A DNA stretch of 64,000 nt from Methanomicrobia archaeon (GTDB lineage Archaea > Methanobacteriota_B > Thermococci > Methanofastidiosales > NM3). The notes under the pieces are model-generated. The model was not told the DNA's origin, did no database searches, and saw nothing but the letters and a program-made list of their open reading frames with translations. Position numbers and translations under genes: made by a program. Every line of letters begins with the position of its first letter. Positions within the stretch are counted from its first letter, which is position 1. Location of the stretch: the NCBI GenBank assembly GCA_030603445.1, contig JAUVXU010000002.1:62001-126000 (forward strand), in the 5' to 3' direction. Of this stretch, positions 1-64,000 are shown in pieces.

Positions 1-939
1 ATATGGGATAGTGATGTCAACATCCTAGTTGTAGGTGTTGGGGGAGCGGGCAATAATACAGTAAATCGGTTGCAACTCCGTAATTGTGGAAAAAACGTAA
101 AAACAATAGCACTAAACACTGACCAGCAGCACCTTGATAGCATTAAAGCTGATGCAAAGCTTCTTCTTGGAAAAAATATTACAAAAGGGCTTGGCACTGG
201 TGGTGATGTAAATAATGGAAAACAGGCTGCCATAAGTGAGCGCGAAGAAATAAAGGCACTGCTTGAGGGTGCAGACATCATATTCATAATCGCAGGCATG
301 GGGGGCGGGACTGGAAGCGGTTCATCCCCTATTGTTGCTGAGGTTGCAAGATCAATTGGCGTGCTATCAATCGGTGTATTTACACTACCTTTCAAAATGG
401 AAGGAAGTAACAGACGTGATATATCCAAAAGAAGTATTGATGCCCTAAAAACGCTCGTAGATACCACTATAGTAATTGATAACAACAAACTCTTGGAACT
501 TGCATCAGACAAACCTATGGACAGTGCATTTTATGTTGCTGATGAACTAATCGCAGATATGCTTGAAGAGCTATCAGAAACAATAACTACTCAAAGCCTT
601 ATAAACATTGATCTAGCAGACATTCATTCCATCATGAAGTGTGGTGGCCAGGCGATGATAGGCATAGGAAATTCAAAAGGGGAGAACAAATGCGAAGATG
701 CAGTATATGAGGCCTTAACCAACAATCTCTTTGAAGTAGACTACAAAGATGTGAAAGGCGCATTAGTGCACATATCTGGTGGTCCAGATATGAAACTTGA
801 GGAAGCAATAAATGTTTGTCGCATCGTCAATGAGAATATAGGGGATAATAAAGACACAAATATAATATGGGGTGCACGAGTAAAAGAATCGCTCAATGAC
901 GAAATGAAAATCATGCTAATCCTAACTGGTGTAGCTTAA
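1..939 (+). CDS. ftsZ: Cell-division GTPase FtsZ (5' end outside the window)
   Basis: Tubulin-like GTPase that polymerises at mid-cell to build the division ring. The reading frame is open from base 1, so the start lies outside. Visible are the nucleotide-binding motif GVGGAGNNTVNRL (encoded from about base 37), the tubulin signature GGGTGSG (301-321), PFKMEGSNRR, and the T7 loop NIDLADI near 607-627 that supplies the catalytic acids. These separate it from CetZ and tubulin-like relatives. The protein ends in KIMLILTGVA, which aligns with the last strand of the FtsZ core, so the usual flexible tail and C-terminal peptide are absent. Archaea often carry FtsZ1 and FtsZ2; I cannot tell which this is. 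Confidence 0.95.
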   Translation: MWDSDVNILVVGVGGAGNNTVNRLQLRNCGKNVKTIALNTDQQHLDSIKADAKLLLGKNITKGLGTGGDVNNGKQAAISEREEIKALLEGADIIFIIAGMGGGTGSGSSPIVAEVARSIGVLSIGVFTLPFKMEGSNRRDISKRSIDALKTLVDTTIVIDNNKLLELASDKPMDSAFYVADELIADMLEELSETITTQSLINIDLADIHSIMKCGGQAMIGIGNSKGENKCEDAVYEALTNNLFEVDYKDVKGALVHISGGPDMKLEEAINVCRIVNENIGDNKDTNIIWGARVKESLNDEMKIMLILTGVA

Positions 940-1006
940 ACTCATTTTAAATAATCTTAGCAATAAAATTTTTAAAGGAAAATAAGACTAATTGTAAGTG
1001 AGACCT

Positions 1007-1174
1007 ATGGAGAAAAATACAAAGCTGTGCAAATATTGTAAAAAAGAGTTCGAAACACATTCAAAGGGAAGAATAGTGCTTGAATTTTGGAAAGACCCTA
1101 AACATTTGTCTAGATTCTACTTTTGTACAAAAAATTGTTTCGTATCATTTTTGAAGGAAAATAAGATTATATAG
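1007..1174 (+). CDS. Small zinc-finger protein, TRASH/FCS-like
   Basis: A 55-residue protein. It has a CKYCKKEF knuckle near the N-terminus and FYFCTKNCFVSFL near the C-terminus, giving a C-x2-C ... C-x3-C pattern with an aromatic-rich second half. This arrangement resembles TRASH, FCS or MYM-type treble-clef fingers, which bind metal or mediate protein contacts. It starts at ATG, lies alone between ftsZ and a VOC gene, and is followed by AT-rich sequence. TRASH-like proteins often act in metal sensing, but nothing here shows a substrate. The coding call rests on the ordered cysteines and on the stop falling just after the finger. Confidence 0.6.
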   Translation: MEKNTKLCKYCKKEFETHSKGRIVLEFWKDPKHLSRFYFCTKNCFVSFLKENKII

Positions 1175-1207
1175 ATTTTTTATTAAAATAAAGCACATCT
1201 GATAAAA

Positions 1208-1224
1208 AATAATTCGAAATTATT
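1208..1224. promoter_or_regulatory. Palindrome overlapping the VOC gene promoter
   Basis: AATAATT-CGA-AATTATT, 7-bp arms around a 3-bp centre. It lies 28-44 bases before the VOC start codon, where the BRE/TATA element of a leaderless archaeal gene would sit. A repressor bound here would block TFB/TBP. In AT-rich DNA such palindromes also arise by chance. Confidence 0.3.
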
Positions 1225-1251
1225 ATATGCCCCATATATGTTAATAATACA

Positions 1252-1701
1252 ATGAAACTAAATCATATTGCTTTACATGTGCAAAACCTGGAAACATCTA
1301 AACAGTTTTACAGTAATGTGCTAGGCTTGGAAACAGTGTTCGAACATCCCATAAAAGGTAAAGAGTTTGAAAAAGTAACTGGGATCAAAGGATTTGATGT
1401 TACCTTCGCTGTACTCACAGATAACACTTCTTCGGTAAATATTGAGCTTGTTGAGTTCAAGAAAGGATTTGATGAGAAAGCATCGGCATTTAATCACATT
1501 GCATTTGCTGTAAAGGATGTTGATGAATTATATGAAAAATTAATAAAAAAAGGCATATCCACCATATCCGAACCAGTAACGCTTACATACCCTCATGATA
1601 AAATTTGTGGAAAGCGCTTCTTCTACTTTCATGATCCTGATAAAAATATAATAGAAGTCTTCAACGATAGGGAAGGATTGTACTCAGGAAAAGGCAGCTA
1701 A
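1252..1701 (+). CDS. VOC superfamily (glyoxalase/dioxygenase-fold) protein
   Basis: A 149-residue vicinal-oxygen-chelate protein with two beta-alpha-beta-beta-beta modules. The opening MKLNHIALHVQNLETSKQFY and the second-half NHIAFAVKDVDELYEKL are the classic paired module starts. The metal-ligand pattern is visible as H6, E62 region (NIELVEF), H84 region (FNHIAF) and the late E in NIIEVF. Family members include glyoxalase I, methylmalonyl-CoA epimerase and fosfomycin/bleomycin resistance proteins; the substrate cannot be read from sequence. Its 3' end overlaps the convergent RaSEA gene by four bases. A palindrome at its promoter suggests repression, possibly by an effector related to the substrate. 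Confidence 0.8.
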   Translation: MKLNHIALHVQNLETSKQFYSNVLGLETVFEHPIKGKEFEKVTGIKGFDVTFAVLTDNTSSVNIELVEFKKGFDEKASAFNHIAFAVKDVDELYEKLIKKGISTISEPVTLTYPHDKICGKRFFYFHDPDKNIIEVFNDREGLYSGKGS

Positions 1702-2594
1702 AATATTTTCTTTAGCTCCATCTCCCACTCCGCTTTACAATCACATTGCGCATTTATGGGGATTTTATTAAGATTATATTCTTCTATTTTCTTAATAATT
1801 GTATTATCGCAACTTCCACAGTTGTGTATGCCTCGCGCCTTTCCTGGAGCAACAGGATGGGACAGCACATACGCGTCCAGATCCATTAACTCATTGAGGC
1901 ATTCTACTAAGGTCCATAAGTATGGGGGGCGATAACTATTACGCAGCCAGAGTTGTTCTACAATCGAACCCTTGTGGATAGATACGGGATTAATAGATAT
2001 GGTGTCGCATAAAGACTCAATTTTTCGTGCGCTAGTAATAACATCCATAAACGCCTCATATTCTGTTAAAAAAGGGGGTTTTAGCAGAAGGTATGCCTTG
2101 ACAAGGCAGTCATTAGACATCAATATATTTGCCTTCCTCTCAAAAGCTTCAAAAGTAAACCCCTTGTTGACACAATATTTTAAAACGTCGTTGTTTGCTG
2201 ATTCAAGCCCAATTGCAATATCAAAAACAACGTCCCCTAATACATCCTTAAACGATCTAAGCACTTCACTAGTAATAAATTCTGGGCGTGATTCCACAGT
2301 AAGTTCTTTGATGCCTTGTTTTGCAGCAAGGGAAACTATCTCTATTTGTTGCTTAAGTGAAAGCTCTGTTGTGTCAAAGAAACTACCTGATGTAAAGATC
2401 TTTATCTTATCATGACCCTCACACAATTCCTGTTTGAAAATATCTACAATATCATGAGGTGTTTTTTCAGGACATGAGCTCTTATATGAACACATATAGC
2501 ATTTATCATAATAGCAACCCTGTGTAGGCAATATTATCGATCTTGCATTTCCTATCTTTCCAGAAATACATTCGATGTTGCTCCATGAAACCAT
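1698..2594 (-). CDS. raSEA: Archaeosine synthase radical SAM subunit RaSEA
   Basis: Radical SAM partner of ArcS. In the known system ArcS adds lysine to preQ0 at position 15 of tRNA and RaSEA cleaves the lysine to leave archaeosine. The cluster motif is CYYDKCYMC (C-x4-C-x2-C) about 27 residues in. Family-typical blocks follow: IKIFTSGSFFDTTEL, ELTVESRPEFIT, IGLESANNDVL, VKAYLLLKPPFLTEYEAF, and a Cys-rich end with HNCGSCDN and QCDCKAEWE. These are the hallmarks of the archaeal TIGR01210 group, slightly short at 298 residues. The partner ArcS is encoded at 25345-26901, not in the same operon. Confidence 0.85.
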   Translation of the reverse strand: MVSWSNIECISGKIGNARSIILPTQGCYYDKCYMCSYKSSCPEKTPHDIVDIFKQELCEGHDKIKIFTSGSFFDTTELSLKQQIEIVSLAAKQGIKELTVESRPEFITSEVLRSFKDVLGDVVFDIAIGLESANNDVLKYCVNKGFTFEAFERKANILMSNDCLVKAYLLLKPPFLTEYEAFMDVITSARKIESLCDTISINPVSIHKGSIVEQLWLRNSYRPPYLWTLVECLNELMDLDAYVLSHPVAPGKARGIHNCGSCDNTIIKKIEEYNLNKIPINAQCDCKAEWEMELKKIF

Positions 2595-2686
2595 ATTGTA
2601 TCAAAACGCTTCAACTTTAAAAAACATGCTATTACATGCCGACTAGAAAACAGCATCTTCAATTTAAAAAAAGTAAACTCTACCAC

Positions 2687-3523
2687 TTATCTTTTTGATA
2701 ACATTAGTGAAATTATAATGCCGCATGCCAAAGAAATAATACTTATGATAAATTGTCCATTTTCTGGTATTCCGGGATAAAGTTCCCAAATAGATGCAAC
2801 TATAAGGCCAAGTATAAGAGAGTAAACTCTGGAAGGATATTTTCTAATGGCAGCCCCAATAATCTTAGATACTCCTACAATCCCTATAATCCCCCCAATT
2901 GCTGGAATAACCAAAACTGTAAGGTCAAATGCCTGAACAGCGTCAATAAGCTCCCAATATACGCCCATTGCAAGAAGGACGAAAGAACCGGAAAACCCTG
3001 GAACGATCATTGCCGCCGCTGCAGCAACGCCTGCAAAAAATAGGAGTATTAAATCCCCATTTTCCGTAATTCCCGTGCTTTCAGCAGTTGTAATTGCTGG
3101 AAGAGAAAGAATTGCAAGAACTCCAATACTAAAAAAGAAAATATTTGTAAAAGTGGGGCGCATGTCCGTATGCTGCCTCAAAATAGAAGGAATGCTTCCT
3201 ATAATCAAGCCTATAAAAAAGTAGACTGTAGGGCACATATGATTTGTATAAACATAATCCATTAAATTTGAAAGAATAAAAATAGCAAGTATTGCACCAA
3301 GTGCTATTTGCGAAAGAAAAATAAAATTCTCTTTTCTTCTTTTACTTGTGGTAAACAAATCCCCTATAGCACCAACAAGATTATCATAAATCCCCAATAC
3401 AACAGCTAGTGTCCCACCAGAAACGCCAGGAATGATATTTGCAACACCAATCACTGCACCTTTTAGTATAATAATGGCATTCCATTCCTTCCAGTTTACC
3501 ATAAAGATATTTTGCAAATCCAC
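2687..3523 (-). CDS. DUF368/PopT-family polyprenyl-phosphate transporter
   Basis: A 278-residue integral membrane protein with about eight hydrophobic segments. The early signature GVANIIPGVSGGTLAVVLGI and the related second-half motif AMIVPGFSGSFVLLAMG are the duplicated re-entrant motifs of DUF368. In bacteria this family (PopT) flips undecaprenyl phosphate back across the membrane for reuse. In an archaeon the likely cargo would be dolichyl phosphate used in glycosylation, which is inference. A GTG start sits about 25 bases below a TATATAAGT box (3541-3550 region), consistent with a leaderless message; an ATG at 3502 is the alternative. Confidence 0.8.
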   Translation of the reverse strand: MDLQNIFMVNWKEWNAIIILKGAVIGVANIIPGVSGGTLAVVLGIYDNLVGAIGDLFTTSKRRKENFIFLSQIALGAILAIFILSNLMDYVYTNHMCPTVYFFIGLIIGSIPSILRQHTDMRPTFTNIFFFSIGVLAILSLPAITTAESTGITENGDLILLFFAGVAAAAAMIVPGFSGSFVLLAMGVYWELIDAVQAFDLTVLVIPAIGGIIGIVGVSKIIGAAIRKYPSRVYSLILGLIVASIWELYPGIPENGQFIISIISLACGIIISLMLSKR

Positions 3524-3588
3524 ATAAAAAGATGTTCCCTACTTATATAATCCCATATCTAATTAGAAAGCGCTGCAAAAACTAATTA

Positions 3589-3699
3589 TTAGGCCTTTGA
3601 TACTGGCGATAAACCAAATATAAAAACTATTAGAACAAGGCAGTATATTAAAGCTTGATGATAAATGTCAAAAACTTTTCTTTTTGTTTTTTCATCCAT
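3589..3699 (-). CDS. Possible 36-residue single-pass membrane peptide
   Basis: Reads MDEKTKRKVFDIYH followed by about 18 hydrophobic residues (LIYCLVLIVFIFGLSPV) and stop. The layout, charged N-terminus then one membrane helix, is plausible for a small membrane protein and fills an otherwise empty 227-base gap between the flavodoxin and DUF368 genes. There is no clear ribosome site and I know no homologue, so it could be chance. Confidence 0.3.
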   Translation of the reverse strand: MDEKTKRKVFDIYHQALIYCLVLIVFIFGLSPVSKA

Positions 3700-3750
3700 T
3701 TAGTTCATTTTATCATCTTTAATATTTACTAAATCCCCTGCACCTTCAAA

Positions 3751-4278
3751 TTAGTTAAGGAGATCCTTTGTCCAATCTTGGATTTCTTTCCAGTTTCTAA
3801 AGTCGTAGGGTTTGCTTGTATCAATTCCTTGTGTCTTCAAATCTTTTATTAGCACCTTTACCATCTGCCTTATTCCAAAGCCATATCTCTTCAGGTCAAT
3901 TACTCCTCCAAACAGACCTAACTTGCAAGGTTTGATAGATGGATACTTCTCTTTTATTTTTTGCAGATAATTTTCTTTTGCTTCCTCATATTTTTCAGGA
4001 TCTCTTGCATCTGCGCATGATACGAAAAGAGCAGTCTTCTTTTTGGATAGTTCGGACTCGAATCTTTCAAGGAACATTAAAGATTCCTTTGTCCAGCTTC
4101 CGAATCGTATGCCGCTTCCTATTATCACAAGATCGTAGGAAGAGATATCTGTTATCTTTTCCTCACCTAAATTTACTATCTTTGTTTCGATGCCTGCTTC
4201 AGCTAAGATGCCCCCAATTTTTTCTGCAATATCGGTAGTGGAATTATATCTTGTACCATATGCGATTAACCCTTTCAT
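3751..4278 (-). CDS. Flavodoxin-domain protein (HemG-like)
   Basis: A 175-residue flavodoxin. The first strand and phosphate loop, MKGLIAYGTRYNSTTDIAEKI, hold the T/S-rich FMN phosphate site, followed by the expected alternating beta-alpha order and the IIGSGIRFGSWTKES segment that lines the flavin. The flavodoxin-like protoporphyrinogen oxidase group (HemG) and stand-alone electron carriers share this layout; the extended C-terminal region with GFGIRQMVKVLIKDL is HemG-like. Its ATG overlaps the stop of the upstream membrane protein by four bases, so the two are translationally coupled. A flavodoxin linked to a membrane protein suggests membrane redox work, but the partner is unknown. Confidence 0.85.
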   Translation of the reverse strand: MKGLIAYGTRYNSTTDIAEKIGGILAEAGIETKIVNLGEEKITDISSYDLVIIGSGIRFGSWTKESLMFLERFESELSKKKTALFVSCADARDPEKYEEAKENYLQKIKEKYPSIKPCKLGLFGGVIDLKRYGFGIRQMVKVLIKDLKTQGIDTSKPYDFRNWKEIQDWTKDLLN

Positions 4279-5144
4279 TTTAAATCACCTCTACAAGAAG
4301 TTTTGTTGAGATAATATAAATAAATATAGCCTATTGATATTAACGGCACAACAAAACCCATTGCCGCTGTTGTTTGTATTGTAACGCCCCATATATCAAA
4401 GACTATCGTTATCAAGCTGACAACAACAACTGCCCAAAGACCCCATTTTTGCCTTCGCCAAAAACCATATGTGGCAACAAGCCCACTTATCCCCAGGAAT
4501 AGGAACATCACATGCAGGATTGAAGAAGTCATATGCGATACAGGCATGTCTAAAAATTGATCAATTCCACCGTTTATGCCTAAAATCGCAAAAGAAAGCC
4601 TGCCAATTGATTGGAAAAAATTTAGAAATATAATAAAAGCAAAATTTTTCTCCTGTGTCTTTGGGATTAATAGCATGTCTGAAGCTTTTGTATGTTTACT
4701 ATCCATGCTATCTTTTATTAGGCGCTTTCCAATAAAATAAGGTCCCGCCAGAATTGCTAACAATGTCAGGCCCCATATCCTACCTTCAAGAATATTATAA
4801 TCAGCCAGTAATTTTGACCACGTATGCCCCACAATGTAATGCCCAAATATGAACTCGAAGGTGATGGTAATTCCCAACCATATAATACCAATAACTAGAA
4901 GATCCTTTTTTGAGTAATGGGCATTTGTGTATTTAAGCCATACATACATTCCAGCTAGAAATAATATTATTCCTGTAAAAGTGCTAATCTGATGAGATAA
5001 TAATTCATTTCCGATTGAAGGACCATATACCTCGTTTCTCACAACCCCATTCACGATAGCAACCACCATGAGGACGAACCAAAAACCAATTGCTTGCTTA
5101 TATATCCCTTTCAATTTTTTTTTCTTACTTTCCATTCCTTTCAT
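4275..5144 (-). CDS. Multi-pass membrane protein coupled to flavodoxin
   Basis: A 289-residue protein with seven or eight hydrophobic segments, for example FWFVLMVVAIVNGVV, TFTGIILFLAGMYVWL, LVIGIIWLGITITFEFIFG, LTLLAILAGPYFIG, FAIIFLNFFQ-like and WAVVVVSLITIVF. It looks like two halves: a four-helix N-terminal part and, after a hydrophilic linker (SMDSKHTKASDM), a second four-helix part. The SWSK/TWSKLLADYNILEGRIWGL stretch is reminiscent of small uncharacterised four-helix membrane families. I do not recognise a function. It is first in an operon with the flavodoxin and lies behind two palindromes at 5175-5231. Confidence 0.7.
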   Translation of the reverse strand: MKGMESKKKKLKGIYKQAIGFWFVLMVVAIVNGVVRNEVYGPSIGNELLSHQISTFTGIILFLAGMYVWLKYTNAHYSKKDLLVIGIIWLGITITFEFIFGHYIVGHTWSKLLADYNILEGRIWGLTLLAILAGPYFIGKRLIKDSMDSKHTKASDMLLIPKTQEKNFAFIIFLNFFQSIGRLSFAILGINGGIDQFLDMPVSHMTSSILHVMFLFLGISGLVATYGFWRRQKWGLWAVVVVSLITIVFDIWGVTIQTTAAMGFVVPLISIGYIYLYYLNKTSCRGDLK

Positions 5145-5174
5145 CTCTTTTATCTTATAATTGAAGAAAGATAA

Positions 5175-5202
5175 TATATTACCTTTTTAGATAGGTAATA
5201 TA
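5175..5202. promoter_or_regulatory. Inverted repeat, candidate operator
   Basis: TATATTACC, a 10-base spacer, then GGTAATATA: perfect 9-bp arms. It lies 31-58 bases before the start of the membrane protein/flavodoxin operon, covering its expected TATA region, so binding there should repress that operon. Confidence 0.5.
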
Positions 5203-5211
5203 CTTCCTTTA

Positions 5212-5231
5212 TAAAACTTTCGATAGTTTTA
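5212..5231. promoter_or_regulatory. Second inverted repeat in the divergent promoter
   Basis: TAAAACT, TTCGAT, AGTTTTA: perfect 7-bp arms with a 6-base spacer, ten bases beyond the first palindrome. The sequence differs from the first, so a second regulator or an extended site is possible. It lies 87 bases before the sirtuin start. Confidence 0.35.
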
Positions 5232-5317
5232 CAAAATTGTATCATTACAATGCCTGTATTTATTAGAAATACTAAATTTTTCGAAAAACCGCATTTTTAA
5301 ATCATATTTATAATGGC

Positions 5318-6157
5318 ATGAAAAAGGAAAGCATGAAAGATAATATAAAGTTCCAATTATTACGTATCTTCATGCAGCCATTACTAGAGAAAGCAGCCTC
5401 GCAACTTCGTGATTCCAAATATGCCATAGCCTTGACAGGTGCAGGAATGTCGACCGAATCCAAAATCCCTGATTATAGGGGGCCTAACGGCATATGGACT
5501 AAGAATCCAGATGCTGAAAAGATGTCTTATGAGGCATACGAGGTGTTTATGAAAAATCCAGTTAGATACTGGGAAAAAGGATATGGAACCCACATCTTGC
5601 AAGATCTCTTTAAAAAAGCTGTCCCAAACAAAGGGCATAACGCACTGGCAAGAATGGAGAAACTTGGAATGCTTTCTGCAGTTATTACTCAAAATATAGA
5701 TGGCCTGCACCTAAAAGCCGGATCACACAATGTCATAGAGTATCACGGCAACGCATCAAAACTTCGATGTATAAAATGTGGATCCAGATATTCCAGAATA
5801 GATTATATAGATGAAATCTCATCCAAAAATGCAGTGCGTTGCAAAAAATGCGGAGCAATTGTTAAATCAGATATAGTTAATTTCGGGGAACCTATTCCCT
5901 CCGATATTTTAGATCTTAGCATTGCAGAGATAAAACGTTCTGACCTAATTCTTGTCTGTGGCACCTCTGCATGTGTATATCCTTTTGCAGCACTCCCTAG
6001 TATAGCACGTAAAATAAAAGGTAATGGTGTGAAAATAATAGAGATAAATATTGAAAAGACAACACTAACAAAAGAAGGAATATCAGATTATATTATTTTA
6101 GAAAAGACTGGGAATACATTAGAAAATATCTTAAATAAACTAGAAGAAAAAATATGA
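5318..6157 (+). CDS. Sir2-family NAD-dependent protein deacylase
   Basis: Removes acyl groups from lysines using NAD. The Rossmann motif GAGMSTESKIPDYRGPNGIW, the catalytic TQNIDGLH and EYHGN segments, a structural zinc site made of CIKCGSRY and CKKCGAIV, and the late VCGTSACVYPFAALP NAD-binding motif are all in order. The usual GAGIS and PDFRG are GAGMS and PDYRG here, conservative changes. In archaea Sir2 can deacetylate Alba, whose gene is at 36247. The family normally begins near residue 19 of this frame (MQPLLEKAA, ATG at 5372), so the first 18 residues may not be translated. Confidence 0.92.
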   Translation: MKKESMKDNIKFQLLRIFMQPLLEKAASQLRDSKYAIALTGAGMSTESKIPDYRGPNGIWTKNPDAEKMSYEAYEVFMKNPVRYWEKGYGTHILQDLFKKAVPNKGHNALARMEKLGMLSAVITQNIDGLHLKAGSHNVIEYHGNASKLRCIKCGSRYSRIDYIDEISSKNAVRCKKCGAIVKSDIVNFGEPIPSDILDLSIAEIKRSDLILVCGTSACVYPFAALPSIARKIKGNGVKIIEINIEKTTLTKEGISDYIILEKTGNTLENILNKLEEKI

Positions 6158-6180
6158 ATAATCATAATAAATCATTGTTT

Positions 6181-7146
6181 TTATACATCCTCTGTCAAAG
6201 AGCAGGATATATTGTGTCGGTGTATGCAAGTTATACACCGCTCCCTATTGCACAGTTCTGTACTCATGTACCTCTCGCCGCCATCTGGCAGCACCGTAAC
6301 AACAACGCCCTCGTCAAGCAAAGAGGCTTTTTGTAGTGCAGCATGCAGTATTGCACCAGAACTTGGACCACAAAAAAGGCCTTCTTTTAACGCCAGCAGC
6401 CTTGCAGCATCCTCGGCTTCCTCGAGCGTAACATGCATCTTTTCGTCTATAAGGCACATTTCATAAATATTCGGCACGTAGGATACCTCAAGATTCTTCA
6501 ATCCAGGAATACTTGTTTCCTTAGTAGGTTCTACAGCAATTGTCTGAACGTTAGGGTTGTATTTTTTAAGCCGTTTTGATATTCCCATGAGGGTTCCTGT
6601 AGTTCCAATTCCTGCAACAAAGTGAGTAACAGTCCCTTTAGTATCCTGCCAAATTTCTTCACCTGTTGTTTCATAATGTGCTAGGGTATTATACTTGTTC
6701 ATAAATTGATCTGGCATGAAGTATTTGTCTGGATTTTTCCTTATAATTTCATTTGCAATGTCCTGTGCGCCATCCATCCCTTTTGAACCATCAGTTAGAA
6801 TTACCTTGGTGCCATATACAAGTAATATCTTACGGCGCTCCTTTGTCATGGTCTTAGGCATTACGAGCACACACTTATAACCTTTAACAGCGCATATCCA
6901 CGCAAGCCCAATACCTGTGTTTCCGCTTGTAGCTTCTATAACTGTCATGCCTTTTTTAAGAAGCCCCTCCTTTTCTGCATACTCTATCATGTATTTGCAG
7001 ATGCGGTCCTTGATAGACCCACCTGGGTTGAACTTCTCAAGTTTTGCATATAATTTCACTTTTTCGTTGTTATTTAGATTTGATAATCGTACTAGTGGCG
7101 TATTACCCACCATATCAAGAACGTTATCAAAAATCAAGCAATCCAC
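6181..7146 (-). CDS. cysK: Cysteine synthase (PLP-dependent, CysK type) with Cys-rich tail
   Basis: Beta-replacement enzyme that makes cysteine from an activated serine and sulfide. The PLP lysine is in GGSIKDR, the substrate loop is EATSGNTGIGLA, the glycine-rich phosphate cup is GIGTTGTLMGIS, and FCGPSSGAILHAA closes the active site. After the normal end of the fold is an unusual tail with C299, C304, C307, C315 and H309/H311. The annotated start is GTG; a TTG nine bases downstream (7137), five bases after AAGGTGG, gives MIFDNVLDMVGNTPLV, which matches the family's usual N-terminus better. It is divergent from the MATE gene. Confidence 0.9.
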   Translation of the reverse strand: MDCLIFDNVLDMVGNTPLVRLSNLNNNEKVKLYAKLEKFNPGGSIKDRICKYMIEYAEKEGLLKKGMTVIEATSGNTGIGLAWICAVKGYKCVLVMPKTMTKERRKILLVYGTKVILTDGSKGMDGAQDIANEIIRKNPDKYFMPDQFMNKYNTLAHYETTGEEIWQDTKGTVTHFVAGIGTTGTLMGISKRLKKYNPNVQTIAVEPTKETSIPGLKNLEVSYVPNIYEMCLIDEKMHVTLEEAEDAARLLALKEGLFCGPSSGAILHAALQKASLLDEGVVVTVLPDGGERYMSTELCNRERCITCIHRHNISCSLTEDV

Positions 7147-7263
7147 CTTAGTATGTTATTACCTAAAGCGGCTATGCTTGATTTAAATATATTTGTGAAT
7201 ATAACATATCATTTTGTCCAAAAAATGAAAAATATTTAAAATCAATAATCCCTCTTTTACACT

Positions 7264-8634
7264 ATGCAGTCTGTGTCAAGAGATGAAATATTGCATGGGC
7301 CGATTATAAAAACGCTATTCAAGCTTGGATGGCCGATTATGATATCAAGTTTGCTTGGCACCGCATATACCCTTGCAGATACTTTTTGGTTAGGGCGACT
7401 TGAACATTCCATGAACGCTGTTGCCGCACTGCAGATATCCTGGCCGATAATATTTTTCCTAATATCCCTTGCATTTGGATTTGGAAGTGCAGGTATTGCA
7501 CTAATATCCCAATACACTGGCGCTAGAAGGCAAAAGGATGCAGAAAAGACCGCAGGACAAGTTATTCTTGTATCATTGATTTTTGGCACAGTTATGGCTA
7601 TAATAGGTGTGTTTCTCTCGCCATTTATTGTTGCCTCATTAGGCCTTGAACAGGAGGTATCACGCTTCTCCATACAGTATATGCGCATCATATTTCTTGG
7701 TATTCCTTTTACTTTTGGAACCTTTACCTTTGGCTTCATAATGCGGGCCTATGGCGACTCTTTTACGCCTATGATAGTAGAAGGGCTTGCCGTTACCCTT
7801 AATATAATCCTTGACCCCTTCTTGATATTTGGTATAGGAATATTTCCTGAAATGGGGGTTGCAGGCGCAGCGTTAGCTTCTGTACTAACACAGGGTCTTG
7901 GCACGCTTTTGGCATTTTATCTTCTATTCAATGGAAAAGTTGGGATTTGCCTAAAGCTTCATCATCTGTTTCCTGACAAAAAAAAGATCTCAAAGATAAT
8001 CAAGATTGGCGTGCCTGCATCTATTGGACATTCCGCAACTGGATTTGGGTTTTTTATGTTGATGTATGTAATTGCGCTACTTCCAAACAATACGCTTGCA
8101 CTTGCATCATATGGCGTGGGGGATCGCATTCTAAATCTTATATTCATATCCATAAACGGCCTTAGTGCTGGTATTAGTGTAATTCTGGGTCAAAGTATAG
8201 GGGCTGGAGATATAATACGAGCAGAAAACGCCGTTAAGAAGGGCATCTATGTAATGTTCTTAATCCTTGTAGGATGCGCCCTGTTCGTATATGCCCTTAA
8301 AACAGACATTATATCCTTCTTCATAAAGGACGCAGATGTCATAGCAGAAGGTGCCGTATTTTTAAGATATACCCTTATAGGAATCCCTTTCTATGGCCTT
8401 TTTAGCGGGATTAATGCCGCATTTAGGGGATCTGGGCACAACGTCCCTTCTATGGCTATTGAAATATCAAGGCTCTGGTTATTGCGAATACCAATTGTTT
8501 ACATTCTCGGGATATATATGGGGATGGGCACAACAGGTGTGTGGATTGGAATGGCCACTAGCAATATCATAAGCGCCATAATAGGAGTTGCTATTTTTAA
8601 AACAGGCATCTGGAAGAAAAAGGTAATAGATTAA
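7264..8634 (+). CDS. MATE-family multidrug/cation exporter
   Basis: A 456-residue, 12-helix exporter that uses a sodium or proton gradient. The opening GPIIKTLFKLGWPIMISSLL and the ADTFWLGRL motif after helix 1 are typical, and the two six-helix halves are visible with the second starting near KIIKIGVPASIGH. The archaeal NorM/DinF-like branch carries these features. The substrate cannot be inferred. ATG lies about 25 bases below AATATTTAAAA, suggesting a leaderless message. Its 3' end meets the convergent uvrB gene with only two bases between them. Confidence 0.93.
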   Translation: MQSVSRDEILHGPIIKTLFKLGWPIMISSLLGTAYTLADTFWLGRLEHSMNAVAALQISWPIIFFLISLAFGFGSAGIALISQYTGARRQKDAEKTAGQVILVSLIFGTVMAIIGVFLSPFIVASLGLEQEVSRFSIQYMRIIFLGIPFTFGTFTFGFIMRAYGDSFTPMIVEGLAVTLNIILDPFLIFGIGIFPEMGVAGAALASVLTQGLGTLLAFYLLFNGKVGICLKLHHLFPDKKKISKIIKIGVPASIGHSATGFGFFMLMYVIALLPNNTLALASYGVGDRILNLIFISINGLSAGISVILGQSIGAGDIIRAENAVKKGIYVMFLILVGCALFVYALKTDIISFFIKDADVIAEGAVFLRYTLIGIPFYGLFSGINAAFRGSGHNVPSMAIEISRLWLLRIPIVYILGIYMGMGTTGVWIGMATSNIISAIIGVAIFKTGIWKKKVID

Positions 8635-8636
8635 AA

Positions 8637-10586
8637 TTATGGCATGTCAAATTTCTTCTTTATTTTTTTTACGCGGTCTCGCAATTTTATGGCCAGTTCA
8701 AAGTCCAACTCATCAGCCGCTTTTCTCATAATTCCTTCAAGTTCCTCTATAAGTGCAGGTATCTCCTTTTTTGGCATGCCCTTTACATCTTTTAATATGA
8801 CTTCCTGCTCCATTATAGGTTTTAATATCGTTTTAGGGGTTATGTTATGCACCCTGTTATATTCCAGTTGTATGGCCCTTCGCCTGTTCATCTCATTTAT
8901 AGCACGCTTTATAGACTCTGTTTCCTTATCCATGTAAAGTATGACTTTTGATGAAGAGTTTCTTGCAGCACGTCCGACAATTTGAATAATAGACTTGTCG
9001 TTACGTAAAAAACCTTCCTTATCCGCATCAAGAATAGCAACGAGTGCAACCTCAGGAATATCTATTCCTTCCCTTAATAGATTAATTCCAACAAGTACAT
9101 CAAATGTCCCCAAGCGCAGCTGGCGTAATATCTCAGAACGCTCCAGAGTATCAATCTCAGAATGCAAGTAACGGACCTTTATGTCTTTCTCACTTAGGAA
9201 TTCTGTTAGCTCCTCGGCCATGCGCTTTGTAAGTGTAGTTACAAGCACACGGAATCCCTTTGACACCGTAATGCGAATTTCCTTTATAAGATCGGATATC
9301 TGCCCCTTAATAGGATGTTTTATTACTATTGGGTCAACAAGGCCTGTTGGGCGTATGATCTGTTCTACTATCTGGCCTGAAACCCCGACTTCATAGTCGC
9401 CAGGTGTTGCAGACACAAATATAACACTATTCAAGTGTCTTGAAAATTCATTGAACTGCAACGGTCGATTATCATAAGTAGAAGGTAATCGAAAACCGAA
9501 GTCCACCAATGCACGCTTGCGGGAACGATCTCCATTATACATGCCATGCAGCTGTGGTATGGACTGGTGTGACTCATCAATTATCATGAGAAAATCCTTT
9601 GGAAAATAATCAAGGAGGCAATATGGCGCCTCTCCAGGCCTTCGCCCATCGAAATGTATTGAATAGTTTTCTATGCCTTTGCAATATCCAAGCTCTTCTA
9701 TCATTTCCAAATCATATTGTACCCGTGTTTTAAGGCGATGTGCCACTAAAGGATCTTTTATATTCGGAAGCACGTTCTCAAGCTCGCTTCGTATTGAGTC
9801 CAAAGCCCGCTGTTTGCTACCTTCATCAATAGCAAAATGGCGTGCTGGGAAAAGATAAAAGTATTCAAGGCGTTTTTTTGGTTCCACATCATAACGATCT
9901 AGCATGACCAATCTATCTATTGTGTCCCCGAACAGCTCAATTCGCAGTATATCATCACCATATGCTGGAACTACGTCTACTACGTCTCCACGCACCCTGA
10001 ATCTGCCTGATACCAATTCCAGATCATTGCGTTCATACTGCTGCTCAAGCAAAGCAACGATAATGTCTCTTCGTGATATGTTATCGCCTACGCGTAGTTC
10101 CATTGCAAGACTCTTATATGTTGCAGGATTTCCCAAGCTGTATATGCATGATACAGAAGACACGACAATAACGTCTCGGCGTGTTAAGATGCCTTCTGTT
10201 GCCGATATACGCATCTGCTCGATTTTTGCATTTACCTGGGCATCCTTCTCAATATACGTATCAGATGCCGCAATGTATGATTCTGGTTGATAATAATCAT
10301 AATATGAAACAAAATACTCCACCCTATTTTCTGGAAAAAATGATTTGAACTCTTGGAATAGTTGGGCTGCAAGAGTCTTGTTATGCGCAAGTACGAGAGT
10401 AGGCTTATGCAACTGTGCGATTGCATGGGAAACTGTGAACGTCTTCCCGCTACCTGTAACACCTAAAAGTACCTGTTTATTTATCCCTCTATTAAACCCA
10501 TCCACTAAAGATGATATGGCTTTTGGTTGATCCCCTTTTGGCAAAAATTCAGAAACAAGCTTAAAATCCGGCGTTTTATAATCCAT
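8637..10586 (-). CDS. uvrB: Excinuclease ABC subunit B
   Basis: Damage-verifying helicase of nucleotide excision repair. It is loaded by UvrA and recruits UvrC. Walker A is GVTGSGKTFT, the beta-hairpin region follows with YVSYYDYYQPESY-type sequence, the DEAD-like box is IIDESH, and the C-terminal helicase motifs include GINLLREGIDIPEV and QIVGRAARN. The last 40 residues form the coiled-coil UVR domain (ELDFELAIKLRDRVKK) that contacts UvrC. At 649 residues it is full length. Last gene of the uvrA-uvrC-uvrB operon, overlapping uvrC by 11 bases. UvrABC in archaea is generally considered of bacterial origin and is typical of mesophiles. Confidence 0.97.
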   Translation of the reverse strand: MDYKTPDFKLVSEFLPKGDQPKAISSLVDGFNRGINKQVLLGVTGSGKTFTVSHAIAQLHKPTLVLAHNKTLAAQLFQEFKSFFPENRVEYFVSYYDYYQPESYIAASDTYIEKDAQVNAKIEQMRISATEGILTRRDVIVVSSVSCIYSLGNPATYKSLAMELRVGDNISRRDIIVALLEQQYERNDLELVSGRFRVRGDVVDVVPAYGDDILRIELFGDTIDRLVMLDRYDVEPKKRLEYFYLFPARHFAIDEGSKQRALDSIRSELENVLPNIKDPLVAHRLKTRVQYDLEMIEELGYCKGIENYSIHFDGRRPGEAPYCLLDYFPKDFLMIIDESHQSIPQLHGMYNGDRSRKRALVDFGFRLPSTYDNRPLQFNEFSRHLNSVIFVSATPGDYEVGVSGQIVEQIIRPTGLVDPIVIKHPIKGQISDLIKEIRITVSKGFRVLVTTLTKRMAEELTEFLSEKDIKVRYLHSEIDTLERSEILRQLRLGTFDVLVGINLLREGIDIPEVALVAILDADKEGFLRNDKSIIQIVGRAARNSSSKVILYMDKETESIKRAINEMNRRRAIQLEYNRVHNITPKTILKPIMEQEVILKDVKGMPKKEIPALIEELEGIMRKAADELDFELAIKLRDRVKKIKKKFDMP

Positions 10587-12141
10587 CTGATAACATCCCT
10601 TTCTTGCGCAATAATTTATGGTATGTTATTGCGAATCTGTGTGCTTCATCGCGTATTAAAATTAACAGTTTCAATCCTTTTGATAATCGAGGCATTTTTA
10701 CTGGCTCACTTCTTCCCGGCACGAACACTTCCTCGTTGCGTTTGGCCAAAGATATTATCGGGATATAAAGCCCCAATACACGTAATTCTTCATACGCCGC
10801 CATAAGCTGTCCCTTTCCGCCATCAATTACAATAAGATCTGGCAATATCTTACTTTCTTTTTTAAGCCTAAAATATCTTCGGCGCACAACCTCTGCTATT
10901 GAAGCATAATCATCGATTCCTTCCACAGTTTTGATTTTGTACCTTCTATAGTTGGATTTATCGGCCTCGCCATATCGAAACTGTACCATGGAAGCCACAG
11001 TATGACTTCCAGAAATATGGGATATGTCAAAACATTCTATCACTTCTGGAAGGCGCCTTAATTTAAGGGATGATTTCAATTCCTCCAACATCCTGGCCTT
11101 TTCCAGGAAATGCTCCTCTATATTGTATTTTACAAGTTGGACCAGCTCTCTTTTGCTGCCACGTTTTGGCACAATAAGCTTTACAGATTTTTTTCTAAAA
11201 CTCCCTAAATAAGGCCCAATAGCATCGTCCTTTAGCTTTCTAGGAAGAAGTATTTCCTTGGGAACAGAGTTTTTTGCATAATATTGAACTATAAATTCTT
11301 CTAAAAAATTTTGTGTATATGAAAATTGGAATTCATGTTTTGTAGCAAGCACCCCTTTATTGATATTAAAAAGCATCAGATAAACTGTATCTCCTTCGTG
11401 CACATAGTTTATGACATCCTCATCATAGCATATATTTCTTTCAACTTTTTGTTTTTCGTAAAGTGTTGTCAATGCCTCTATCTGATTTCGAAGTATAAGT
11501 GATCTCTCAAATAACTCCGTTTTCGTATAAACGTTCATTTCATCAGTAAGTTCCCTTATGAGGTCTACCGCATCTCCTCCAAGATATCTTTCGACCTTGT
11601 GTATTCGCTTGATATATTCCTCCCTTGTAATTGCTCCGGAGCATGGGGCAGAACAGACCTTTATGTGTTGACGCAAGCATGGCCTCTTGTGAAAACGCCT
11701 GCATGTTCTTAGCCCGAATGCAGACCTAAGAGCCTTTATGATGTTATCTCGCTGTTGTGCATTAACAAAAGGTCCAAAGTATTTTCCTTTTTGCTTTTTA
11801 TCACGGGCAATAATAATGCGAGGAAAATCTTCTTCAGTGACAAGAATATAAGCATACCTTCTAGAATCCTTCAAATCAATATTAAAGCGCGGCTTATAAT
11901 GCTTTATTAAATTATTCTCAAGAATCAGCGCTTCCACTTCATTTGATGTGACAAAATAATCAATAGATGCTATCTCGGAAATCAAAAGCCTGGTCTTTGC
12001 ATCCTTAATGTTCTTTTGAAAATAGGACCTTACCCTTTTTTGGAGTGACTTTGCCTTCCCAACATAAATTACATTTCCACCCTTATTTTTGTAGATGTAA
12101 CATCCTGGGCCCTTAGGAATGTGTTTAACGTATATCATCAT
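10576..12141 (-). CDS. uvrC: Excinuclease ABC subunit C lacking the C-terminal HhH domain
   Basis: Dual endonuclease that cuts on both sides of a lesion. Present in order: GIY-YIG nuclease ([21 protein letters not shown]), four cysteines C147, C155, C163, C167 that match the Fe-S cluster site of UvrC, a UVR motif around residues 195-235, and the RNase H-like 5' nuclease with [25 protein letters not shown] and [13 protein letters not shown]. The protein stops 12 residues after that last motif, at 521 residues, so the double helix-hairpin-helix DNA-binding domain that normally ends UvrC is missing. The stop overlaps the uvrB start, so this is not obviously a frameshift. Confidence 0.95.
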
Positions 12142-14941
12142 TTAACACTTTCTTCAAAAAGCTCCCTGTATAACTTTTTTTATTTGCTGCCACTTCCTCG
12201 GGTGTTCCGGTTGCAACTATCATTCCCCCTTCATCGCCCCCCTCCGGTCCAAGGTCTATAATATAATCTGCGGTCTTTATAATATCGAGGTTATGTTCTA
12301 TAACAACAATGCTATTTCCCTTATCCACCAATCTATTAAGCACTCCTAAAAGCATTTTCACATCATGAAAATGTAATCCTGTGGTGGGTTCGTCTAACAG
12401 GTACAATGTATTTCCAGTTGCCCTTTTTGCCAATTCCTTTGTAAGCTTGATCCGTTGCGCCTCTCCGCCTGAAAGAGTTGTGGAAGGTTGCCCTAGTTTT
12501 ATGTAACCAAGTCCAACATCAGAAAGAGTCTGTAACTTACGTTTTATATTTGGTATATGGACAAAGAACTCTAAAGCCTCTTCAACGCTCATCTCAATTA
12601 TGTCCGCAATATTCTTACCCTTATAAGCCACTTCAAGAGTCTCCTTATTGAAGCGTCTTTCCCTACACTCCTCACAGGTTACATATACATCTGGCAAAAA
12701 ATTCATCTCAATTTTTATCAACCCGTCCCCTTTACATGCCTCGCAACGGCCACCTTTAACATTAAAAGAGAAGCGCCCAGGTTTGTACCCCCTAATCTTG
12801 CTCTCTTTGGTCTGTGCAAAAAGGGCCCGTATATCATCAAATACTTTTATGTATGTTGCAGGATTGCTTCTTGGGGTCTTTCCAATTGGTGACTGGTCTA
12901 TCATTATGACCTTGTCAAGTTCTTTTGGAACTAGTATTGTGTCATGGTCTCCTGGAACGTCCTTGCTTTTATAGAATTTTTTCATAAGGGAGCGATACAA
13001 GACATCATGAATAAGTGTGGACTTTCCGCTTCCTGAAACGCCTGTTACGACGGTTAATAAGCCAAGCGGGATCTTTACATCTATAGATCGAAGATTGTGT
13101 TCTCTTGCTTTTTTTACTAAGATCGAGTTAGCCGAATGCCTGCGTTTTTTTGGGACATCTATTTTCAATGTGCCTGCAAGGTATTTTCCAGTAATGGATT
13201 TTTTATTTTTTTCTATTTCCTCAGGAGTGCCTAATGCTATTATCTCCCCGCCATGTATGCCTGCTCCAGGACCCATATCAACAACATAATCTGCATTTCG
13301 TATTGTATCTTCATCATGCTCCACAACAATGAGTGTATTACCTATATCTCGCAGTTGTTGTAATGTCTTTATAAGCAAGTTATTATTGCGCTGATGCAAA
13401 CCAATACTAGGTTCATCTAATATATACAATACACCTACCAAATTAGATCCAATCTGTGTAGCAAGGCGTATACGCTGCGCCTCTCCTCCTGAAAGAGACC
13501 CTGCTGTACGTGAAAGCGTAAGATACGAAAGGCCAACATTGTCAAGGAATCGCAACCTAGAATTTATTTCTTTTAATACCTGCTTCGCTATTATGTGTTG
13601 TTTTTCATTGAGCTTTATATTATCAAAAAATTTAATTGAATCCTTTATAGAAAGATCCGTGCACTCCATTATGTTCTTATTATTTATGCGTACAGACAAT
13701 ATTTTATCCTTTAAGCGCTTCCCTCCACAAGTGGGGCATGGATAAAAACGCATGAAACGTTCTATATCTCTTCGCCTATAATCAGATTGTGTCTGTCTGT
13801 AAAGACGCTCAAGTAATGGTATTATGCCTTCATATTTGCTGTCATATTGCACCTTTGCCTCAGTATTTTTGGACACATATGTAAATCTAAGCTTATTTGT
13901 TGTTCCATACATTGTAATATTAAACTGTTTATCTGTCAATTCATTTAAGGGAGTGAATATATCAAATCCATATTTTTTTGCTACGGTAGATATTTGTCTA
14001 ATCCTCCAACCATCTACAATCCCTTTAAATGGAATTATGGCACCATCCGCTATTGATAAAGACTTGTCCGGAACCACAATATCTGGGTCTATCTCTTCTT
14101 TATATCCTAATCCAGAACACGTTTCACAAGCTCCAAAAGGCGAGTTAAATGAGAACATTCTAGGTTGCAATTCTTCAAATGTGATATCGCAATGGGGGCA
14201 TGACATCTTAGAAGAATACAGTTTCTCTTCATTTCCATCTAAAACTATTATCAGACCCTCGCCTTTTGTAAGGGCAGATTCAACAGCTTCTTGAGTGCGG
14301 GCTCCATCTAAAGTATTTAACCTATCAATGACAATCTCTATATCGTGTTTTTTGTATCTCTCCAAGGATATTTTTTCATCAGTGCGTATGATCTGTTTAT
14401 TTACCCTAACTCTGCGATACCCTTCCTTGTCCAAGTCTTTTATTAATCTCTCATAAGTTCCCTTCTTCTGCCTAATTAATGGTGCAAGAAGGATAATATC
14501 CTTGTTCGGATATTCCTTACGTATTATATTTGTTATGACATCAGGTGTCTTTTTCTCGATAGGTATATTGTGTATGGGACAATATGGTGTGCCTACGCGG
14601 GCATATAAAAGCCTCAAATAATCATATATTTCAGTAACAGTTCCGACAGTGGATCTTGGATTTTTAGATGTTGTCTTTTGCTCTATTGAGATTGCAGGAG
14701 AAAGCCCTTCAATAGAATCAACATCTGGTTTATTCATTATCCCTAAAAACTGGCGTGCATATGCTGACAATGATTCTACATAGCGGCGTTGGCCTTCCGC
14801 ATAAATAGTGTCAAACGCCAGTGTCGACTTCCCCGACCCTGAAAGGCCCGTTATAACAATGACCTTATTGCGGGGTAATGTCAATGAGATATTTTTTAAA
14901 TTGTGTTCACGAGCGCCTTTTATGACCAAATTTTTCTGCAT
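12125..14941 (-). CDS. uvrA: Excinuclease ABC subunit A
   Basis: Damage-recognition ATPase with two ABC modules. The first Walker A is [20 protein letters not shown], the second [19 protein letters not shown]. Two zinc sites are visible (CPHCDITF ... CETCSGLGY and CEACKGDG ... CEECRERRF), as are two LSGGEAQRI signatures. Length of 938 residues is normal. The ATG at 14941 lies about 25-30 bases below a CTTTTAAAGT box, indicating a leaderless transcript for the operon; an in-frame TTG nine bases upstream is a poorer start. The 3' end overlaps uvrC by 17 bases, so all three subunits are probably made from one message. Confidence 0.97.
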
Positions 14942-15061
14942 ACAACACAAAAAAACGAGTTCAACTTTAAAAGTATTATGGAAGTGCGCAAATGTAAAGA
15001 GAAATAGGTTGATTTATTATTACATATGTAATCTTTTTTGATGTATTTTCAAAAAAAATGT

Positions 15062-15619
15062 TTAATCGTCCCCATCATTAAGAAATGAGGTCCCTTCAAA
15101 AGAATCGTTACCGGGTGCATCGTATGAATATATATACTCATCAGGACCATGATCTTCTTTTGGTTCATGCATATATCTTTTTTTGTTACCATTGCTGTGT
15201 GCACCAAGAACACAAAAAACGGAACCTATCCACCCAATGTAATATCCGATGCCAAGGGTCGTCAACTCGCTTGCCCCTTCGAGATAAAGAGGCACGATTG
15301 TAAGGAATATCATTGCTACAGGGCCAGCAACAGAGCCCCCGTCTGCCTTCAAAATACCGAAAAGACCTCCAATGATCAATAGAATAAAAGCGATTGCTAC
15401 AAAACCCAGCAACACGACAGATATAACATTTGAAAGACCTATATCCGGCAATGAATCCCATAACGTCATTCCATTCTTAAGATTATTGAAAACAGACCTA
15501 GCTATATTAAAAATGGAATCTGAGGCCCACTCATCATACCCATAAGGCAGAACGGATGCCACTATTAGCATGATGCCCCCCACTAAACTTAAAAGACGCC
15601 CCTTATTCATTTGATTCAC
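15062..15619 (-). CDS. Four-helix membrane protein with acidic tail
   Basis: A 185-residue protein. It has an N-terminal membrane helix (LLSLVGGIMLIVASVLPYG), an external loop of about 40 residues, three further hydrophobic helices (VISVVLLGFVAIAFILLII, AGPVAMIFLTIVPLYL and YYIGWIGSVFCVLGA), then a hydrophilic, acidic and Tyr/Asp-rich C-terminal tail of about 45 residues. The topology resembles uncharacterised archaeal four-helix proteins. No motif points to a function. It stands alone between uvrA and purA. Confidence 0.6.
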   Translation of the reverse strand: MNQMNKGRLLSLVGGIMLIVASVLPYGYDEWASDSIFNIARSVFNNLKNGMTLWDSLPDIGLSNVISVVLLGFVAIAFILLIIGGLFGILKADGGSVAGPVAMIFLTIVPLYLEGASELTTLGIGYYIGWIGSVFCVLGAHSNGNKKRYMHEPKEDHGPDEYIYSYDAPGNDSFEGTSFLNDGDD

Positions 15620-15708
15620 CGCATTTTATATTTATGCAATAAATATGTATTATGAATAGAGATATATAAAATAGAGACATAAATAATTTTTTTAATTAGG
15701 GTGGCAAG

Positions 15709-15777
15709 ATGAATATTTCAATTTTCCACATAATATATTTAATAAGTTTATGTATACCTAAACTAATAACAATATAA
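15709..15777 (+). CDS. Possible 22-residue hydrophobic peptide
   Basis: ATG-started frame encoding MNISIFHIIYLISLCIPKLI and two more residues. It is preceded by an AGGGTGG ribosome-site-like sequence at 15698-15704 and a TATATAAAAT element near 15663. The combination of promoter, ribosome site and hydrophobic content is suggestive, but the frame is short and the surroundings very AT-rich. Confidence 0.2.
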   Translation: MNISIFHIIYLISLCIPKLITI

Positions 15778-15809
15778 ATAATAGAAATGATTTGATTATA
15801 AAAATAAAT

Positions 15810-17093
15810 CTAAAAAATGTATTTTAATATTATTGTCTCTGAGCGTTTAGGTCCTATGGACACCCCATACAATGGAACACCTAACTCTGATTCAATAAAT
15901 TTGAGATACACCTTTGCACTCTCTGGAAATGCATCAAATCCCTCTTTTAAAATTTTTGAACAGTCAAAGTCGAAGCCTTCAAATTCTTTATATACTGGCT
16001 TACAACGAGCCAAAATATCCATACTTGCTGGGAAATGCCTCACAGGAGCCCCATCAACCTCATAACCAACGCACACCTTTAGCTTATCAAGGTCACAAAG
16101 CACGTCAAGTTTAGTGATGAAAATGCCATCGAAATCATTTAGCATGTGTGCATACTTGACAAGCATTAAATCTTCCCAACCACAACGCCTTGGACGACCA
16201 GTAACAGTTCCAAACTCATGGCCTTTTTTAGCCATATGTTTTCCATAGTCATCAAAAAGCTCGGTAGGGACAGGGCCCGTGCCCACTCTGGTAGTGTAAG
16301 CCTTAACAACTCCAACTACCTTGCCTATTTTATGGGGTGCAACTCCTGCGCCAGTGCATGCTCCTCCACAAACTGTGTTTGATGATGTGTTAAATGGGTA
16401 TATGCCATGATCTATATCAAGATGCGTGCCTTGTGCACCCTCAAGCAGTATATTTTTTCCTGCTGCATTTGCCTCGTTTATCAGAACACTGGTATCAACC
16501 ACATATTTTCCAAAAATCTTAGCATGCTCCTTGTATGTTTGGATGATATCCTCCTTTGATATCTCAATTTTATGGCCCAATCCTGCAAAATATCTTTTCT
16601 TTAATGAATATATCTTATCGAGTTTTTCTAGAAAACTCCTCTCATTTATAAGGTCAATGAATCGTATGCCCAGACGGGATACTTTATCTGAATAACATGG
16701 CCCAATGCCATTCATTGTGGTTCCGGCCTTGTATTTCCCCTTTAATTCCTCAAGGATTGCGTCCTCTTGTTTATGATATGGCATTATTAAGTGTGCCCGC
16801 TCAGAAATTGCAATATTGCCTATGGAAAGATTACGTGATTTGAGTTGCGTCAGCTCTTTAAGTAGTATCGACGGGTCGATTACCATTCCATTTCCTAATA
16901 CAATGTCCTTTCCTTGTATTATGCCTGAAGGTAATAAGCGTAATTTAAATACCTCATCTCCAACTACAATTGTATGTCCAGCATTATTTCCGCCTTGAAA
17001 ACGCCCCACGATGTCTGCGTTAGCCGCATATAAATCTGTGAGCTTGCCCTTTGCCTCGTCACCCCACTGGCTTCCTAAAATAACGCTAATCAT
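15810..17093 (-). CDS. purA: Adenylosuccinate synthetase
   Basis: Joins IMP and aspartate using GTP, the first committed step to AMP. The N-terminal GSQWGDEAKGKLTD carries the catalytic Asp and P-loop; NNAGHTIVV, the TTMNGIGPCYSDKVSR active-site loop, TRVGTGPVPTEL and TGRPRRCGWEDL follow in order. The protein ends at VSIGPKRSETIIL, as in the family. The chosen ATG (17093) has GTGAT five bases before it, and its product begins MISVILGSQWGDE as expected; an ATG 18 bases upstream would add six residues. A TATA-like element lies around 17155-17166. It appears to be a single-gene unit. Confidence 0.96.
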   Translation of the reverse strand: MISVILGSQWGDEAKGKLTDLYAANADIVGRFQGGNNAGHTIVVGDEVFKLRLLPSGIIQGKDIVLGNGMVIDPSILLKELTQLKSRNLSIGNIAISERAHLIMPYHKQEDAILEELKGKYKAGTTMNGIGPCYSDKVSRLGIRFIDLINERSFLEKLDKIYSLKKRYFAGLGHKIEISKEDIIQTYKEHAKIFGKYVVDTSVLINEANAAGKNILLEGAQGTHLDIDHGIYPFNTSSNTVCGGACTGAGVAPHKIGKVVGVVKAYTTRVGTGPVPTELFDDYGKHMAKKGHEFGTVTGRPRRCGWEDLMLVKYAHMLNDFDGIFITKLDVLCDLDKLKVCVGYEVDGAPVRHFPASMDILARCKPVYKEFEGFDFDCSKILKEGFDAFPESAKVYLKFIESELGVPLYGVSIGPKRSETIILKYIF

Positions 17094-17255
17094 TGTATCA
17101 CGTTTTTTCATTTTTTATTGTAATAAATAAAGGTTTTGGTCGTATTGGCTTTTGTATAAAATATAGTTTCCCCATTCAATGCTACGGCATTATCACATTG
17201 TAATAATATCTATTGGATTACAAGCATAATAAGAATAATAAATAATTAAAGAAAA

Positions 17256-18155
17256 CTATGGCACAAGCCTATTGACCATCCATTCGGGATCGAATAATAC
17301 TAGGTCATCATAACCCTGGCCCAAACCTATGAAAAGGATAGGCTTTTTTGTTGCATAAGATATTGAAAGCGCAGCCCCGCCTCTGGCATCTGCGTCCACT
17401 TTAGTTAGGATAGAACAATCAATGCCGATATCATTAAATTTTTCAGCCTGTTCCACGACTGCATTCCCGCCTAAAGCATCGCCAATAAATATTATTAAAT
17501 TAGGTTTTGTCACGCGCACTATCTTTCGCATCTCATCCATAAGATTCTTATTTGTCTCTGCCCTGCCAGCAGTGTCAATAAGCACTACGTCAATATTGCG
17601 CGCCTTAGCATGCTGCACTGCATCAAAACCCACTGCCGCAGGATCAGCGCCGTATCCTTGTTTTATGACCCTTACGCCAACATTTTGTGCATGTTTTTCC
17701 AACTGCTCTATTGACCCCGCCCTAAACGTATCGGCTGCAGCGATTATACAGGAATACTTTTTCTTACGTAAGATATGTGCAAGCTTTGCAATTGTCGTCG
17801 TCTTGCCTGTACCATTGAAACCTACAAACAGTAATATCGTGGGCATGCCTTTTGCCTTGTTCTCATCTATCTTTTTAAAAAGGTCCATTTGCCCATTTTG
17901 CAGAACATCCCTTATCGCATCTGTCAAAGTATCTTTAAGGACATTTTTCTTTTTTTCAGATATTGATATTTGGGTTCCTACAAGCTTTTCTTTTATATCT
18001 TCAGCTATTCGTTCAGCAACTTTTAATGATACGTCATTTTCCAGAAGGGACAGCTGAAAATCCCAAATAATTTTATCTATGTCCTTCTCAGATATTGTTT
18101 TTTGGGAAACAGAATCAGCCAAAGAAGAAAATTTATTCTTAAGAGAGTCGAACAT
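17256..18155 (-). CDS. ftsY: Signal recognition particle receptor FtsY
   Basis: Membrane-associated GTPase that docks ribosome-SRP complexes at the translocon. The helical N domain covers roughly residues 1-95. The G domain has G1 GFNGTGKTT (112-120), the RAGS insertion signature DTFRAGSIEQL, DTAGR (G3), TKVDADARGGAAL (G4 and following), and GLGQGYDDL near the end. The long acidic A domain of some FtsY proteins is absent, leaving a compact 299-residue form. It is the last gene of the ribosomal/prefoldin block, a neighbourhood conserved in many euryarchaea, and is probably cotranscribed with prefoldin alpha 26 bases upstream. Confidence 0.96.
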   Translation of the reverse strand: MFDSLKNKFSSLADSVSQKTISEKDIDKIIWDFQLSLLENDVSLKVAERIAEDIKEKLVGTQISISEKKKNVLKDTLTDAIRDVLQNGQMDLFKKIDENKAKGMPTILLFVGFNGTGKTTTIAKLAHILRKKKYSCIIAAADTFRAGSIEQLEKHAQNVGVRVIKQGYGADPAAVGFDAVQHAKARNIDVVLIDTAGRAETNKNLMDEMRKIVRVTKPNLIIFIGDALGGNAVVEQAEKFNDIGIDCSILTKVDADARGGAALSISYATKKPILFIGLGQGYDDLVLFDPEWMVNRLVP

Positions 18156-18181
18156 GGCTACACCTACGTTTATTAGGCGCT

Positions 18182-18604
18182 TTACTTAATATTTGGCTTT
18201 TCTTGCTGTTGCATCATCTTATGCCCGTGTGCATCAAGCTCTTCCATGCGCTTTTTTAACTCAGAGTATGAAGCAGACGTTTGCGCCATAAGTTTCTTGA
18301 TATCCTCTATTCTGGACTCAACAGAAACAATGCCTTTATCGGTGCTCTCCTTTACAGCAATGTTTGAACCAATGTTGACAATAACTTGATTAGGTTGCAC
18401 AATCTTTCCAAAAGTAAAACAGCCGCCTCCAATCGGGAAAAGAACTTCCTGTCCTGCCTTGGCATCTTTTATATTAGTTAATGTCTCCTTTGTCACCAAA
18501 AGTTCATGCAGGTGGGATTGCATCATCTTCATATTCTGGTTTAGGGCTTCAATTTGACGCTCTAGCATTGCCATCTGTGTAGAAAGTTGTGTAATGTCTT
18601 CCAT
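18182..18604 (-). CDS. pfdA: Prefoldin alpha subunit
   Basis: A 140-residue subunit of the hexameric chaperone that hands unfolded proteins to the thermosome. Two long coiled-coil helices (about residues 1-48 and 95-135) flank a beta-hairpin region containing EVLFPIGGGCFTFGKI and VIVNIGSNIAVKES, which form the hexamer core. This alpha-class layout has two hairpins, unlike the beta class. It sits one base after the L18Ae stop and is followed by ftsY, the common archaeal order. Confidence 0.93.
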   Translation of the reverse strand: MEDITQLSTQMAMLERQIEALNQNMKMMQSHLHELLVTKETLTNIKDAKAGQEVLFPIGGGCFTFGKIVQPNQVIVNIGSNIAVKESTDKGIVSVESRIEDIKKLMAQTSASYSELKKRMEELDAHGHKMMQQQEKPNIK

Positions 18605-18605
18605 T

Positions 18606-18785
18606 TTAATCAGTCCTTACTTCTTCAATATGGACATATTTTCTTTTAACACCGTGTTTTGAACCAAGATCTAAGTAGATCTTTTCAACTGCGTTCTCTT
18701 CTTTAGCAGCCTTTATTGTTCTTTCAAATTTTTGAAAAGTGGATCCCATCAAAAATTTTCCTTTTATAGTATACTCGTTAACCAT
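18606..18785 (-). CDS. rpl18a: Ribosomal protein L18Ae (LX / L20a)
   Basis: A 59-residue protein reading MVNEYTIKGKFLMGSTFQKF, then a basic/helical stretch, ending in KRKYVHIEEVRTD. The start motif EYxxKGxF and the KYVHIEEV end are typical of archaeal LX, a small protein of the 50S subunit. It occupies the short gap between aIF6 and prefoldin alpha, exactly where many euryarchaea encode it, with only one or two bases on either side. Confidence 0.9.
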   Translation of the reverse strand: MVNEYTIKGKFLMGSTFQKFERTIKAAKEENAVEKIYLDLGSKHGVKRKYVHIEEVRTD

Positions 18786-18787
18786 GA

Positions 18788-19450
18788 TTATACCTCCATT
18801 AAAACATCATCTATTCGCCCCAACTCTGGACCTGTTGAGAAGTCTCCAACGACCACACCCTTGGAGTTTGCTATCATGCACCCCCCCAAATATCCTACGC
18901 CCTTGTTTGCTGTAGAATGATCAACAGAAACCTTAAGGATCTCTTCTAGCCACTCCATTTTATCTGGGGTCGTATCAGGGTGGACTAGACACCCCTTATT
19001 TGTGGCCACTGCCACACTGCCCACATTTTTGAATCCCGCAAGTATTCCTTCTTCCACATCCACGCCAAGGAAAGAGGATATATCTTCCTTGAATTGTGAT
19101 AACTCTGGGCTTATCACACAGCCTTTATCATTTGCTAACACAAGATTTCCAAGAGCAGTGAATTTAGTAGGAATCTCCATTATCTCACAAGGTAATATGG
19201 ATTCCATTGTATCATACTCGTGTTTCTCTATTATATTAGGCACTAAAATACCTTTAGAGTTGCCGGCCAGAAAAATTCCGACCAGATCGGTTCTTGCTAT
19301 TGATGTCTGTAGTACTTTTGTTCCCATAACAGATGCAACTTTCTCCACCTTAGACTTACTCAAATCTGTGCGGGTAATTGTCACTTTCTCAGTAGAAAAT
19401 GCCACAATACCAATAAATGGTGTTCCACCAAGGGACATCTTCTCTATCAT
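18788..19450 (-). CDS. eif6: Translation initiation factor aIF6 (anti-association factor)
   Basis: Binds the 50S subunit and prevents premature joining of subunits. The 220-residue protein shows the five-fold pseudo-symmetric repeat of the family, with recurring blocks such as NSKGILVP, NDKGCVISP, TNKGCLVHP and NSKGVVVG at about 45-residue intervals. The start, MIEKMSLGGTPFIGIVAFST, is typical. It lies in the L39e-L31e-aIF6-L18Ae order with two- to four-base gaps, so it is expected to be cotranscribed with them. Confidence 0.96.
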   Translation of the reverse strand: MIEKMSLGGTPFIGIVAFSTEKVTITRTDLSKSKVEKVASVMGTKVLQTSIARTDLVGIFLAGNSKGILVPNIIEKHEYDTMESILPCEIMEIPTKFTALGNLVLANDKGCVISPELSQFKEDISSFLGVDVEEGILAGFKNVGSVAVATNKGCLVHPDTTPDKMEWLEEILKVSVDHSTANKGVGYLGGCMIANSKGVVVGDFSTGPELGRIDDVLMEV

Positions 19451-19454
19451 GATA

Positions 19455-19733
19455 TCACTCAGCTAAGAAAGCGTTGACACGCTCTATCTTGCCCTCATCT
19501 GTATCAGTCTCTTCCTTAATTACACGTACACGTATCCTTGAAGGTGGTTTTTCTATGCCTCTTTTCCATATAAGTTCATTTATGGAATTATCAATTATCA
19601 CATCTTCAGTTTTTGTATGCTTTACTAAAAAAGAACGCACTTCTTTTATTGCACGAGGAGAACGTTTTCCTTTTGGTATCCCTTTAACTTTCCGAAGAGG
19701 TATCACATATATCCTCTCTTCACCAATATCCAT
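19455..19733 (-). CDS. rpl31e: Ribosomal protein L31e
   Basis: A 92-residue 50S protein located near the polypeptide exit tunnel. Identifying blocks are ERIYVIPLRKV, the basic RSPRAIKEVRSFLVKH helix, NELIWKRGIEKPP and RIRVRVIKEETD. Length and order match archaeal L31e. It is 12 bases after the L39e stop and 4 bases before aIF6. Confidence 0.96.
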   Translation of the reverse strand: MDIGEERIYVIPLRKVKGIPKGKRSPRAIKEVRSFLVKHTKTEDVIIDNSINELIWKRGIEKPPSRIRVRVIKEETDTDEGKIERVNAFLAE

Positions 19734-19745
19734 AATATAACACCT

Positions 19746-19901
19746 CTATAACTGTAATCGTACTTTGCGCCTCTGGCGCCTTTTTGGGTGAAATCTCACA
19801 CCTAGTCTCGTTTTACTCCATACCCAAACAGGCACTCTCCTGGTCTGTTTTTGGGCCCTTCCAAGTCTCAATTTTTTTGCTAATGGTTTATTTCTACTCA
19901 T
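19746..19901 (-). CDS. rpl39e: Ribosomal protein L39e
   Basis: A 51-residue, extremely basic protein reading [20 protein letters not shown], then [11 protein letters not shown] and the C-terminal [11 protein letters not shown]. It lines the exit tunnel of archaeal and eukaryotic ribosomes. The VPVWV motif and the R/K-rich tail identify it despite its size. It lies between PDCD5 and L31e, the standard archaeal neighbourhood. Confidence 0.95.
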
Positions 19902-19922
19902 AATTCCAACTCCACCTTACGG

Positions 19923-20246
19923 TCATATCCTGTGTATTTTGAAATCCTTTTTTTGTCCTTGGACTTGTCTTAATAGAGTGAGTAAAGTATTCTCATCTAT
20001 CTTTTGTTTGATGCGGCCTTGTTGAGCTAATTGGATAAGAAGATTTTCAACTTGCACCCCAAGATCTGGGTGTCCCATCTTCACACGGGTTAAACGCTCT
20101 TTTGCATCACTTGTTAGTAATGCGCGCAATACTGCAAGTTTTTGAAGATCCTGTGCTTGTTGATTGGATTGATCTTCCTCTGTTTGTTGCTGTTTCCGTT
20201 GAAGCTCTTCTAACTTCTTTCTCTTTATCTCTTCAGCCTCATCCAA
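19923..20246 (-). CDS. PDCD5-family DNA-binding protein
   Basis: A 107-residue protein with a charged, Gln/Glu/Lys-rich helical N-terminus (EEIKRKKLEELQRKQQQ) and the compact three-helix core LLTSDAKERLTRVKMGHPDL, followed by VENLLIQLAQQGRIKQKIDE and LLTLLRQV. These are the marks of the archaeal PDCD5/TFAR19 family, which binds DNA and, in eukaryotes, also a chaperonin. Its place between S19e and L39e is highly conserved, suggesting a link to ribosome function, but the role is unsettled. Confidence 0.93.
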   Translation of the reverse strand: MDEAEEIKRKKLEELQRKQQQTEEDQSNQQAQDLQKLAVLRALLTSDAKERLTRVKMGHPDLGVQVENLLIQLAQQGRIKQKIDENTLLTLLRQVQGQKKDFKIHRI

Positions 20247-20266
20247 TTTAATCGAAACTCCTTTAA

Positions 20267-20716
20267 TTAATATGACTTCAACTCAGGCATTTTTTCAATC
20301 AATGAAAGTTTGACCTCGTTGCTCATATTATCTAAAAATGCTCTGCCCTTGGCCGTTATTACGCGTCCTTTTGGCGTGGGTTCCACATATCCTGTTTCCT
20401 GGAGTTGATGAAGCAAAGTTCGAATAATAGAACCGCCGCCTGGCATTCGTTTCTCAGGTTTGTGACCTCTGTTCTTTAACCCGCCATAATATGTTCTTAA
20501 TCTAGCGACCCCTACCGGCCCATCTAAATATATTCTGCGCATAAGAGAGGAACCTCTTATAAACCACCAGTTCTCCTGCTCAGGAGGTCTTTCATTATGA
20601 ACACCAGTCTTAACGAATGTTGCCCAAGCTGGCGGATTTACTGATTTATCCTCTTCTAACTTCCCGGCGACTTTAGTTATAAGCACATCTGCCGGAACAT
20701 CATAAACTGTAGTCAT
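20267..20716 (-). CDS. rps19e: Ribosomal protein S19e
   Basis: A 149-residue protein of the small subunit head, needed for 40S/30S maturation. Diagnostic blocks are VYDVPADVLITKVAGKL, NPPAWATFVKTGVHNERPP, WWFIRGSSLMRRIYL, GVARLRTYYGGLKNRGHKP and HQLQETGYVE. The frame stays open for 29 more codons upstream, but MTTVYDVPAD at 20716 is the conserved start and follows AAGGGTGAG, a strong ribosome site. A TTTAAATATATTT box around 20768-20780 probably drives the whole S19e to ftsY unit. Confidence 0.96.
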   Translation of the reverse strand: MTTVYDVPADVLITKVAGKLEEDKSVNPPAWATFVKTGVHNERPPEQENWWFIRGSSLMRRIYLDGPVGVARLRTYYGGLKNRGHKPEKRMPGGGSIIRTLLHQLQETGYVEPTPKGRVITAKGRAFLDNMSNEVKLSLIEKMPELKSY

Positions 20717-20915
20717 TGTCTCACCCTTACAAATTAAACGATATCTCACATTCCCTTTTAATATTCTTTTAAATATATTTCGTTTTATGAAAGTAAAATA
20801 CAACTTTCGTCCATAACAATTACTACATGAAATGGAATAACGAACCGATGAATGTTTTAATTAGTGTTATTCGGCAATTTATAAAAGTTGTGGTTATATA
20901 TTATTCTGAAATCGA

Positions 20916-21173
20916 TCATGATTTATACAATATCAGTTTCCTTCCACGCAAATCTACAAGCTCAGCCCCTGTTATTGAACAAATTTTCTCTGTATAAGAA
21001 TTCTTATCTTCAACAGACGAATGCAAAGATATCTTTATAGCTTTCTTTTGTTTAAGTTGCCTTATGATTTCTGAAATTACTTGCTCAGAAAGGCCCTGGC
21101 GCCCTATTATTACGCTAGGAACTTCCGGGCCCAACGCTGTCATTATCTCCTTTTTCTTGGCTTTGTCCAACAT
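20916..21173 (-). CDS. CRM-domain (YhbY-like) RNA-binding protein
   Basis: An 85-residue single CRM domain. It has the compact alpha-beta order and the loop IIGRQGLSEQVISEI, which corresponds to the GxxG nucleic-acid loop, then KAIKISLHSS and a final RGRKLILYK strand. Bacterial YhbY binds pre-50S particles. The archaeal form usually lies next to S19e, as here. Its 5' end overlaps the TraB-family gene by 59 bases in another frame; the ATG used gives a standard domain start. Confidence 0.88.
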   Translation of the reverse strand: MLDKAKKKEIMTALGPEVPSVIIGRQGLSEQVISEIIRQLKQKKAIKISLHSSVEDKNSYTEKICSITGAELVDLRGRKLILYKS

Positions 21174-21849
21174 TATTCATTTCCTCCAAGTGTGATCCTA
21201 CACCTTTTATATGGCCTGCACCAACTACAACTACTACTGTATTTGGTTCTGTGATATTACTTAATAAAGAAACAATTTGTCTTACCATAAAAATATTTCT
21301 CTCCTCTATGAGGACCTGAAATGCATTAGGTGAAAATTTTTTGAATTCATCTATAATGTCATTGATAAAATCTTCATCAAATTGAGAAACATGAATCTCC
21401 CGTTTAAGAGGTGTCAAAGATAACAGTGCTCCGCCAATAGTCTTTATCTTTTCCTTTAATGTCATAAAATGAACTAAACGTGAAAGAGTTATATCAACAG
21501 GACGATCGATAAAAAAAATTCTTGCATTAATTTCCATTCCAGAATCGATCGCAACCAACATATCCGTACCAGGAATCACACCGAAATCCTCGCCTACTTC
21601 CCCTTGTATCATAGAGAGCAAACTGCCAAAAATGGCAAATCGCAATCCTTTGTTTCGAATCATATCTAAAAAAGTTGCTTTTTCACCAGACAACAATGCA
21701 TGATACCTTGCTCTGTCAAGCTCGACGCAAACTATTTTGGGTTTCTCCCTTGAGATAATATTTTTTACCTCTAATATGCTTTTTTTAAACACGTGGCCGG
21801 TCCCAATTAAGATTATCCTATGTTGTCTAAAAATTATTTCTTTTATCAT
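21115..21849 (-). CDS. TraB-family protein, short soluble form
   Basis: A 244-residue TraB/PrgY-type protein. The family motifs are GTGHVFKKS near the start, VCVELDRARYHAL, and VVVGAGHIKGV near the end. The enterococcal relative PrgY controls pheromone peptides, and TIKI/gumN-like proteins share a metalloprotease fold, so a protease role is inferred but unproven. Archaeal members often continue into C-terminal membrane helices; this one stops soon after the GAGH motif with a hydrophilic tail, EEMNNVGQSQEKGDNDSVG, that is encoded over the first 59 bases of the YhbY gene. Confidence 0.8.
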   Translation of the reverse strand: MIKEIIFRQHRIILIGTGHVFKKSILEVKNIISREKPKIVCVELDRARYHALLSGEKATFLDMIRNKGLRFAIFGSLLSMIQGEVGEDFGVIPGTDMLVAIDSGMEINARIFFIDRPVDITLSRLVHFMTLKEKIKTIGGALLSLTPLKREIHVSQFDEDFINDIIDEFKKFSPNAFQVLIEERNIFMVRQIVSLLSNITEPNTVVVVVGAGHIKGVGSHLEEMNNVGQSQEKGDNDSVGPGSS

Positions 21850-22128
21850 TATTGATCACAAGCAAAAATTACGTTCATTACGCCTCAAATAAATATATAT
21901 CTTCAGCTAGTATTAATTATTAACATTATTATCCAGGGGGTATAAATAGATGCGGATTTTTTTATATATTATCCTTTCCGTAAACAAAATTGAAAAAAGA
22001 ATTGTATGACAAAAAAATATGCGTATATTTTAAAAAAAATAATAAATTAATTATGTTTTTTTGAATCATTGCAACATTTTAAAAATGAATTAGAACAAAT
22101 ATATTATGTAACTGCTGGGAGGGGTTGC

Positions 22129-23520
22129 ATGAATAAATTAATTAATCTTGAAACATTCTTCAATCCAAGAACTATAGCAATAATCGGTGCTTCTGATAAA
22201 AAAGGGAGCATAGGCAATGTCATAATGGACAACACCTTACGAAGGGGGTTTAAAGGCACAGTCTACCCAGTTACCCCCTCTTCAAAAAGTGTTATGGGCA
22301 AAAAAGCATATCCTTCCATCCTTGACATAAAAGACGACATAGATCTTGCAGTAATAGCAATACATGCCAAAGCAGTCAACTCTGTTATAAAAGATTGTGT
22401 ACATAAAAACGTGAAATCATGCATTATCATTACAGGGGGATTCTCAGAGATAGGAGAATATGAAAGAGAAAAAAAGCTAAAAGATATTATTAATAATACT
22501 AAAACACGTATTGTTGGCCCAAACTGCATAGGCGTATTTGATTCATACTCTAATCTGGATACCATTTTTTTGCCAGAGGATAGGATGAGAAGGCCCCTTC
22601 CTGGGAAAATAGGGCTTATATCTCAATCTGGGGCTTTTGTAGCAGCCATGCTTGATTGGGCTGCATCAGAGAATATTGGCATGAGCAAAGTAGTAAGCTT
22701 TGGCAATAAAATTGACGTGAATTATTCTGACCTGGTCCAATATTTAGCACAAGACGACTCTACAAGCGTAATCACTATCTATATGGAAGGTTTAGAATAT
22801 GGCAGAATGTTTATGGAAGCAGCATCAAAAGCTACCCTTCATAAACCAATTATTATATTAAAATCCGGTAGATCAGTAGCAGGAGCAGTAGCCGCAGCTT
22901 CACACACAGGAAGTTTAGCAGGATCAGATGCAGTTTACTCTGCAGCATTCAAACAATCCGGGATAATTCGCTCATATTCATCCGATGAACTATTTGATAT
23001 AGCAAAGATCTTTACGTGCCATAAAGAACCAAGAGGGGACAAAATAGCCATTATTACTAATGGTGGCGGAGCAGGTGTAATGGCAACTGATGCATTAGAA
23101 GATGAAGGATTAAAACTCGCTGATATAAACGACAAAGCAAAACACGTGATGGAAGAACACTTCCCCTCATACTGTAGCCTGAAAAATCCAATAGACCTTA
23201 CAGGGGATGCCAATGTAGAGCGCTATGAGATTGCATTGCGAGAAGTACTCAATGAAGGATGTGTTGATGCTGTGTTGCTTATCTTACTCTTTCAAGCGCC
23301 TACACTAGAGGATGATGGTGTCGAACGAATAATCAATATTTATAAAAACACAAAAAAACCTATAATAATCGTGGCGCCTGGTGGAACATACACAAAAGGC
23401 AAAATAAAAGAATTAGAAAAAGCAGGAATACCATGCTATCAAACCCCCGAGAGGGGCGTGCGAGCATTAGCTGCATTATGCCATTATTATAAATGCCTTC
23501 GGGAAAAACAGTCCGTATAG
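22129..23520 (+). CDS. acdA: ADP-forming acetate/acyl-CoA synthetase alpha subunit
   Basis: Alpha subunit of the NDP-forming acyl-CoA synthetase, which conserves the thioester bond of acetyl-CoA or other acyl-CoA as ATP. Visible are the CoA-binding Rossmann domain (RTIAIIGASDKKGSIGN), a ligase domain with ISQSGAFVAAMLDWA, and the phosphorylated histidine in AAASHTGSLAGSD (residue 259 counted from this start, near His257 of the Pyrococcus enzyme). The ATG follows GGGAGGGG by five bases; an upstream TTG at 22069 is rejected. At 463 residues it is alpha alone; no ATP-grasp beta subunit lies nearby. The 279 bases before it are AT-rich with no gene. Confidence 0.9.
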   Translation: MNKLINLETFFNPRTIAIIGASDKKGSIGNVIMDNTLRRGFKGTVYPVTPSSKSVMGKKAYPSILDIKDDIDLAVIAIHAKAVNSVIKDCVHKNVKSCIIITGGFSEIGEYEREKKLKDIINNTKTRIVGPNCIGVFDSYSNLDTIFLPEDRMRRPLPGKIGLISQSGAFVAAMLDWAASENIGMSKVVSFGNKIDVNYSDLVQYLAQDDSTSVITIYMEGLEYGRMFMEAASKATLHKPIIILKSGRSVAGAVAAASHTGSLAGSDAVYSAAFKQSGIIRSYSSDELFDIAKIFTCHKEPRGDKIAIITNGGGAGVMATDALEDEGLKLADINDKAKHVMEEHFPSYCSLKNPIDLTGDANVERYEIALREVLNEGCVDAVLLILLFQAPTLEDDGVERIINIYKNTKKPIIIVAPGGTYTKGKIKELEKAGIPCYQTPERGVRALAALCHYYKCLREKQSV

Positions 23521-23524
23521 GGTG

Positions 23525-23938
23525 CTAACCCTCTTCAATCATCTTTTCAATTTTCCATTTTCCATCTACTTTTCTCATATTAAAAGTAAGATTAGAGACC
23601 ATATCACGTGAATCATCATGAAGATTCACATCGAAGTTTACCTTTGCGCCATCATTTATTATACGAACATTTAGAAAACGAATTATTTTCAAATTAAGGT
23701 TTGTTTCGTCAGCAGAATTAAAAACATTTTTTAGATTGTCTACCATTGTTTGCCTTCCACCAGCGCTTTCGATAACTTCGTCAGTGAAAAGATCTACAAT
23801 CGCTTCCGCGTCGCGATTATTATAAGCGGCATAGTATGCCCTAACAATATCCTTTGCATGATCTTCTTCACTTCCCGTAATACATCCTGAACACAACAAG
23901 CATCCACAAAGCAAAAATATAATAATAGTTTTTCTCAT
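23525..23938 (-). CDS. Lipoprotein with NTF2/SnoaL-like domain
   Basis: A 137-residue exported protein. The N-terminus is a short signal sequence with a lipobox (LLCSGC, Cys 18-19 region). The remainder has the NTF2-like pattern: helix AKDIVRAYYAAYNNRDAEAI, the LFTDEVIE turn, and late beta strands ending in KVDGKWKIEKM. Such cone-shaped folds bind small molecules or act as dimers outside the cell; many archaeal DUF4878-like lipoproteins look like this. It would be anchored to the outer face of the membrane. No catalytic residues are evident. Confidence 0.75.
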   Translation of the reverse strand: MRKTIIIFLLCGCLLCSGCITGSEEDHAKDIVRAYYAAYNNRDAEAIVDLFTDEVIESAGGRQTMVDNLKNVFNSADETNLNLKIIRFLNVRIINDGAKVNFDVNLHDDSRDMVSNLTFNMRKVDGKWKIEKMIEEG

Positions 23939-23987
23939 GAAATCACCTTACTCTTTGGTTAGCAAAAAAATTTACGTATATAATTGA

Positions 23988-25178
23988 TTATCTAAAGATT
24001 CCTGAATTATCAATAGCGTCGATAGCTGATTTTTGTAATACCTTTACCATTGCCTGGTCAAAATCCTTTTGTGTCACATGACTTCTTCTTTCCCGTACAG
24101 CAAACATGCCAGCTTCTGTGCAAATAGATTTTATCTGGGCTCCAGAAATATTGTCTGCATTTTCCAGAAGCTTTGAACAGTCTATATGTTTTAAATTCAT
24201 GTTCTTGGTATGAATGTTAAATATTGCCATTCTTCCCTCTTTATTTGGTAAGGGAATTTCAACCAAACGGTCGAATCTTCCAGGACGTAATAGTGCGGTG
24301 TCTAAAATATCTGGTCTATTGGTAGCAGCCAAAATCTTAACATTGCCGCGTTTTTCAAAACCATCCATTTCAGAAAGAAGCTGCATAAGCGTCCTTTGTA
24401 CCTCGCGGTCTCCAGAAATACTGGATTCTGTTCTAGTGGCACCTATAGCATCAAGCTCATCTATAAATATCACAGAAGGAGCTTTTTCTTTTGCAAGTTT
24501 AAAAGTCTCACGTACCAATCTGGCACCTTCCCCAATATATTTCCTAACAAATTCCGAAGCTACAACTTTTATGAATGTCGAAGAAGTTTCACCTGCAACT
24601 GCTTTTGCCAGTTGTGTTTTCCCGTTACCAGGGGGGCCATAAAGGAGCACCCCATTGGGAGGTTCAATACCTACTGATTCAAATAATTCAGGGTGAAGGA
24701 GGGGAAGTTCCACCATTTCCTTTATTTCCTGTATCTCATCATCCAAACCACCAATATCTGAAAAATTAATATCTGGGCAATTCACTATCTCCATGCCTGA
24801 TACAGATGGATCTTTAGAAGAAGGCAATAATTCCAAAATAGAGAGTGTACGTTGATTAAGAGCAACAAGTGTACCTGGAATCAGATCATCAATATCTATA
24901 AGTTGGGAGGCCCCAACCACAAAATGTGGTCCAGAAGAACTTTTCACAACAGCCCTTCCATCAGAAAGGATATCAATAATTGTTGCAGTTATCAAAGGAG
25001 GTGTCCTTAATCGTTCCAGTTCCTTTCTTAATGCCTCAAGTTCCCGTTGAAGGCGCACTTTTTCTGACTCTGCATTTTGTTTTTGTACTTCTAAATACTT
25101 TATTTTCTTTAACAATGTCTGTACTTGAAGACCATCATCCGATGGATGTGTATATCCCAAACTTGCAGATTCGCCCAA
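23988..25178 (-). CDS. pan: Proteasome-activating nucleotidase PAN
   Basis: Hexameric AAA+ unfoldase that feeds substrates to the 20S proteasome. It has an N-terminal coiled coil (about residues 17-58) ending at the conserved proline step (TPPL), an OB domain (62-115), and an AAA module with Walker A GPPGNGKT (181-188), pore loop KYIG (213-216), Walker B VIFIDE, and arginine fingers in RPGRFDR. Two details differ from the usual: Walker A has Asn where Thr is standard (GPPGTGKT), and the C-terminus is IFR, so the HbYX gate-opening motif has Phe instead of Tyr. Length of 396 residues is normal. Confidence 0.95.
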
Positions 25179-25344
25179 ACGTTACACCTCTTTCTAAGTA
25201 ATCTTAGAAAAAAGCATATTTAAACCTTTTTATTTTTCCGCTGTAAGACACAAATTAATTCAATAATTATATCATATTCAAACGATAATAACAATTAATT
25301 GATACATAAGGATTTATAAGACATGCAAAATAAGTGGTATTACA

Positions 25345-26901
25345 ATGATGGAAATAACATATATTGACGGTATGCGTAGAGGAATATATACCTACAAAGA
25401 AAAGACATGCCCCCTTCCAGGACTCATCACCTTGTATAAGGATAAAATAAAATTTAATGATATAGAAATAGAAAAACCATTGGCTTATCCTCTTAGAAAA
25501 ATCTCTAAAGGTGGGGAACTCAAATCAATGCACTTATTAAGAGTAATGGATGGGGTTCCAAAAGAGATAGCTAAAAAAATACAAAATAAAAATATTGATA
25601 TAGCAAAAGAAAGCGATGTTGTTCCGGTATACCTCAGTGGCTATGGAGAATATGATAAACAGCTAGTATCACATTTTAGTGAAGCAAAATTATTTCTTTT
25701 TAATCTTGGAAAAGAGCGCGATCTTCTCGCCCATTATTTTTATATCAGGAAGAAATTCCCCAATTCTCTATGCTACTGTGATTGTGGTCCAGAAGAACTG
25801 CCCCCCCTTGCTTATGCAGGATTTGACCTATTTCCCAATAATCCAGAAAATGAAGCAGCCTTACAATCATACCTAAACAACCCCACGCCCCAGTACCTAG
25901 AGATGGCATCTTGTGCATCTCTGCGTGCAAAAACTCTATTAAATCTACTCTATTTAGAATTTTGGCATGAAATGGAAGAATACATACATACGCCAAAAAA
26001 TAAGGAACTTTATATATCGCGTGACGCATTCTGGCGCCCTTTGACCCAACGATGGATATTGCAAGTAAAAGACCACTATACCCCGCCTTCGGACATATGC
26101 TTAGTTTTGCCATGTTCTGCAAGAAAACCTTACAGTTCCTCACAAAGCCATAGACGATTCTTATCCGTAATCAAAAATGCACTGGGCCCAAAACGTGCAT
26201 CACTAACACAACTCATCGTCACGTCGCCTTACGGCATTGTTCCTCGTGAGCTTGAGACACTAATCGACTATGATATCGTAGTAACTGGAACATGGTGCTA
26301 TGAAGAAATAGAACGCTCTAGATCTATGCTAATATCTTTGCTTAAGAATATGAAAGACCCATTAGTATTAGTTCACTTACCAGAAAACGAATTAGATGTA
26401 GCCAAAGACCTTCCTGCAAGAACCATAATTACATCAAAAGGCCACCCACTCTCAAATGAGTCACTATCATCGCTAAGAAATACCTTGACAGAAATCAAGG
26501 ACCTAATACCAATTCCTGAAAAATCATTTATGAATTTAAGGACATTCTCAAAATTCCTGTATGGAACAGATATCTTGTCTGACAACATAAAAATGAAAGG
26601 AAGAATAAACAAACAGATATTTTCAAATAATAAATGCATTGCATCATATGATAAAATGCTTCGGCCCATAAGCCCATTAGTGCGTGTAAAGAGAAGGTGG
26701 GTAGAAATAGATTTCGACATTAAAGGTGACCTTTTTTGTGTCGGTGTTGTTGATGCAGATGAACGCATACGCTCGGGGGATGATGTAGTAATAACTCGAA
26801 AAGGAATGCCTGTAGCGATAGGAAATGCCATACTCTCGGGAAGATTGATGCATACAATGCGAAAAGGAAAAGCTGTTAAAGTAAAAAGGAAGATAAAGTA
26901 A
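25345..26901 (+). CDS. arcS: Archaeosine synthase alpha subunit ArcS
   Basis: TGT paralogue that, with RaSEA, converts preQ0 at tRNA position 15 to archaeosine by adding a lysine side chain. The family signature PCSARKPYSSSQSH lies at residues 256-269. Before it is the degenerate TGT-like barrel, with FDLFPNNPENEAALQSYL, and after it VVTGTWCYEE. The last 80 residues form a PUA RNA-binding domain (LVRVKRRWVEIDF, IRSGDDVVITRKGMPVAIG). Length of 518 residues is slightly short for the family. RaSEA is at 1698-2594. Either of two adjacent ATGs could start it. Confidence 0.92.
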   Translation: MMEITYIDGMRRGIYTYKEKTCPLPGLITLYKDKIKFNDIEIEKPLAYPLRKISKGGELKSMHLLRVMDGVPKEIAKKIQNKNIDIAKESDVVPVYLSGYGEYDKQLVSHFSEAKLFLFNLGKERDLLAHYFYIRKKFPNSLCYCDCGPEELPPLAYAGFDLFPNNPENEAALQSYLNNPTPQYLEMASCASLRAKTLLNLLYLEFWHEMEEYIHTPKNKELYISRDAFWRPLTQRWILQVKDHYTPPSDICLVLPCSARKPYSSSQSHRRFLSVIKNALGPKRASLTQLIVTSPYGIVPRELETLIDYDIVVTGTWCYEEIERSRSMLISLLKNMKDPLVLVHLPENELDVAKDLPARTIITSKGHPLSNESLSSLRNTLTEIKDLIPIPEKSFMNLRTFSKFLYGTDILSDNIKMKGRINKQIFSNNKCIASYDKMLRPISPLVRVKRRWVEIDFDIKGDLFCVGVVDADERIRSGDDVVITRKGMPVAIGNAILSGRLMHTMRKGKAVKVKRKIK

Positions 26902-26942
26902 AAGTGGTTCTCCAAAATCATGTTACAACTACGAGAAATAGT

Positions 26943-26962
26943 GGAGAATAGAACTATTCTCC
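26943..26962. terminator. Hairpin between convergent arcS and ehb operon
   Basis: GGAGAATAG-AA-CTATTCTCC is a perfect palindrome with 9-bp arms, followed by T-rich sequence (TATTACTTTTATTACTCTT). It lies 42 bases past the arcS stop and 50 bases before the end of the oppositely oriented ehb operon, the right place for a shared bidirectional terminator. Confidence 0.55.
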
Positions 26963-27012
26963 TATTACTTTTATTACTCTTAAGCTAAATCGCAACGCAA
27001 AAAATAAAACAC

Positions 27013-27276
27013 CTATATCGGTTTTTCCTCTACACGACGCTTCATCTCTTGTATTTCCTCAACAAGATTTTCATCCTCATAGAATCTATGGATAAGAACA
27101 CCCAATTTTTCAATAGCAATGACATCTTCTTCACCATATATTGGAACATAGAGTTTTATTGATTCTTTCGTTGGATTCCCAACAATGACATCTCTATATC
27201 CGAGATTGGCCTGATTCTCTATGATGTACCCTCCAAGATTCATGACGTGTTTTGGAAATAATATATATTTAGGCAT
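27013..27276 (-). CDS. ehbP: Energy-converting hydrogenase B subunit P (EhbP-like)
   Basis: An 87-residue soluble protein starting MPKYILFPKHVMNLGGYI, with a helical, charged C-terminus (VEEIQEMKRRVEEKPI). The call rests mainly on position: it directly follows the NuoH-like subunit, where EhbP is encoded in methanogen Ehb operons, and it has a similar size. The ATG at 27276 has AAGGAGAATGAG just upstream; the frame runs nine codons further into the previous gene, which is unlikely to be used. Probably a peripheral subunit. No cysteine cluster or catalytic motif is seen. Confidence 0.6.
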   Translation of the reverse strand: MPKYILFPKHVMNLGGYIIENQANLGYRDVIVGNPTKESIKLYVPIYGEEDVIAIEKLGVLIHRFYEDENLVEEIQEMKRRVEEKPI

Positions 27277-27289
27277 ATTCTCATTCTCC

Positions 27290-28309
27290 TTATAATATTG
27301 CAAATATTATCCCAACAATACCCAAAGCAGTAAAACCAAGGGATAGGGGATATATTTGTTTGAATGTCAACACAGGTGTGAATGCTGAAACCACAGCTGC
27401 GGCCACTGGTAGAATCATGGCTAATAAAACGTGAGGTATAAGCGCCCAACCTAACACAGGAGGGATACCAAAGTAGAGCGTGACAAATACGCTTGACATG
27501 ACAAACATTGTAGCTTCTCTCATCAGGTAATAACTTGCTCTAGCCCATGCAGCATATTCAAGTGTGGGGCCTTCAATAACATCTGCCTTTGTATGCATTA
27601 TTGAGAAAGGATATTCATTTAATATCACAAGATAACCAATGAAGTATGAAATTGCCCCTAATACACCAGGAATACTCCATAGCAGTGGTTTAAGGCTAAA
27701 GATATCAGATATAGCAAATGAAGTTGTATTAAAACCTTGGTATACTGCTACTCCAACAATACTAATTGTTCCGGTTACCACAGCAGGCACAAAGAGTCCT
27801 ATATATAGTGGGAACGAACCAATAGATATCAATTTAAAAGTTCTTATGGCAGATACTTGCTCAAAAAAACGACGTGCGTTCCCCTTTAGGATTGCTCCTT
27901 TTACCTGATCTGGGTACGGCATGCGAACAGACATTATGGATCTTGACAAATTACCCATAAATATGTAGAGCATCTCCTCCACCTTCATAAGCCCGGCTAC
28001 TGCAACTAACGTTGTTAGGCCTAATACATCAACCCATGCCGGAGTTGTTAGCAGAATTATAAAAAACATCAGGAATAATCCTATCAACGGAAGTGAATGG
28101 TATAATCGTGGAAAAGGCGATACAGGCTCAATACGTTCTTTGTAAATGAATTTTAACACAGCCCAAAAGCCAGGCGTAAGGATTGGAGGACCTATACGCA
28201 GTTGGATGCGTGCCTGTATTTTTCTCATTATTCCAGGTATCCATGTCGAGACGATAAAAGCTACAACTGGGATAAAAATTGTTGTCAAAACGAACTCTTT
28301 TGCTTCCAT
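27290..28309 (-). CDS. ehbO: Ehb subunit O, NuoH-like membrane subunit
   Basis: A 339-residue membrane protein homologous to Nqo8/NuoH, which in complex I joins the electron-transfer arm to the ion-pumping arm. About eight helices are visible, and the loop RIGPPILTPGFWAVLKFIYK corresponds to the conserved RxGP segment near the quinone cavity of NuoH. The segment MRMPYPDQ-like plus the acidic VIEGPTLEYA loop match the charged channel region. It starts one base before the EhbN stop region, showing tight coupling in the operon. Confidence 0.9.
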   Translation of the reverse strand: MEAKEFVLTTIFIPVVAFIVSTWIPGIMRKIQARIQLRIGPPILTPGFWAVLKFIYKERIEPVSPFPRLYHSLPLIGLFLMFFIILLTTPAWVDVLGLTTLVAVAGLMKVEEMLYIFMGNLSRSIMSVRMPYPDQVKGAILKGNARRFFEQVSAIRTFKLISIGSFPLYIGLFVPAVVTGTISIVGVAVYQGFNTTSFAISDIFSLKPLLWSIPGVLGAISYFIGYLVILNEYPFSIMHTKADVIEGPTLEYAAWARASYYLMREATMFVMSSVFVTLYFGIPPVLGWALIPHVLLAMILPVAAAVVSAFTPVLTFKQIYPLSLGFTALGIVGIIFAIL

Positions 28310-29500
28310 TTATATTTTCCTCCTGGCCAATCGTCTTATATCCTCTGGTTCTAATATGTATTCCTTGTCTTTGTTCTCGTCTACTACCGTTACCCTGTTG
28401 GTGCATGTCAAGCACGGATCACATGAGACTATTGTTATAGTTGCATCAGTAAGATGATCACCGATGCATGATACTTCCATTGCAGAAAGGGAGGACATTG
28501 AAGGTGTTCTGTTGATATAACTCTGTATCCTTCCTAAATCGTCAAGAGAACATGAATCGTATATTTCGCCTCGGGCAGCCTCATTATAGGATGTAGAATA
28601 ACCCATCCTACCTAGCTCATAACCAACATTTATTGGTTCTTCGTCGGGGAGTGTTTCTAGTGCTTGTTTTATTATCTTTATAGACTCGAGGCATTCGAAC
28701 AGTCGGCAAGCAACACGGTCAAGAACGGTTCCGCCTTCGCGCACTATTACTTCAAAGTCAAAGTTATCTTTATATTCTGGTACTTTAATTCTCCAATCAA
28801 AATTAACTCCAGACGCACGCATGTTGGGCCCAAGTGCGCCGTATTTTATCGCATCCTCTTTGCTTAGGTAACCTATGTCCTTGATACGAGATACTATAAG
28901 CGTATCGTTTATGACCCTGTTGCCAAAAGCCTTTAGTTCTTCGTCAAGACTTTTAAGCATCGCGAGTAATGTTTGTTTCTTGTCCTTGTCTATGTCACAG
29001 CGCGGCCTTATCCCCCCAATCACCGGTATGGTGTAGTGCACTCTGTTACCTGAGAGGAAAAAAAGCATGTTTTGGACAGGTTCTCGAAACATGAAGCATC
29101 GCATAGAGAACGTTTCATGTCCGAGTATCTCGAATGCATGTCCAAGATATAATAAGTGAGAATGTAATCTCTCCATTTCATTGCCTATGACGCGTATATG
29201 GTGGGCACGTTGAGGAACTTCTATTCCAAGCCCCCTCTCAACCATTCGCGTTCCATTCCATATGTGGATATGGGAGCAGATGCCACAAATCCTTTCAGTT
29301 AAGATAAGGCCTTTTTGTACAGGCATTCCTTCCATCATGCGCTCAATACCGCGATGTGCTGTATCGTATGTTATCTCTGCATCTACGACCACCTCATCGT
29401 CGACAAAAAGCCTTATTCTAAATGGTTCCAAAAGTGCAGAATGCACCATCCCAAGAGGCACTTCAACCTCAGCTCTGTCTTTCCTATCAACATCTGCCAT
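28310..29500 (-). CDS. ehbN: Ehb subunit N, [NiFe]-hydrogenase large subunit
   Basis: Carries the Ni-Fe active site. The N-terminal pair is in RICGICSHIH (C72, C75) and the C-terminal pair in DPCLTC (C363, C366), so all four metal ligands are present and the enzyme should handle H2, unlike MBX or complex I relatives that lost them. After DPCLTCTNR come 27 more residues (VTVVDENKDKEYILEPEDIR and beyond), a candidate extension removed during maturation or retained. Its neighbours are the small subunit upstream and NuoH-like subunit downstream. Confidence 0.94.
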   Translation of the reverse strand: MADVDRKDRAEVEVPLGMVHSALLEPFRIRLFVDDEVVVDAEITYDTAHRGIERMMEGMPVQKGLILTERICGICSHIHIWNGTRMVERGLGIEVPQRAHHIRVIGNEMERLHSHLLYLGHAFEILGHETFSMRCFMFREPVQNMLFFLSGNRVHYTIPVIGGIRPRCDIDKDKKQTLLAMLKSLDEELKAFGNRVINDTLIVSRIKDIGYLSKEDAIKYGALGPNMRASGVNFDWRIKVPEYKDNFDFEVIVREGGTVLDRVACRLFECLESIKIIKQALETLPDEEPINVGYELGRMGYSTSYNEAARGEIYDSCSLDDLGRIQSYINRTPSMSSLSAMEVSCIGDHLTDATITIVSCDPCLTCTNRVTVVDENKDKEYILEPEDIRRLARRKI

Positions 29501-29506
29501 ATTTCT

Positions 29507-29953
29507 TCACCTCTTCTTAGCCAATAATGGGACTACAGAAACCACAGCTTGCAAAACATCTTCAGGCCTGGGTGGGCAGCCGGGAATGTTTGCATCTACA
29601 GGAATTACTTTAGATACTCCACCAACTATCTGGTCTGAGCTCCCTAAATCTCCACCCAAATTAGCATAAGGGCCACCGTTAATAGCACATGACCCAATAG
29701 CAGCTACGAGCTTTGGTTCTGGTATGGCCGCATATATCTCTTTTAATGCAGGTTCCATCTTCTTTGTTACCGGCCCTGTGACAGCAAGAATATCTGCTTC
29801 ACGAGGATTCCATGTAAGTATGACCTTATATTGTTCAATGTCATAGAAGGGCGAAAGCACAGCATTAACAATTTCGATATCACACCCATTGCACCCCCCT
29901 GTGTATACAAGCATAATGTGAATGGCATTTTTTCTTGAAATTTCTTTTAGCAT
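29507..29953 (-). CDS. ehbM: Ehb subunit M, [NiFe]-hydrogenase small subunit
   Basis: A 148-residue NuoB-like subunit that holds the Fe-S cluster next to the Ni-Fe site. The cluster cysteines are in [18 protein letters not shown] and PGCPPRPED, the group 4 pattern with only the proximal cluster. The compact size without a C-terminal ferredoxin extension is typical of membrane-bound energy-converting hydrogenases. It lies between the ferredoxin EhbL and the large subunit EhbN with 2- and 6-base gaps. Confidence 0.94.
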
Positions 29954-29955
29954 TA

Positions 29956-30444
29956 CTAACCCTCCGTCATTAGTTTCTTGGCTTTTTCGTCAAGCAGTGC
30001 TACTATTGCATCGATCTCTTTTTTGTCCTTCATAACAATGGGTTGCTGCAAAAGTTCTGCTAAGTTTATATCAAAATCCCCCACATGTCGTGGATGTATG
30101 GCTGCAGGCATCCCGTAAAAGGCAAAAATTGGGCAATTGTCATGACACTGGAAACAGTACATGCACTTTAAAGGATTAAAAACAGGATGCTTCTCCTTCA
30201 CATAGCTCTTCGTTATTTTAACTGGTTTTTTAAGAAGCTCCATATCTATTGCATCAACAGGACATATATTTGCACATGCACCACAACCAATGCATGCATC
30301 TTCGTTGACGGTCTTTGGATAGGTTACTTGCCCAGCTAAAATCTTATTTCGCATCTGTATTGAGGTTTTCCTGTCCTTTGCAAAGATTATTCGCCCTATA
30401 TTATCGTAAGCTCCCTTGAGCATAAAAATGAACATGTTCCTCAT
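29956..30444 (-). CDS. ehbL: Ehb subunit L, two-cluster ferredoxin (NuoI-like)
   Basis: A 162-residue protein with two [4Fe-4S] motifs, [16 protein letters not shown] and [15 protein letters not shown], in the arrangement of NuoI/MbhN. It should pass electrons between the hydrogenase small subunit and the polyferredoxin or soluble ferredoxin. The start at 30444 follows AAGGAGGT by six bases and overlaps the ehbK stop by four bases; an upstream in-frame ATG inside ehbK is discarded. Confidence 0.92.
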
Positions 30445-31775
30445 TTCCTTACCTCCTTTGTCCTGCCATCGACAACTAAATCGTCCATGTATGTCTTGAC
30501 CTTGACCGCATGGCCGGGACATATGTTGTCACATGCACCACAGAATATGCATTTTTCAATATCCCAAACCATATCATCTGAAATGGCATCTGTTGGACAT
30601 TGGGAGATGCATAGCTTACAGTGCACACATAAATTTGGATTATACTCTACAGAACCATCGGTTATGTACAATACGTCGTATGGTTCGAATGTTATTGCAT
30701 CCATCGGGCATACCATAGAACATACCCCACAAAGATCGCATCTTTCCAGGTCGGCTGAAAAACCATCCTTATCTACATAGATGCATTGTCGCGGGCACAA
30801 CTCCATGCAAAGGCCGCAGTTCACACATCCCTCATTGACATCTCCGGTCCATTTTACTCTCTTGATTGATATTGCATTTTCAGGACATGTTTTTACGCAT
30901 CTTCCGCAAAGTATGCAATGGCCCAAATATAGATCATTGATCTTTCGGCGCATATCGTATGGACAGACCATTAAGCATAAATTACAGTCTGTACAAACGT
31001 CACTTAAGTATCTTATACGTATGCCCTTCCTAATCAAAGCTTCATAATTGCATGAATCGACGCAATTGTTACAATTTACACAGTAGCGGATATGTGCCTC
31101 ATTTTCGCCTGTGTTAATAGTTATCTTGCCATCCTCCATCGAGATAGCATTTACAGGACACTCCCTCACACATTTATAGCAGTTGATGCAGCGCTTATCA
31201 CTTACGTTAGGCAACGTTATGGCTTTTGTAGGGCATATTTCCTCACAGTGCTTGCAATCTGTACATACTCCTTCAGGCGCATCTAAAATCATGGCTTTTG
31301 ATGGGCATACCATCCTGCATTTTCCACAGTTGGTGCACTTTTCCCTATCTATAAATATAGAGGTCTTCATAACCTCCCCTTTCTTCTCGGGGCTTGGTAC
31401 GCGCTCTATATCCTCAAACGTCTTTTCCTTTACATTGTACTCCAAGATGCCAGTAACATCCCTCTTTGCATTGGAGGGGCATATTTGTTGACAAACACCG
31501 CACATTGAACACTCGCCATGTGATTTATTGTCAATAATTTCTATAAATCCAAATGGGCAGTTTTTCTTGCAAATACCGCATCCTGTGCAAAGCTCCATAT
31601 CAACAACATAACCACCATACTGGTTCTTGAAAATTGCCTTTGAAGGGCACACTTCAGCACATTTCCCACAAGTTACACAATTAAATGATTTCTTTTTTGT
31701 TTTAATTATCGCTTTTGTAGGACATTCTTCAATGCATTTCATGCACAATATGCAATCATCTGTTGTATAATACAT
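30441..31775 (-). CDS. ehbK: Ehb subunit K, 14-cluster polyferredoxin
   Basis: A 444-residue protein built of ferredoxin repeats. I count fourteen C-x2-C-x2-C-x3-C motifs, from CILCMKCIEECP near the N-terminus to CIFCGACDNICP near the C-terminus. One, CVNCNNCVDSCN, lacks the usual proline after the fourth Cys. Pairing them gives seven ferredoxin-like modules. Such a wire could carry many electrons between the hydrogenase and cytosolic partners. Its position before the two-cluster ferredoxin and the small and large subunits is that of EhbK in methanogens and is the strongest evidence that this cluster is Ehb rather than Mbh. Confidence 0.95.
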   Translation of the reverse strand: MYYTTDDCILCMKCIEECPTKAIIKTKKKSFNCVTCGKCAEVCPSKAIFKNQYGGYVVDMELCTGCGICKKNCPFGFIEIIDNKSHGECSMCGVCQQICPSNAKRDVTGILEYNVKEKTFEDIERVPSPEKKGEVMKTSIFIDREKCTNCGKCRMVCPSKAMILDAPEGVCTDCKHCEEICPTKAITLPNVSDKRCINCYKCVRECPVNAISMEDGKITINTGENEAHIRYCVNCNNCVDSCNYEALIRKGIRIRYLSDVCTDCNLCLMVCPYDMRRKINDLYLGHCILCGRCVKTCPENAISIKRVKWTGDVNEGCVNCGLCMELCPRQCIYVDKDGFSADLERCDLCGVCSMVCPMDAITFEPYDVLYITDGSVEYNPNLCVHCKLCISQCPTDAISDDMVWDIEKCIFCGACDNICPGHAVKVKTYMDDLVVDGRTKEVRK

Positions 31776-31777
31776 GT

Positions 31778-32026
31778 TTATCGCTCCCTGAATGCTTTTC
31801 CTGTGAAAAGACCAACCATCGCTGCTAAAAATATGCCAGAAACAGGGAGTTCAACAAAAATGTCCCATGTATAATATGGAAAACTTCCCATAAATATATC
31901 AATAAATAATGCAAATCCAAATATTGTGGCATACGTCTTCTTGTTAAAGTATTCCCCTCTTATTGACATGCCAAAAACTATTCCTAATATCAAGGCGATC
32001 ACAATAGTTCCAACAGGATTTATCAT
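31778..32026 (-). CDS. ehbJ: Ehb subunit J, small membrane protein
   Basis: An 82-residue protein with three hydrophobic stretches (VGTIVIALILGIVFGMSI, TYATIFGFALFIDIFMG and VSGIFLAAMVGLFTG). It overlaps the upstream MnhB-like gene by four bases and is followed by the polyferredoxin two bases later. Size and position fit EhbJ; sequence alone would not identify it. Confidence 0.7.
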   Translation of the reverse strand: MINPVGTIVIALILGIVFGMSIRGEYFNKKTYATIFGFALFIDIFMGSFPYYTWDIFVELPVSGIFLAAMVGLFTGKAFRER

Positions 32027-32790
32027 TTCTTTTCAGCCCCCCACAAAACTGTGATAATGGTACAAAAACCACTCAACACCTTGAGTGCTATGCCAATGTT
32101 GAGGTAAGGGATAATACCTGCATTTGTTGAATCAGGATAGCTAAAAAGTCTAGTAGCAGTGTCACCAACACCCAGGTATGGGTAAAGGTCTGCTCCTACA
32201 TTATAAAGGTAATAACCTGAAAGGCCAAGGCCCACGAGGCCTAAACATAAATAGATGAGTGCGCCAACACCTTCTAATGTTTCAAGACTATTGTGTGATA
32301 AATTAAATACATTCTTCTTAAAACCATAAACTACAACTGAAAGGAAAAATGCTGTTGCAATAACAGATCCTCCCTGGAATCCCCCTCCTGGGGTGATGTG
32401 TCCCCCAAGAGTAATTACAACACCAAATGCCACAATTATAAACACTAATGGTGCAGCAAATACCTTCTGTACTATGGTTGAGGGCCGTATAGGTGTGCTA
32501 TCCTTTTCACTTACGTCCCCGCCAAGCACCCCTCTACCAAAGAGAATACCTGTAGTTAACACAGCAGTTATAAGGATGAATGCTTCTCCAAGAGTATCAT
32601 ATCCCCTCCAATCAAACAAGATTACTGTTATCATGTTTGGGGCAATGAGAGGGCCTCTTAAATTGTATATATAACTAACTCCCGGAACTATATCAAAATC
32701 AGTTAATGCCTTAATTATAAAATAGGAAAAAATTCCTACAAATATGGCTGCTATAAGATTTCTCATTTCTTGGGACTGTTGAAACTTCAT
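32023..32790 (-). CDS. Fused Ehb H+I subunit (MbhE-like plus MnhB-like)
   Basis: A 255-residue membrane protein with two recognisable parts. The N-terminal third ends in NMITVILFDWRGYDTLGEAF, the hallmark of MbhE/EhbH-type subunits. The rest carries GHITPGGGFQGGSVIATAF, the signature of the antiporter subunit MnhB. In the Mbh and Ehb operons I know these are usually separate genes; here one reading frame covers both, with the variable linker GGDVSEKDSTPIRPSTIVQK. It should sit in the ion-translocating membrane arm. Upstream is EhbG, downstream EhbJ. Confidence 0.85.
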   Translation of the reverse strand: MKFQQSQEMRNLIAAIFVGIFSYFIIKALTDFDIVPGVSYIYNLRGPLIAPNMITVILFDWRGYDTLGEAFILITAVLTTGILFGRGVLGGDVSEKDSTPIRPSTIVQKVFAAPLVFIIVAFGVVITLGGHITPGGGFQGGSVIATAFFLSVVVYGFKKNVFNLSHNSLETLEGVGALIYLCLGLVGLGLSGYYLYNVGADLYPYLGVGDTATRLFSYPDSTNAGIIPYLNIGIALKVLSGFCTIITVLWGAEKK

Positions 32791-32801
32791 GATAATACCC
32801 C

Positions 32802-33116
32802 CTATATGCCCCCTAACATTATGAACATGACAATCCCCATGACAATTGCAACATAAAATGCTGCAATGTTATAATGGTCAGTATTTTCCTTTGATACTTT
32901 TACCACAAATGGTGCAGAAAACACTACTGCAACAATAAAAAGAAGCGCCAGCACAATTGCAATTGTATCATTTACTCCTCTTAGCAACGCAATAAGAACC
33001 AGGGGGAAGAATGCCAATAATATAAATTCCGCGGAAAGCCCGCTACCGATCTGCGTACCTCCTAGTGCCTTGAACTTTTCATGCAAATAATCGTACAAAT
33101 TGTCCATCTTTACCAC
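32802..33116 (-). CDS. ehbG: Ehb subunit G, small membrane protein
   Basis: A 104-residue protein with an amphipathic N-terminus (MVKMDNLYDYLHEKFKALGG) and three hydrophobic helices. It overlaps the MnhD-like gene by seven bases and precedes the fused H/I gene. The size, topology and place match EhbG and the equivalent MbhI-type subunit. No motif gives further detail. Confidence 0.75.
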   Translation of the reverse strand: MVKMDNLYDYLHEKFKALGGTQIGSGLSAEFILLAFFPLVLIALLRGVNDTIAIVLALLFIVAVVFSAPFVVKVSKENTDHYNIAAFYVAIVMGIVMFIMLGGI

Positions 33117-34591
33117 CCCACCAGAATCTTTAAAGCCACACTATACGCCCTATCATAAAATGGCATTGGAAACAGCCCGATCCCCACACATGCGATGACT
33201 AGTATAATAAGGGTCACATATGTTACAGTTGGCAGTCCATTATAAATGTGGACTTTACCAAGAGCGATCTTTGTTGTATTTTCCTTAAGAAAAGTAAGAT
33301 AAAATCCTTTCATTAGAGCCACAAAAGTTAGTATGGTCCCAAGTATTACCAGAACGCCAAGTTCAGGGTGCCCTGCCTGTATTGTGGCATCTATAATCCT
33401 AAACTCGCTTTGATATGCATTAAATGGGGGAACACCAGAAACTATTAGGATGCCTATTATCTGAATAAAAGCAAGTTTTGGTGCTTGTACTAACAAGCCC
33501 CCGAGCCTCTTGAATTCTGTAGTTTTTGCCCTTTCGTAGATAAAGTACACCGTGATAAAGAGCAGTGACATAGCAATAGCATCATTTATGGCATGGAATA
33601 TACCTGCAGCAATTCCAAGCCTAGTGCCAAGCCCAATACCAATTCCAACAAGCCCTGCCTGAGATACTGCAGTAAATGCAAGCAGCCTGCGAAAATCAGT
33701 TTGTAATAAAGCCATGACAGATCCAATTATCAAAGTACCCACCGAAAGTCCAAGCATGACTGCCGTCATGTTAGAGTAACCACCAAACAAACGCAATAGT
33801 ACGATTGCCAATGCCACTAGAACAATTTTTGTCTGTGTCTGTAACAATGCAGCGATGTCTGGCTTGGCGGCGCTATACATGTTAGATTTTATGGTGTGAA
33901 ATGGGAATAAACCAGATTCAAACAGCCACCCAATAACTATCAGGCCAACAGCAGTCAGAACAATCGGGTTTGTCATATTGCCTGAAAGCGAATTGTGCAG
34001 GTCAGATATGTTAAGAACGCCAAATGTGCCCAACAAGAGGGCAATTCCAAGAAGGATCGATGCACCAGCAACTCCTCCAAATACAAGATACTTGAAAGCA
34101 GCTTTGTAACCACTAACCCCACCTACCGCTATCACAATGGCAGCCTGGGCAATGGTCATTATCTCAAGGAATACGAACATATTGAAGATATCGTTTGCCA
34201 TGACCACGGCACTTACAGCAGCTATACTAAGCATTATCATGGACAAATATACTCCAGAAACCTTCTTTTCATTGGATATATGGGAAAGCACCGCAAATGT
34301 GGCAATCGCTGCAAGCAAAAAGACAAGTGCTTTTTGCAAAAATGCAAAGTTGTACTCTATGGCAAGGTTGACCTCAGAAAGTGATATCTTTAGTTGAGGA
34401 AGCGTATCGACCACAGGATGTGCCCCAAACAAATGATTGCCATATGAGGCAAATATGGGCACTACCAACACCACTAGCATGGCCAATATGCCATAAGCTC
34501 TTACAACCTTATCTTTCCCATGCATAAGATTAAGTAAAATTGCAGAGATAAGTGGAAAAATCACCATAAGAGGTATGAGTTCAGAATTCAT
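33110..34591 (-). CDS. ehbF: Ehb subunit F, MnhD/NuoN-like ion pump subunit
   Basis: A 493-residue protein with about fourteen helices, homologous to the antiporter subunits of complex I and Mrp. The conserved acidic helix is visible in NDIFNMFVFLEIMTIAQAA, and the central lysine-bearing helix around LFPFHTIKSNMYSAAKPDIA and LLQTQTKIVLVALA. These residues form the proton or sodium path. It is the only large antiporter-type subunit in the cluster, so the complex should have one main ion channel besides the small MnhC/NuoK-like unit encoded just before it. Confidence 0.93.
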   Translation of the reverse strand: MNSELIPLMVIFPLISAILLNLMHGKDKVVRAYGILAMLVVLVVPIFASYGNHLFGAHPVVDTLPQLKISLSEVNLAIEYNFAFLQKALVFLLAAIATFAVLSHISNEKKVSGVYLSMIMLSIAAVSAVVMANDIFNMFVFLEIMTIAQAAIVIAVGGVSGYKAAFKYLVFGGVAGASILLGIALLLGTFGVLNISDLHNSLSGNMTNPIVLTAVGLIVIGWLFESGLFPFHTIKSNMYSAAKPDIAALLQTQTKIVLVALAIVLLRLFGGYSNMTAVMLGLSVGTLIIGSVMALLQTDFRRLLAFTAVSQAGLVGIGIGLGTRLGIAAGIFHAINDAIAMSLLFITVYFIYERAKTTEFKRLGGLLVQAPKLAFIQIIGILIVSGVPPFNAYQSEFRIIDATIQAGHPELGVLVILGTILTFVALMKGFYLTFLKENTTKIALGKVHIYNGLPTVTYVTLIILVIACVGIGLFPMPFYDRAYSVALKILVGW

Positions 34592-34980
34592 ATCTTTTCC
34601 TCCTTGAATATCTCATGAACAGAAAGCGAGTTATAATGTTGATACAGTTTGATAGTTATTCCAAGAAGAACGGCCAGTGTCGATGCCCCTATGACGATAT
34701 TTGTCAATACGAGTGCAAAAGGCAAAGAGTATGATGCCTGGTCTGCAAACTCTTGAAAAATACCTGGCGACTGATTATAAAGCTTTTCAGAGATTATGGG
34801 GACTATACCGCCTGGTTTGAAACCTTCTGTGATTAACACAAGATTTACGCCGTCCCCTATGAGCATTACGCCAATGATTTTCTTTATTATGTTGTCCATA
34901 AAAATAATGGCATAAATACCTATTATCATTAGGAGAGCGGCGGTCACAAACGACCAAAATTGAACTTCTGAGCCGTTCAT
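34588..34980 (-). CDS. ehbE: Ehb subunit E, MnhC/NuoK-like membrane subunit
   Basis: A 130-residue protein with three membrane helices. The glycine-rich IIGVMLIGDGVNLVLI helix with its acidic residue and the last helix ALVLTNIVIGASTLAVLLGI match MnhC/NuoK, small ion-channel subunits of the membrane arm. Overlaps both neighbours by four bases, so translation is coupled with EhbD and EhbF. An external loop of about 30 residues is longer than in NuoK. Confidence 0.88.
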   Translation of the reverse strand: MNGSEVQFWSFVTAALLMIIGIYAIIFMDNIIKKIIGVMLIGDGVNLVLITEGFKPGGIVPIISEKLYNQSPGIFQEFADQASYSLPFALVLTNIVIGASTLAVLLGITIKLYQHYNSLSVHEIFKEEKI

Positions 34981-35213
34981 TCCTGTGACCTCCTTGTCTT
35001 AAATACCGTAACAGCTATGAGCCCCGGTAAAAGAGCAGATCCAAGTATTGCCTGTGTAACAGCAACATCGGCGGCCAACAGTCGCTGGTACAACAATGCA
35101 AGCCCCAATCCTTGGAATCCTATTATGATAACGGTTCGCATTAAGTCCTTTTGTACAAGAGCAAGTAATGTGCTAGCAACTATAACAAACATAAGTACAA
35201 ATTCAATAATCAT
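34977..35213 (-). CDS. ehbD: Ehb subunit D, DUF4040/MbhD-like
   Basis: A 78-residue protein with three helices; the sequence LMRTVIIIGFQGLGLALLYQ and the AADVAVTQAILGSALLPGLI block are the DUF4040 signature, equivalent to the N-terminal helices of MnhA/MnhB modules. The ATG at 35213 follows GGAGGTG by six bases, giving MIIEFVLMFVIV; upstream in-frame ATGs inside ehbC were not chosen. It overlaps ehbC by 11 bases. Confidence 0.87.
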   Translation of the reverse strand: MIIEFVLMFVIVASTLLALVQKDLMRTVIIIGFQGLGLALLYQRLLAADVAVTQAILGSALLPGLIAVTVFKTRRSQE

Positions 35214-35487
35214 CTCCGGCACCTCCATCATAATGGGATTTAGCAATAGAATGGACCGCTACAGGTGTGAGTATAAAATACAACACTGCAACAAGAGCTA
35301 TTATTGGTTTTCCTAAAAAGACTAACAAAAGGATGCATGCTGCATCTACCACGCCAAGTATGTGTAATCGGGCATAAAGCATATGAGGAATCTTTTGGAA
35401 ACGAAGCAGGGCAAATGATGCAACAAGTAGAAGTGCGCCAGAAACAAAAAAAATGATTGCAGTTATAATTGTAATATCTGTGTTCAT
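35203..35487 (-). CDS. ehbC: Ehb subunit C, MnhG-like
   Basis: A 94-residue, three-helix protein of the MnhG/PhaG family. The motif FQKIPHMLYARLHILGVVDA is the conserved cytosolic loop and helix of MnhG. It belongs to the Mrp-like part of the membrane arm thought to move sodium or protons. It overlaps EhbB by four bases and EhbD by 11. Confidence 0.9.
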   Translation of the reverse strand: MNTDITIITAIIFFVSGALLLVASFALLRFQKIPHMLYARLHILGVVDAACILLLVFLGKPIIALVAVLYFILTPVAVHSIAKSHYDGGAGDDY

Positions 35488-35753
35488 TGCACCCCTCCTC
35501 TTGGAAGCATTTTTGAAATTATTATCGTGCCGACCGGACCAAGTACCAAAAGGTAGAGGGCAATATCAGTAGAAAAACTGATAGGTGTTACCTCTCCAAT
35601 GATAATAAGTCCTGTAGCAGTGGCTATCGTTGCCCCAGAAAGTCCGGCAAGAGCTGTAGGCGCCCCCCTCCTAGCAGCTACACGAAGGCTTGCAAGGATT
35701 GTTATGCTCAATGATAACAAAATGAAATAGATACTAATCTCATAAATACTCAC
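35484..35753 (-). CDS. ehbB: Ehb subunit B, MnhF-like
   Basis: An 89-residue membrane protein with three helices. The first, ISIYFILLSLSITILASLRV, is followed by the R-rich loop AARRGAPTALAGL and a helix with LYLLVLGPVGTIIISKML, a pattern seen in MnhF/PhaF subunits. Four-base overlaps on both sides place it firmly within the operon. Confidence 0.85.
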   Translation of the reverse strand: MSIYEISIYFILLSLSITILASLRVAARRGAPTALAGLSGATIATATGLIIIGEVTPISFSTDIALYLLVLGPVGTIIISKMLPRGGVQ

Positions 35754-36067
35754 TCAAACATCCCCTTTATGTATTTCTCAAAAGGGATAATAGCAGACTG
35801 GTCCCTAGGTGTAAGTATCGAAACGGTTAGTTTCTTGGCCTTATTATCTACGTCAATTGTTAACGTCCCTGGAGTAAGCGTGATAGAGTTAGCAAGAAAT
35901 GTTTGAGAAATTTCTTTTTTTAGAATAGTATCGATTACTTTTACTTCTGGTTGTATAGTGCCTTTCAATGAAAGGTACACCACATTCAATGCAGACATTG
36001 CTATAAAATACAGTAATGCAAAAATATATGCTATAGCATAAAATGGACGGCTTATATTACTTCCCAT
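35750..36067 (-). CDS. ehbA: Ehb subunit A, MnhE-like
   Basis: First gene of the Ehb operon, 105 residues. Two N-terminal helices (YAIAYIFALLYFIAMSALNV) are followed by the soluble MnhE domain, with LANSITLTPGTLTIDVDNKA as the diagnostic block. Ribosome site AAAGGGGGA precedes the ATG, and TTTATAAAT (36124-36132) is the likely TATA box, giving a leader of about 35 bases. Confidence 0.9.
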   Translation of the reverse strand: MGSNISRPFYAIAYIFALLYFIAMSALNVVYLSLKGTIQPEVKVIDTILKKEISQTFLANSITLTPGTLTIDVDNKAKKLTVSILTPRDQSAIIPFEKYIKGMFE

Positions 36068-36123
36068 CTACGTGTCCCCCTTTATGAATATTATTATAAT
36101 GATGAAGCTAAGTTTTTAGTAAT

Positions 36124-36132
36124 ATTTATAAA
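36124..36132 (-). promoter_or_regulatory. TATA box of the ehb operon
   Basis: TTTATAAAT on the minus strand, about 57 bases before the ehbA start codon. No other strong TATA-like element lies in the 180-base divergent gap on this strand, so it probably drives all fifteen ehb genes. Confidence 0.5.
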
Positions 36133-36190
36133 CTTTTTGGGTGATTGAAGAAGTGCATTTTAACATTCAACGAAATAATACCGAAAACTT

Positions 36191-36198
36191 TTTATAAT
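36191..36198 (+). promoter_or_regulatory. TATA box of alba
   Basis: TTTATAAT preceded by an A-rich BRE-like CGAAAACTT. It lies about 50 bases before the alba ATG, leaving a short leader that includes the AAGGAGG ribosome site at 36233-36239. Confidence 0.45.
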
Positions 36199-36246
36199 TT
36201 CTAAAAGCTATAAAAATTAGCTATTTTTACAAAAGGAGGCTATAGC

Positions 36247-36519
36247 ATGACAAACGAAAATGTTGTATATGTTGGCAACAAACCACCAATGAGCTATGTT
36301 CTTGCAGTAACAACGCAATTTAACAATGGTGCGACAGAAGTTGTTCTTATGGCCAGAGGAAAAGCTATATCTCGTGCTGTTGATGTTGCAGAGATTGTAA
36401 GGAATAGGTTCATCCCTGGGGTGCAAATAGAAAAAATTGTAACAGGGACAGAAGAACTACCACGAAAGGAAGGTGGAACAACAAATACATCTACAATAGA
36501 GATAGTACTAAAGAAGTGA
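36247..36519 (+). CDS. albA: DNA/RNA-binding protein Alba
   Basis: A 90-residue chromatin protein that coats DNA and RNA as a dimer. The opening [17 protein letters not shown] carries the conserved GxKP-type loop (usually IGKKP, here VGNKP, so the lysine acetylated in other species is shifted or lost), followed by [20 protein letters not shown] and the two-strand arm [13 protein letters not shown]. It has a strong ribosome site (AAGGAGG) and is first in a run with the NusA-like gene and aspS. Sir2, encoded at 5318, is the known deacetylase of Alba in other archaea. Confidence 0.95.
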
Positions 36520-36538
36520 CGACTTAAGAGGCACTATG

Positions 36539-37045
36539 ATGAAAACTCCGGTTTGTAACATTTGCCTTAAAACTGGCATATTGTGCCCAAGATGCCAAAA
36601 AATGCTTGCAAGCGGAGAAATCAGCGAAAATGAAGTGAAAATATCAAAACTCTTGTACGAACTTACAAATAAATACAATATAGCAAAAAATATCACATTC
36701 GTGCGAGCTATAGAATTTGATAATCTTTTAATCCTTGTTGTAGGAAAGAATGATGTATACGAGTTTGTTAGAAAAGGCGGTATGATCATAAAAAGCCTGC
36801 AACAAAACCTCCAAACAAAAATACGTATCATAGAAGATACGAAAAATATAAAAAAAATAGTTTTAGACCTGATATACCCTGTCAGGATATTAGGAGTAAA
36901 CATAGTGTATTTGCCTGATGGGACTAAAAGAAAGAAGTTACGAATACCACTTGATGATGAAAAACGTTTGCCTATTTCTCTAAAAAAAGTAAAAGAGATA
37001 GTATACGAAATTACAAAAGAATCTATTGAAATAGTTACAGAATGA
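36539..37045 (+). CDS. NusA-like protein with zinc knuckle and KH-type domain
   Basis: A 168-residue archaeal protein of the group annotated as NusA-like transcription factor. It starts with a zinc ribbon-like CNICLKTGILCPRC, then a mixed alpha-beta region with LILVVGKNDVYEFVRKGGM (a KH-like GxxG step) and a second KH-like part ending PDGTKRKKLRIP. It lies 16 bases before aspS and shares orientation with alba. The archaeal group is usually next to translation or RNA polymerase genes. A role in RNA binding is likely; elongation control is inference. Confidence 0.75.
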   Translation: MKTPVCNICLKTGILCPRCQKMLASGEISENEVKISKLLYELTNKYNIAKNITFVRAIEFDNLLILVVGKNDVYEFVRKGGMIIKSLQQNLQTKIRIIEDTKNIKKIVLDLIYPVRILGVNIVYLPDGTKRKKLRIPLDDEKRLPISLKKVKEIVYEITKESIEIVTE

Positions 37046-37061
37046 TATACCGGTGAATATT

Positions 37062-38312
37062 ATGGACATTATAAAAGGATGGGTAAATGAAATTAGGGAC
37101 ATGGGGGGCATCAAATTTATTATACTGCGCAATAAAAAAGGCCTTTTCCAAGTAACCCTTCCAAAAAAGAAAGTAAGCCATGAAATATTTTCTTTTGTTG
37201 ACAAATTATCAAAAGAAGATGTAATAGTAGTAGAAGGCTCATCTCAACAAGGAAAATCACGTGACTTTGATACAGAGATTATTCCTGAAAAAATTACACT
37301 AATCAACGAATCTGAAACCCCACTGCCACTTGATCCTAGTGGCAAGGTAAAAGCAGAACTTGACACGCGCCTTGACAATAGATTCATTGACATAAGGCGT
37401 CCAGAAATATTGGCGATCTTCAAGGTGCGCCACTCGCTTCTAAAACATGCTCGCGACTACTTAAGCAACGAGGATTTCCTCGAGATCCATACTTCAAAAA
37501 TAATATCGACTGCCTCAGAGGGCGGTACAGAACTTTTCCCCATCCAATATTTTGAAAAGAAGGCATATCTCACACAATCCCCACAGCTCTACAAACAGAT
37601 GTGTATGGCAGGAGGATTAGAACGCATATACGAAATAGCCTGGTATTTTAGAGCAGAACAACACAACACAACGAGGCATCTAAACGAGGCAACAGCAATC
37701 GATATAGAGATGTCATTTATTGATGATGAGGAAGATGTAATGGGGATCTTGGAAAATCTCATTCATACAACGCTCAAAGGCGTAAAAGAAGATTGTATAG
37801 CAGAGCTAAATCTCCTTGAAGTCGAACTCAAGGTGCCAGAGGTTCCTTTCAAACGCCTTACTTATGATGAAGTAGTTGAAATGCTGCAAGAGAAAGGATA
37901 TAATATAAAGTGGGGAGAGGACCTAGGAACAGAAGGTGAGCGTATACTTGGTAAAGAAATGGAAAACCAAGGATATGAATACTACTTTATCAAGCGCTAC
38001 CCGCGAAATAAAGTATTCTACTTACAACCAGAGGGAAAATACTGTCGGGGTTTTGATCTTGACTGTAAAGGGATAGAGCTTACATCCGGGGGGCAGCGAT
38101 GCCATGAGTACGATACTATTGTAGAGCGCATAATAGAATTCGGGCTTGAACCAGAGAATTTTAAGGATTATTTAAAAATATTCAAATATGGGATGCCTCC
38201 ACACGGGGGTTTTGGATTTGGCATTGAACGTTGGCTCATGGAAATGCTTAATCTAAATAATGTGCGTGAATGCATTTTGTTCCCTCGTGACAGGGGTCGC
38301 ACGACCCCATAA
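37062..38312 (+). CDS. aspS: Aspartyl-tRNA synthetase, archaeal type
   Basis: Class II synthetase that charges tRNA-Asp and, in many archaea, also tRNA-Asn. The N-terminal OB fold (GWVNEIRDMGGIKFIILRN) binds the anticodon. Motif 1 region LDTRLDNRFIDIRRPE, motif 2 FRAEQHNTTRHLNEATAID and motif 3 GGFGFGIERWLMEML are all present, and the end FPRDRGRTTP is archaeal. The ATG at 37062 lies five bases after GGTGA; an upstream GTG at 37053 is within that site. Whether it discriminates Asp from Asn cannot be settled here. Neither GatCAB nor asparagine synthetase is in the window. Confidence 0.95.
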   Translation: MDIIKGWVNEIRDMGGIKFIILRNKKGLFQVTLPKKKVSHEIFSFVDKLSKEDVIVVEGSSQQGKSRDFDTEIIPEKITLINESETPLPLDPSGKVKAELDTRLDNRFIDIRRPEILAIFKVRHSLLKHARDYLSNEDFLEIHTSKIISTASEGGTELFPIQYFEKKAYLTQSPQLYKQMCMAGGLERIYEIAWYFRAEQHNTTRHLNEATAIDIEMSFIDDEEDVMGILENLIHTTLKGVKEDCIAELNLLEVELKVPEVPFKRLTYDEVVEMLQEKGYNIKWGEDLGTEGERILGKEMENQGYEYYFIKRYPRNKVFYLQPEGKYCRGFDLDCKGIELTSGGQRCHEYDTIVERIIEFGLEPENFKDYLKIFKYGMPPHGGFGFGIERWLMEMLNLNNVRECILFPRDRGRTTP

Positions 38313-38420
38313 ATTTTCATTCATATTATTTACTTTTTTATATTGCTAAGTTTATATTGCTAAAAATGCATAAGTTTCATGCAAAAAATATATGTATTAA
38401 TATAAATAATAACTAAGACA

Positions 38421-38897
38421 ATGCAAATAACAGTTATCGGTGCATGTGAGAACGTTTCAAAATCGCTATATGACCTAGCATATACTCTTGGAACAAAGCT
38501 CGCGTCAAGAGGGCATATTGTCATATGCGGGGGTCGCGGAGGCATTATGGAAGCTGTATCAAAAGGAGTAAAAGATGCGGGAGGCATAGTGGTCGGAATC
38601 CTTCCGGGCCTTATACGAAATAGTGGAAATAAATACTTAAGCGTTGAGATACCTACTGGCATCAACGAAATGAGAAATGCAATAGTCGTTGGGTCTGGAG
38701 ATGTCATAATTGCTTTCCCTGGATCATATGGCACCATATCAGAACTTGCATTTTCCATGAGACAAGGAAAAAAGATAATAGTCTTTAGACCTGAAGAGTT
38801 TCCAATAGATTTTTCCTTGCTCAAATATGATAACATAAGGTATGCCCAGACCATAGAGGATGCCTTATTATATGTGGAGGAATCCAATGATTTTTGA
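38421..38897 (+). CDS. LOG-like Rossmann protein (TIGR00725 family)
   Basis: A 158-residue single-domain protein. The motifs GGRGGIMEAVSKGVKDAGG and the later FPGSYGTISELAFSM are the signature of the lysine decarboxylase-like/LOG fold; the equivalent PGGxGTxxE in LOG enzymes is changed to PGSYGT. LOG proteins cut the ribose phosphate from nucleotides, while the TIGR00725 group includes putative molybdenum-cofactor carrier proteins. Which applies is unclear. Its last 11 bases overlap the start of the coiled-coil gene, suggesting coupled translation. Confidence 0.85.
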   Translation: MQITVIGACENVSKSLYDLAYTLGTKLASRGHIVICGGRGGIMEAVSKGVKDAGGIVVGILPGLIRNSGNKYLSVEIPTGINEMRNAIVVGSGDVIIAFPGSYGTISELAFSMRQGKKIIVFRPEEFPIDFSLLKYDNIRYAQTIEDALLYVEESNDF

Positions 38898-40182
38898 TAA
38901 AATATTTGGAAAAAAGAAAAAAGAACATGCACCTCTTGAAAAGAAAGTACTTAAAATGTCAGATATCCCCAAATGGGCGAAAAACGAGAAGAACACAATA
39001 GAACAAGAGATCTTAGAACACTCATTACAATATATAGATCCCATAAATAAATCATTCACTACCTTGAATAAATATATCTTGGAGCTAAATGATAAAGAAC
39101 TTGAGGAAGAAGTGATAAAACGTTTAGAAAACATAACAATAAGCTCAAAGAAAAGTTTTTGCGAAAATATGAAAATAATATTAAATAAATGGAAATATAT
39201 GATTCCAGAAACATATTCTGATTTAACTGCATATATAATCAGAATCGAATCCACACTATTATCAATCAACAAAGCACAAACAACGCATGGAAAATATCTA
39301 GGTATTGTTTTTGAAACGGATTTAAAGAAGATAGGAAAGGAACTAAAAATAATAGTAATATCCCATGATATGATAAAAAACATTGTTTCCAAAAATAGAG
39401 AAAAATGGGAAATACTTTGTTCAGTCAAACCAATATTTGAGGAAATTATTGAAATAGAAAAATATCTATCACAAGCACGAAAAATAGACCTTAAGGAAGA
39501 GATAACAAAATTAGAAAATCAGGCAAATTCCCTGAAAATAGAAAAGAAAAAGTTTCTCTTAAGCCAGGAATATGAGAATTATAAAAATATGCAAGAACGC
39601 ATTACAACCTTAGAAAAACAGGAGCATGAGCTCAATTTAGAGTTGTACAGTGTGTTTGCCACAATAAAAAGGGTATTAAAAAAATATAAGAAAATGGTTG
39701 ATGACAAAAAGTACGCACTTACACAAGAACAAATAGAATTTATAGAAGGGCTTATGGATCATCCTGTAAAAACGCTTAATGAAGACACAGACGAACTTGA
39801 CTTGACAAAAAACTTTGCAACTCATCTACTGTATATGCTAGAAAATGGCAATATCCAAGAGAAAAAAGGGAAATTAGATAAAGCACAAGATGTTGCTATG
39901 CGCATAATAAATGGTGAACTAGATGAGCTGAAACAACAGTACTCATCCACTTTTTCAGAACTTATATCTGTGAAAAAGAAATATAAAGAAATAAATCTAG
40001 ATAAACTAGATTCCATAAATAGGAAACAAGAGAAAATTCTTGCCAAAATAAAGCACATCCAAAACGAATTAGAAACTATAGAGAGAGACTCACTAGAAAT
40101 GAAAGACAAGAAAAAGCAGATTATATCAAAATTAAAAGATAAAGTAAATAAAATTAATCCTGAAATATCGTTAAATTTTTAA
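38887..40182 (+). CDS. Large coiled-coil protein of unknown function
   Basis: A 431-residue, highly charged, Lys/Glu-rich protein. It opens with MIFDKIFGKKKKEHAPLEKK and has an all-helical central part without long heptads, then coiled-coil segments around residues 190-260 (KEEITKLENQANSLKIEKKK) and 330-420 (DSINRKQEKILAKIKHIQNE). The ATG at 38887 follows GGAGG by six bases. I recognise no domain. The next gene, 52 bases downstream, encodes a bactofilin-like protein that also starts with a coiled coil, so a filament-associated partner is a reasonable hypothesis. Confidence 0.7.
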   Translation: MIFDKIFGKKKKEHAPLEKKVLKMSDIPKWAKNEKNTIEQEILEHSLQYIDPINKSFTTLNKYILELNDKELEEEVIKRLENITISSKKSFCENMKIILNKWKYMIPETYSDLTAYIIRIESTLLSINKAQTTHGKYLGIVFETDLKKIGKELKIIVISHDMIKNIVSKNREKWEILCSVKPIFEEIIEIEKYLSQARKIDLKEEITKLENQANSLKIEKKKFLLSQEYENYKNMQERITTLEKQEHELNLELYSVFATIKRVLKKYKKMVDDKKYALTQEQIEFIEGLMDHPVKTLNEDTDELDLTKNFATHLLYMLENGNIQEKKGKLDKAQDVAMRIINGELDELKQQYSSTFSELISVKKKYKEINLDKLDSINRKQEKILAKIKHIQNELETIERDSLEMKDKKKQIISKLKDKVNKINPEISLNF

Positions 40183-40234
40183 TAAATAGAGCATATGTTA
40201 AAAAGAGAAGTTAACATTATAATATGGAGGTACT

Positions 40235-40972
40235 ATGATGGCACTCTTTAGTAATAATGAAAATGATAATCTTAAGATTAAAATTTACAAGATGCAAAAT
40301 GAGAATAAGGGATTAAAAGAACAACTGTTAGAATATGAGAAAGTTTTTGGAAACTTCGAAGACATGAAAAAAGTCACCGACAGAGTGCGCGAAGAAAATA
40401 AGCGTCTGCTTGAAAAACTCGAGGAAAACATTGAAATAAAAGCGAAAATGCAAAAGATAATAGACGAGTTAAAAGAAGCTGTAAACGCAAAGAAAGAAGA
40501 GTTTCAGTACAAGTTAACTTCAATGGAGTCAAAAGACGATAACATCGTTGTAGGAAACAATGCAGAATTCTATGGTGGATTATCAACACCAAAAAGCATT
40601 TCTACAGGAAATAATGTTATTGTGCATGGAAATTTACGCTCCTCAGAAAAAATTAGCCTGGGCGATAAGAATCAAATCAAAGGCACAATCAGTTGTAAAA
40701 AAGGCATATCAACTGGAAAAGAATGCATACTCGAAAAAGATATATCCACCAAAGGCGGAGTAAATATAGGGGAAAAATGCATATTACAAAACATTAACTC
40801 AAAACTAGACGTATATGTCGGAAAAGGGTCTGCTGTTAAAAAAATAATAACGGAGGGTAATGTATTTCTCAAAGACAACGTGAAGATAGAAGATGGGATC
40901 GAGTATAAAGAATCAATAAATATTGGCAAGGATGTTTCAATATCAGGAGAAATAAAGACAATAAAAAAGTAA
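40235..40972 (+). CDS. Bactofilin-like polymer-forming protein with N-terminal coiled coil
   Basis: A 245-residue protein. Residues 12-95 form a predicted coiled coil (LKEQLLEYEKVFGNFED, EENKRLLEKLEENIEIK). From about residue 104 the sequence is a run of short beta strands with repeating Gly/Asn/Lys turns: VVGNNAEFYGGL, VIVHGNLRSSEKISLGDK, QIKGTISCKKGISTGKE, and so on. That is the right-handed beta-helix pattern of bactofilins, whose helices stack into nucleotide-free filaments. Bactofilins normally lack such a coiled coil. It has a GGAGG ribosome site and is the last gene before a convergent cluster. Confidence 0.75.
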   Translation: MMALFSNNENDNLKIKIYKMQNENKGLKEQLLEYEKVFGNFEDMKKVTDRVREENKRLLEKLEENIEIKAKMQKIIDELKEAVNAKKEEFQYKLTSMESKDDNIVVGNNAEFYGGLSTPKSISTGNNVIVHGNLRSSEKISLGDKNQIKGTISCKKGISTGKECILEKDISTKGGVNIGEKCILQNINSKLDVYVGKGSAVKKIITEGNVFLKDNVKIEDGIEYKESINIGKDVSISGEIKTIKK

Positions 40973-40990
40973 GCTCCAAAAAAAGAAGCT

Positions 40991-42718
40991 TTATCTTCCA
41001 TAATATATTGAATTTTTCCTGCACTTTTCTAAACATTTTCCGCATCCTATGCACTCGCCCTTGCCTGACACCAAATCCCTATTCATAGGGCATATCTTGT
41101 TGCAAAGCTGGCATGAATTGCAACTTTTCTTATCAACACGCACATTGAAAATAGAGATATGCTCACCAAGCCATAAAAGTGCCCCAAGAGGGCATGCAAA
41201 ACGGCAAAATGCCCTTTCAACAAACAATGATACAAGCACCAGCAGTATTGTAAGTAACCCAAAAACATCCCATGAAAACGTTAAGTAGAATATGTTGAAA
41301 AATGGGTCATACTCGCAAAATACTGCCCTAGATGCTACTATAGCATAATACACCATTATACCAAGAACGAGAAACTTTCCATATCCTAAATAACGGGGGA
41401 GAGTATGCTTAGTTTTAATTGGAAGCAGCTTTTTTCTAATATCATAAAGATACTGTTGAACGCCCCCAAAAATACATATCCACCCACAAAATACGCGACC
41501 AAACAGTACGGATGCTACCAATGGGATTGCCACCAATATTATCCAATGAAATTCTATAGTGTCAAACAACAAAAAGTTCGTTAATGCACCAAGATGGCAT
41601 ATGCATGCATCAAGATAAAATCCAAAATATAAAAGGCTTAGTGCCATTGTAACGTATCTTAATTTATATTTACCCATAACAAAAAGTATTGTTGATATGG
41701 CAAGCATAAGCAAAAAAACGATGTCAATACCTTGAATGTTAAATATTATATTCTTACTTGAGCTTTGATCCTCATATCCCTGATGTGTTGCATAAAATAG
41801 TGACTCAAGTAAAGATTGAAGATCCATCTTGTCGATACCATATTCATTCTTGAGTTCATATCCTGTTATGTCTGGAAGAACTTCTACGCCTAATGAAGAT
41901 AATAACATGTCTTGTGGCACACCATAATATGCTGCAATCTCTGTTAATGTCATTCCTTTAAGTGAGCTCCAAACAAAATCAGGCAATTCCAGTATAGAAG
42001 TAAATACCGTGCCTACAGTTATGGGGACGACTAGCTCAACAATTCCATAATCCAAACAATCGCGCCGCACTATAAGCTCACCAGAACCTTCTGTAATGCC
42101 TGTAACAGTCAGTGTCTTCTCATATATCCCGCCATCAATATCTGTCCACGGTGCCTGGGAGAATAATTTAACATTCTCTGGAATTATCATTTCTGTGTCA
42201 TATATCGACACGTTGCAATCTGCATGTGACGTGTCAACTGTAAATGTGAAAGTAGCTGAACTGCCGATATTTATAAAAGCCGTTTTCGGACTTACAAACA
42301 ACAACCCTTCTCCATTTGGAATTTGCGAAGATTCTACAGTAATAGCCATTTTCTTTTGCAACAGGCCAAATCTAGGGCAGGCACGCTCAACAACAACATA
42401 ATCGCTTCCTTCCACAACGCCAGAAAGCACAATAGTTTTTACATATACATTTGAATCTTTTTGTATCCAGGAGGATTGGGACCTTATATTCACAATTGGG
42501 GGGATATATATAATTGTGTCATCAAGTGTAAGTGGGCAATATGAATGCAGGACAGTTATCTGTACCGTAAACATGACATCTTCCCCAATAGCCATAACTA
42601 CACTAGATGGATCAAGAATTATCTCGTTATCAAGATCAGCGCCAGCAATTTCTGCGGTTGATGCGAAAAATAGAATTGCAAAAATCAATACCCCTATCCT
42701 TTTTTCCAAAATAAACAC
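40991..42718 (-). CDS. NapH-like membrane ferredoxin with two Ig-like ectodomains
   Basis: A 575-residue redox membrane protein of unusual build. A signal helix (residues 5-26) leads to two tandem Ig-like repeats of 107 residues. C61/C114 and C168/C221 are both 53 apart, and W84 and W191 are 107 apart, so each repeat may hold a disulfide. Then come a short helical segment (KGMTLTEIAAYYGVPQD), several membrane helices, CGWIC (411-415) and CRFACPLGAL (505-514) as in NapH/NosR/CcoG proteins, and two [4Fe-4S] motifs (C533-C543, C556-C566) near the end. No FMN domain is seen. The start is GTG, three bases after the upstream gene stops. Confidence 0.85.
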   Translation of the reverse strand: MFILEKRIGVLIFAILFFASTAEIAGADLDNEIILDPSSVVMAIGEDVMFTVQITVLHSYCPLTLDDTIIYIPPIVNIRSQSSWIQKDSNVYVKTIVLSGVVEGSDYVVVERACPRFGLLQKKMAITVESSQIPNGEGLLFVSPKTAFINIGSSATFTFTVDTSHADCNVSIYDTEMIIPENVKLFSQAPWTDIDGGIYEKTLTVTGITEGSGELIVRRDCLDYGIVELVVPITVGTVFTSILELPDFVWSSLKGMTLTEIAAYYGVPQDMLLSSLGVEVLPDITGYELKNEYGIDKMDLQSLLESLFYATHQGYEDQSSSKNIIFNIQGIDIVFLLMLAISTILFVMGKYKLRYVTMALSLLYFGFYLDACICHLGALTNFLLFDTIEFHWIILVAIPLVASVLFGRVFCGWICIFGGVQQYLYDIRKKLLPIKTKHTLPRYLGYGKFLVLGIMVYYAIVASRAVFCEYDPFFNIFYLTFSWDVFGLLTILLVLVSLFVERAFCRFACPLGALLWLGEHISIFNVRVDKKSCNSCQLCNKICPMNRDLVSGKGECIGCGKCLEKCRKNSIYYGR

Positions 42719-42721
42719 GAC

Positions 42722-43225
42722 CTACTGCTCAAACACTGGGATCTTATCTTCATCATTGAACTTTGAAAATGTGAATACCCCGTCCTCATCGTAAACCAGT
42801 TCAAATTCTTGTATATCTGGGATTTGACAGTAAAATCTATAGATATATTGTATATCTCCTTTATAGATGGTGTAAGTCTTGTCCTTGGTAAATATAACAA
42901 ATTCTTCATGTTTAGGGTAAAAGCGTACTTTAAGTATGTCTTTTTGGTCGATATTCTCTATGCCTGGTGCATATTGCGACAGTAAATGAAGATTAGTCTT
43001 ACTGCATAAGTCATAGTATATTAGTTTACATATTGTAACGTTCCTATAGTACTGCTCACCCCGATCCAAATCTAAGAACGAGGAGTAATAGTTTACACGC
43101 CCCCTAATTTCAATATCTTGTGATAAGGCAATGGATTTTTCTTGTAAAGGCCCATCATTTTTCAAGAATTCTAGCAAATCCTCGACTTTACCAAGTATTG
43201 CAGTTTTGTTTCTTGGCACTGCCAT
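42722..43225 (-). CDS. Unknown 167-residue protein, first gene before the NapH-like protein
   Basis: A soluble alpha-plus-beta protein with no signal sequence, beginning MAVPRNKTAILGKVEDLLEF. It contains a region of aromatic-rich beta strands (FVIFTKDKTYTIYKGDIQYI and ELVYDEDGVFTF) that looks like a small barrel or PH-like fold. There are three scattered cysteines and no metal motif. I recognise no family. It is only three bases upstream of the NapH-like gene, so the two are very likely one operon driven from the divergent argF promoter region. Confidence 0.65.
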   Translation of the reverse strand: MAVPRNKTAILGKVEDLLEFLKNDGPLQEKSIALSQDIEIRGRVNYYSSFLDLDRGEQYYRNVTICKLIYYDLCSKTNLHLLSQYAPGIENIDQKDILKVRFYPKHEEFVIFTKDKTYTIYKGDIQYIYRFYCQIPDIQEFELVYDEDGVFTFSKFNDEDKIPVFEQ

Positions 43226-43236
43226 AGTGTTATGTC

Positions 43237-43264
43237 ATCCAAAGGCTAAAAATACTTTTTGGAT
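43237..43264. promoter_or_regulatory. Inverted repeat between divergent operon and argF
   Basis: ATCCAAA, 14-base spacer, TTTGGAT: perfect 7-bp arms located 12 bases upstream of the minus-strand operon start and just upstream of the argF TATA element. A protein bound there could affect both directions. Confidence 0.3.
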
Positions 43265-43267
43265 AAG

Positions 43268-43284
43268 TTTTATATTTATATAAA
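43268..43284 (+). promoter_or_regulatory. TATA element of argF
   Basis: TTTATATTTATATAAAA. Transcription expected about 25 bases below would begin near 43297-43305, at the base of the leader hairpin, and about 75-80 bases before the argF start codon, an unusually long leader for this genome. Confidence 0.5.
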
Positions 43285-43296
43285 AACACATCTTCT

Positions 43297-43360
43297 TGCA
43301 TGTGAAAGGTTCTAGAGGTTATCACCATAGTTTCCGACTCTCAAGAACTTTTCACATGTA
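43297..43360 (+). promoter_or_regulatory. Strong leader hairpin before argF
   Basis: CATGTGAAAGGTTCT (43299-43313) pairs with AGAACTTTTCACATG (43344-43358): 15 consecutive pairs, one of them G-U. Two more pairs extend the base, and after a two-base bulge AGAG (43314-43317) pairs with CTCT (43338-43341), closing a 20-base loop. The argF ribosome site GGGGAG begins some 6 bases after the stem. It could be a regulatory RNA element, or a DNA operator. Confidence 0.6.
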
Positions 43361-43379
43361 CCTTAGGGGAGTTCGTAAT

Positions 43380-44300
43380 ATGATCAAATGTTTTAAAGAA
43401 AGAGACTTCATATGCCTTAACGATTTTTCATGTGAAGAACTCTATTTTTACCTCCATATAGCACAACACATCAAGTATCAAACCAAATTAGGCCTATTCT
43501 CGTCTGTACTTAGAAACAAGAATCTTGCCATGATATTCCAAAAGCCATCCCTTAGGACAAGAACATCATTTCAGATAGGTATGAATCAACTAGGTGGTTC
43601 TGCATTATATATAAGCCCAAACGAGATACAACTTGGGAAACGCGAATCCACTAAAGATGTAGCTTGTGTTTTATCCGGATATGTTGATGGGATAATGGCC
43701 AGAGTATTTTCCCATGAAGATATATTAGATCTAGCAGAACATGCGAACGTTCCTGTCATAAATGGCCTCTCAGACCTACTGCACCCTTGCCAGGCCCTGG
43801 CAGACTATCTTACAATATTAGAGCATTTTGGACGCATACAAGGGCTTACGCTTTGTTATGTTGGGGATGGAAACAATGTGTGCCATTCACTAATGTATGG
43901 CGCCTCCAAATTTGGGGTAAATATGAAAGTAGCATGCCCAAAAGGATACGAACCAGACAAAAAAGTGCAAAAAGAAGCTGGTGCAAATGGATTGTCACTT
44001 ACTATAACAAACGACCCTATTGAAGGCGTATGCGGGGCAGATATAGTATACACAGACACATGGACGTCAATGGGACAGGAAAAAGAACATGATAAACGGC
44101 TAAGAACATTTATTGATTTTCAGCTTTCATCAGAACTATTGGCACACGCAAAAGACGATCATATCGTTATGCATTGCCTTCCTGCACACAGGGGCGAGGA
44201 AATAACTGACGAAGTCATAGATGGCCCACACTCTGTTGTGTATGAGGAAGCTGAAAATAGATTACATGCACAAAAAGCAATACTTGCATTGAATCTATAA
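43380..44300 (+). CDS. argF: Ornithine carbamoyltransferase
   Basis: Makes citrulline from ornithine and carbamoyl phosphate in arginine synthesis. The carbamoyl phosphate loop is [14 protein letters not shown], the middle motif is [14 protein letters not shown], and the ornithine-side motif is [11 protein letters not shown]; all catalytic residues are in place. At 306 residues it is a normal length. The frame is open back to a TTG at 43296, but ATG at 43380 has GGGGAG eight bases before it and gives the typical [15 protein letters not shown] start, leaving the hairpin at 43297-43360 in the leader. No other arginine genes are nearby. Confidence 0.95.
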
Positions 44301-44367
44301 AATAATAAGAGAAAGGAATAAAAAACAGCGATACTCTCGCTGATAAATATGAAAGCACATTCTGTTT

Positions 44368-45576
44368 TTATATATTTATACGAAGAGTATCCAACTTATG
44401 TTCAACGTATTCTAGTATCTGTGTGGCCTGTTGTGATTCTTCCTTAGATATCATATCATTGCGTACTAAACTATAGAATGTGTTTAGCAAGCTTGAGTAT
44501 TTCTCATAAAGCAGGAAATATTGGGGCGGGGATGCAGTATTAACATTTTCTGTAAAAAGCCGGAGATCGTTTAAGTATTCCTTCCAGAAAACACGTATGC
44601 CAAAGTACTCGTCCTTTTTCTTTTTCTCCTCTGTATCATACTGCTTTCGAATCTCTCTTTTTGATTCATTCTTTAGTTTGTCCATCTTTTCCTTGCAAAG
44701 ATAAAGATTGTTTTTAAGAGATGTCAAAGTTGATTTTTCCAAATTATCCTTTATTGAATTATACGTCTCAACAATTGCCCTATATTCGTGGTAAAGTGTT
44801 TCAAAATCCTTTGATCCTGAATGTTTTAAAAACTCCCCGATACGCTTTTCCAGTAACTCATACTCTTCCTTTGCCTTATGTACTTTTATCACTGAGAGAA
44901 TTCTGTTTTCAAATTCTTCCAAACGTTTTGTAACTACCATCTCATATGTTGGATTTCCCTGGGGCAAGCTTTTCTTTTTTTCAATTAGAACGTTATAATC
45001 ATATTGTGCCCTTTCAGGATCTTTTTCTATCTGGGGCCTGGTATAACGGCGTAAATTTTTGTCAAGCTCTGTAAGAAATCCTTCAAGCAGTGTTTTTTCG
45101 TTTTGTTTTTTATAATTTTCTTGAACCGAATTAATAAGCTCTCTAAAGGAAGAGATATTATGTTCAATATTGCCCCTAATTTCAAAATCTGTGTTAAATG
45201 GCAATACGGAAGCAGTTTTTTCCAATAATAATAGCATTAGTTGTGAGTTCTCAATATTTTGACTTATGTAAGCTAGAGAATATTTACGTAGCACTTTTTC
45301 CGTTTTTTCAAATAAATCTTGGGCAATATCTTTAGTAGGTTTAAGTATTACACTGTCTTCTTGTGCTATTACTTCTTCAGTGTCTTGCATCGCAGATTCC
45401 TCAAGATTATGTGTTTCCTTTTCATCAGGAGACTCCATGGTTTGGATAACACTAGGTTCTTCTTCGGATAATTGTTCAGTACTTTCGAGCATTTTTTCTT
45501 TTTTTTCTATTAAATCCTGCTCTTCTTTCAAAATCCGTATATATTCCTTTATATCCTGTCCTACCTCTTCAGCCAT
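44368..45576 (-). CDS. Helical/coiled-coil protein, unknown
   Basis: A 402-residue soluble, highly charged protein. The first 85 residues are acidic and low-complexity (EEDSVI, PDEKETHNLEES), followed by a long, mostly helical body with repeated patterns such as LLEGFLTELDKNLRRY and YELLEKRIGEFLKHSG spaced like helical bundles. A Lys-rich coiled coil (NESKREIRKQYDTEEKKKKD) lies at about residues 310-335. No metal, nucleotide or membrane motif is seen. It starts from ATG, with GTG two codons upstream as an alternative, and stands alone between argF and the DNA ligase. Confidence 0.6.
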   Translation of the reverse strand: MAEEVGQDIKEYIRILKEEQDLIEKKEKMLESTEQLSEEEPSVIQTMESPDEKETHNLEESAMQDTEEVIAQEDSVILKPTKDIAQDLFEKTEKVLRKYSLAYISQNIENSQLMLLLLEKTASVLPFNTDFEIRGNIEHNISSFRELINSVQENYKKQNEKTLLEGFLTELDKNLRRYTRPQIEKDPERAQYDYNVLIEKKKSLPQGNPTYEMVVTKRLEEFENRILSVIKVHKAKEEYELLEKRIGEFLKHSGSKDFETLYHEYRAIVETYNSIKDNLEKSTLTSLKNNLYLCKEKMDKLKNESKREIRKQYDTEEKKKKDEYFGIRVFWKEYLNDLRLFTENVNTASPPQYFLLYEKYSSLLNTFYSLVRNDMISKEESQQATQILEYVEHKLDTLRINI

Positions 45577-45726
45577 TGGCACCTACCTTTGCTCTACTTT
45601 TTTCAAATCTTTTATATATAACTTTCTATTTCTAGGAGATATAATGGCAAAAACATGAAATAAATAATTAAAAAATGGGAAAATGAAAAGAATTTTAAAG
45701 GCGGAAACTCTTCTAATATAGATACA

Positions 45727-47388
45727 ATGGAATTCTCTAAGCTCTGTGAAACATTCAAACTTTTTGAAAAAACTACAAGCCGGCTTGAAAAAACAGAAAT
45801 ACTTACTATACTGCTCAAAGACCTTGAAAATAAAGAATTAGAAATAACGATACAGTTCGTTCTAGGAAGCATCTTTCCAAACTGGTCTGCGCAAAAGATA
45901 GGAATTGGAGAAAAACTAATTATAAAAGTAGTTTCTGACATCACAGGGATATCTGAAAAGGAGATATTATTATTCCTAAAAGAAACAGGAGATATTGGTT
46001 GTTCTATTGAAAAAGCAATGGAACAGAAAAAACAGGTGTTTTTTCTCTCAGAATCATTAACTTTATCCCGGGTCTACAATGATTTATTGAAACTTTCAAA
46101 CTATGAAGGAAAAAGAAGCCAAGAGAAAAAAATTAGAATTCTATCTGGCCTGTTAACCAATGCATCGCCCATAGAAGCAAGATACCTATCAAGAATACTT
46201 GTAGAGACGATGCGAACAGGTGTTGCAGAAGGCATTGTACGTGATGCTATAGCTAAGACTAATAACCTACCCTCCTCCAAAGTTGAAAAAGCCTATATGG
46301 TTTCAAATGATATGGGGCTTGTCGCTAGGATGGCTCGTGAAGGCGAAGAAGCGCTGTCCTCCCTATCACTTAAGATTTTTAGACCTATAAAAATGATGGC
46401 AGCACAAAAAGTAGCCACCATTGCTGAAGGGTCCAAGATTGTTGGATTGCCCTGTGCCATTGAATACAAGTATGATGGATTCAGAATGCAAATCCATAAA
46501 AAAGGCAAAAAAATAAAGATATTTACACGCAGATTAGAGGATGTAACAGCACAATTCAAAGATGTCGTGGATGCTATCGAGAAGAGTGTAATAGATGAGT
46601 GTATCATCGAGGGCGAAACCATAGGCGTATCACATAATGGAAAATGGTTGCCTTTTCAAAAGATATCAAGAAGAATAAAAAGGAAGTATGATATCGATGA
46701 AATCATTGAAAAAATACCTGTGATGACAAATATTTTTGATATTTTATACCATAATGGCAACTCGCTAATCGATACGCCGTTTAAAGAACGCCGAAGGATC
46801 CTAGAAACGGTCATAACACCTGTTGAAGGAAAACTAGTCCTCTCAAAGATGATAATTACGGACAATGAAAATGAAGCAAATGCCTTCTTTAGCGAGTCCT
46901 TATCAAAAGGGAACGAGGGCATCATGCTAAAAAACCTGGAAAGCCCCTATGTGCCAGGATTAAGAGTAGGTAATATGCTCAAGATGAAATCTGTTCTTGA
47001 AAGTCTTGATTGTATCATTATTGGTGCCGAATGGGGCACAGGTAGAAGAGCAAACCTCATGGGGACCTTCCTACTAGCCATATTGGATGAAGATGGGAAA
47101 ACTGTTCCAATCGGAAAGGTCGCAACTGGTATCACTGATGAATTATTAGAAACTCTTACAACAAAACTAACACCTTTGGTAGAGTATGAAAAAGGAAGAG
47201 AATTAAAAATAAAACCAGATCTTGTAGTGGAAGTCGCTTATGAGGAAATACAAAAAAGCCCCACTTATGAAAGCGGCTTCGCATTAAGATTCCCTCGCCT
47301 TATACGACTAAGAGAAGACAAGGGGCCAGAAGATGCTGATACCATACTGCGTGTCTTTGAAATTTACGAGTCAGACGACAGGTACTAA
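45727..47388 (+). CDS. lig: ATP-dependent DNA ligase
   Basis: Joins nicks in replication and repair. The 553-residue protein has an N-terminal DNA-binding domain (residues 1-215), the adenylation domain with KYDG at 248-251 (lysine is the AMP carrier) and IIEGETIG, and the OB fold with LGTFLLAILDE and KPDLVVEVAYEEIQKS. The end, ALRFPRLIRLREDKGPEDAD, is diagnostic. It is close to the archaeal/eukaryotic Lig1 length. The archaeal PIP box that binds the PCNA clamp is usually within the N-terminal part; I did not find an obvious one. Confidence 0.96.
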   Translation: MEFSKLCETFKLFEKTTSRLEKTEILTILLKDLENKELEITIQFVLGSIFPNWSAQKIGIGEKLIIKVVSDITGISEKEILLFLKETGDIGCSIEKAMEQKKQVFFLSESLTLSRVYNDLLKLSNYEGKRSQEKKIRILSGLLTNASPIEARYLSRILVETMRTGVAEGIVRDAIAKTNNLPSSKVEKAYMVSNDMGLVARMAREGEEALSSLSLKIFRPIKMMAAQKVATIAEGSKIVGLPCAIEYKYDGFRMQIHKKGKKIKIFTRRLEDVTAQFKDVVDAIEKSVIDECIIEGETIGVSHNGKWLPFQKISRRIKRKYDIDEIIEKIPVMTNIFDILYHNGNSLIDTPFKERRRILETVITPVEGKLVLSKMIITDNENEANAFFSESLSKGNEGIMLKNLESPYVPGLRVGNMLKMKSVLESLDCIIIGAEWGTGRRANLMGTFLLAILDEDGKTVPIGKVATGITDELLETLTTKLTPLVEYEKGRELKIKPDLVVEVAYEEIQKSPTYESGFALRFPRLIRLREDKGPEDADTILRVFEIYESDDRY

Positions 47389-47418
47389 AAAAAATTTATC
47401 CCCCGTACGTGTACATCC

Positions 47419-48348
47419 TTATGTTGGAATTTCCCGAACTATTATATATTCATTTTCAAAATCAGAAGGAAATTCTCCGATGTTCCATCCCTCTCCTGTT
47501 GTTTCCAAATAATAATATTGTTTTCCATTATGCTCAACATACGATCCATCGCAATTTGTGCACCATACCCCTACAGCCATATGTGTCTCAAGTTCGAACA
47601 AAACGACATCATAACCTATATAGTTGAGGAGTGCTGCAACAAGTATAGACGTATCTTCACAATCTCCTCCCCCATCTGCTATAGTTTCTACAGGATATTT
47701 AGGCCACTCATCATGGCCAGAACTAATGTCATCAGGATAATAAGGAAGGCCTTGTACAAATGAGATAACAAAATATATAGTCTCCCATTCAGTGTATTCT
47801 TCTTCAGAAGCAGTACCGGTAAGCTCATTTGAAATCAATTCCACAATGCCGCTTTCATCATCAACAACGTAGTACACGAAGTTCTCAACAGAATAACGTG
47901 GTTGCTGATTATAATAATTATATGTCGACTTTGGTATTGTTAGTTCATATGTCCATTCATAATCCCCGTAGTCCCAATTAAACACTCTAATATAGTTACC
48001 CTGCTCGTTTGGAGGATATGTGGCAGGAGGTACTGTTGTCACAGGGCATCCCTTATTATCTGTACCGTAAAGATATGGGCATGAATCATAAATATCGGCC
48101 ACACCATCCCCATCAGTGTCTTTTAAAGGGGGTGTGGCAACTGGAGTATCCTGCGACTCTGGGCATCCATGATTTTCAACAGTACCCCACTCATCTGGGC
48201 AATCGTCATATTTATCAGGAACTCCGTCCCAGTCCCTATCTTTTTCCTTTTCTGCTGTAGTCGCAGGTGGATTATCAGAACTAATACAACCCATACTAAC
48301 TCCAAGCAACAAAAAGATGATAATAAAAACAGCAACTTTGTTTTTCAT
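47419..48348 (-). CDS. Lipoprotein with calcium-type repeats and transglutaminase-like domain
   Basis: A 309-residue exported protein. The signal ends in a lipobox (GVSMGC, Cys 21). Two thrombospondin type-3-like repeats follow ([19 protein letters not shown] and [19 protein letters not shown]), each with DxDGDG calcium loops and a Cys. The C-terminal half is a transglutaminase-like papain-fold domain: the nucleophile is in [16 protein letters not shown] and the His in ETHMAVGVW. Archaeal proteins of this kind may cross-link or cleave surface proteins. It would sit on the outer face of the membrane, the calcium repeats acting as a stalk. Confidence 0.85.
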
Positions 48349-48488
48349 AATTATTACTCCTAAAAAATATTTATACGATAATCATATATATTGTTTTTTA
48401 TTATAATTAGCGTTTTAACAAAGACATTTTAAAACAATACGCAACGCAAGTAGACAAAAAGAATAATTAGTGGTTAAAAAATATTTTA

Positions 48489-49265
48489 TCAATACGATTC
48501 GGTAATTTTATAATGAGAAATATCATCATAAAAGAGTATTTTCTTTCCAAAAACAAAATTATGTTTCTCAAAGGTATCTTTTATCTTGCGAATATCAGAG
48601 AATGTACGTGATATGTGATATGGTATAATGATTGTTTCAGGCATCATCTCTTTTAAGATCAACAAATCATTTATGTGGGCGTGCATCCGCTCAGATGTCA
48701 TATCATAGCGCTCGTCCATAAAATACCTGCATTCTGATATTAGGATGGATGGCTCACGTGAAATTATGGCTTCACGATTCGCTTCATCTGATCCTAACCA
48801 GTCCCCTGTAACCATTACAGTGAAGTCTGCTTGTTCATTGTTAATAAAAATAGCATTGTTTTGTATAGAATGTGTTAGTGGCACTGCCTCTATAGTTGTA
48901 CCGTTTATATTAATCTTCTCTTTAGGTTTTACCGGCACCAACACGCGCTTGCCTTTAGAGTGATTCAAGTAAAGGTGATTGTGGATATCAAAAACAGTTG
49001 TGCAATCATCAACTGGGCTCTTATCATCTGGAGCAAATATTGTTATTTGTTCATCTTGTCTTAACAAGAAGTCCGCTCCGCCAGCCACTGAAGAACGAAT
49101 ATGATCAAAATGGAAATGTGTTAACCAATGAATATACTTATCACGTCGATTTGAGCATGACCCATCGATACTATAATATTTATCCATTATTCGAACTAGA
49201 ACATTCGGGTGGTAAGGTGCATGAAACTCAACTTTTGCAATGCTCCCCCCAGTTCTATCACTCAT
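48489..49265 (-). CDS. Metallo-beta-lactamase-fold hydrolase
   Basis: A 258-residue protein with the metal motif THFHFDHI (HxHxDH), PLTHSIQNNA for the next His, TGDW for the bridging Asp, and a late ISRTFSDIR region. The separated His (IPYHIS) is also visible. The family includes RNase Z, phosphodiesterases of the PhnP type and arylsulfatases. The short spacing and lack of an exosite arm suit a small phosphodiesterase, but the substrate is not evident. It lies alone upstream of L10e, about 85 bases away. Confidence 0.85.
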   Translation of the reverse strand: MSDRTGGSIAKVEFHAPYHPNVLVRIMDKYYSIDGSCSNRRDKYIHWLTHFHFDHIRSSVAGGADFLLRQDEQITIFAPDDKSPVDDCTTVFDIHNHLYLNHSKGKRVLVPVKPKEKININGTTIEAVPLTHSIQNNAIFINNEQADFTVMVTGDWLGSDEANREAIISREPSILISECRYFMDERYDMTSERMHAHINDLLILKEMMPETIIIPYHISRTFSDIRKIKDTFEKHNFVFGKKILFYDDISHYKITESY

Positions 49266-49350
49266 AGTAACTTACCCGTATTTTTTATTAGATATATTGC
49301 CACAAAATGACAAAGATAAAAATAATAAAAAAGAAAAAAATAATGAAACA

Positions 49351-49860
49351 TCAAGCAATTTGCTCGATAACGATCCTTACTTTTGCAGGAAGCTTATAAC
49401 CTGCCTTTTTAAGGCCTTCCTTGGCTACAGGGATCTGATTCTTGTTCACATAAGCAGACGCTATCTTCTGGCCCCCTTTAACACGTGCGGCAAGCCCGAC
49501 TGTCTTGCCAAATGAAAGGCGCATGCCATTTCCGTATCTATCTGCTTTATTCCCTGTTGCCATAGCATTCATTCTAAGAATTTGATGAGGGTAAGTTCGA
49601 ATCTTTAAGTGGAATGTTTTTGCGCCAAGATTCTTTTCCAGATGTCTGTTAACAACAATTCTGGCTGCCTCAAGACAGTTATGTCTCAACTGTACGTCTT
49701 CATCAATAATAAGATGAACTGCATAAGGAAACTCTTTATCCCTCGCCCCCATATCAAAATGAACAACTTTACATTGGGGAACACTGCGTACGTATTCCTT
49801 TCTGGTATATGAAGGACCACTTATTTTTCTATCAATTTTACCTGGTCTCAATGAAGCCAT
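49351..49860 (-). CDS. rpl10e: Ribosomal protein L10e (uL16)
   Basis: A 169-residue protein at the base of the L7/L12 stalk and close to the peptidyl transferase centre. Diagnostic are the opening LRPGKIDRKISGPSYTRKEY, the helix LRHNCLEAARIVVNRHLEKN, and MRLSFGKTVGLAARVKGGQK. The frame begins three codons upstream at ATG (49869), but MASLRPGK at 49860 fits the family. The conserved loop that enters the ribosome active site is complete. It is a stand-alone gene here. Confidence 0.96.
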   Translation of the reverse strand: MASLRPGKIDRKISGPSYTRKEYVRSVPQCKVVHFDMGARDKEFPYAVHLIIDEDVQLRHNCLEAARIVVNRHLEKNLGAKTFHLKIRTYPHQILRMNAMATGNKADRYGNGMRLSFGKTVGLAARVKGGQKIASAYVNKNQIPVAKEGLKKAGYKLPAKVRIVIEQIA

Positions 49861-49962
49861 AAATATCACCGTGATTTAGAGGAATTAAAAATAATTCCAT
49901 ATTTAAATGTTGTGGTTTTATAGCATATATTCCTAATTTCTTTATAAAGATTAAAACCAAGG

Positions 49963-50661
49963 TCATTGCAAGCGTAAAATTATCTTACGCAACACACCTT
50001 TTAATGTATATGCCTCGCGAGATGTGATAAAAGATCGCGATATTATTCTCCTAAATATAATCGATGCAAGTGCAATTCGATATTCTCTTTTGTCTATTTC
50101 ATTTAGAATAATGTCAAAATCCTTAAATATCATCTCTTTCTCTTCAAACGATGCCCCCTTAATTTTTATCTGCTTTGAAGGTGGTGTAACAGATAGTTTG
50201 AAAAGTTCATAAAATATTATCGATGCTGCATGTGAAACGTTTAGTGTTTGATACTTCTTATTTGTTGGAATTGTTACAAGCATATCAGACATCTCTATCT
50301 CTTTATTTGTCAGCCCAGAAGACTCTCTTCCCAACACAATGCCCGTATTGCATTCAATAGCCATGGCCCCGCCAATATTTTCAGGTAAGAGAGCTATTCT
50401 TCGCACATTGTATTCATGACCCGGCTCACACGATGTAGCCACAGAAAAATCCACCAATGAAAGGGCTTCGCGATATGAGCCAACTATAATTGCATTATCA
50501 ATCACATCTCCTGCATTGCATGCCATCATGTACGCTTCGTCTGTTATATCGCAAGGATTGATAAGAATAAGGGGGCCTGTAATATTGAAATTACTCATAC
50601 TTCGGGCCACAGAACCAATATTGCCGGCTGATTCAGGCTCTACCATTATGCAAGAAATCAT
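49963..50661 (-). CDS. trmJ: tRNA 2'-O-methyltransferase TrmJ
   Basis: SPOUT methyltransferase that methylates the 2'-OH at position 32 of tRNA using SAM. The motifs MVEPESAGNIGSVARSMSNF, GIVLGRESSGLTNKEIEMSD and LNVSHAASIIFYELF form the trefoil knot and cofactor site. At 232 residues it is full length with the C-terminal helical extension. It faces away from DUF460, sharing a 95-base intergenic region. Confidence 0.92.
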   Translation of the reverse strand: MISCIMVEPESAGNIGSVARSMSNFNITGPLILINPCDITDEAYMMACNAGDVIDNAIIVGSYREALSLVDFSVATSCEPGHEYNVRRIALLPENIGGAMAIECNTGIVLGRESSGLTNKEIEMSDMLVTIPTNKKYQTLNVSHAASIIFYELFKLSVTPPSKQIKIKGASFEEKEMIFKDFDIILNEIDKREYRIALASIIFRRIISRSFITSREAYTLKGVLRKIILRLQ

Positions 50662-50756
50662 ATTACTATTATACCAAATACGTATAAAAGAGTTGTTAGT
50701 GGGTATGTGGCAAAGATAGAATTAATTATATAATTACAAAGCGATAGTAATATTTA

Positions 50757-52016
50757 ATGCGAAAGCAATTCATCATCGTTGGCATAGACCCGGGGACAAC
50801 AGTAGGCATCGCATGCCTAGATTTGTATGGGGCATTTATTGCAGCTTATTCCTCTAAAGAACTATCAATAAATGGAATAATTGAGAAGATCATGTCATAT
50901 GGATATCCTGCAATTATTGCAACTGATGTAACATCGCTGCCGCAGGCTGTGGAAAAGATATCTGCATCTTTAGATGCCAAACTATACGTGCCTAGCAGCA
51001 TCATAACTATTCGAGAGAAAAACGAAATAACTAAAATGTATCCTGTCAACAATGCTCATGAACGAGACGCTTTATCTGCTGCAATAAAAGCACATCAACA
51101 CTACAGTAGCAAATTTGAAAATATAGATGCCCGTTTAAGGGAAATGGGAAAAGAAAAATTCTCAGAAAATGTAAAATCCCTTGTATTAAAAGAATATTCT
51201 GTTTCAAAAGCAATAGAAGTTTTATGCCAAGAAGAATTAAACGTAAATATATACGACACTAAAGAAAAGACGAGAGAAGTTTCTCGACCTCCGCCTAAAA
51301 TAGAAGAAATTCTCTTAAAAACACGCATAAAAACACAGAAAGCGTATATAAACGAACTGGAATCTGACTTGAAACTCTCAAATGAAAGAATCAATAAACT
51401 AGAACAAAATATTAGGGAATGGAATGAACATGCAATAATACAAGCGAAAAGATCCAAAGAAGTAAAAAATATAAGATCTCGCATTAAAAATCTTCAAGAA
51501 AATCTTTTAACTTTAAAAAACGAAAACGCATCATTGTGTATTGCAAATGAAGAGCTAAAGAACCTGCGAGTCATGCAACTCCGTGAAGAGGTGCTTGTTT
51601 GCAAAACACTTGGGCAATTTTCAAAAAGTGCAATATCCGAGCTTGAATACAAATATAGCATTAAACCTGGCGATATTATCTACTTGAAGGATAGCTCAGG
51701 GGGCGGTGCATCAACCGCAAAGATACTCTGTGAACACAATATACTAGCAATTATAACAGAAACGGAGATGAGTCACACTTCTCTAGAAAAGATCTCAGCA
51801 TGCGGGATAGCTATTTTTAATATTGATGAAATACCTGTAAAATTACAGGAAGATTATGTAATTGTTGAAAAAGATGCATTTGAAAATGCTTATAAGAACT
51901 GGATGGAAAAACAAAAACATCATCAAAAAAAGAAAAAAAGTGCATGGCTGGAGAAGCTTATAAAAGAATACCGCTACGAACGCAAAAAAAAGGAGGATAT
52001 ACATGATCTGCCTTAA
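50757..52016 (+). CDS. DUF460 RuvC-like protein with coiled coil
   Basis: A 419-residue archaeal protein. It begins with the RNase H-like motif IIVGIDPGTTVGIACLDLYG, in which the first Asp would bind metal, and includes ERDALSAAIKAHQHY as a second acidic motif, as in RuvC. A long coiled coil occupies roughly residues 200-280. The C-terminal third is a second globular part, ending in a basic tail (HHQKKKKSAWLEK). The role is unknown; nuclease activity is inferred from the fold. An ATG 25 bases below TTATATAATTAC suggests a leaderless message. Its end overlaps ygiQ by 14 bases. Confidence 0.85.
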   Translation: MRKQFIIVGIDPGTTVGIACLDLYGAFIAAYSSKELSINGIIEKIMSYGYPAIIATDVTSLPQAVEKISASLDAKLYVPSSIITIREKNEITKMYPVNNAHERDALSAAIKAHQHYSSKFENIDARLREMGKEKFSENVKSLVLKEYSVSKAIEVLCQEELNVNIYDTKEKTREVSRPPPKIEEILLKTRIKTQKAYINELESDLKLSNERINKLEQNIREWNEHAIIQAKRSKEVKNIRSRIKNLQENLLTLKNENASLCIANEELKNLRVMQLREEVLVCKTLGQFSKSAISELEYKYSIKPGDIIYLKDSSGGGASTAKILCEHNILAIITETEMSHTSLEKISACGIAIFNIDEIPVKLQEDYVIVEKDAFENAYKNWMEKQKHHQKKKKSAWLEKLIKEYRYERKKKEDIHDLP

Positions 52017-53712
52017 TCCACAAGAAATGAATGATCAAAATATTTCTGAATTAGACATAATATTCGTCACTGGTGATGCATTCGCAGACCATCCTTCAAA
52101 TGGTGTTGCTATCCTTAGCAGGCTTCTAGAAGATAAACAATATAATGTGGGGATATTAGACCAACCACAGTACAAAGAACTTGACTCATTTACAAAACTA
52201 GGGAAACCAAATCTATTTTTTGGTGTTACTGCTGGCCTATTAGATTCTATGGTTTCAAACTATACCCCTCTAAAAAAGGAGCGAAAAAATGACCGCCTCG
52301 GATATGACAAAAGCATACGCCCAGATAGGGCAACAATCGTGTATGCACAGATGTTACGGCGAGCCTATAAGGACACGCCCATTATCATAGGAGGCATAGA
52401 AGCGTCAATGAGGCGCTTTTCCCATTATGATTACTGGCAAAACAAAGTGCGAAAATCTATTCTTATGGATAGCAAGGCAGATTTATTGGTATATGGGATG
52501 GGAGAAAGACAAACACTAGAAATTGCAACACGACTTAAAAAACATGAATCGCTTGATGGCATCAAAGGCACTGTCGTCAAGAAGAAAGAATGTCCTTCTA
52601 ATTGTATAGAACTGCCACCATACTCTGAAACAGAAAAATCGAAAAAAACATTTCTAAACTCATTTATGACACAATATAAAAATCAAGATCCGTTCCATTC
52701 CTTGCCACTAGCAGAATCGTATGGGGATTGGTATGTGGTACAGTATTCACCGGCACTTCCCCTTACAACTGATGAGATGGACTATGTATATGAGCTCCCA
52801 TATAGCAGAGACCCTAGGCGCACAGCCAGGGGAAAAGTGAATTCAATAGATTCTGTGCTTTTTTCCATAATAAGCCACAGGGGGTGTTTTGGGGGATGCT
52901 CATTTTGTTCTCTTTCAATGCATCAAGGAAAGATTATACAAAGCAGGAGCAAGGAAAGCATCGTGAATGAGGCAGTTGGATTTCTATCACACCCATTATT
53001 CAAAGGCATTATCGATGATGTTGGAGGGCCTACGGCAAATATGTATGGTATGGGATGTAAAGACACAAAAGATGCCACCATAACAAATTCTATTCGCAAC
53101 GGCAAGAAAGTCCATATACGAGAATACAGCGAAAAATGCACCAACAAATGCCTTTGCCCCATTTGCCCACAATTGAAAACAAGCCACCTCCCCATAATAG
53201 AAGTATTACAGGAACTCAGGTCAATAAAAGGCATAAAAAAAGTGTTCATACGTTCAGGAATCCGATACGACCTTGCATTAAGTGACATGGAATTTATACG
53301 CGAACTATGCAAACACCACGTATCCGGACAACTTAAAGTTGCTCCGGAACATGTTGATGACAACGTCCTATTACTGATGAACAAACCTTCAATAGAAGTA
53401 TTTGAGCAATTCAAGAAAGTATATGGGGATATCAGCAAAGAAGTTGGAAAACGCCAATATCTTGTCCCTTATATTATGGTGGCACATCCTGGAACGACAT
53501 CCAAAAGCGCACGCCTATTGCAATCGTATCTATATATGCACAAGATACCTACTGAACAAGTTCAAGTGTTCACCCCAACTCCGATGACACTAAGTACTGC
53601 CATGTATTACACAGCGATAAATCCTTTCACGAACGAAAAGGTATATGTCCCTTACTCTTATAAAGAGAAAAAAGAACAAAAAAGATGTGCAGTTACTTCC
53701 AGAAAAGCTTAA
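52003..53712 (+). CDS. YgiQ-family radical SAM protein
   Basis: A 569-residue protein of the YgiQ family, a radical SAM group with an N-terminal domain bearing TPIIIGGIEASMRRFSHYDY. The cluster motif is HRGCFGGCSFCSLSMHQG (C-x3-C-x2-C), after which come GPTANMYGMGC, the CLCPICPQL second Cys group and PEHVDDNVLLLMNKPSIEVF. The substrate is unknown. The start at 52003 has GGAGG six bases before it and overlaps DUF460. Operon partner of DUF460. Confidence 0.92.
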   Translation: MICLNPQEMNDQNISELDIIFVTGDAFADHPSNGVAILSRLLEDKQYNVGILDQPQYKELDSFTKLGKPNLFFGVTAGLLDSMVSNYTPLKKERKNDRLGYDKSIRPDRATIVYAQMLRRAYKDTPIIIGGIEASMRRFSHYDYWQNKVRKSILMDSKADLLVYGMGERQTLEIATRLKKHESLDGIKGTVVKKKECPSNCIELPPYSETEKSKKTFLNSFMTQYKNQDPFHSLPLAESYGDWYVVQYSPALPLTTDEMDYVYELPYSRDPRRTARGKVNSIDSVLFSIISHRGCFGGCSFCSLSMHQGKIIQSRSKESIVNEAVGFLSHPLFKGIIDDVGGPTANMYGMGCKDTKDATITNSIRNGKKVHIREYSEKCTNKCLCPICPQLKTSHLPIIEVLQELRSIKGIKKVFIRSGIRYDLALSDMEFIRELCKHHVSGQLKVAPEHVDDNVLLLMNKPSIEVFEQFKKVYGDISKEVGKRQYLVPYIMVAHPGTTSKSARLLQSYLYMHKIPTEQVQVFTPTPMTLSTAMYYTAINPFTNEKVYVPYSYKEKKEQKRCAVTSRKA

Positions 53713-53740
53713 ATAAATTTAGGAAGAATAATAGCTACAT

Positions 53741-54097
53741 ATGAATGAAAAGAAAGAACCACGACATAGTGTTGTTGTGTTTGTTGGTATTATAGTATTA
53801 TTGGCACTAGGCCTATATAGTTATGGAACTCATCCCCAAGATATATTTATGTTGATATTCTTTTTTTACATCATTTTTTCCTCGATGTTTCTTAGACCAA
53901 TGAAGCGTTCCCCTCCACAGGAACATGGTAAATCCAAAAAAGACGATGGGTGGGGTTCTAACTTCGAGGATTCGTACGAAGAAGAATATAAAAAACCAGG
54001 TAAAGAAACGCAAGAACATGAATTTGATGAAAGTGCATGGTCACTCTCTAAAGACAAATTGAAAAAAAATATCTGGGAAGAAGATGACGATTTCTAA
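53741..54097 (+). CDS. Small two-helix membrane protein with acidic tail
   Basis: A 118-residue protein with two hydrophobic stretches near the N-terminus (VVVFVGIIVLLALGLYSYG and IFMLIFFFYIIFSSMFL) and a strongly charged cytosolic-type tail rich in Asp, Glu and Lys, ending NIWEEDDDF. No motif is seen. It follows the YgiQ gene by 28 bases and overlaps the convergent deaminase gene by four. Confidence 0.6.
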   Translation: MNEKKEPRHSVVVFVGIIVLLALGLYSYGTHPQDIFMLIFFFYIIFSSMFLRPMKRSPPQEHGKSKKDDGWGSNFEDSYEEEYKKPGKETQEHEFDESAWSLSKDKLKKNIWEEDDDF

Positions 54098-55422
54098 TCT
54101 TGAGTTTCCCTAACTTTCCCAAGTATGTCATCAAGGCAACGCGAGCTTTCCTCAATCACTTTAGAAACATCAGTGCTTTTAATGGCGCCGTCATATAACA
54201 GTTTTCCGTCAACAAACGTCATGACAACATCACTTGAATTAGCGGCATATACTAAAGACGACACTGGATTGGCAAATGGGGTCATGTGAGGCGAATTTGT
54301 ATTAATAACTGTGATATCAGCTTTTGTTCCTGGAGATATTATTCCTACCTTCCCTTCCATCCCAATTGCTTTGGCACCATTTCTTGTTGCCATGTCAAGC
54401 ACCATTTGAGCAGGCATTATCGTAGGATCATGTGTTCGTACTTTATGTATAAGTGCAGCAAATCTCATCTCAAGGAACATATCTAAAGTGTTGTTGCAAG
54501 CCGCGCCATCACTTCCCAAAGATACATTTATGCCTTTTTCACACATTGCAGGAACGTTCGCTACCCCTGATGCTAGTTTCAAATTTGCAAGCGGGCAGTG
54601 TAATACTTTAATGTCATTCTTATATAACAAATTTAACTCATTATTATTTATCCATATGCAGTGTGCAAGTAGAAGTCTCGGCAATAGTAATCCCAACGAA
54701 CCAAGATACTCTACATTACATAGGCCTGTTTGAGTGCGCACCTGATGCACCTCATTCTTGTTCTCTGCTGCATGAGTGTGAATTAATGTATCATGCTTTA
54801 TTGCCTCTGTGACAACTTCTGTAAGCAACTCGTCTGTACAAGAAAGTGCAAAGCGAGGAGCAAAGAGATATCTCAATCGATCGTTGCAACTTTTGTGCCA
54901 CTCTTTTAGTAAAGAATACGACTCCTTAATCACAGATTGAGTGTCACCAATGAGTTCTTCTGGTGCAGAATTGTGTTTATCCATCAAGAGCTTTCCGCTA
55001 TAGCCACGCATTCCACTATCCCTTAATGCCTCAAATGATGCATTTGTATGAAGAACGGTCCCCATGTCTACAACACAAGTAGTGCCTGCAGATAACATCT
55101 CAACACATGATAGCATTCCGGACCAATAGACAGACTTATGTGTATGCGCCATCTCAAGCAAATAAATACGTTTTGTAAGCCAATCTATAAGGCTCAAATC
55201 ATCTGCTTGAGAACGAAATAACGTCTGAATAAGGTGTACATGGGTTTGAATGAATCCTGGAACGATTATCTTTTTGCTGCAATCTATCACTATGTCAGCC
55301 AAACCACTAGTTTTTCCTACTTCTTTGATGTAATCTCCTTCAATTAAAACATCGCCAACAATAATATCCCTATTCTCATTTTGTGTTAGGATAATACCAT
55401 TTTTTAGAAGTATTGTTTCCAT
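54094..55422 (-). CDS. Amidohydrolase, MTA/SAH/5'-deoxyadenosine deaminase type
   Basis: A 442-residue zinc hydrolase of the cyclic amidohydrolase family. Metal ligands are visible in GFIQTHVHLIQTLFRS (HxH), THAAEN, LLAHCIWI and LGSDGAACNN. In methanogens close relatives (MtaD/DadD) deaminate 5'-methylthioadenosine, S-adenosylhomocysteine and 5'-deoxyadenosine, the by-product of radical SAM enzymes. The same superfamily also includes guanine and chlorohydrolase-like enzymes, so the substrate is inferred, not shown. At least four radical SAM proteins are encoded in this window. Confidence 0.85.
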   Translation of the reverse strand: METILLKNGIILTQNENRDIIVGDVLIEGDYIKEVGKTSGLADIVIDCSKKIIVPGFIQTHVHLIQTLFRSQADDLSLIDWLTKRIYLLEMAHTHKSVYWSGMLSCVEMLSAGTTCVVDMGTVLHTNASFEALRDSGMRGYSGKLLMDKHNSAPEELIGDTQSVIKESYSLLKEWHKSCNDRLRYLFAPRFALSCTDELLTEVVTEAIKHDTLIHTHAAENKNEVHQVRTQTGLCNVEYLGSLGLLLPRLLLAHCIWINNNELNLLYKNDIKVLHCPLANLKLASGVANVPAMCEKGINVSLGSDGAACNNTLDMFLEMRFAALIHKVRTHDPTIMPAQMVLDMATRNGAKAIGMEGKVGIISPGTKADITVINTNSPHMTPFANPVSSLVYAANSSDVVMTFVDGKLLYDGAIKSTDVSKVIEESSRCLDDILGKVRETQD

Positions 55423-55545
55423 GATTTTCCATAAATATTTTAAAATAAGAATATTTAAAGGTATTGAATCATTATAAGGGTTGTTTAATAGCCAAACCTT
55501 TTTAATCTCGCCTGCTAAAAATTAACTTGTTGAGGTGTACATACT

Positions 55546-55992
55546 ATGGAAGCCATATTTAATAAAATAATAGTTCCTATCGATGGTTCTGATGCATCAC
55601 TCCATGCGGCAAAAAAAGCAATTAAACTTGCCCAAAATATTGGAGCAAAAATTATAGTAATACATGTTATAAACAAATTCGAAGTAAAGAAATATATAGA
55701 AATAAGCCATGACAAAGAGGATATTGTAAAAAATGAGCTGCAAGAATATGGATTCAAATATTTAAGACATGTCAAAGACCTGGCCAAAAGCGCAGAAGTT
55801 CCAGTAGAAATAGTGCTTAGTGAAGGCATACCTGCCGAGGAAATCGTCAATACCGCTAAAAAGGAAAACGTAGACCTTATTATTATTGGAAGTAGTGGTG
55901 GAACAGCGTTCAGAAAAAAGTTGTTAGGAAGCACCACTGATAGGGTTATCCGCTGGTCTAGTGGCATACCAGTACTAGTTATTACATACTAG
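55546..55992 (+). CDS. Universal stress protein UspA
   Basis: A 148-residue single Usp domain. The opening KIIVPIDGSDASLHAAKKAI and the ATP-binding motif IIGSSGGTAFRKKLLGSTTD near the end (normally G-x2-G-x9-G-S/T) point to a nucleotide-binding type. It is a cytosolic dimeric stress protein of unknown target. GAGGTG lies ten bases before the ATG. It is followed by archaemetzincin in the same orientation, eleven bases on. Confidence 0.92.
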   Translation: MEAIFNKIIVPIDGSDASLHAAKKAIKLAQNIGAKIIVIHVINKFEVKKYIEISHDKEDIVKNELQEYGFKYLRHVKDLAKSAEVPVEIVLSEGIPAEEIVNTAKKENVDLIIIGSSGGTAFRKKLLGSTTDRVIRWSSGIPVLVITY

Positions 55993-56003
55993 GCAGGCTT
56001 ACT

Positions 56004-56633
56004 ATGGGAGATAACACGATAATCATTGGTGTTGTTCCAACAGGAAACACCGGCGGACTATTGCTTAAAGACACAATGCATGGCATTGGAGAAGTATTTA
56101 ACAATGTGTTCAATGCATATAGGCCTGTATCGAAAGTTTCTTGCAGGATGATACCCCCTCGCCCCATAGCCATTCCAGGAATATCCTATGACGAAAAGAT
56201 AGGCAAATACAGTGTTGAACCATTCTTCACATTAGGGGGGGAGATGAAAACCAAAGCTGAAAAAAAACTCAGCGAACAAGGTAAGGAGATCTACAAAGTC
56301 ATCGTAATTACGGATGTTCCATTGTTTAGTTATGTTCATAACAGCAGCGTTTTTGGTGAGGCCGATATTGGGGGAGATATAGCAGTTGTATCAATAGCTC
56401 CACTCGGTGTCAATACAAGGTTGCACAACTTCAAAGAGAGAGTAATAAAAGAATGCGTCCATGAACTTGGGCATACCATAGGACTTGGACATTGTATGGA
56501 TAAGACTTGTGTTATGTGTCGCTCCGTAGACGTCTATGACGTCGATAATAAGTCTAAAAACTTTTGTGATGAATGTATGCAAAAACTAGAACAAGCCACC
56601 CTTAAAGTTTATAGAATGTGGGATGGAAGATAA
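56004..56633 (+). CDS. amzA: Archaemetzincin zinc protease
   Basis: A 209-residue metzincin-type protease. The motif HELGHTIGLGHC gives three zinc-binding histidines and the conserved Gly; it is followed by CVM with the Met-turn and a second, structural zinc site of C-x4-C ... CDEC. The family pattern has 17 residues between Met and CxxC; here there are 16. The upstream half has the IIIGVVPTGNTGGLL start. Substrates are unknown, though aminopeptidase activity is reported for human archaemetzincins. Its stop is 11 bases before the radical SAM pair. Confidence 0.92.
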   Translation: MGDNTIIIGVVPTGNTGGLLLKDTMHGIGEVFNNVFNAYRPVSKVSCRMIPPRPIAIPGISYDEKIGKYSVEPFFTLGGEMKTKAEKKLSEQGKEIYKVIVITDVPLFSYVHNSSVFGEADIGGDIAVVSIAPLGVNTRLHNFKERVIKECVHELGHTIGLGHCMDKTCVMCRSVDVYDVDNKSKNFCDECMQKLEQATLKVYRMWDGR

Positions 56634-56644
56634 AGGAGAATATC

Positions 56645-57439
56645 ATGGAGATATACGTTCCTTCATCCACATCATTTCCATCCATATCCTCCTCAGGGAC
56701 TTTTTGCCATTTAAATTGTGAATACTGCAAGAGACACTACCTTTCCAATATGATAGATGCAAGCCATGATGGAATATATTATGCTTGCCGTAAAGCTTAC
56801 GAAAATGGGGCTATTGGTGCGCTTATTTCTGGAGGTAGTGATAGCAAAGGGCGTGTACTTATAGATTATGCAGATCTTAAGAAAGTCACACAAATCAAAA
56901 ACTTTTCTGTAAATGTTCATACAGGATTAACGCATGACATGCCAGATGTATTACATCATGTGAAGTGTGTTTCACTTGACATTCCCCCGTCAGATGCCGT
57001 CGTTAAAAATATATATCATCTAGACAAGACGCAAGAAGACTACTTTGATATGGTAGAACTATACGAAATGTCTAGAATCCGTTATGTGCCCCATATATGT
57101 ATTGGTATTGAAGGTGGAAAAATAAAAGGGGAGATAGATACGCTAGAACGACTTGCAGCAATAAATAACAATATGGTAGTGTTGCTTTCACTAAAAAGAA
57201 CACCTGGGATACCATTCACTTTTAACAAAATAATGACTAGATCGTATGAAAATGTTATAAAGGAGGCGCGTGAAATGTTTAAATGTCTCTGTCTTGGATG
57301 TATGCGAGATAAATCGAAAGATAAAGAGATGCTATGGCACTACTTTGATAGAATAGCATGGCCGTCCTCAATAATTAAAGCTGAATTAGCACGAAATGAA
57401 AGTACAATCACAACGTACAAAACATGCTGTGCGGTGTAA
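56645..57439 (+). CDS. Radical SAM lipoyl synthase component (LipS-type)
   Basis: A 264-residue radical SAM protein with cluster motif CHLNCEYC and SAM-binding GGSDS at about residue 65. With the next protein it forms a pair that, next to a lipoate ligase gene, matches the archaeal LipS1/LipS2 system, in which two BioB-like radical SAM proteins together insert the two sulfurs of lipoyl groups. Cys residues near the end (CLCLGCM, TCCAV) could bind a second cluster. The ATG follows AAAGGAG by seven bases. Which one is LipS1 or LipS2 was not determined. Confidence 0.75.
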   Translation: MEIYVPSSTSFPSISSSGTFCHLNCEYCKRHYLSNMIDASHDGIYYACRKAYENGAIGALISGGSDSKGRVLIDYADLKKVTQIKNFSVNVHTGLTHDMPDVLHHVKCVSLDIPPSDAVVKNIYHLDKTQEDYFDMVELYEMSRIRYVPHICIGIEGGKIKGEIDTLERLAAINNNMVVLLSLKRTPGIPFTFNKIMTRSYENVIKEAREMFKCLCLGCMRDKSKDKEMLWHYFDRIAWPSSIIKAELARNESTITTYKTCCAV

Positions 57440-57441
57440 AT

Positions 57442-58353
57442 ATGGATATACGACTGTCTTGTGGTAGCGAGGTTATGCTAGGTTTGCGCAAAATAAAAAC
57501 ATGTGCCTCAACAGAAACAGCATATATTCTGACAAGGGGCGTATGCCAAGCTTCATGCTCATTTTGTTCACAGTCAAAAAACAAGGAATCTAATAAGCTC
57601 TCCCGTGTTACCTGGAACATATGGAAATTTGATGATATACTTCCCTTGCTTAACAATCAAAAAAGAGTATGCATACAATGCCTTAACTATCCCGAAGTTT
57701 TCGATGATCTAATTGAAATGGTGAGAAAGATAAAGTGCCCAGTATCTGTTTCCGCACAGCCGTTCTCAATTGAGGAAATGAGACAACTCTCAGAACATGT
57801 TGATAGGATATGTATTAGTTTAGACTGTTTTACTCCAGAACTCTTTAGCAAATACAAGCCATTTTACAACTGGGACCTTCATTGGGCACGAATGAAAAAG
57901 GCAGTAGATATGTTTGGAAAAGGCAAAGTAATCTCCCACCTTATAGTTGGCCTAGGAGAAACAGAGCAGGAAGCCGTAAGGACCATGGAAGAATTAGTAC
58001 ATAATGGAATAATGCCATCACTTTTCGCATTTACACCTATTAAAGGCACATATCTTGGAGAAAATCCGCCTCCAATAATTGGGTCATATAGGAGACTGCA
58101 GATTGCACGCCATCTACTTGTACATAAATTAGCCAAGGAAAAGGATATGATATTTAGTGATGGAGCTATAATATCATTTGGTGTTCCTATCTCAAAACTC
58201 ATCTCTTCGGAAGTTTTCATTACTCAAGGTTGTCCAAACTGTAACAGGCCATTTTTCAACGAAACTCCTGGAAAGACCATTTACAATTTTCCCTATACTC
58301 CCTCAGAGGACGAGTATAAATCAATAATAAAACAAAGTGGAGTGAAACAATAA
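57442..58353 (+). CDS. Radical SAM lipoyl synthase component (LipS-type), BioB-like
   Basis: A 303-residue radical SAM protein. Cluster motif is RGVCQASCSFCSQSK, of BioB type. The second half contains HLIVGLGETEQEAV, the LFAFTPIKGT strand motif and ITQGCPNCNRPFFNE, giving extra Cys for an auxiliary cluster. It begins two bases after the previous stop (ATG at 57442) and is followed immediately by lplA, so the three genes look like one operon for lipoate assembly and attachment. Confidence 0.8.
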   Translation: MDIRLSCGSEVMLGLRKIKTCASTETAYILTRGVCQASCSFCSQSKNKESNKLSRVTWNIWKFDDILPLLNNQKRVCIQCLNYPEVFDDLIEMVRKIKCPVSVSAQPFSIEEMRQLSEHVDRICISLDCFTPELFSKYKPFYNWDLHWARMKKAVDMFGKGKVISHLIVGLGETEQEAVRTMEELVHNGIMPSLFAFTPIKGTYLGENPPPIIGSYRRLQIARHLLVHKLAKEKDMIFSDGAIISFGVPISKLISSEVFITQGCPNCNRPFFNETPGKTIYNFPYTPSEDEYKSIIKQSGVKQ

Positions 58354-59100
58354 ATTAACATACTACCATTTAGACGAGACAAAGCAACAGTAGCCATGTC
58401 AATTGATGAAGCACTATTAGAGGCACGTTTGGCAGGAGAAATAGAAGACACTATTAGATTTTACCAGTTTTCGCCTTCAGCAGTTTCAATTGGTTATTTT
58501 CAAAGTATACACTCACAAGTGCATAATAGCGCATGTATAAAAAACAGGATAAACATAGTACGCAGAATGACTGGTGGAGGGGCAGTATACCACGATAATC
58601 AAGGAGAAATAACCTACAGTATCGTAATGAAGATATCTCCTAAAATGCGCGAAATAGTGCATTCATACGAACAAATATGTAGTGGTATTGTTGAGGGATT
58701 AGGCATCATGGGGATTAGTGCACGATTTAATCCTATTAACGATGTATTAGTTGGAGACAGAAAAATATCTGGCTCAGCGCAGACGCGTCGAAACGGTATT
58801 TTGCTTCAACATGGAACCTTGATGTATGGGACGGATATAAAGATGCTTGCCAACGTGCTTAATGTATCAAAAGAAAAACTTTCTGATAAATACGTGCAAT
58901 CGGTATCAAAACGAGTTACTACAGTTAAAATTGAGAAAGGCCTCATCTCATTTGAAGAGCTATTAAGTGCACTTAAAGAAGGCTTTACAAAAATATTTGG
59001 GTCAATGCATAATATCCCTTTCCCACCAACTGTACTTGAACGTGCCCATGAGCTTGAACATTGTAAATATGATACAGAATCATTTCTTTTTTTACGATAA
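58354..59100 (+). CDS. lplA: Lipoate-protein ligase A (catalytic domain), likely ATT start
   Basis: Attaches lipoate or octanoate to lysines of target proteins using ATP. Motifs are NIVRRMTGGGAVYH, NDVLVGDRKISGSAQ and LLQHGTLMYG. The first ATG is 58396, but the 14 codons just before it encode INILPFRRDKATVA, which aligns with the conserved N-terminus of LplA. No ATG, GTG or TTG lies there; ATT at 58354, directly after the upstream stop and 9 bases after GGAGTG, is the best candidate. The separate C-terminal LplB domain is not encoded next to it. Confidence 0.85.
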   Translation: MNILPFRRDKATVAMSIDEALLEARLAGEIEDTIRFYQFSPSAVSIGYFQSIHSQVHNSACIKNRINIVRRMTGGGAVYHDNQGEITYSIVMKISPKMREIVHSYEQICSGIVEGLGIMGISARFNPINDVLVGDRKISGSAQTRRNGILLQHGTLMYGTDIKMLANVLNVSKEKLSDKYVQSVSKRVTTVKIEKGLISFEELLSALKEGFTKIFGSMHNIPFPPTVLERAHELEHCKYDTESFLFLR

Positions 59101-59139
59101 AATGTGGAAATATTTTTATAATTGTTAAATACTTTAAAT

Positions 59140-60255
59140 ATGGTGATTATTGTGGGAGATTTATATATTGAAAAACTAGCTAAAGTCATTACTAACTATT
59201 CATTAGACATAAAAGAAGGACATGAAGTACTTATTGTTGGGTCCACATCAGGTGAACCATTAATTAGCGAAGTGTATAAGGAAGTACTAAAACTTAGGGC
59301 TTACCCTACAGTAGTGCCTATTTTTAACAGCTTTCGTGAACTTTTTTTTAAGTATTCTTCTGATAAACAGATTAAACATCCAAGTTACTTAATAAAACAT
59401 GCTTTTGAAAAAACTGACTGCATCATAAACATATGGTCTGATGATAACACTAAGAATCTTTCAAACATAGACCCAGAAAAACTCGCCATGCAACAAGCTG
59501 CAAACAGTGAGATAGTAAATATAATGTTTGATCGCGAGAAAAAAGGAGAGATCCAATGGACTCTTACGGTATTTCCTACTAACGCCATGGCACAGGAAGC
59601 CTCCATGTCCCTTACCGACTACCGTGAGTTTGTCTTCAAAGCTGAACTCCTTGACAAAGATGATCCAATAAAAGAATGGAAAAGCATCTCAAAAAAACAA
59701 GATAAGATATGTAAATGGCTTGATACTAAATGCGAGTTTAGATTCGTAGGGCTTGACACAGACCTTACTATGTCGTGCAAAGGAAGAAAATGGATCAACT
59801 GTGATGGAGGAAAAAACTTTCCTGATGGGGAAGTATTCACAGGCCCAGTAGAAAATACTGTCAATGGATCAATCCGATTCACATATCCTTTGATATATCT
59901 TGGAAATGAGATTGAAGATGTGCGCCTTACTTTTAAAGATGGTGTTGTTATCAGCGCCCAAGCCCTAAAAGGTGAAGCATTGCTAAAAAACATTCTAAAA
60001 ATCGATGAAGGTGCACAGCGGGTTGGCGAGATAGCAATAGGAACTAATTATGGCATCACAAAATTCACCAAGAATATGCTCTTTGATGAGAAGATTGGTG
60101 GAACGATGCATCTTGCACTTGGCCGTTCTATCCCGGAATCAGGGGGGAAAAATATTTCAGTAATACATCTTGATATATTAAAAGACATGAAAGATGGCGG
60201 CAAAATATATGCGGATGGTGAGCTATTCTATGAGAATGGCAAGTTCTTAATATAG
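59140..60255 (+). CDS. M29-family aminopeptidase, copy 1
   Basis: First of three tandem thermophilic-type aminopeptidases (AmpS/AmpT). The blocks AQEASMSLTDYREFVF, FPDGEVFTGPVE, GEIAIGTNYGITKFT, GGTMHLALG and VIHLDILKDMK supply the metal ligands of the M29 fold and are complete. Length of 371 residues is normal. The ATG lies about 25 bases below a TATTTTTATAAT box (59111-59122), a leaderless arrangement. The product is expected to be a dimeric cytosolic metallo-aminopeptidase. Confidence 0.93.
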   Translation: MVIIVGDLYIEKLAKVITNYSLDIKEGHEVLIVGSTSGEPLISEVYKEVLKLRAYPTVVPIFNSFRELFFKYSSDKQIKHPSYLIKHAFEKTDCIINIWSDDNTKNLSNIDPEKLAMQQAANSEIVNIMFDREKKGEIQWTLTVFPTNAMAQEASMSLTDYREFVFKAELLDKDDPIKEWKSISKKQDKICKWLDTKCEFRFVGLDTDLTMSCKGRKWINCDGGKNFPDGEVFTGPVENTVNGSIRFTYPLIYLGNEIEDVRLTFKDGVVISAQALKGEALLKNILKIDEGAQRVGEIAIGTNYGITKFTKNMLFDEKIGGTMHLALGRSIPESGGKNISVIHLDILKDMKDGGKIYADGELFYENGKFLI

Positions 60256-60263
60256 GGGATTTT

Positions 60264-61370
60264 ATGATGAACGACAGTTATATACAAAAAATGGCGCGAC
60301 TACTAGTAGGTTACTCTGTAAATATCAAAAAAGGGGACCTGACATACATTGCAGCAAATGCAGAAGCAAAAGAATTACTACTTGAAATATATCGTGAAGT
60401 AGTAAAGGCTGGGGGAACGCCAATAATGATGCCTGCCTTTGGCGAAGAGAACTACATATTTTACAAGCATGCAACAGATGAACAGTTGGATACGATTCCC
60501 AAAATTATGGAGGACCTAATTTCCACAGCAGATGTTTCCATACAACTCCTATCTGAAACGAATGTGAAAAGATTAACAAATGTGGATTCAAAGAAAATAG
60601 CTCGCAGAAACAAGGCACAATCTAAAATTATGGAAATATTCATGAGAAGACAAGCAACAAAGGAGCTACGATGGGTGCTTGGACCTTACCCTACCCAATC
60701 ATTGGCACAGGAGGCTTCTATGTCCCTAGAGGAGTATAGGGAGTTTGTGTATCATGCCTGCCTCTTGCATACAGATGACCCTATTGCAGAATGGAAAAAA
60801 CTTTCAGATAAACAGGAGAAAATTTGCGAGTATCTTAATAAAAAATCTGAGTTGCATATCATAGGAGAAGATACGGACCTAAAGATACACATCACAGGAA
60901 GAAAGTGGATCAACTGTGATGGAGACAATAACATGCCTGATGGAGAGGTATTCACAGGCCCAGTTGAGGATTCTGCAGAAGGGACCATTAGATTCACTTA
61001 TCCTGCCATCTACCAAGGCAAAGAAGTAGAAGATGTGAAGCTTGTATTCAAAAAAGGAAAGGTAGTAGAAGCCTCTGCACTAAAAGGAGAGGACTTCTTG
61101 AATAGTATGCTTGATACAGATGACGGCTCAAGATATATTGGTGAAGCTGCTATAGGCACGAATTTTGGAATAACGAAATTTACAAAAAACATGCTTTTTG
61201 ATGAGAAGATGGGGGGAACCATCCACATAGCTCTTGGAATGGCATATCCTGAAACTGGATCAAGCAATAGTTCATCCATACACTGGGACATGCTAAAAGA
61301 CATGAAAGATGGAGGCAGGATCTACGCTGATGGCGAGCTATTCTATGAGAACGGCAAATTTATCTTATGA
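60264..61370 (+). CDS. M29-family aminopeptidase, copy 2
   Basis: Second tandem copy, 368 residues. It keeps MPDGEVFTGPVEDSAEGTI, GEAAIGTNFGITKFTKNMLF, GGTIHIALG and SIHWDMLKDMK, so the metal site is intact. It follows copy 1 by eight bases, with GGGGATTTT just before the ATG pair. The last 80 bases are very similar to those of copy 3, much more so than to copy 1. Function as for copy 1; differences in the N-terminal domain may reflect peptide preference. Confidence 0.93.
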   Translation: MMNDSYIQKMARLLVGYSVNIKKGDLTYIAANAEAKELLLEIYREVVKAGGTPIMMPAFGEENYIFYKHATDEQLDTIPKIMEDLISTADVSIQLLSETNVKRLTNVDSKKIARRNKAQSKIMEIFMRRQATKELRWVLGPYPTQSLAQEASMSLEEYREFVYHACLLHTDDPIAEWKKLSDKQEKICEYLNKKSELHIIGEDTDLKIHITGRKWINCDGDNNMPDGEVFTGPVEDSAEGTIRFTYPAIYQGKEVEDVKLVFKKGKVVEASALKGEDFLNSMLDTDDGSRYIGEAAIGTNFGITKFTKNMLFDEKMGGTIHIALGMAYPETGSSNSSSIHWDMLKDMKDGGRIYADGELFYENGKFIL

Positions 61371-62485
61371 AGGTGAAGCCCATAGCTGATTACTACAGTA
61401 AAAAACTAGCTGAATTACTGGTAAATTATTCTGTATCAGTTGGCGCAGGAGAAAAGGTAGTAATCGAAGGAACGTCTTCTGCAAGTGATCTACTTCTAGA
61501 GATATACAAAGAAGTTCTAAAAGCAGGAGGTTTACCTCATATCTCTCCCACTTTACCAGAACAAGATTACGCGTATTACGCCAATGCATCAGAAAAACAA
61601 CTAGATGCCGAAGACCCTATTGAAGCATTTATGGTTGAAAATGCAGATATCTTCATCGCACTTTTCAATCGCGATAACGTAAAAGAACTTTCAAACATTT
61701 CACCTGATGCAATTGCAAGAAGAAGACGAGCAAAAAAACGCATAACAGAGATGTTTAATAAGAGGGAAAGCGAAGGCCTGCTTCGGTGGGTCGGAAGCAT
61801 ATTTCCCTCAAACAATCTTGCCCAAGAAGCATCTATGTCGCTAGAGGAATATAGAAAATTTGCGTATCATGCCTGCCTACTAAACTATGATGATCCTGTG
61901 TCTAAATGGAAATGCATATCCAAAGAACAGGAAAAACTATGCAACTGGCTAAATAATAAGGAAACATTGCACTTTGTTGGAAAAGACACTGATTTGACAA
62001 TGTCATGCAAAAAAAGAAAGTGGATCAACTGTGATGGCAAGCTTAACATGCCTGATGGAGAAGTATTCACAGGGCCAGTTGAGGATTCTGCAAACGGCAC
62101 CATACGATTTAGCTACCCGGCCATATATATGGGGAATGAAGTAGAGAACATACAACTCACCTTTAAGGATGGCGTTATTTCTGATTTTTCTGCCAGTAAA
62201 GGAGAGAAGTTCCTAAAAGCGATGATAAACACGGATGAAGGATCGAACCATATCGGAGAAATTGCAATCGGGACCAACTATGGCATCACAAAGTTCACAA
62301 AGGCAATCCTTTTCGACGAGAAGATGGGGGGGACCATGCACTTAGCAATAGGGGATTCCTTTCCGGCAACCAATGCAACTAACAGATCGACTATACACTG
62401 GGACATGCTAAAAGACATGAAAAGTGGCGGCAGGGTCTACGCTGATGGAGAGCTATTCTACGAAAATGGCAAATTTATAATTTAA
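61367..62485 (+). CDS. M29-family aminopeptidase, copy 3
   Basis: Third tandem copy, 372 residues, starting in the four-base ATGA overlap with copy 2. It keeps the metal-site motifs (MPDGEVFTGPVEDSANGTI, GEIAIGTNYGITKFTKAILF, GGTMHLAIG, TIHWDMLKDMK). It has a slightly longer N-terminus (MKVKPIADYYSKKLAELLVN). A T7 run at 62497-62503 a dozen bases past the stop probably ends the operon. Confidence 0.93.
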   Translation: MKVKPIADYYSKKLAELLVNYSVSVGAGEKVVIEGTSSASDLLLEIYKEVLKAGGLPHISPTLPEQDYAYYANASEKQLDAEDPIEAFMVENADIFIALFNRDNVKELSNISPDAIARRRRAKKRITEMFNKRESEGLLRWVGSIFPSNNLAQEASMSLEEYRKFAYHACLLNYDDPVSKWKCISKEQEKLCNWLNNKETLHFVGKDTDLTMSCKKRKWINCDGKLNMPDGEVFTGPVEDSANGTIRFSYPAIYMGNEVENIQLTFKDGVISDFSASKGEKFLKAMINTDEGSNHIGEIAIGTNYGITKFTKAILFDEKMGGTMHLAIGDSFPATNATNRSTIHWDMLKDMKSGGRVYADGELFYENGKFII

Positions 62486-62562
62486 TACACATCCTGTTTT
62501 TTTGCAACTAATCAAAAAACTTGGATGAAAATATTTATTAAACTACCAATTAAGGCTCTGTT

Positions 62563-63132
62563 ATGGTACAAATTGATGCACTGATATACAGTTTCGGACT
62601 TGTAGCCTTAGCAGAACTGGGCGATAAGACACAAATAGCACTCTTCTCATTAACGGCAAAATACAAACAAAAAACACCTATCTTCCTTGGTGTTGCCTTG
62701 GCATTTGCTCTTGTTGATGGCCTAGCAGTTTTATTTGGACATGCTATATCATCTATAATATCTGAAAAAATTATAGAACTTGTTGCCAGTGTCGCATTTA
62801 TAGCGTTTGGCATCTACTTCTACTATGAAAAAGAGGAAAATAATGAACTAAAAGAACGCAGAGGAATGTCTTTATTCCTATCAAGTTTCCTATTGCTCAC
62901 ATTAATGGAGATGGGGGATAAGACCCAGCTTCTAACAGCCACATTAGCTGCAAAATATAGTTCACCCCTCTTCGTATTTGCTGGGGCATGGTGTGCATTA
63001 ATGTTGTTATCTTTATTAGCGATTATAGCTGGTGCAAAAATAGCAAAAAAAATACCCCAACATAATATCAGGAAACTATCTGCTACATTGTTTATCTTAA
63101 TTGGATTATTGGGGCTCATAAGAATCGCGTAG
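62563..63132 (+). CDS. GDT1/TMEM165-family cation transporter
   Basis: A 189-residue membrane protein with six helices in two repeats. Each has the family motif: AELGDKTQIAL and MEMGDKTQLLT (E-x-G-D-K-T-Q). The family exchanges Mn or Ca for protons. The archaeal members are of unknown ion preference. The ATG lies about 25 bases below AAATATTTATTAA, suggesting a leaderless message. Confidence 0.9.
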   Translation: MVQIDALIYSFGLVALAELGDKTQIALFSLTAKYKQKTPIFLGVALAFALVDGLAVLFGHAISSIISEKIIELVASVAFIAFGIYFYYEKEENNELKERRGMSLFLSSFLLLTLMEMGDKTQLLTATLAAKYSSPLFVFAGAWCALMLLSLLAIIAGAKIAKKIPQHNIRKLSATLFILIGLLGLIRIA

Positions 63133-63162
63133 ATTTATAAGCTTATGATGCGTTTTGTATTT

Positions 63163-63423
63163 ATGCACATATTTTCAGTTGGAGAAGATGGCATCATATC
63201 CCTACCAGCCCCACTTCTTGAATCATTAGAAATTGGGCCTGGATGCAAGGTCATCATGATCCTGCAGAAAAACAAGATAATAATAGAAAGATTTGACAAA
63301 GAAAGTGTATCGGAGCTTCTCACAAAAGAGCTTCGCGGAGTAGAGAAAGAGTATATTATTAAAGATACGGAGGAAGCTGTTAATGAAGCTCTCAGAAAAG
63401 AACATCCGTACCTATTTGATTGA
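63163..63423 (+). CDS. AbrB-like antitoxin candidate
   Basis: An 86-residue protein whose N-terminal half, IFSVGEDGIISLPAPLLESL, has the swapped-hairpin AbrB/SpoVT pattern (beta, turn, beta, then GPGCKVIMILQKNKIIIERF). The C-terminal half is a charged helix region typical of the toxin-binding part of VapB antitoxins. The ATG at 63163 is about 26 bases below TTTATAA (63134-63140), as in leaderless genes; two ATGs at 63145 and 63148 are alternatives. It overlaps the PIN-like gene by 41 bases. Confidence 0.7.
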   Translation: MHIFSVGEDGIISLPAPLLESLEIGPGCKVIMILQKNKIIIERFDKESVSELLTKELRGVEKEYIIKDTEEAVNEALRKEHPYLFD

Positions 63424-63877
63424 TTATAGTTTAGTGGCGCAGATGATAAAAACACCTGCAAAAAGCAAGACCATAATAGGGGTCTTACTTGGTTTGTGTG
63501 ACAAAAAAGACGTTCAACTAATAGGCAATGAATGTGGATTACGTTTTTTAGAACAACTCATGATAAAAACACGTTATTACTACCTCATGAAGGGTTTCTT
63601 TTGGACCCATAGACTAAAAACAGAAGAGAATCCCACTATCACATTTTATATCATTAATGAGCTTATTACAAACACACACTATACAGATATAAAATCAGAT
63701 TCGCTAAATACCTGCAAGAAGCATTATCCTTTTTTTAGCGGAATAAAACTTTCTTATTCTGCAACAGCATACGAGAATAACGCATCTGTTGTGACAGAAG
63801 ATAAAAAATTTGGAAAATGCAACAAGAAACTTTTTCCCACAATAACTCCGCGCGAACTCTCTAAAGAATTGTTCTAA
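63383..63877 (+). CDS. PIN-domain-like putative toxin
   Basis: A 164-residue protein starting 41 bases before the end of the AbrB-like gene, with GGAGG eight bases before ATG. The first strand has the Asp (RTYLIDYSLVAQM), the E-containing GNECGLRFLEQL follows, and the C-terminal ASVVTEDKKFGK with ITPRELSKEL matches the last PIN strands. The third acidic position (usually in an aD-AA-A helix) reads KLSYSATAYE and may lack its Asp. PIN toxins cut RNA; with that substitution, activity is uncertain. Confidence 0.65.
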   Translation: MKLSEKNIRTYLIDYSLVAQMIKTPAKSKTIIGVLLGLCDKKDVQLIGNECGLRFLEQLMIKTRYYYLMKGFFWTHRLKTEENPTITFYIINELITNTHYTDIKSDSLNTCKKHYPFFSGIKLSYSATAYENNASVVTEDKKFGKCNKKLFPTITPRELSKELF

Positions 63878-64000
63878 CCCTCAATCTTTCGTATATATTC
63901 TTCAGCTTTTTTTGCCACTTCAGGTTTATTGAATGCAATGGCAATGCGCTCTATAGCCTCAAGTTTGTGAACAACTTGGTCAAGATATGAGAAAACATCC
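63874..64000 (-). CDS. C-terminal fragment of an unknown protein
   Basis: A reading frame enters from the right edge and ends at TAG (63874-63876). The 41 visible residues, beginning DVFSYLDQVVHKLEAIER and ending AKKAEEYIRKIEG, are helical and charged. The stop overlaps the stop of the convergent PIN-like gene. Nothing identifies the protein. Confidence 0.55.
   Translation of the reverse strand, partial: DVFSYLDQVVHKLEAIERIAIAFNKPEVAKKAEEYIRKIEG

Follow-up and report, generated by a model that had tools for sequence, protein, structure and literature searches.

Regulatory leader RNAs that have been established in archaea are few. The protein L7Ae autoregulates through a kink turn in the 5' leader of its own mRNA (PMC5539422, PMC6298567); this leader hairpin takes on structure only once L7Ae has bound, and in the bound state it hides the ribosome site (PMC6298567). 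Among bacterial ribosomal-protein leaders, the S15 operator is a pre-formed mRNA structure that is bound by protein and controls translation (mentioned in PMC6298567). A 2021 paper called the fluoride riboswitch the only natural archaeal riboswitch to have been experimentally determined (PMC8241225). The majority of 5' leaders in T. kodakarensis measure 10-50 nt (median 16 nt), with about 20% at 50-300 nt (PMC4247193), so the length of the leader described here is by itself unexceptional. We analysed a window of 64,000 nucleotides of archaeal DNA, in which a long hairpin precedes argF. Among the papers searched for an arginine riboswitch, the phrase turned up in a single passing use. The argF hairpin is very probably a genuine RNA control element that has not been described before.

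The earlier note, made from the letters of the window, had read the downstream gene as argF. This assignment is borne out by a score of 404.8 bits against the TIGR00658 equivalog (cut-off 280.85), identifying a true ornithine carbamoyltransferase. The enzyme is probably biosynthetic because argG is present in the same archaeal family. Judged from its relatives' genomes and from the nearest solved enzymes, the lineage probably belongs near Thermococci/Methanofastidiosa. In a class relative (G024, the only genome of family f5 tested), an argF homologue was found and no argG above the cut-off; its ornithine carbamoyltransferase may function outside complete arginine synthesis. The gene order around argF is common to the family genomes in the stretches compared. 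Three conserved neighbours have no Pfam match, namely 42722-43225 (-, 167 aa), 44368-45582 (-, 404 aa) and 38860-40182 (+, 440 aa), the first two having no NCBIfam match either, and the product of 40235-40972 (+) is bactofilin-like with a score below the cut-off.

The hairpin itself could be read directly from the sequence as it had been proposed. The outer stem pairs CATGTGAAAGGTTCT (43299-43313) with AGAACTTTTCACATG (43344-43358) in 15 unbroken pairs, counting one G.U pair (43308/43349), which amounts to one mismatch when the repeat is read as DNA, and two added pairs at the base (43297-43298 with 43359-43360) extend this stem, P1, to 17 pairs. The inner pairs AGAG/CTCT (43314-43317 with 43338-43341), the 2-nt CA bulge (43342-43343) and the 20-nt loop match the sequence as well. 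RNAfold gives a slightly different interior, in which GAG (43315-43317) pairs with CTC (43340-43342) and GTT (43318-43320) with GAC (43336-43338). A third, imperfect copy of an arm, CATGTGAAGAACTCT (three mismatches), lies within argF at 43429-43443 (+). The region 43275-43385 has a folding energy of -33.4 kcal/mol, compared with -18.5 +/- 2.7 kcal/mol for dinucleotide shuffles (z -5.5; 0 of 200 shuffles as stable). The coordinates are collected in the table.

Features of the argF leader in the window and of the possibly related hairpin in genus g6
Feature	Coordinates	Strand	Remarks
TATA-like box TTTTATAT	43268-43275	+	read directly; overlapping alternative TTTATATAA at 43275-43283
5' arm of outer stem P1	43297-43313	+	17 pairs with 43344-43360, including the G.U pair
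Conserved interior AGAGGTTATCACCATAGTTTCCGACTCTCA, presumed recognition element	43314-43343	+	30 alignment columns
5' side of inner helices, GAG and GTT	43315-43320	+	RNAalifold partners CTC 43340-43342 and GAC 43336-43338
Apical loop ATCACCATAGTTTCC	43321-43335	+	unpaired in the predicted consensus fold; nearly invariant
3' arm of outer stem P1	43344-43360	+	pairs with 43297-43313
GGGGAG purine-rich stretch, probable ribosome-binding site	43366-43371	+	read directly; outside the hairpin
argF, ornithine carbamoyltransferase, 306 aa	43380-44300	+	TIGR00658; PF02729 and PF00185; PDB 1pvv and 1a1s
g6 hairpin loci	L053:1501-1557 (-); L052:616-672 (+); L054; L055; L056; L057; L058		conserved in genus g6

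With spans of up to 80 nt considered, no longer stem occurs in the 64-kb window. The stem length by itself is only marginal evidence because 3 of 30 shuffled windows also hold a stem of at least 17 pairs, a count in favour of an inverted repeat that arose by chance in the AT-rich leader. The significance of the hairpin comes from its conservation. We compared the genome of the window (G000) with four relatives of its family and found argF in three of them (G001, G003 and G004; 64-70% protein identity); no argF was found in the fourth (G002), a genome that is 77% complete. The hairpin precedes the syntenic argF in all four family genomes that have the gene, so that the conservation among close relatives on which the proposal depended is indeed present. 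Its place, its covariation and the identity of its loop are thus kept in four diverged genomes, and the probability of a chance repeat is practically negligible.

The four sequences align over 58 columns; their origin from one archaeal family is the main limit of this alignment. Compensatory changes in the stem, which the earlier note had suggested looking for among orthologous argF upstream regions, are abundant. P1 is only 21-71% identical between pairs of sequences, and 10 of its 14 aligned pairs have changed on both sides (14 cells), which 0 of 500 shuffles reach. Standard pairs fill 95% of the pair cells, compared with 79% after shuffling and no more than 55% when the partners are slid by 1-3 columns. 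RNAalifold independently gives the same structure from the alignment, and the inner helix contributes one supporting change, from U.G to U-A at 43320/43336 in G004. Across the 30 columns of the interior, pairwise identity is 83-93%. Substitutions at the fourfold-degenerate sites of argF have reached saturation, with pairwise identities of 27-34% and 1 of 62 sites unchanged in all four genomes, which argues that the interior has been held by selection. Taken together, the alignment makes it very likely that the argF hairpin is a functional RNA element. The pair cells comprise 67 Watson-Crick pairs, 9 G.U pairs and no A.C pair; the occurrence of G.U without A.C favours the + strand as the functional RNA, although it is partly a consequence of folding that strand.

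Two readings at the level of DNA or protein are weighed by the same alignment. ArgR/AhrC ARG boxes are palindromic operators at the promoters of arginine genes, and the arms of the palindrome are conserved. The argF inverted repeat might similarly be the binding site of an arginine repressor, placed downstream of the promoter, since it is nearly palindromic in G000 and overlaps the predicted start site. In the argF element, however, the arms diverge and covary, changing in pairs, and it is the non-palindromic centre that is conserved; moreover, G.U pairs are meaningless in duplex DNA, and other copies of the arm sequence occur in the window at chance level. A DNA operator is therefore very unlikely, and of the two forms that had been envisaged, an RNA switch or an operator, the covariation and the conserved loop uphold an RNA element and speak against the operator. 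The hairpin could also be coding sequence, either extending ArgF in frame at its N terminus or specifying a leader peptide, as a frame reading RGYxHSFRLSR is open into argF in G000 and G001 (window 43296-43379; L065:4182-4265). Most changes in this frame are nevertheless non-synonymous (CAC/CAA, AGT/GAT, CGA/CAA) and the synonymous positions are invariant; a 1-base deletion shifts the frame in G003 and a stop ends it in G004. We regard a coding role as hardly credible.

The position of the hairpin on the transcript can be estimated from the promoter. The distance from the centre of the TATA-like box to motif column 1 (43300) is 28.5 nt in G000, 27.5 nt in G001, 24.5 nt in G003 and 26.5 nt in G004. 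Placed by the usual archaeal TATA-to-start spacing, the first base of the argF mRNA probably lies no more than about 3 nt from the hairpin base, because the box precedes the motif by 24.5-28.5 nt in all four genomes. This spacing speaks against a start downstream of 43358, which would have refuted the proposal; the second TATA box of G000, if it is the one used, would move the start a few bases inside the 5' arm. The hairpin thus lies, as had been suggested, between the predicted start and the ribosome site, with TATA-like boxes upstream and GGGGAG downstream, and its 3' end is 15-25 nt from the argF start codon in the four genomes.

The location at the probable first bases of the transcript, together with a very stable fold (-33 to -43 kcal/mol for the leader plus start in the four genomes), would also suit a stabiliser or spacer protecting the 5' end from 5'-to-3' decay, or a loop that pairs with a small RNA or rRNA. 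Pure stabilisation does not require an interior of about 30 nt that is conserved against a saturated background, and the best second site for the loop on both strands of the family genomes has 3 mismatches in 22, which argues against RNA-RNA pairing. This explanation appears improbable.

The predicted folds are informative about the mode of action. P1 has a pairing probability of 0.82-0.98 across the four genomes, and the stretch 3' of the hairpin is largely single-stranded in the predicted ensemble (0.59-0.77 over the four genomes; 0.77 in the window). Pairing of the apical loop with the ribosome site is no better than in shuffled versions in any of the four genomes (p 0.08-0.88). The sequence from 43360 is ACCTTAGGGGAG, without a terminator U-tract after the hairpin, which speaks against an intrinsic terminator or attenuator. 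A stable P1, an open downstream stretch, and the lack of loop-to-ribosome-site pairing and of a U-tract suggest that the hairpin is formed in advance as a docking site and does not switch between two folds. By eye, we found no consistent ACA as in an H/ACA guide and no C/D boxes as in a C/D guide.

We propose, with about equal chances of being right or wrong, that a protein or another macromolecule binds the argF hairpin. The element would be a cis-acting RNA hairpin at or close to the 5' end of the argF mRNA in one archaeal family, in which the variable, covarying P1 might serve as a rigid scaffold presenting the conserved internal helix and loop of about 30 nt. The interior would be recognised in trans, most likely by an RNA-binding protein that is linked to the arginine supply or to the level of the enzyme itself. 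The bound complex, 15-25 nt before the start codon, could then hinder (or help) ribosome loading at argF, or it could protect the 5' end of the mRNA.

The same anatomy, a variable and covarying P1 around a near-invariant core, is also that of a small aptamer. The interior could accordingly be a metabolite riboswitch for arginine, ornithine, citrulline or carbamoyl phosphate, the ligand altering ribosome access to argF. The leader belongs to a biosynthetic gene whose pathway is present, and the related Thermococcales have riboswitch-like leaders (PMC4247193). Yet no expression platform was seen, as P1 is stably formed with the ribosome site outside it, the loop pairs with that site at chance level and no terminator U-tract follows; argF is the sole carrier, and known Rfam classes give no match. 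Metabolite sensing is a plausible but less probable explanation. A classical riboswitch is less likely than a protein-binding hairpin because neither an alternative fold nor an expression platform is apparent, and we consider a protein partner the more likely first choice and a metabolite aptamer the second. It is rather unlikely that the hairpin represents a new riboswitch class sensing arginine or a urea-cycle intermediate, which would be confined to one family and built from one small hairpin that lacks a conventional expression platform.

The distribution of the element is narrow. A covariance-model search of 115 genomes of the phylum gave matches at E <= 0.05 only in the four family genomes, and pattern and covariance-model searches of these genomes revealed no second copies, leaving one hairpin per genome, at argF. 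No hairpin was found in the viral contigs searched, and the sister families f2, f3 and f4 and the class relatives f5 had no counterpart in their argF leaders when these were read. Rfam gave only chance-level matches for the window region 43100-43600, and the leaders of G001, G003 and G004 had no match with an E-value of up to 1. A similar hairpin occurs in seven genomes of genus g6 with E-values of 0.07-0.87; together these genomes count as one independent observation. It carries CUUAGAG...CGACUCNNAAG at the same stem position as the core of the argF hairpin; by itself, the core pattern does not exceed the control, and the inner pairing is unlike that of the argF hairpin. The g6 hairpin lies directly 3' of a conserved BRE/TATA-like promoter stretch and adjoins, on the opposite strand, the 3' end of a gene for a coiled-coil, cysteine-rich membrane protein. 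It may be a small RNA or an antisense RNA, and a distant relative of the argF hairpin.

With its near-invariant core at an amino-acid biosynthesis gene, the argF hairpin offers a concrete 58-nt target for experiments. If a protein reads it, that protein would be a new archaeal mRNA-binding regulator, and if a metabolite does, the hairpin would define a new riboswitch class. The S15 operator differs from the argF hairpin in organism, gene and sequence, and the binding partner at argF is hypothetical. In its proposed working, the nearest analogue is the kink-turn leader of L7Ae, likewise an archaeal 5' leader hairpin that is read by a protein beside the ribosome-binding site. Unlike that leader, the argF stem is stable unaided and leaves the ribosome site outside, and the defining features of a kink turn are lacking by eye: GA stands before CUC on the 3' strand, no GA follows a 3-nt bulge on the 5' strand, and no tandem G.A pairs were seen after such a bulge. 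The fluoride (crcB) and preQ1 riboswitch RNAs of Thermococcales differ in that the argF leaders match no Rfam family and the gene is argF, yet they share with the argF hairpin a structured 5' leader in related organisms, with a variable closing stem around a conserved core (PMC4247193, PMC8241225).
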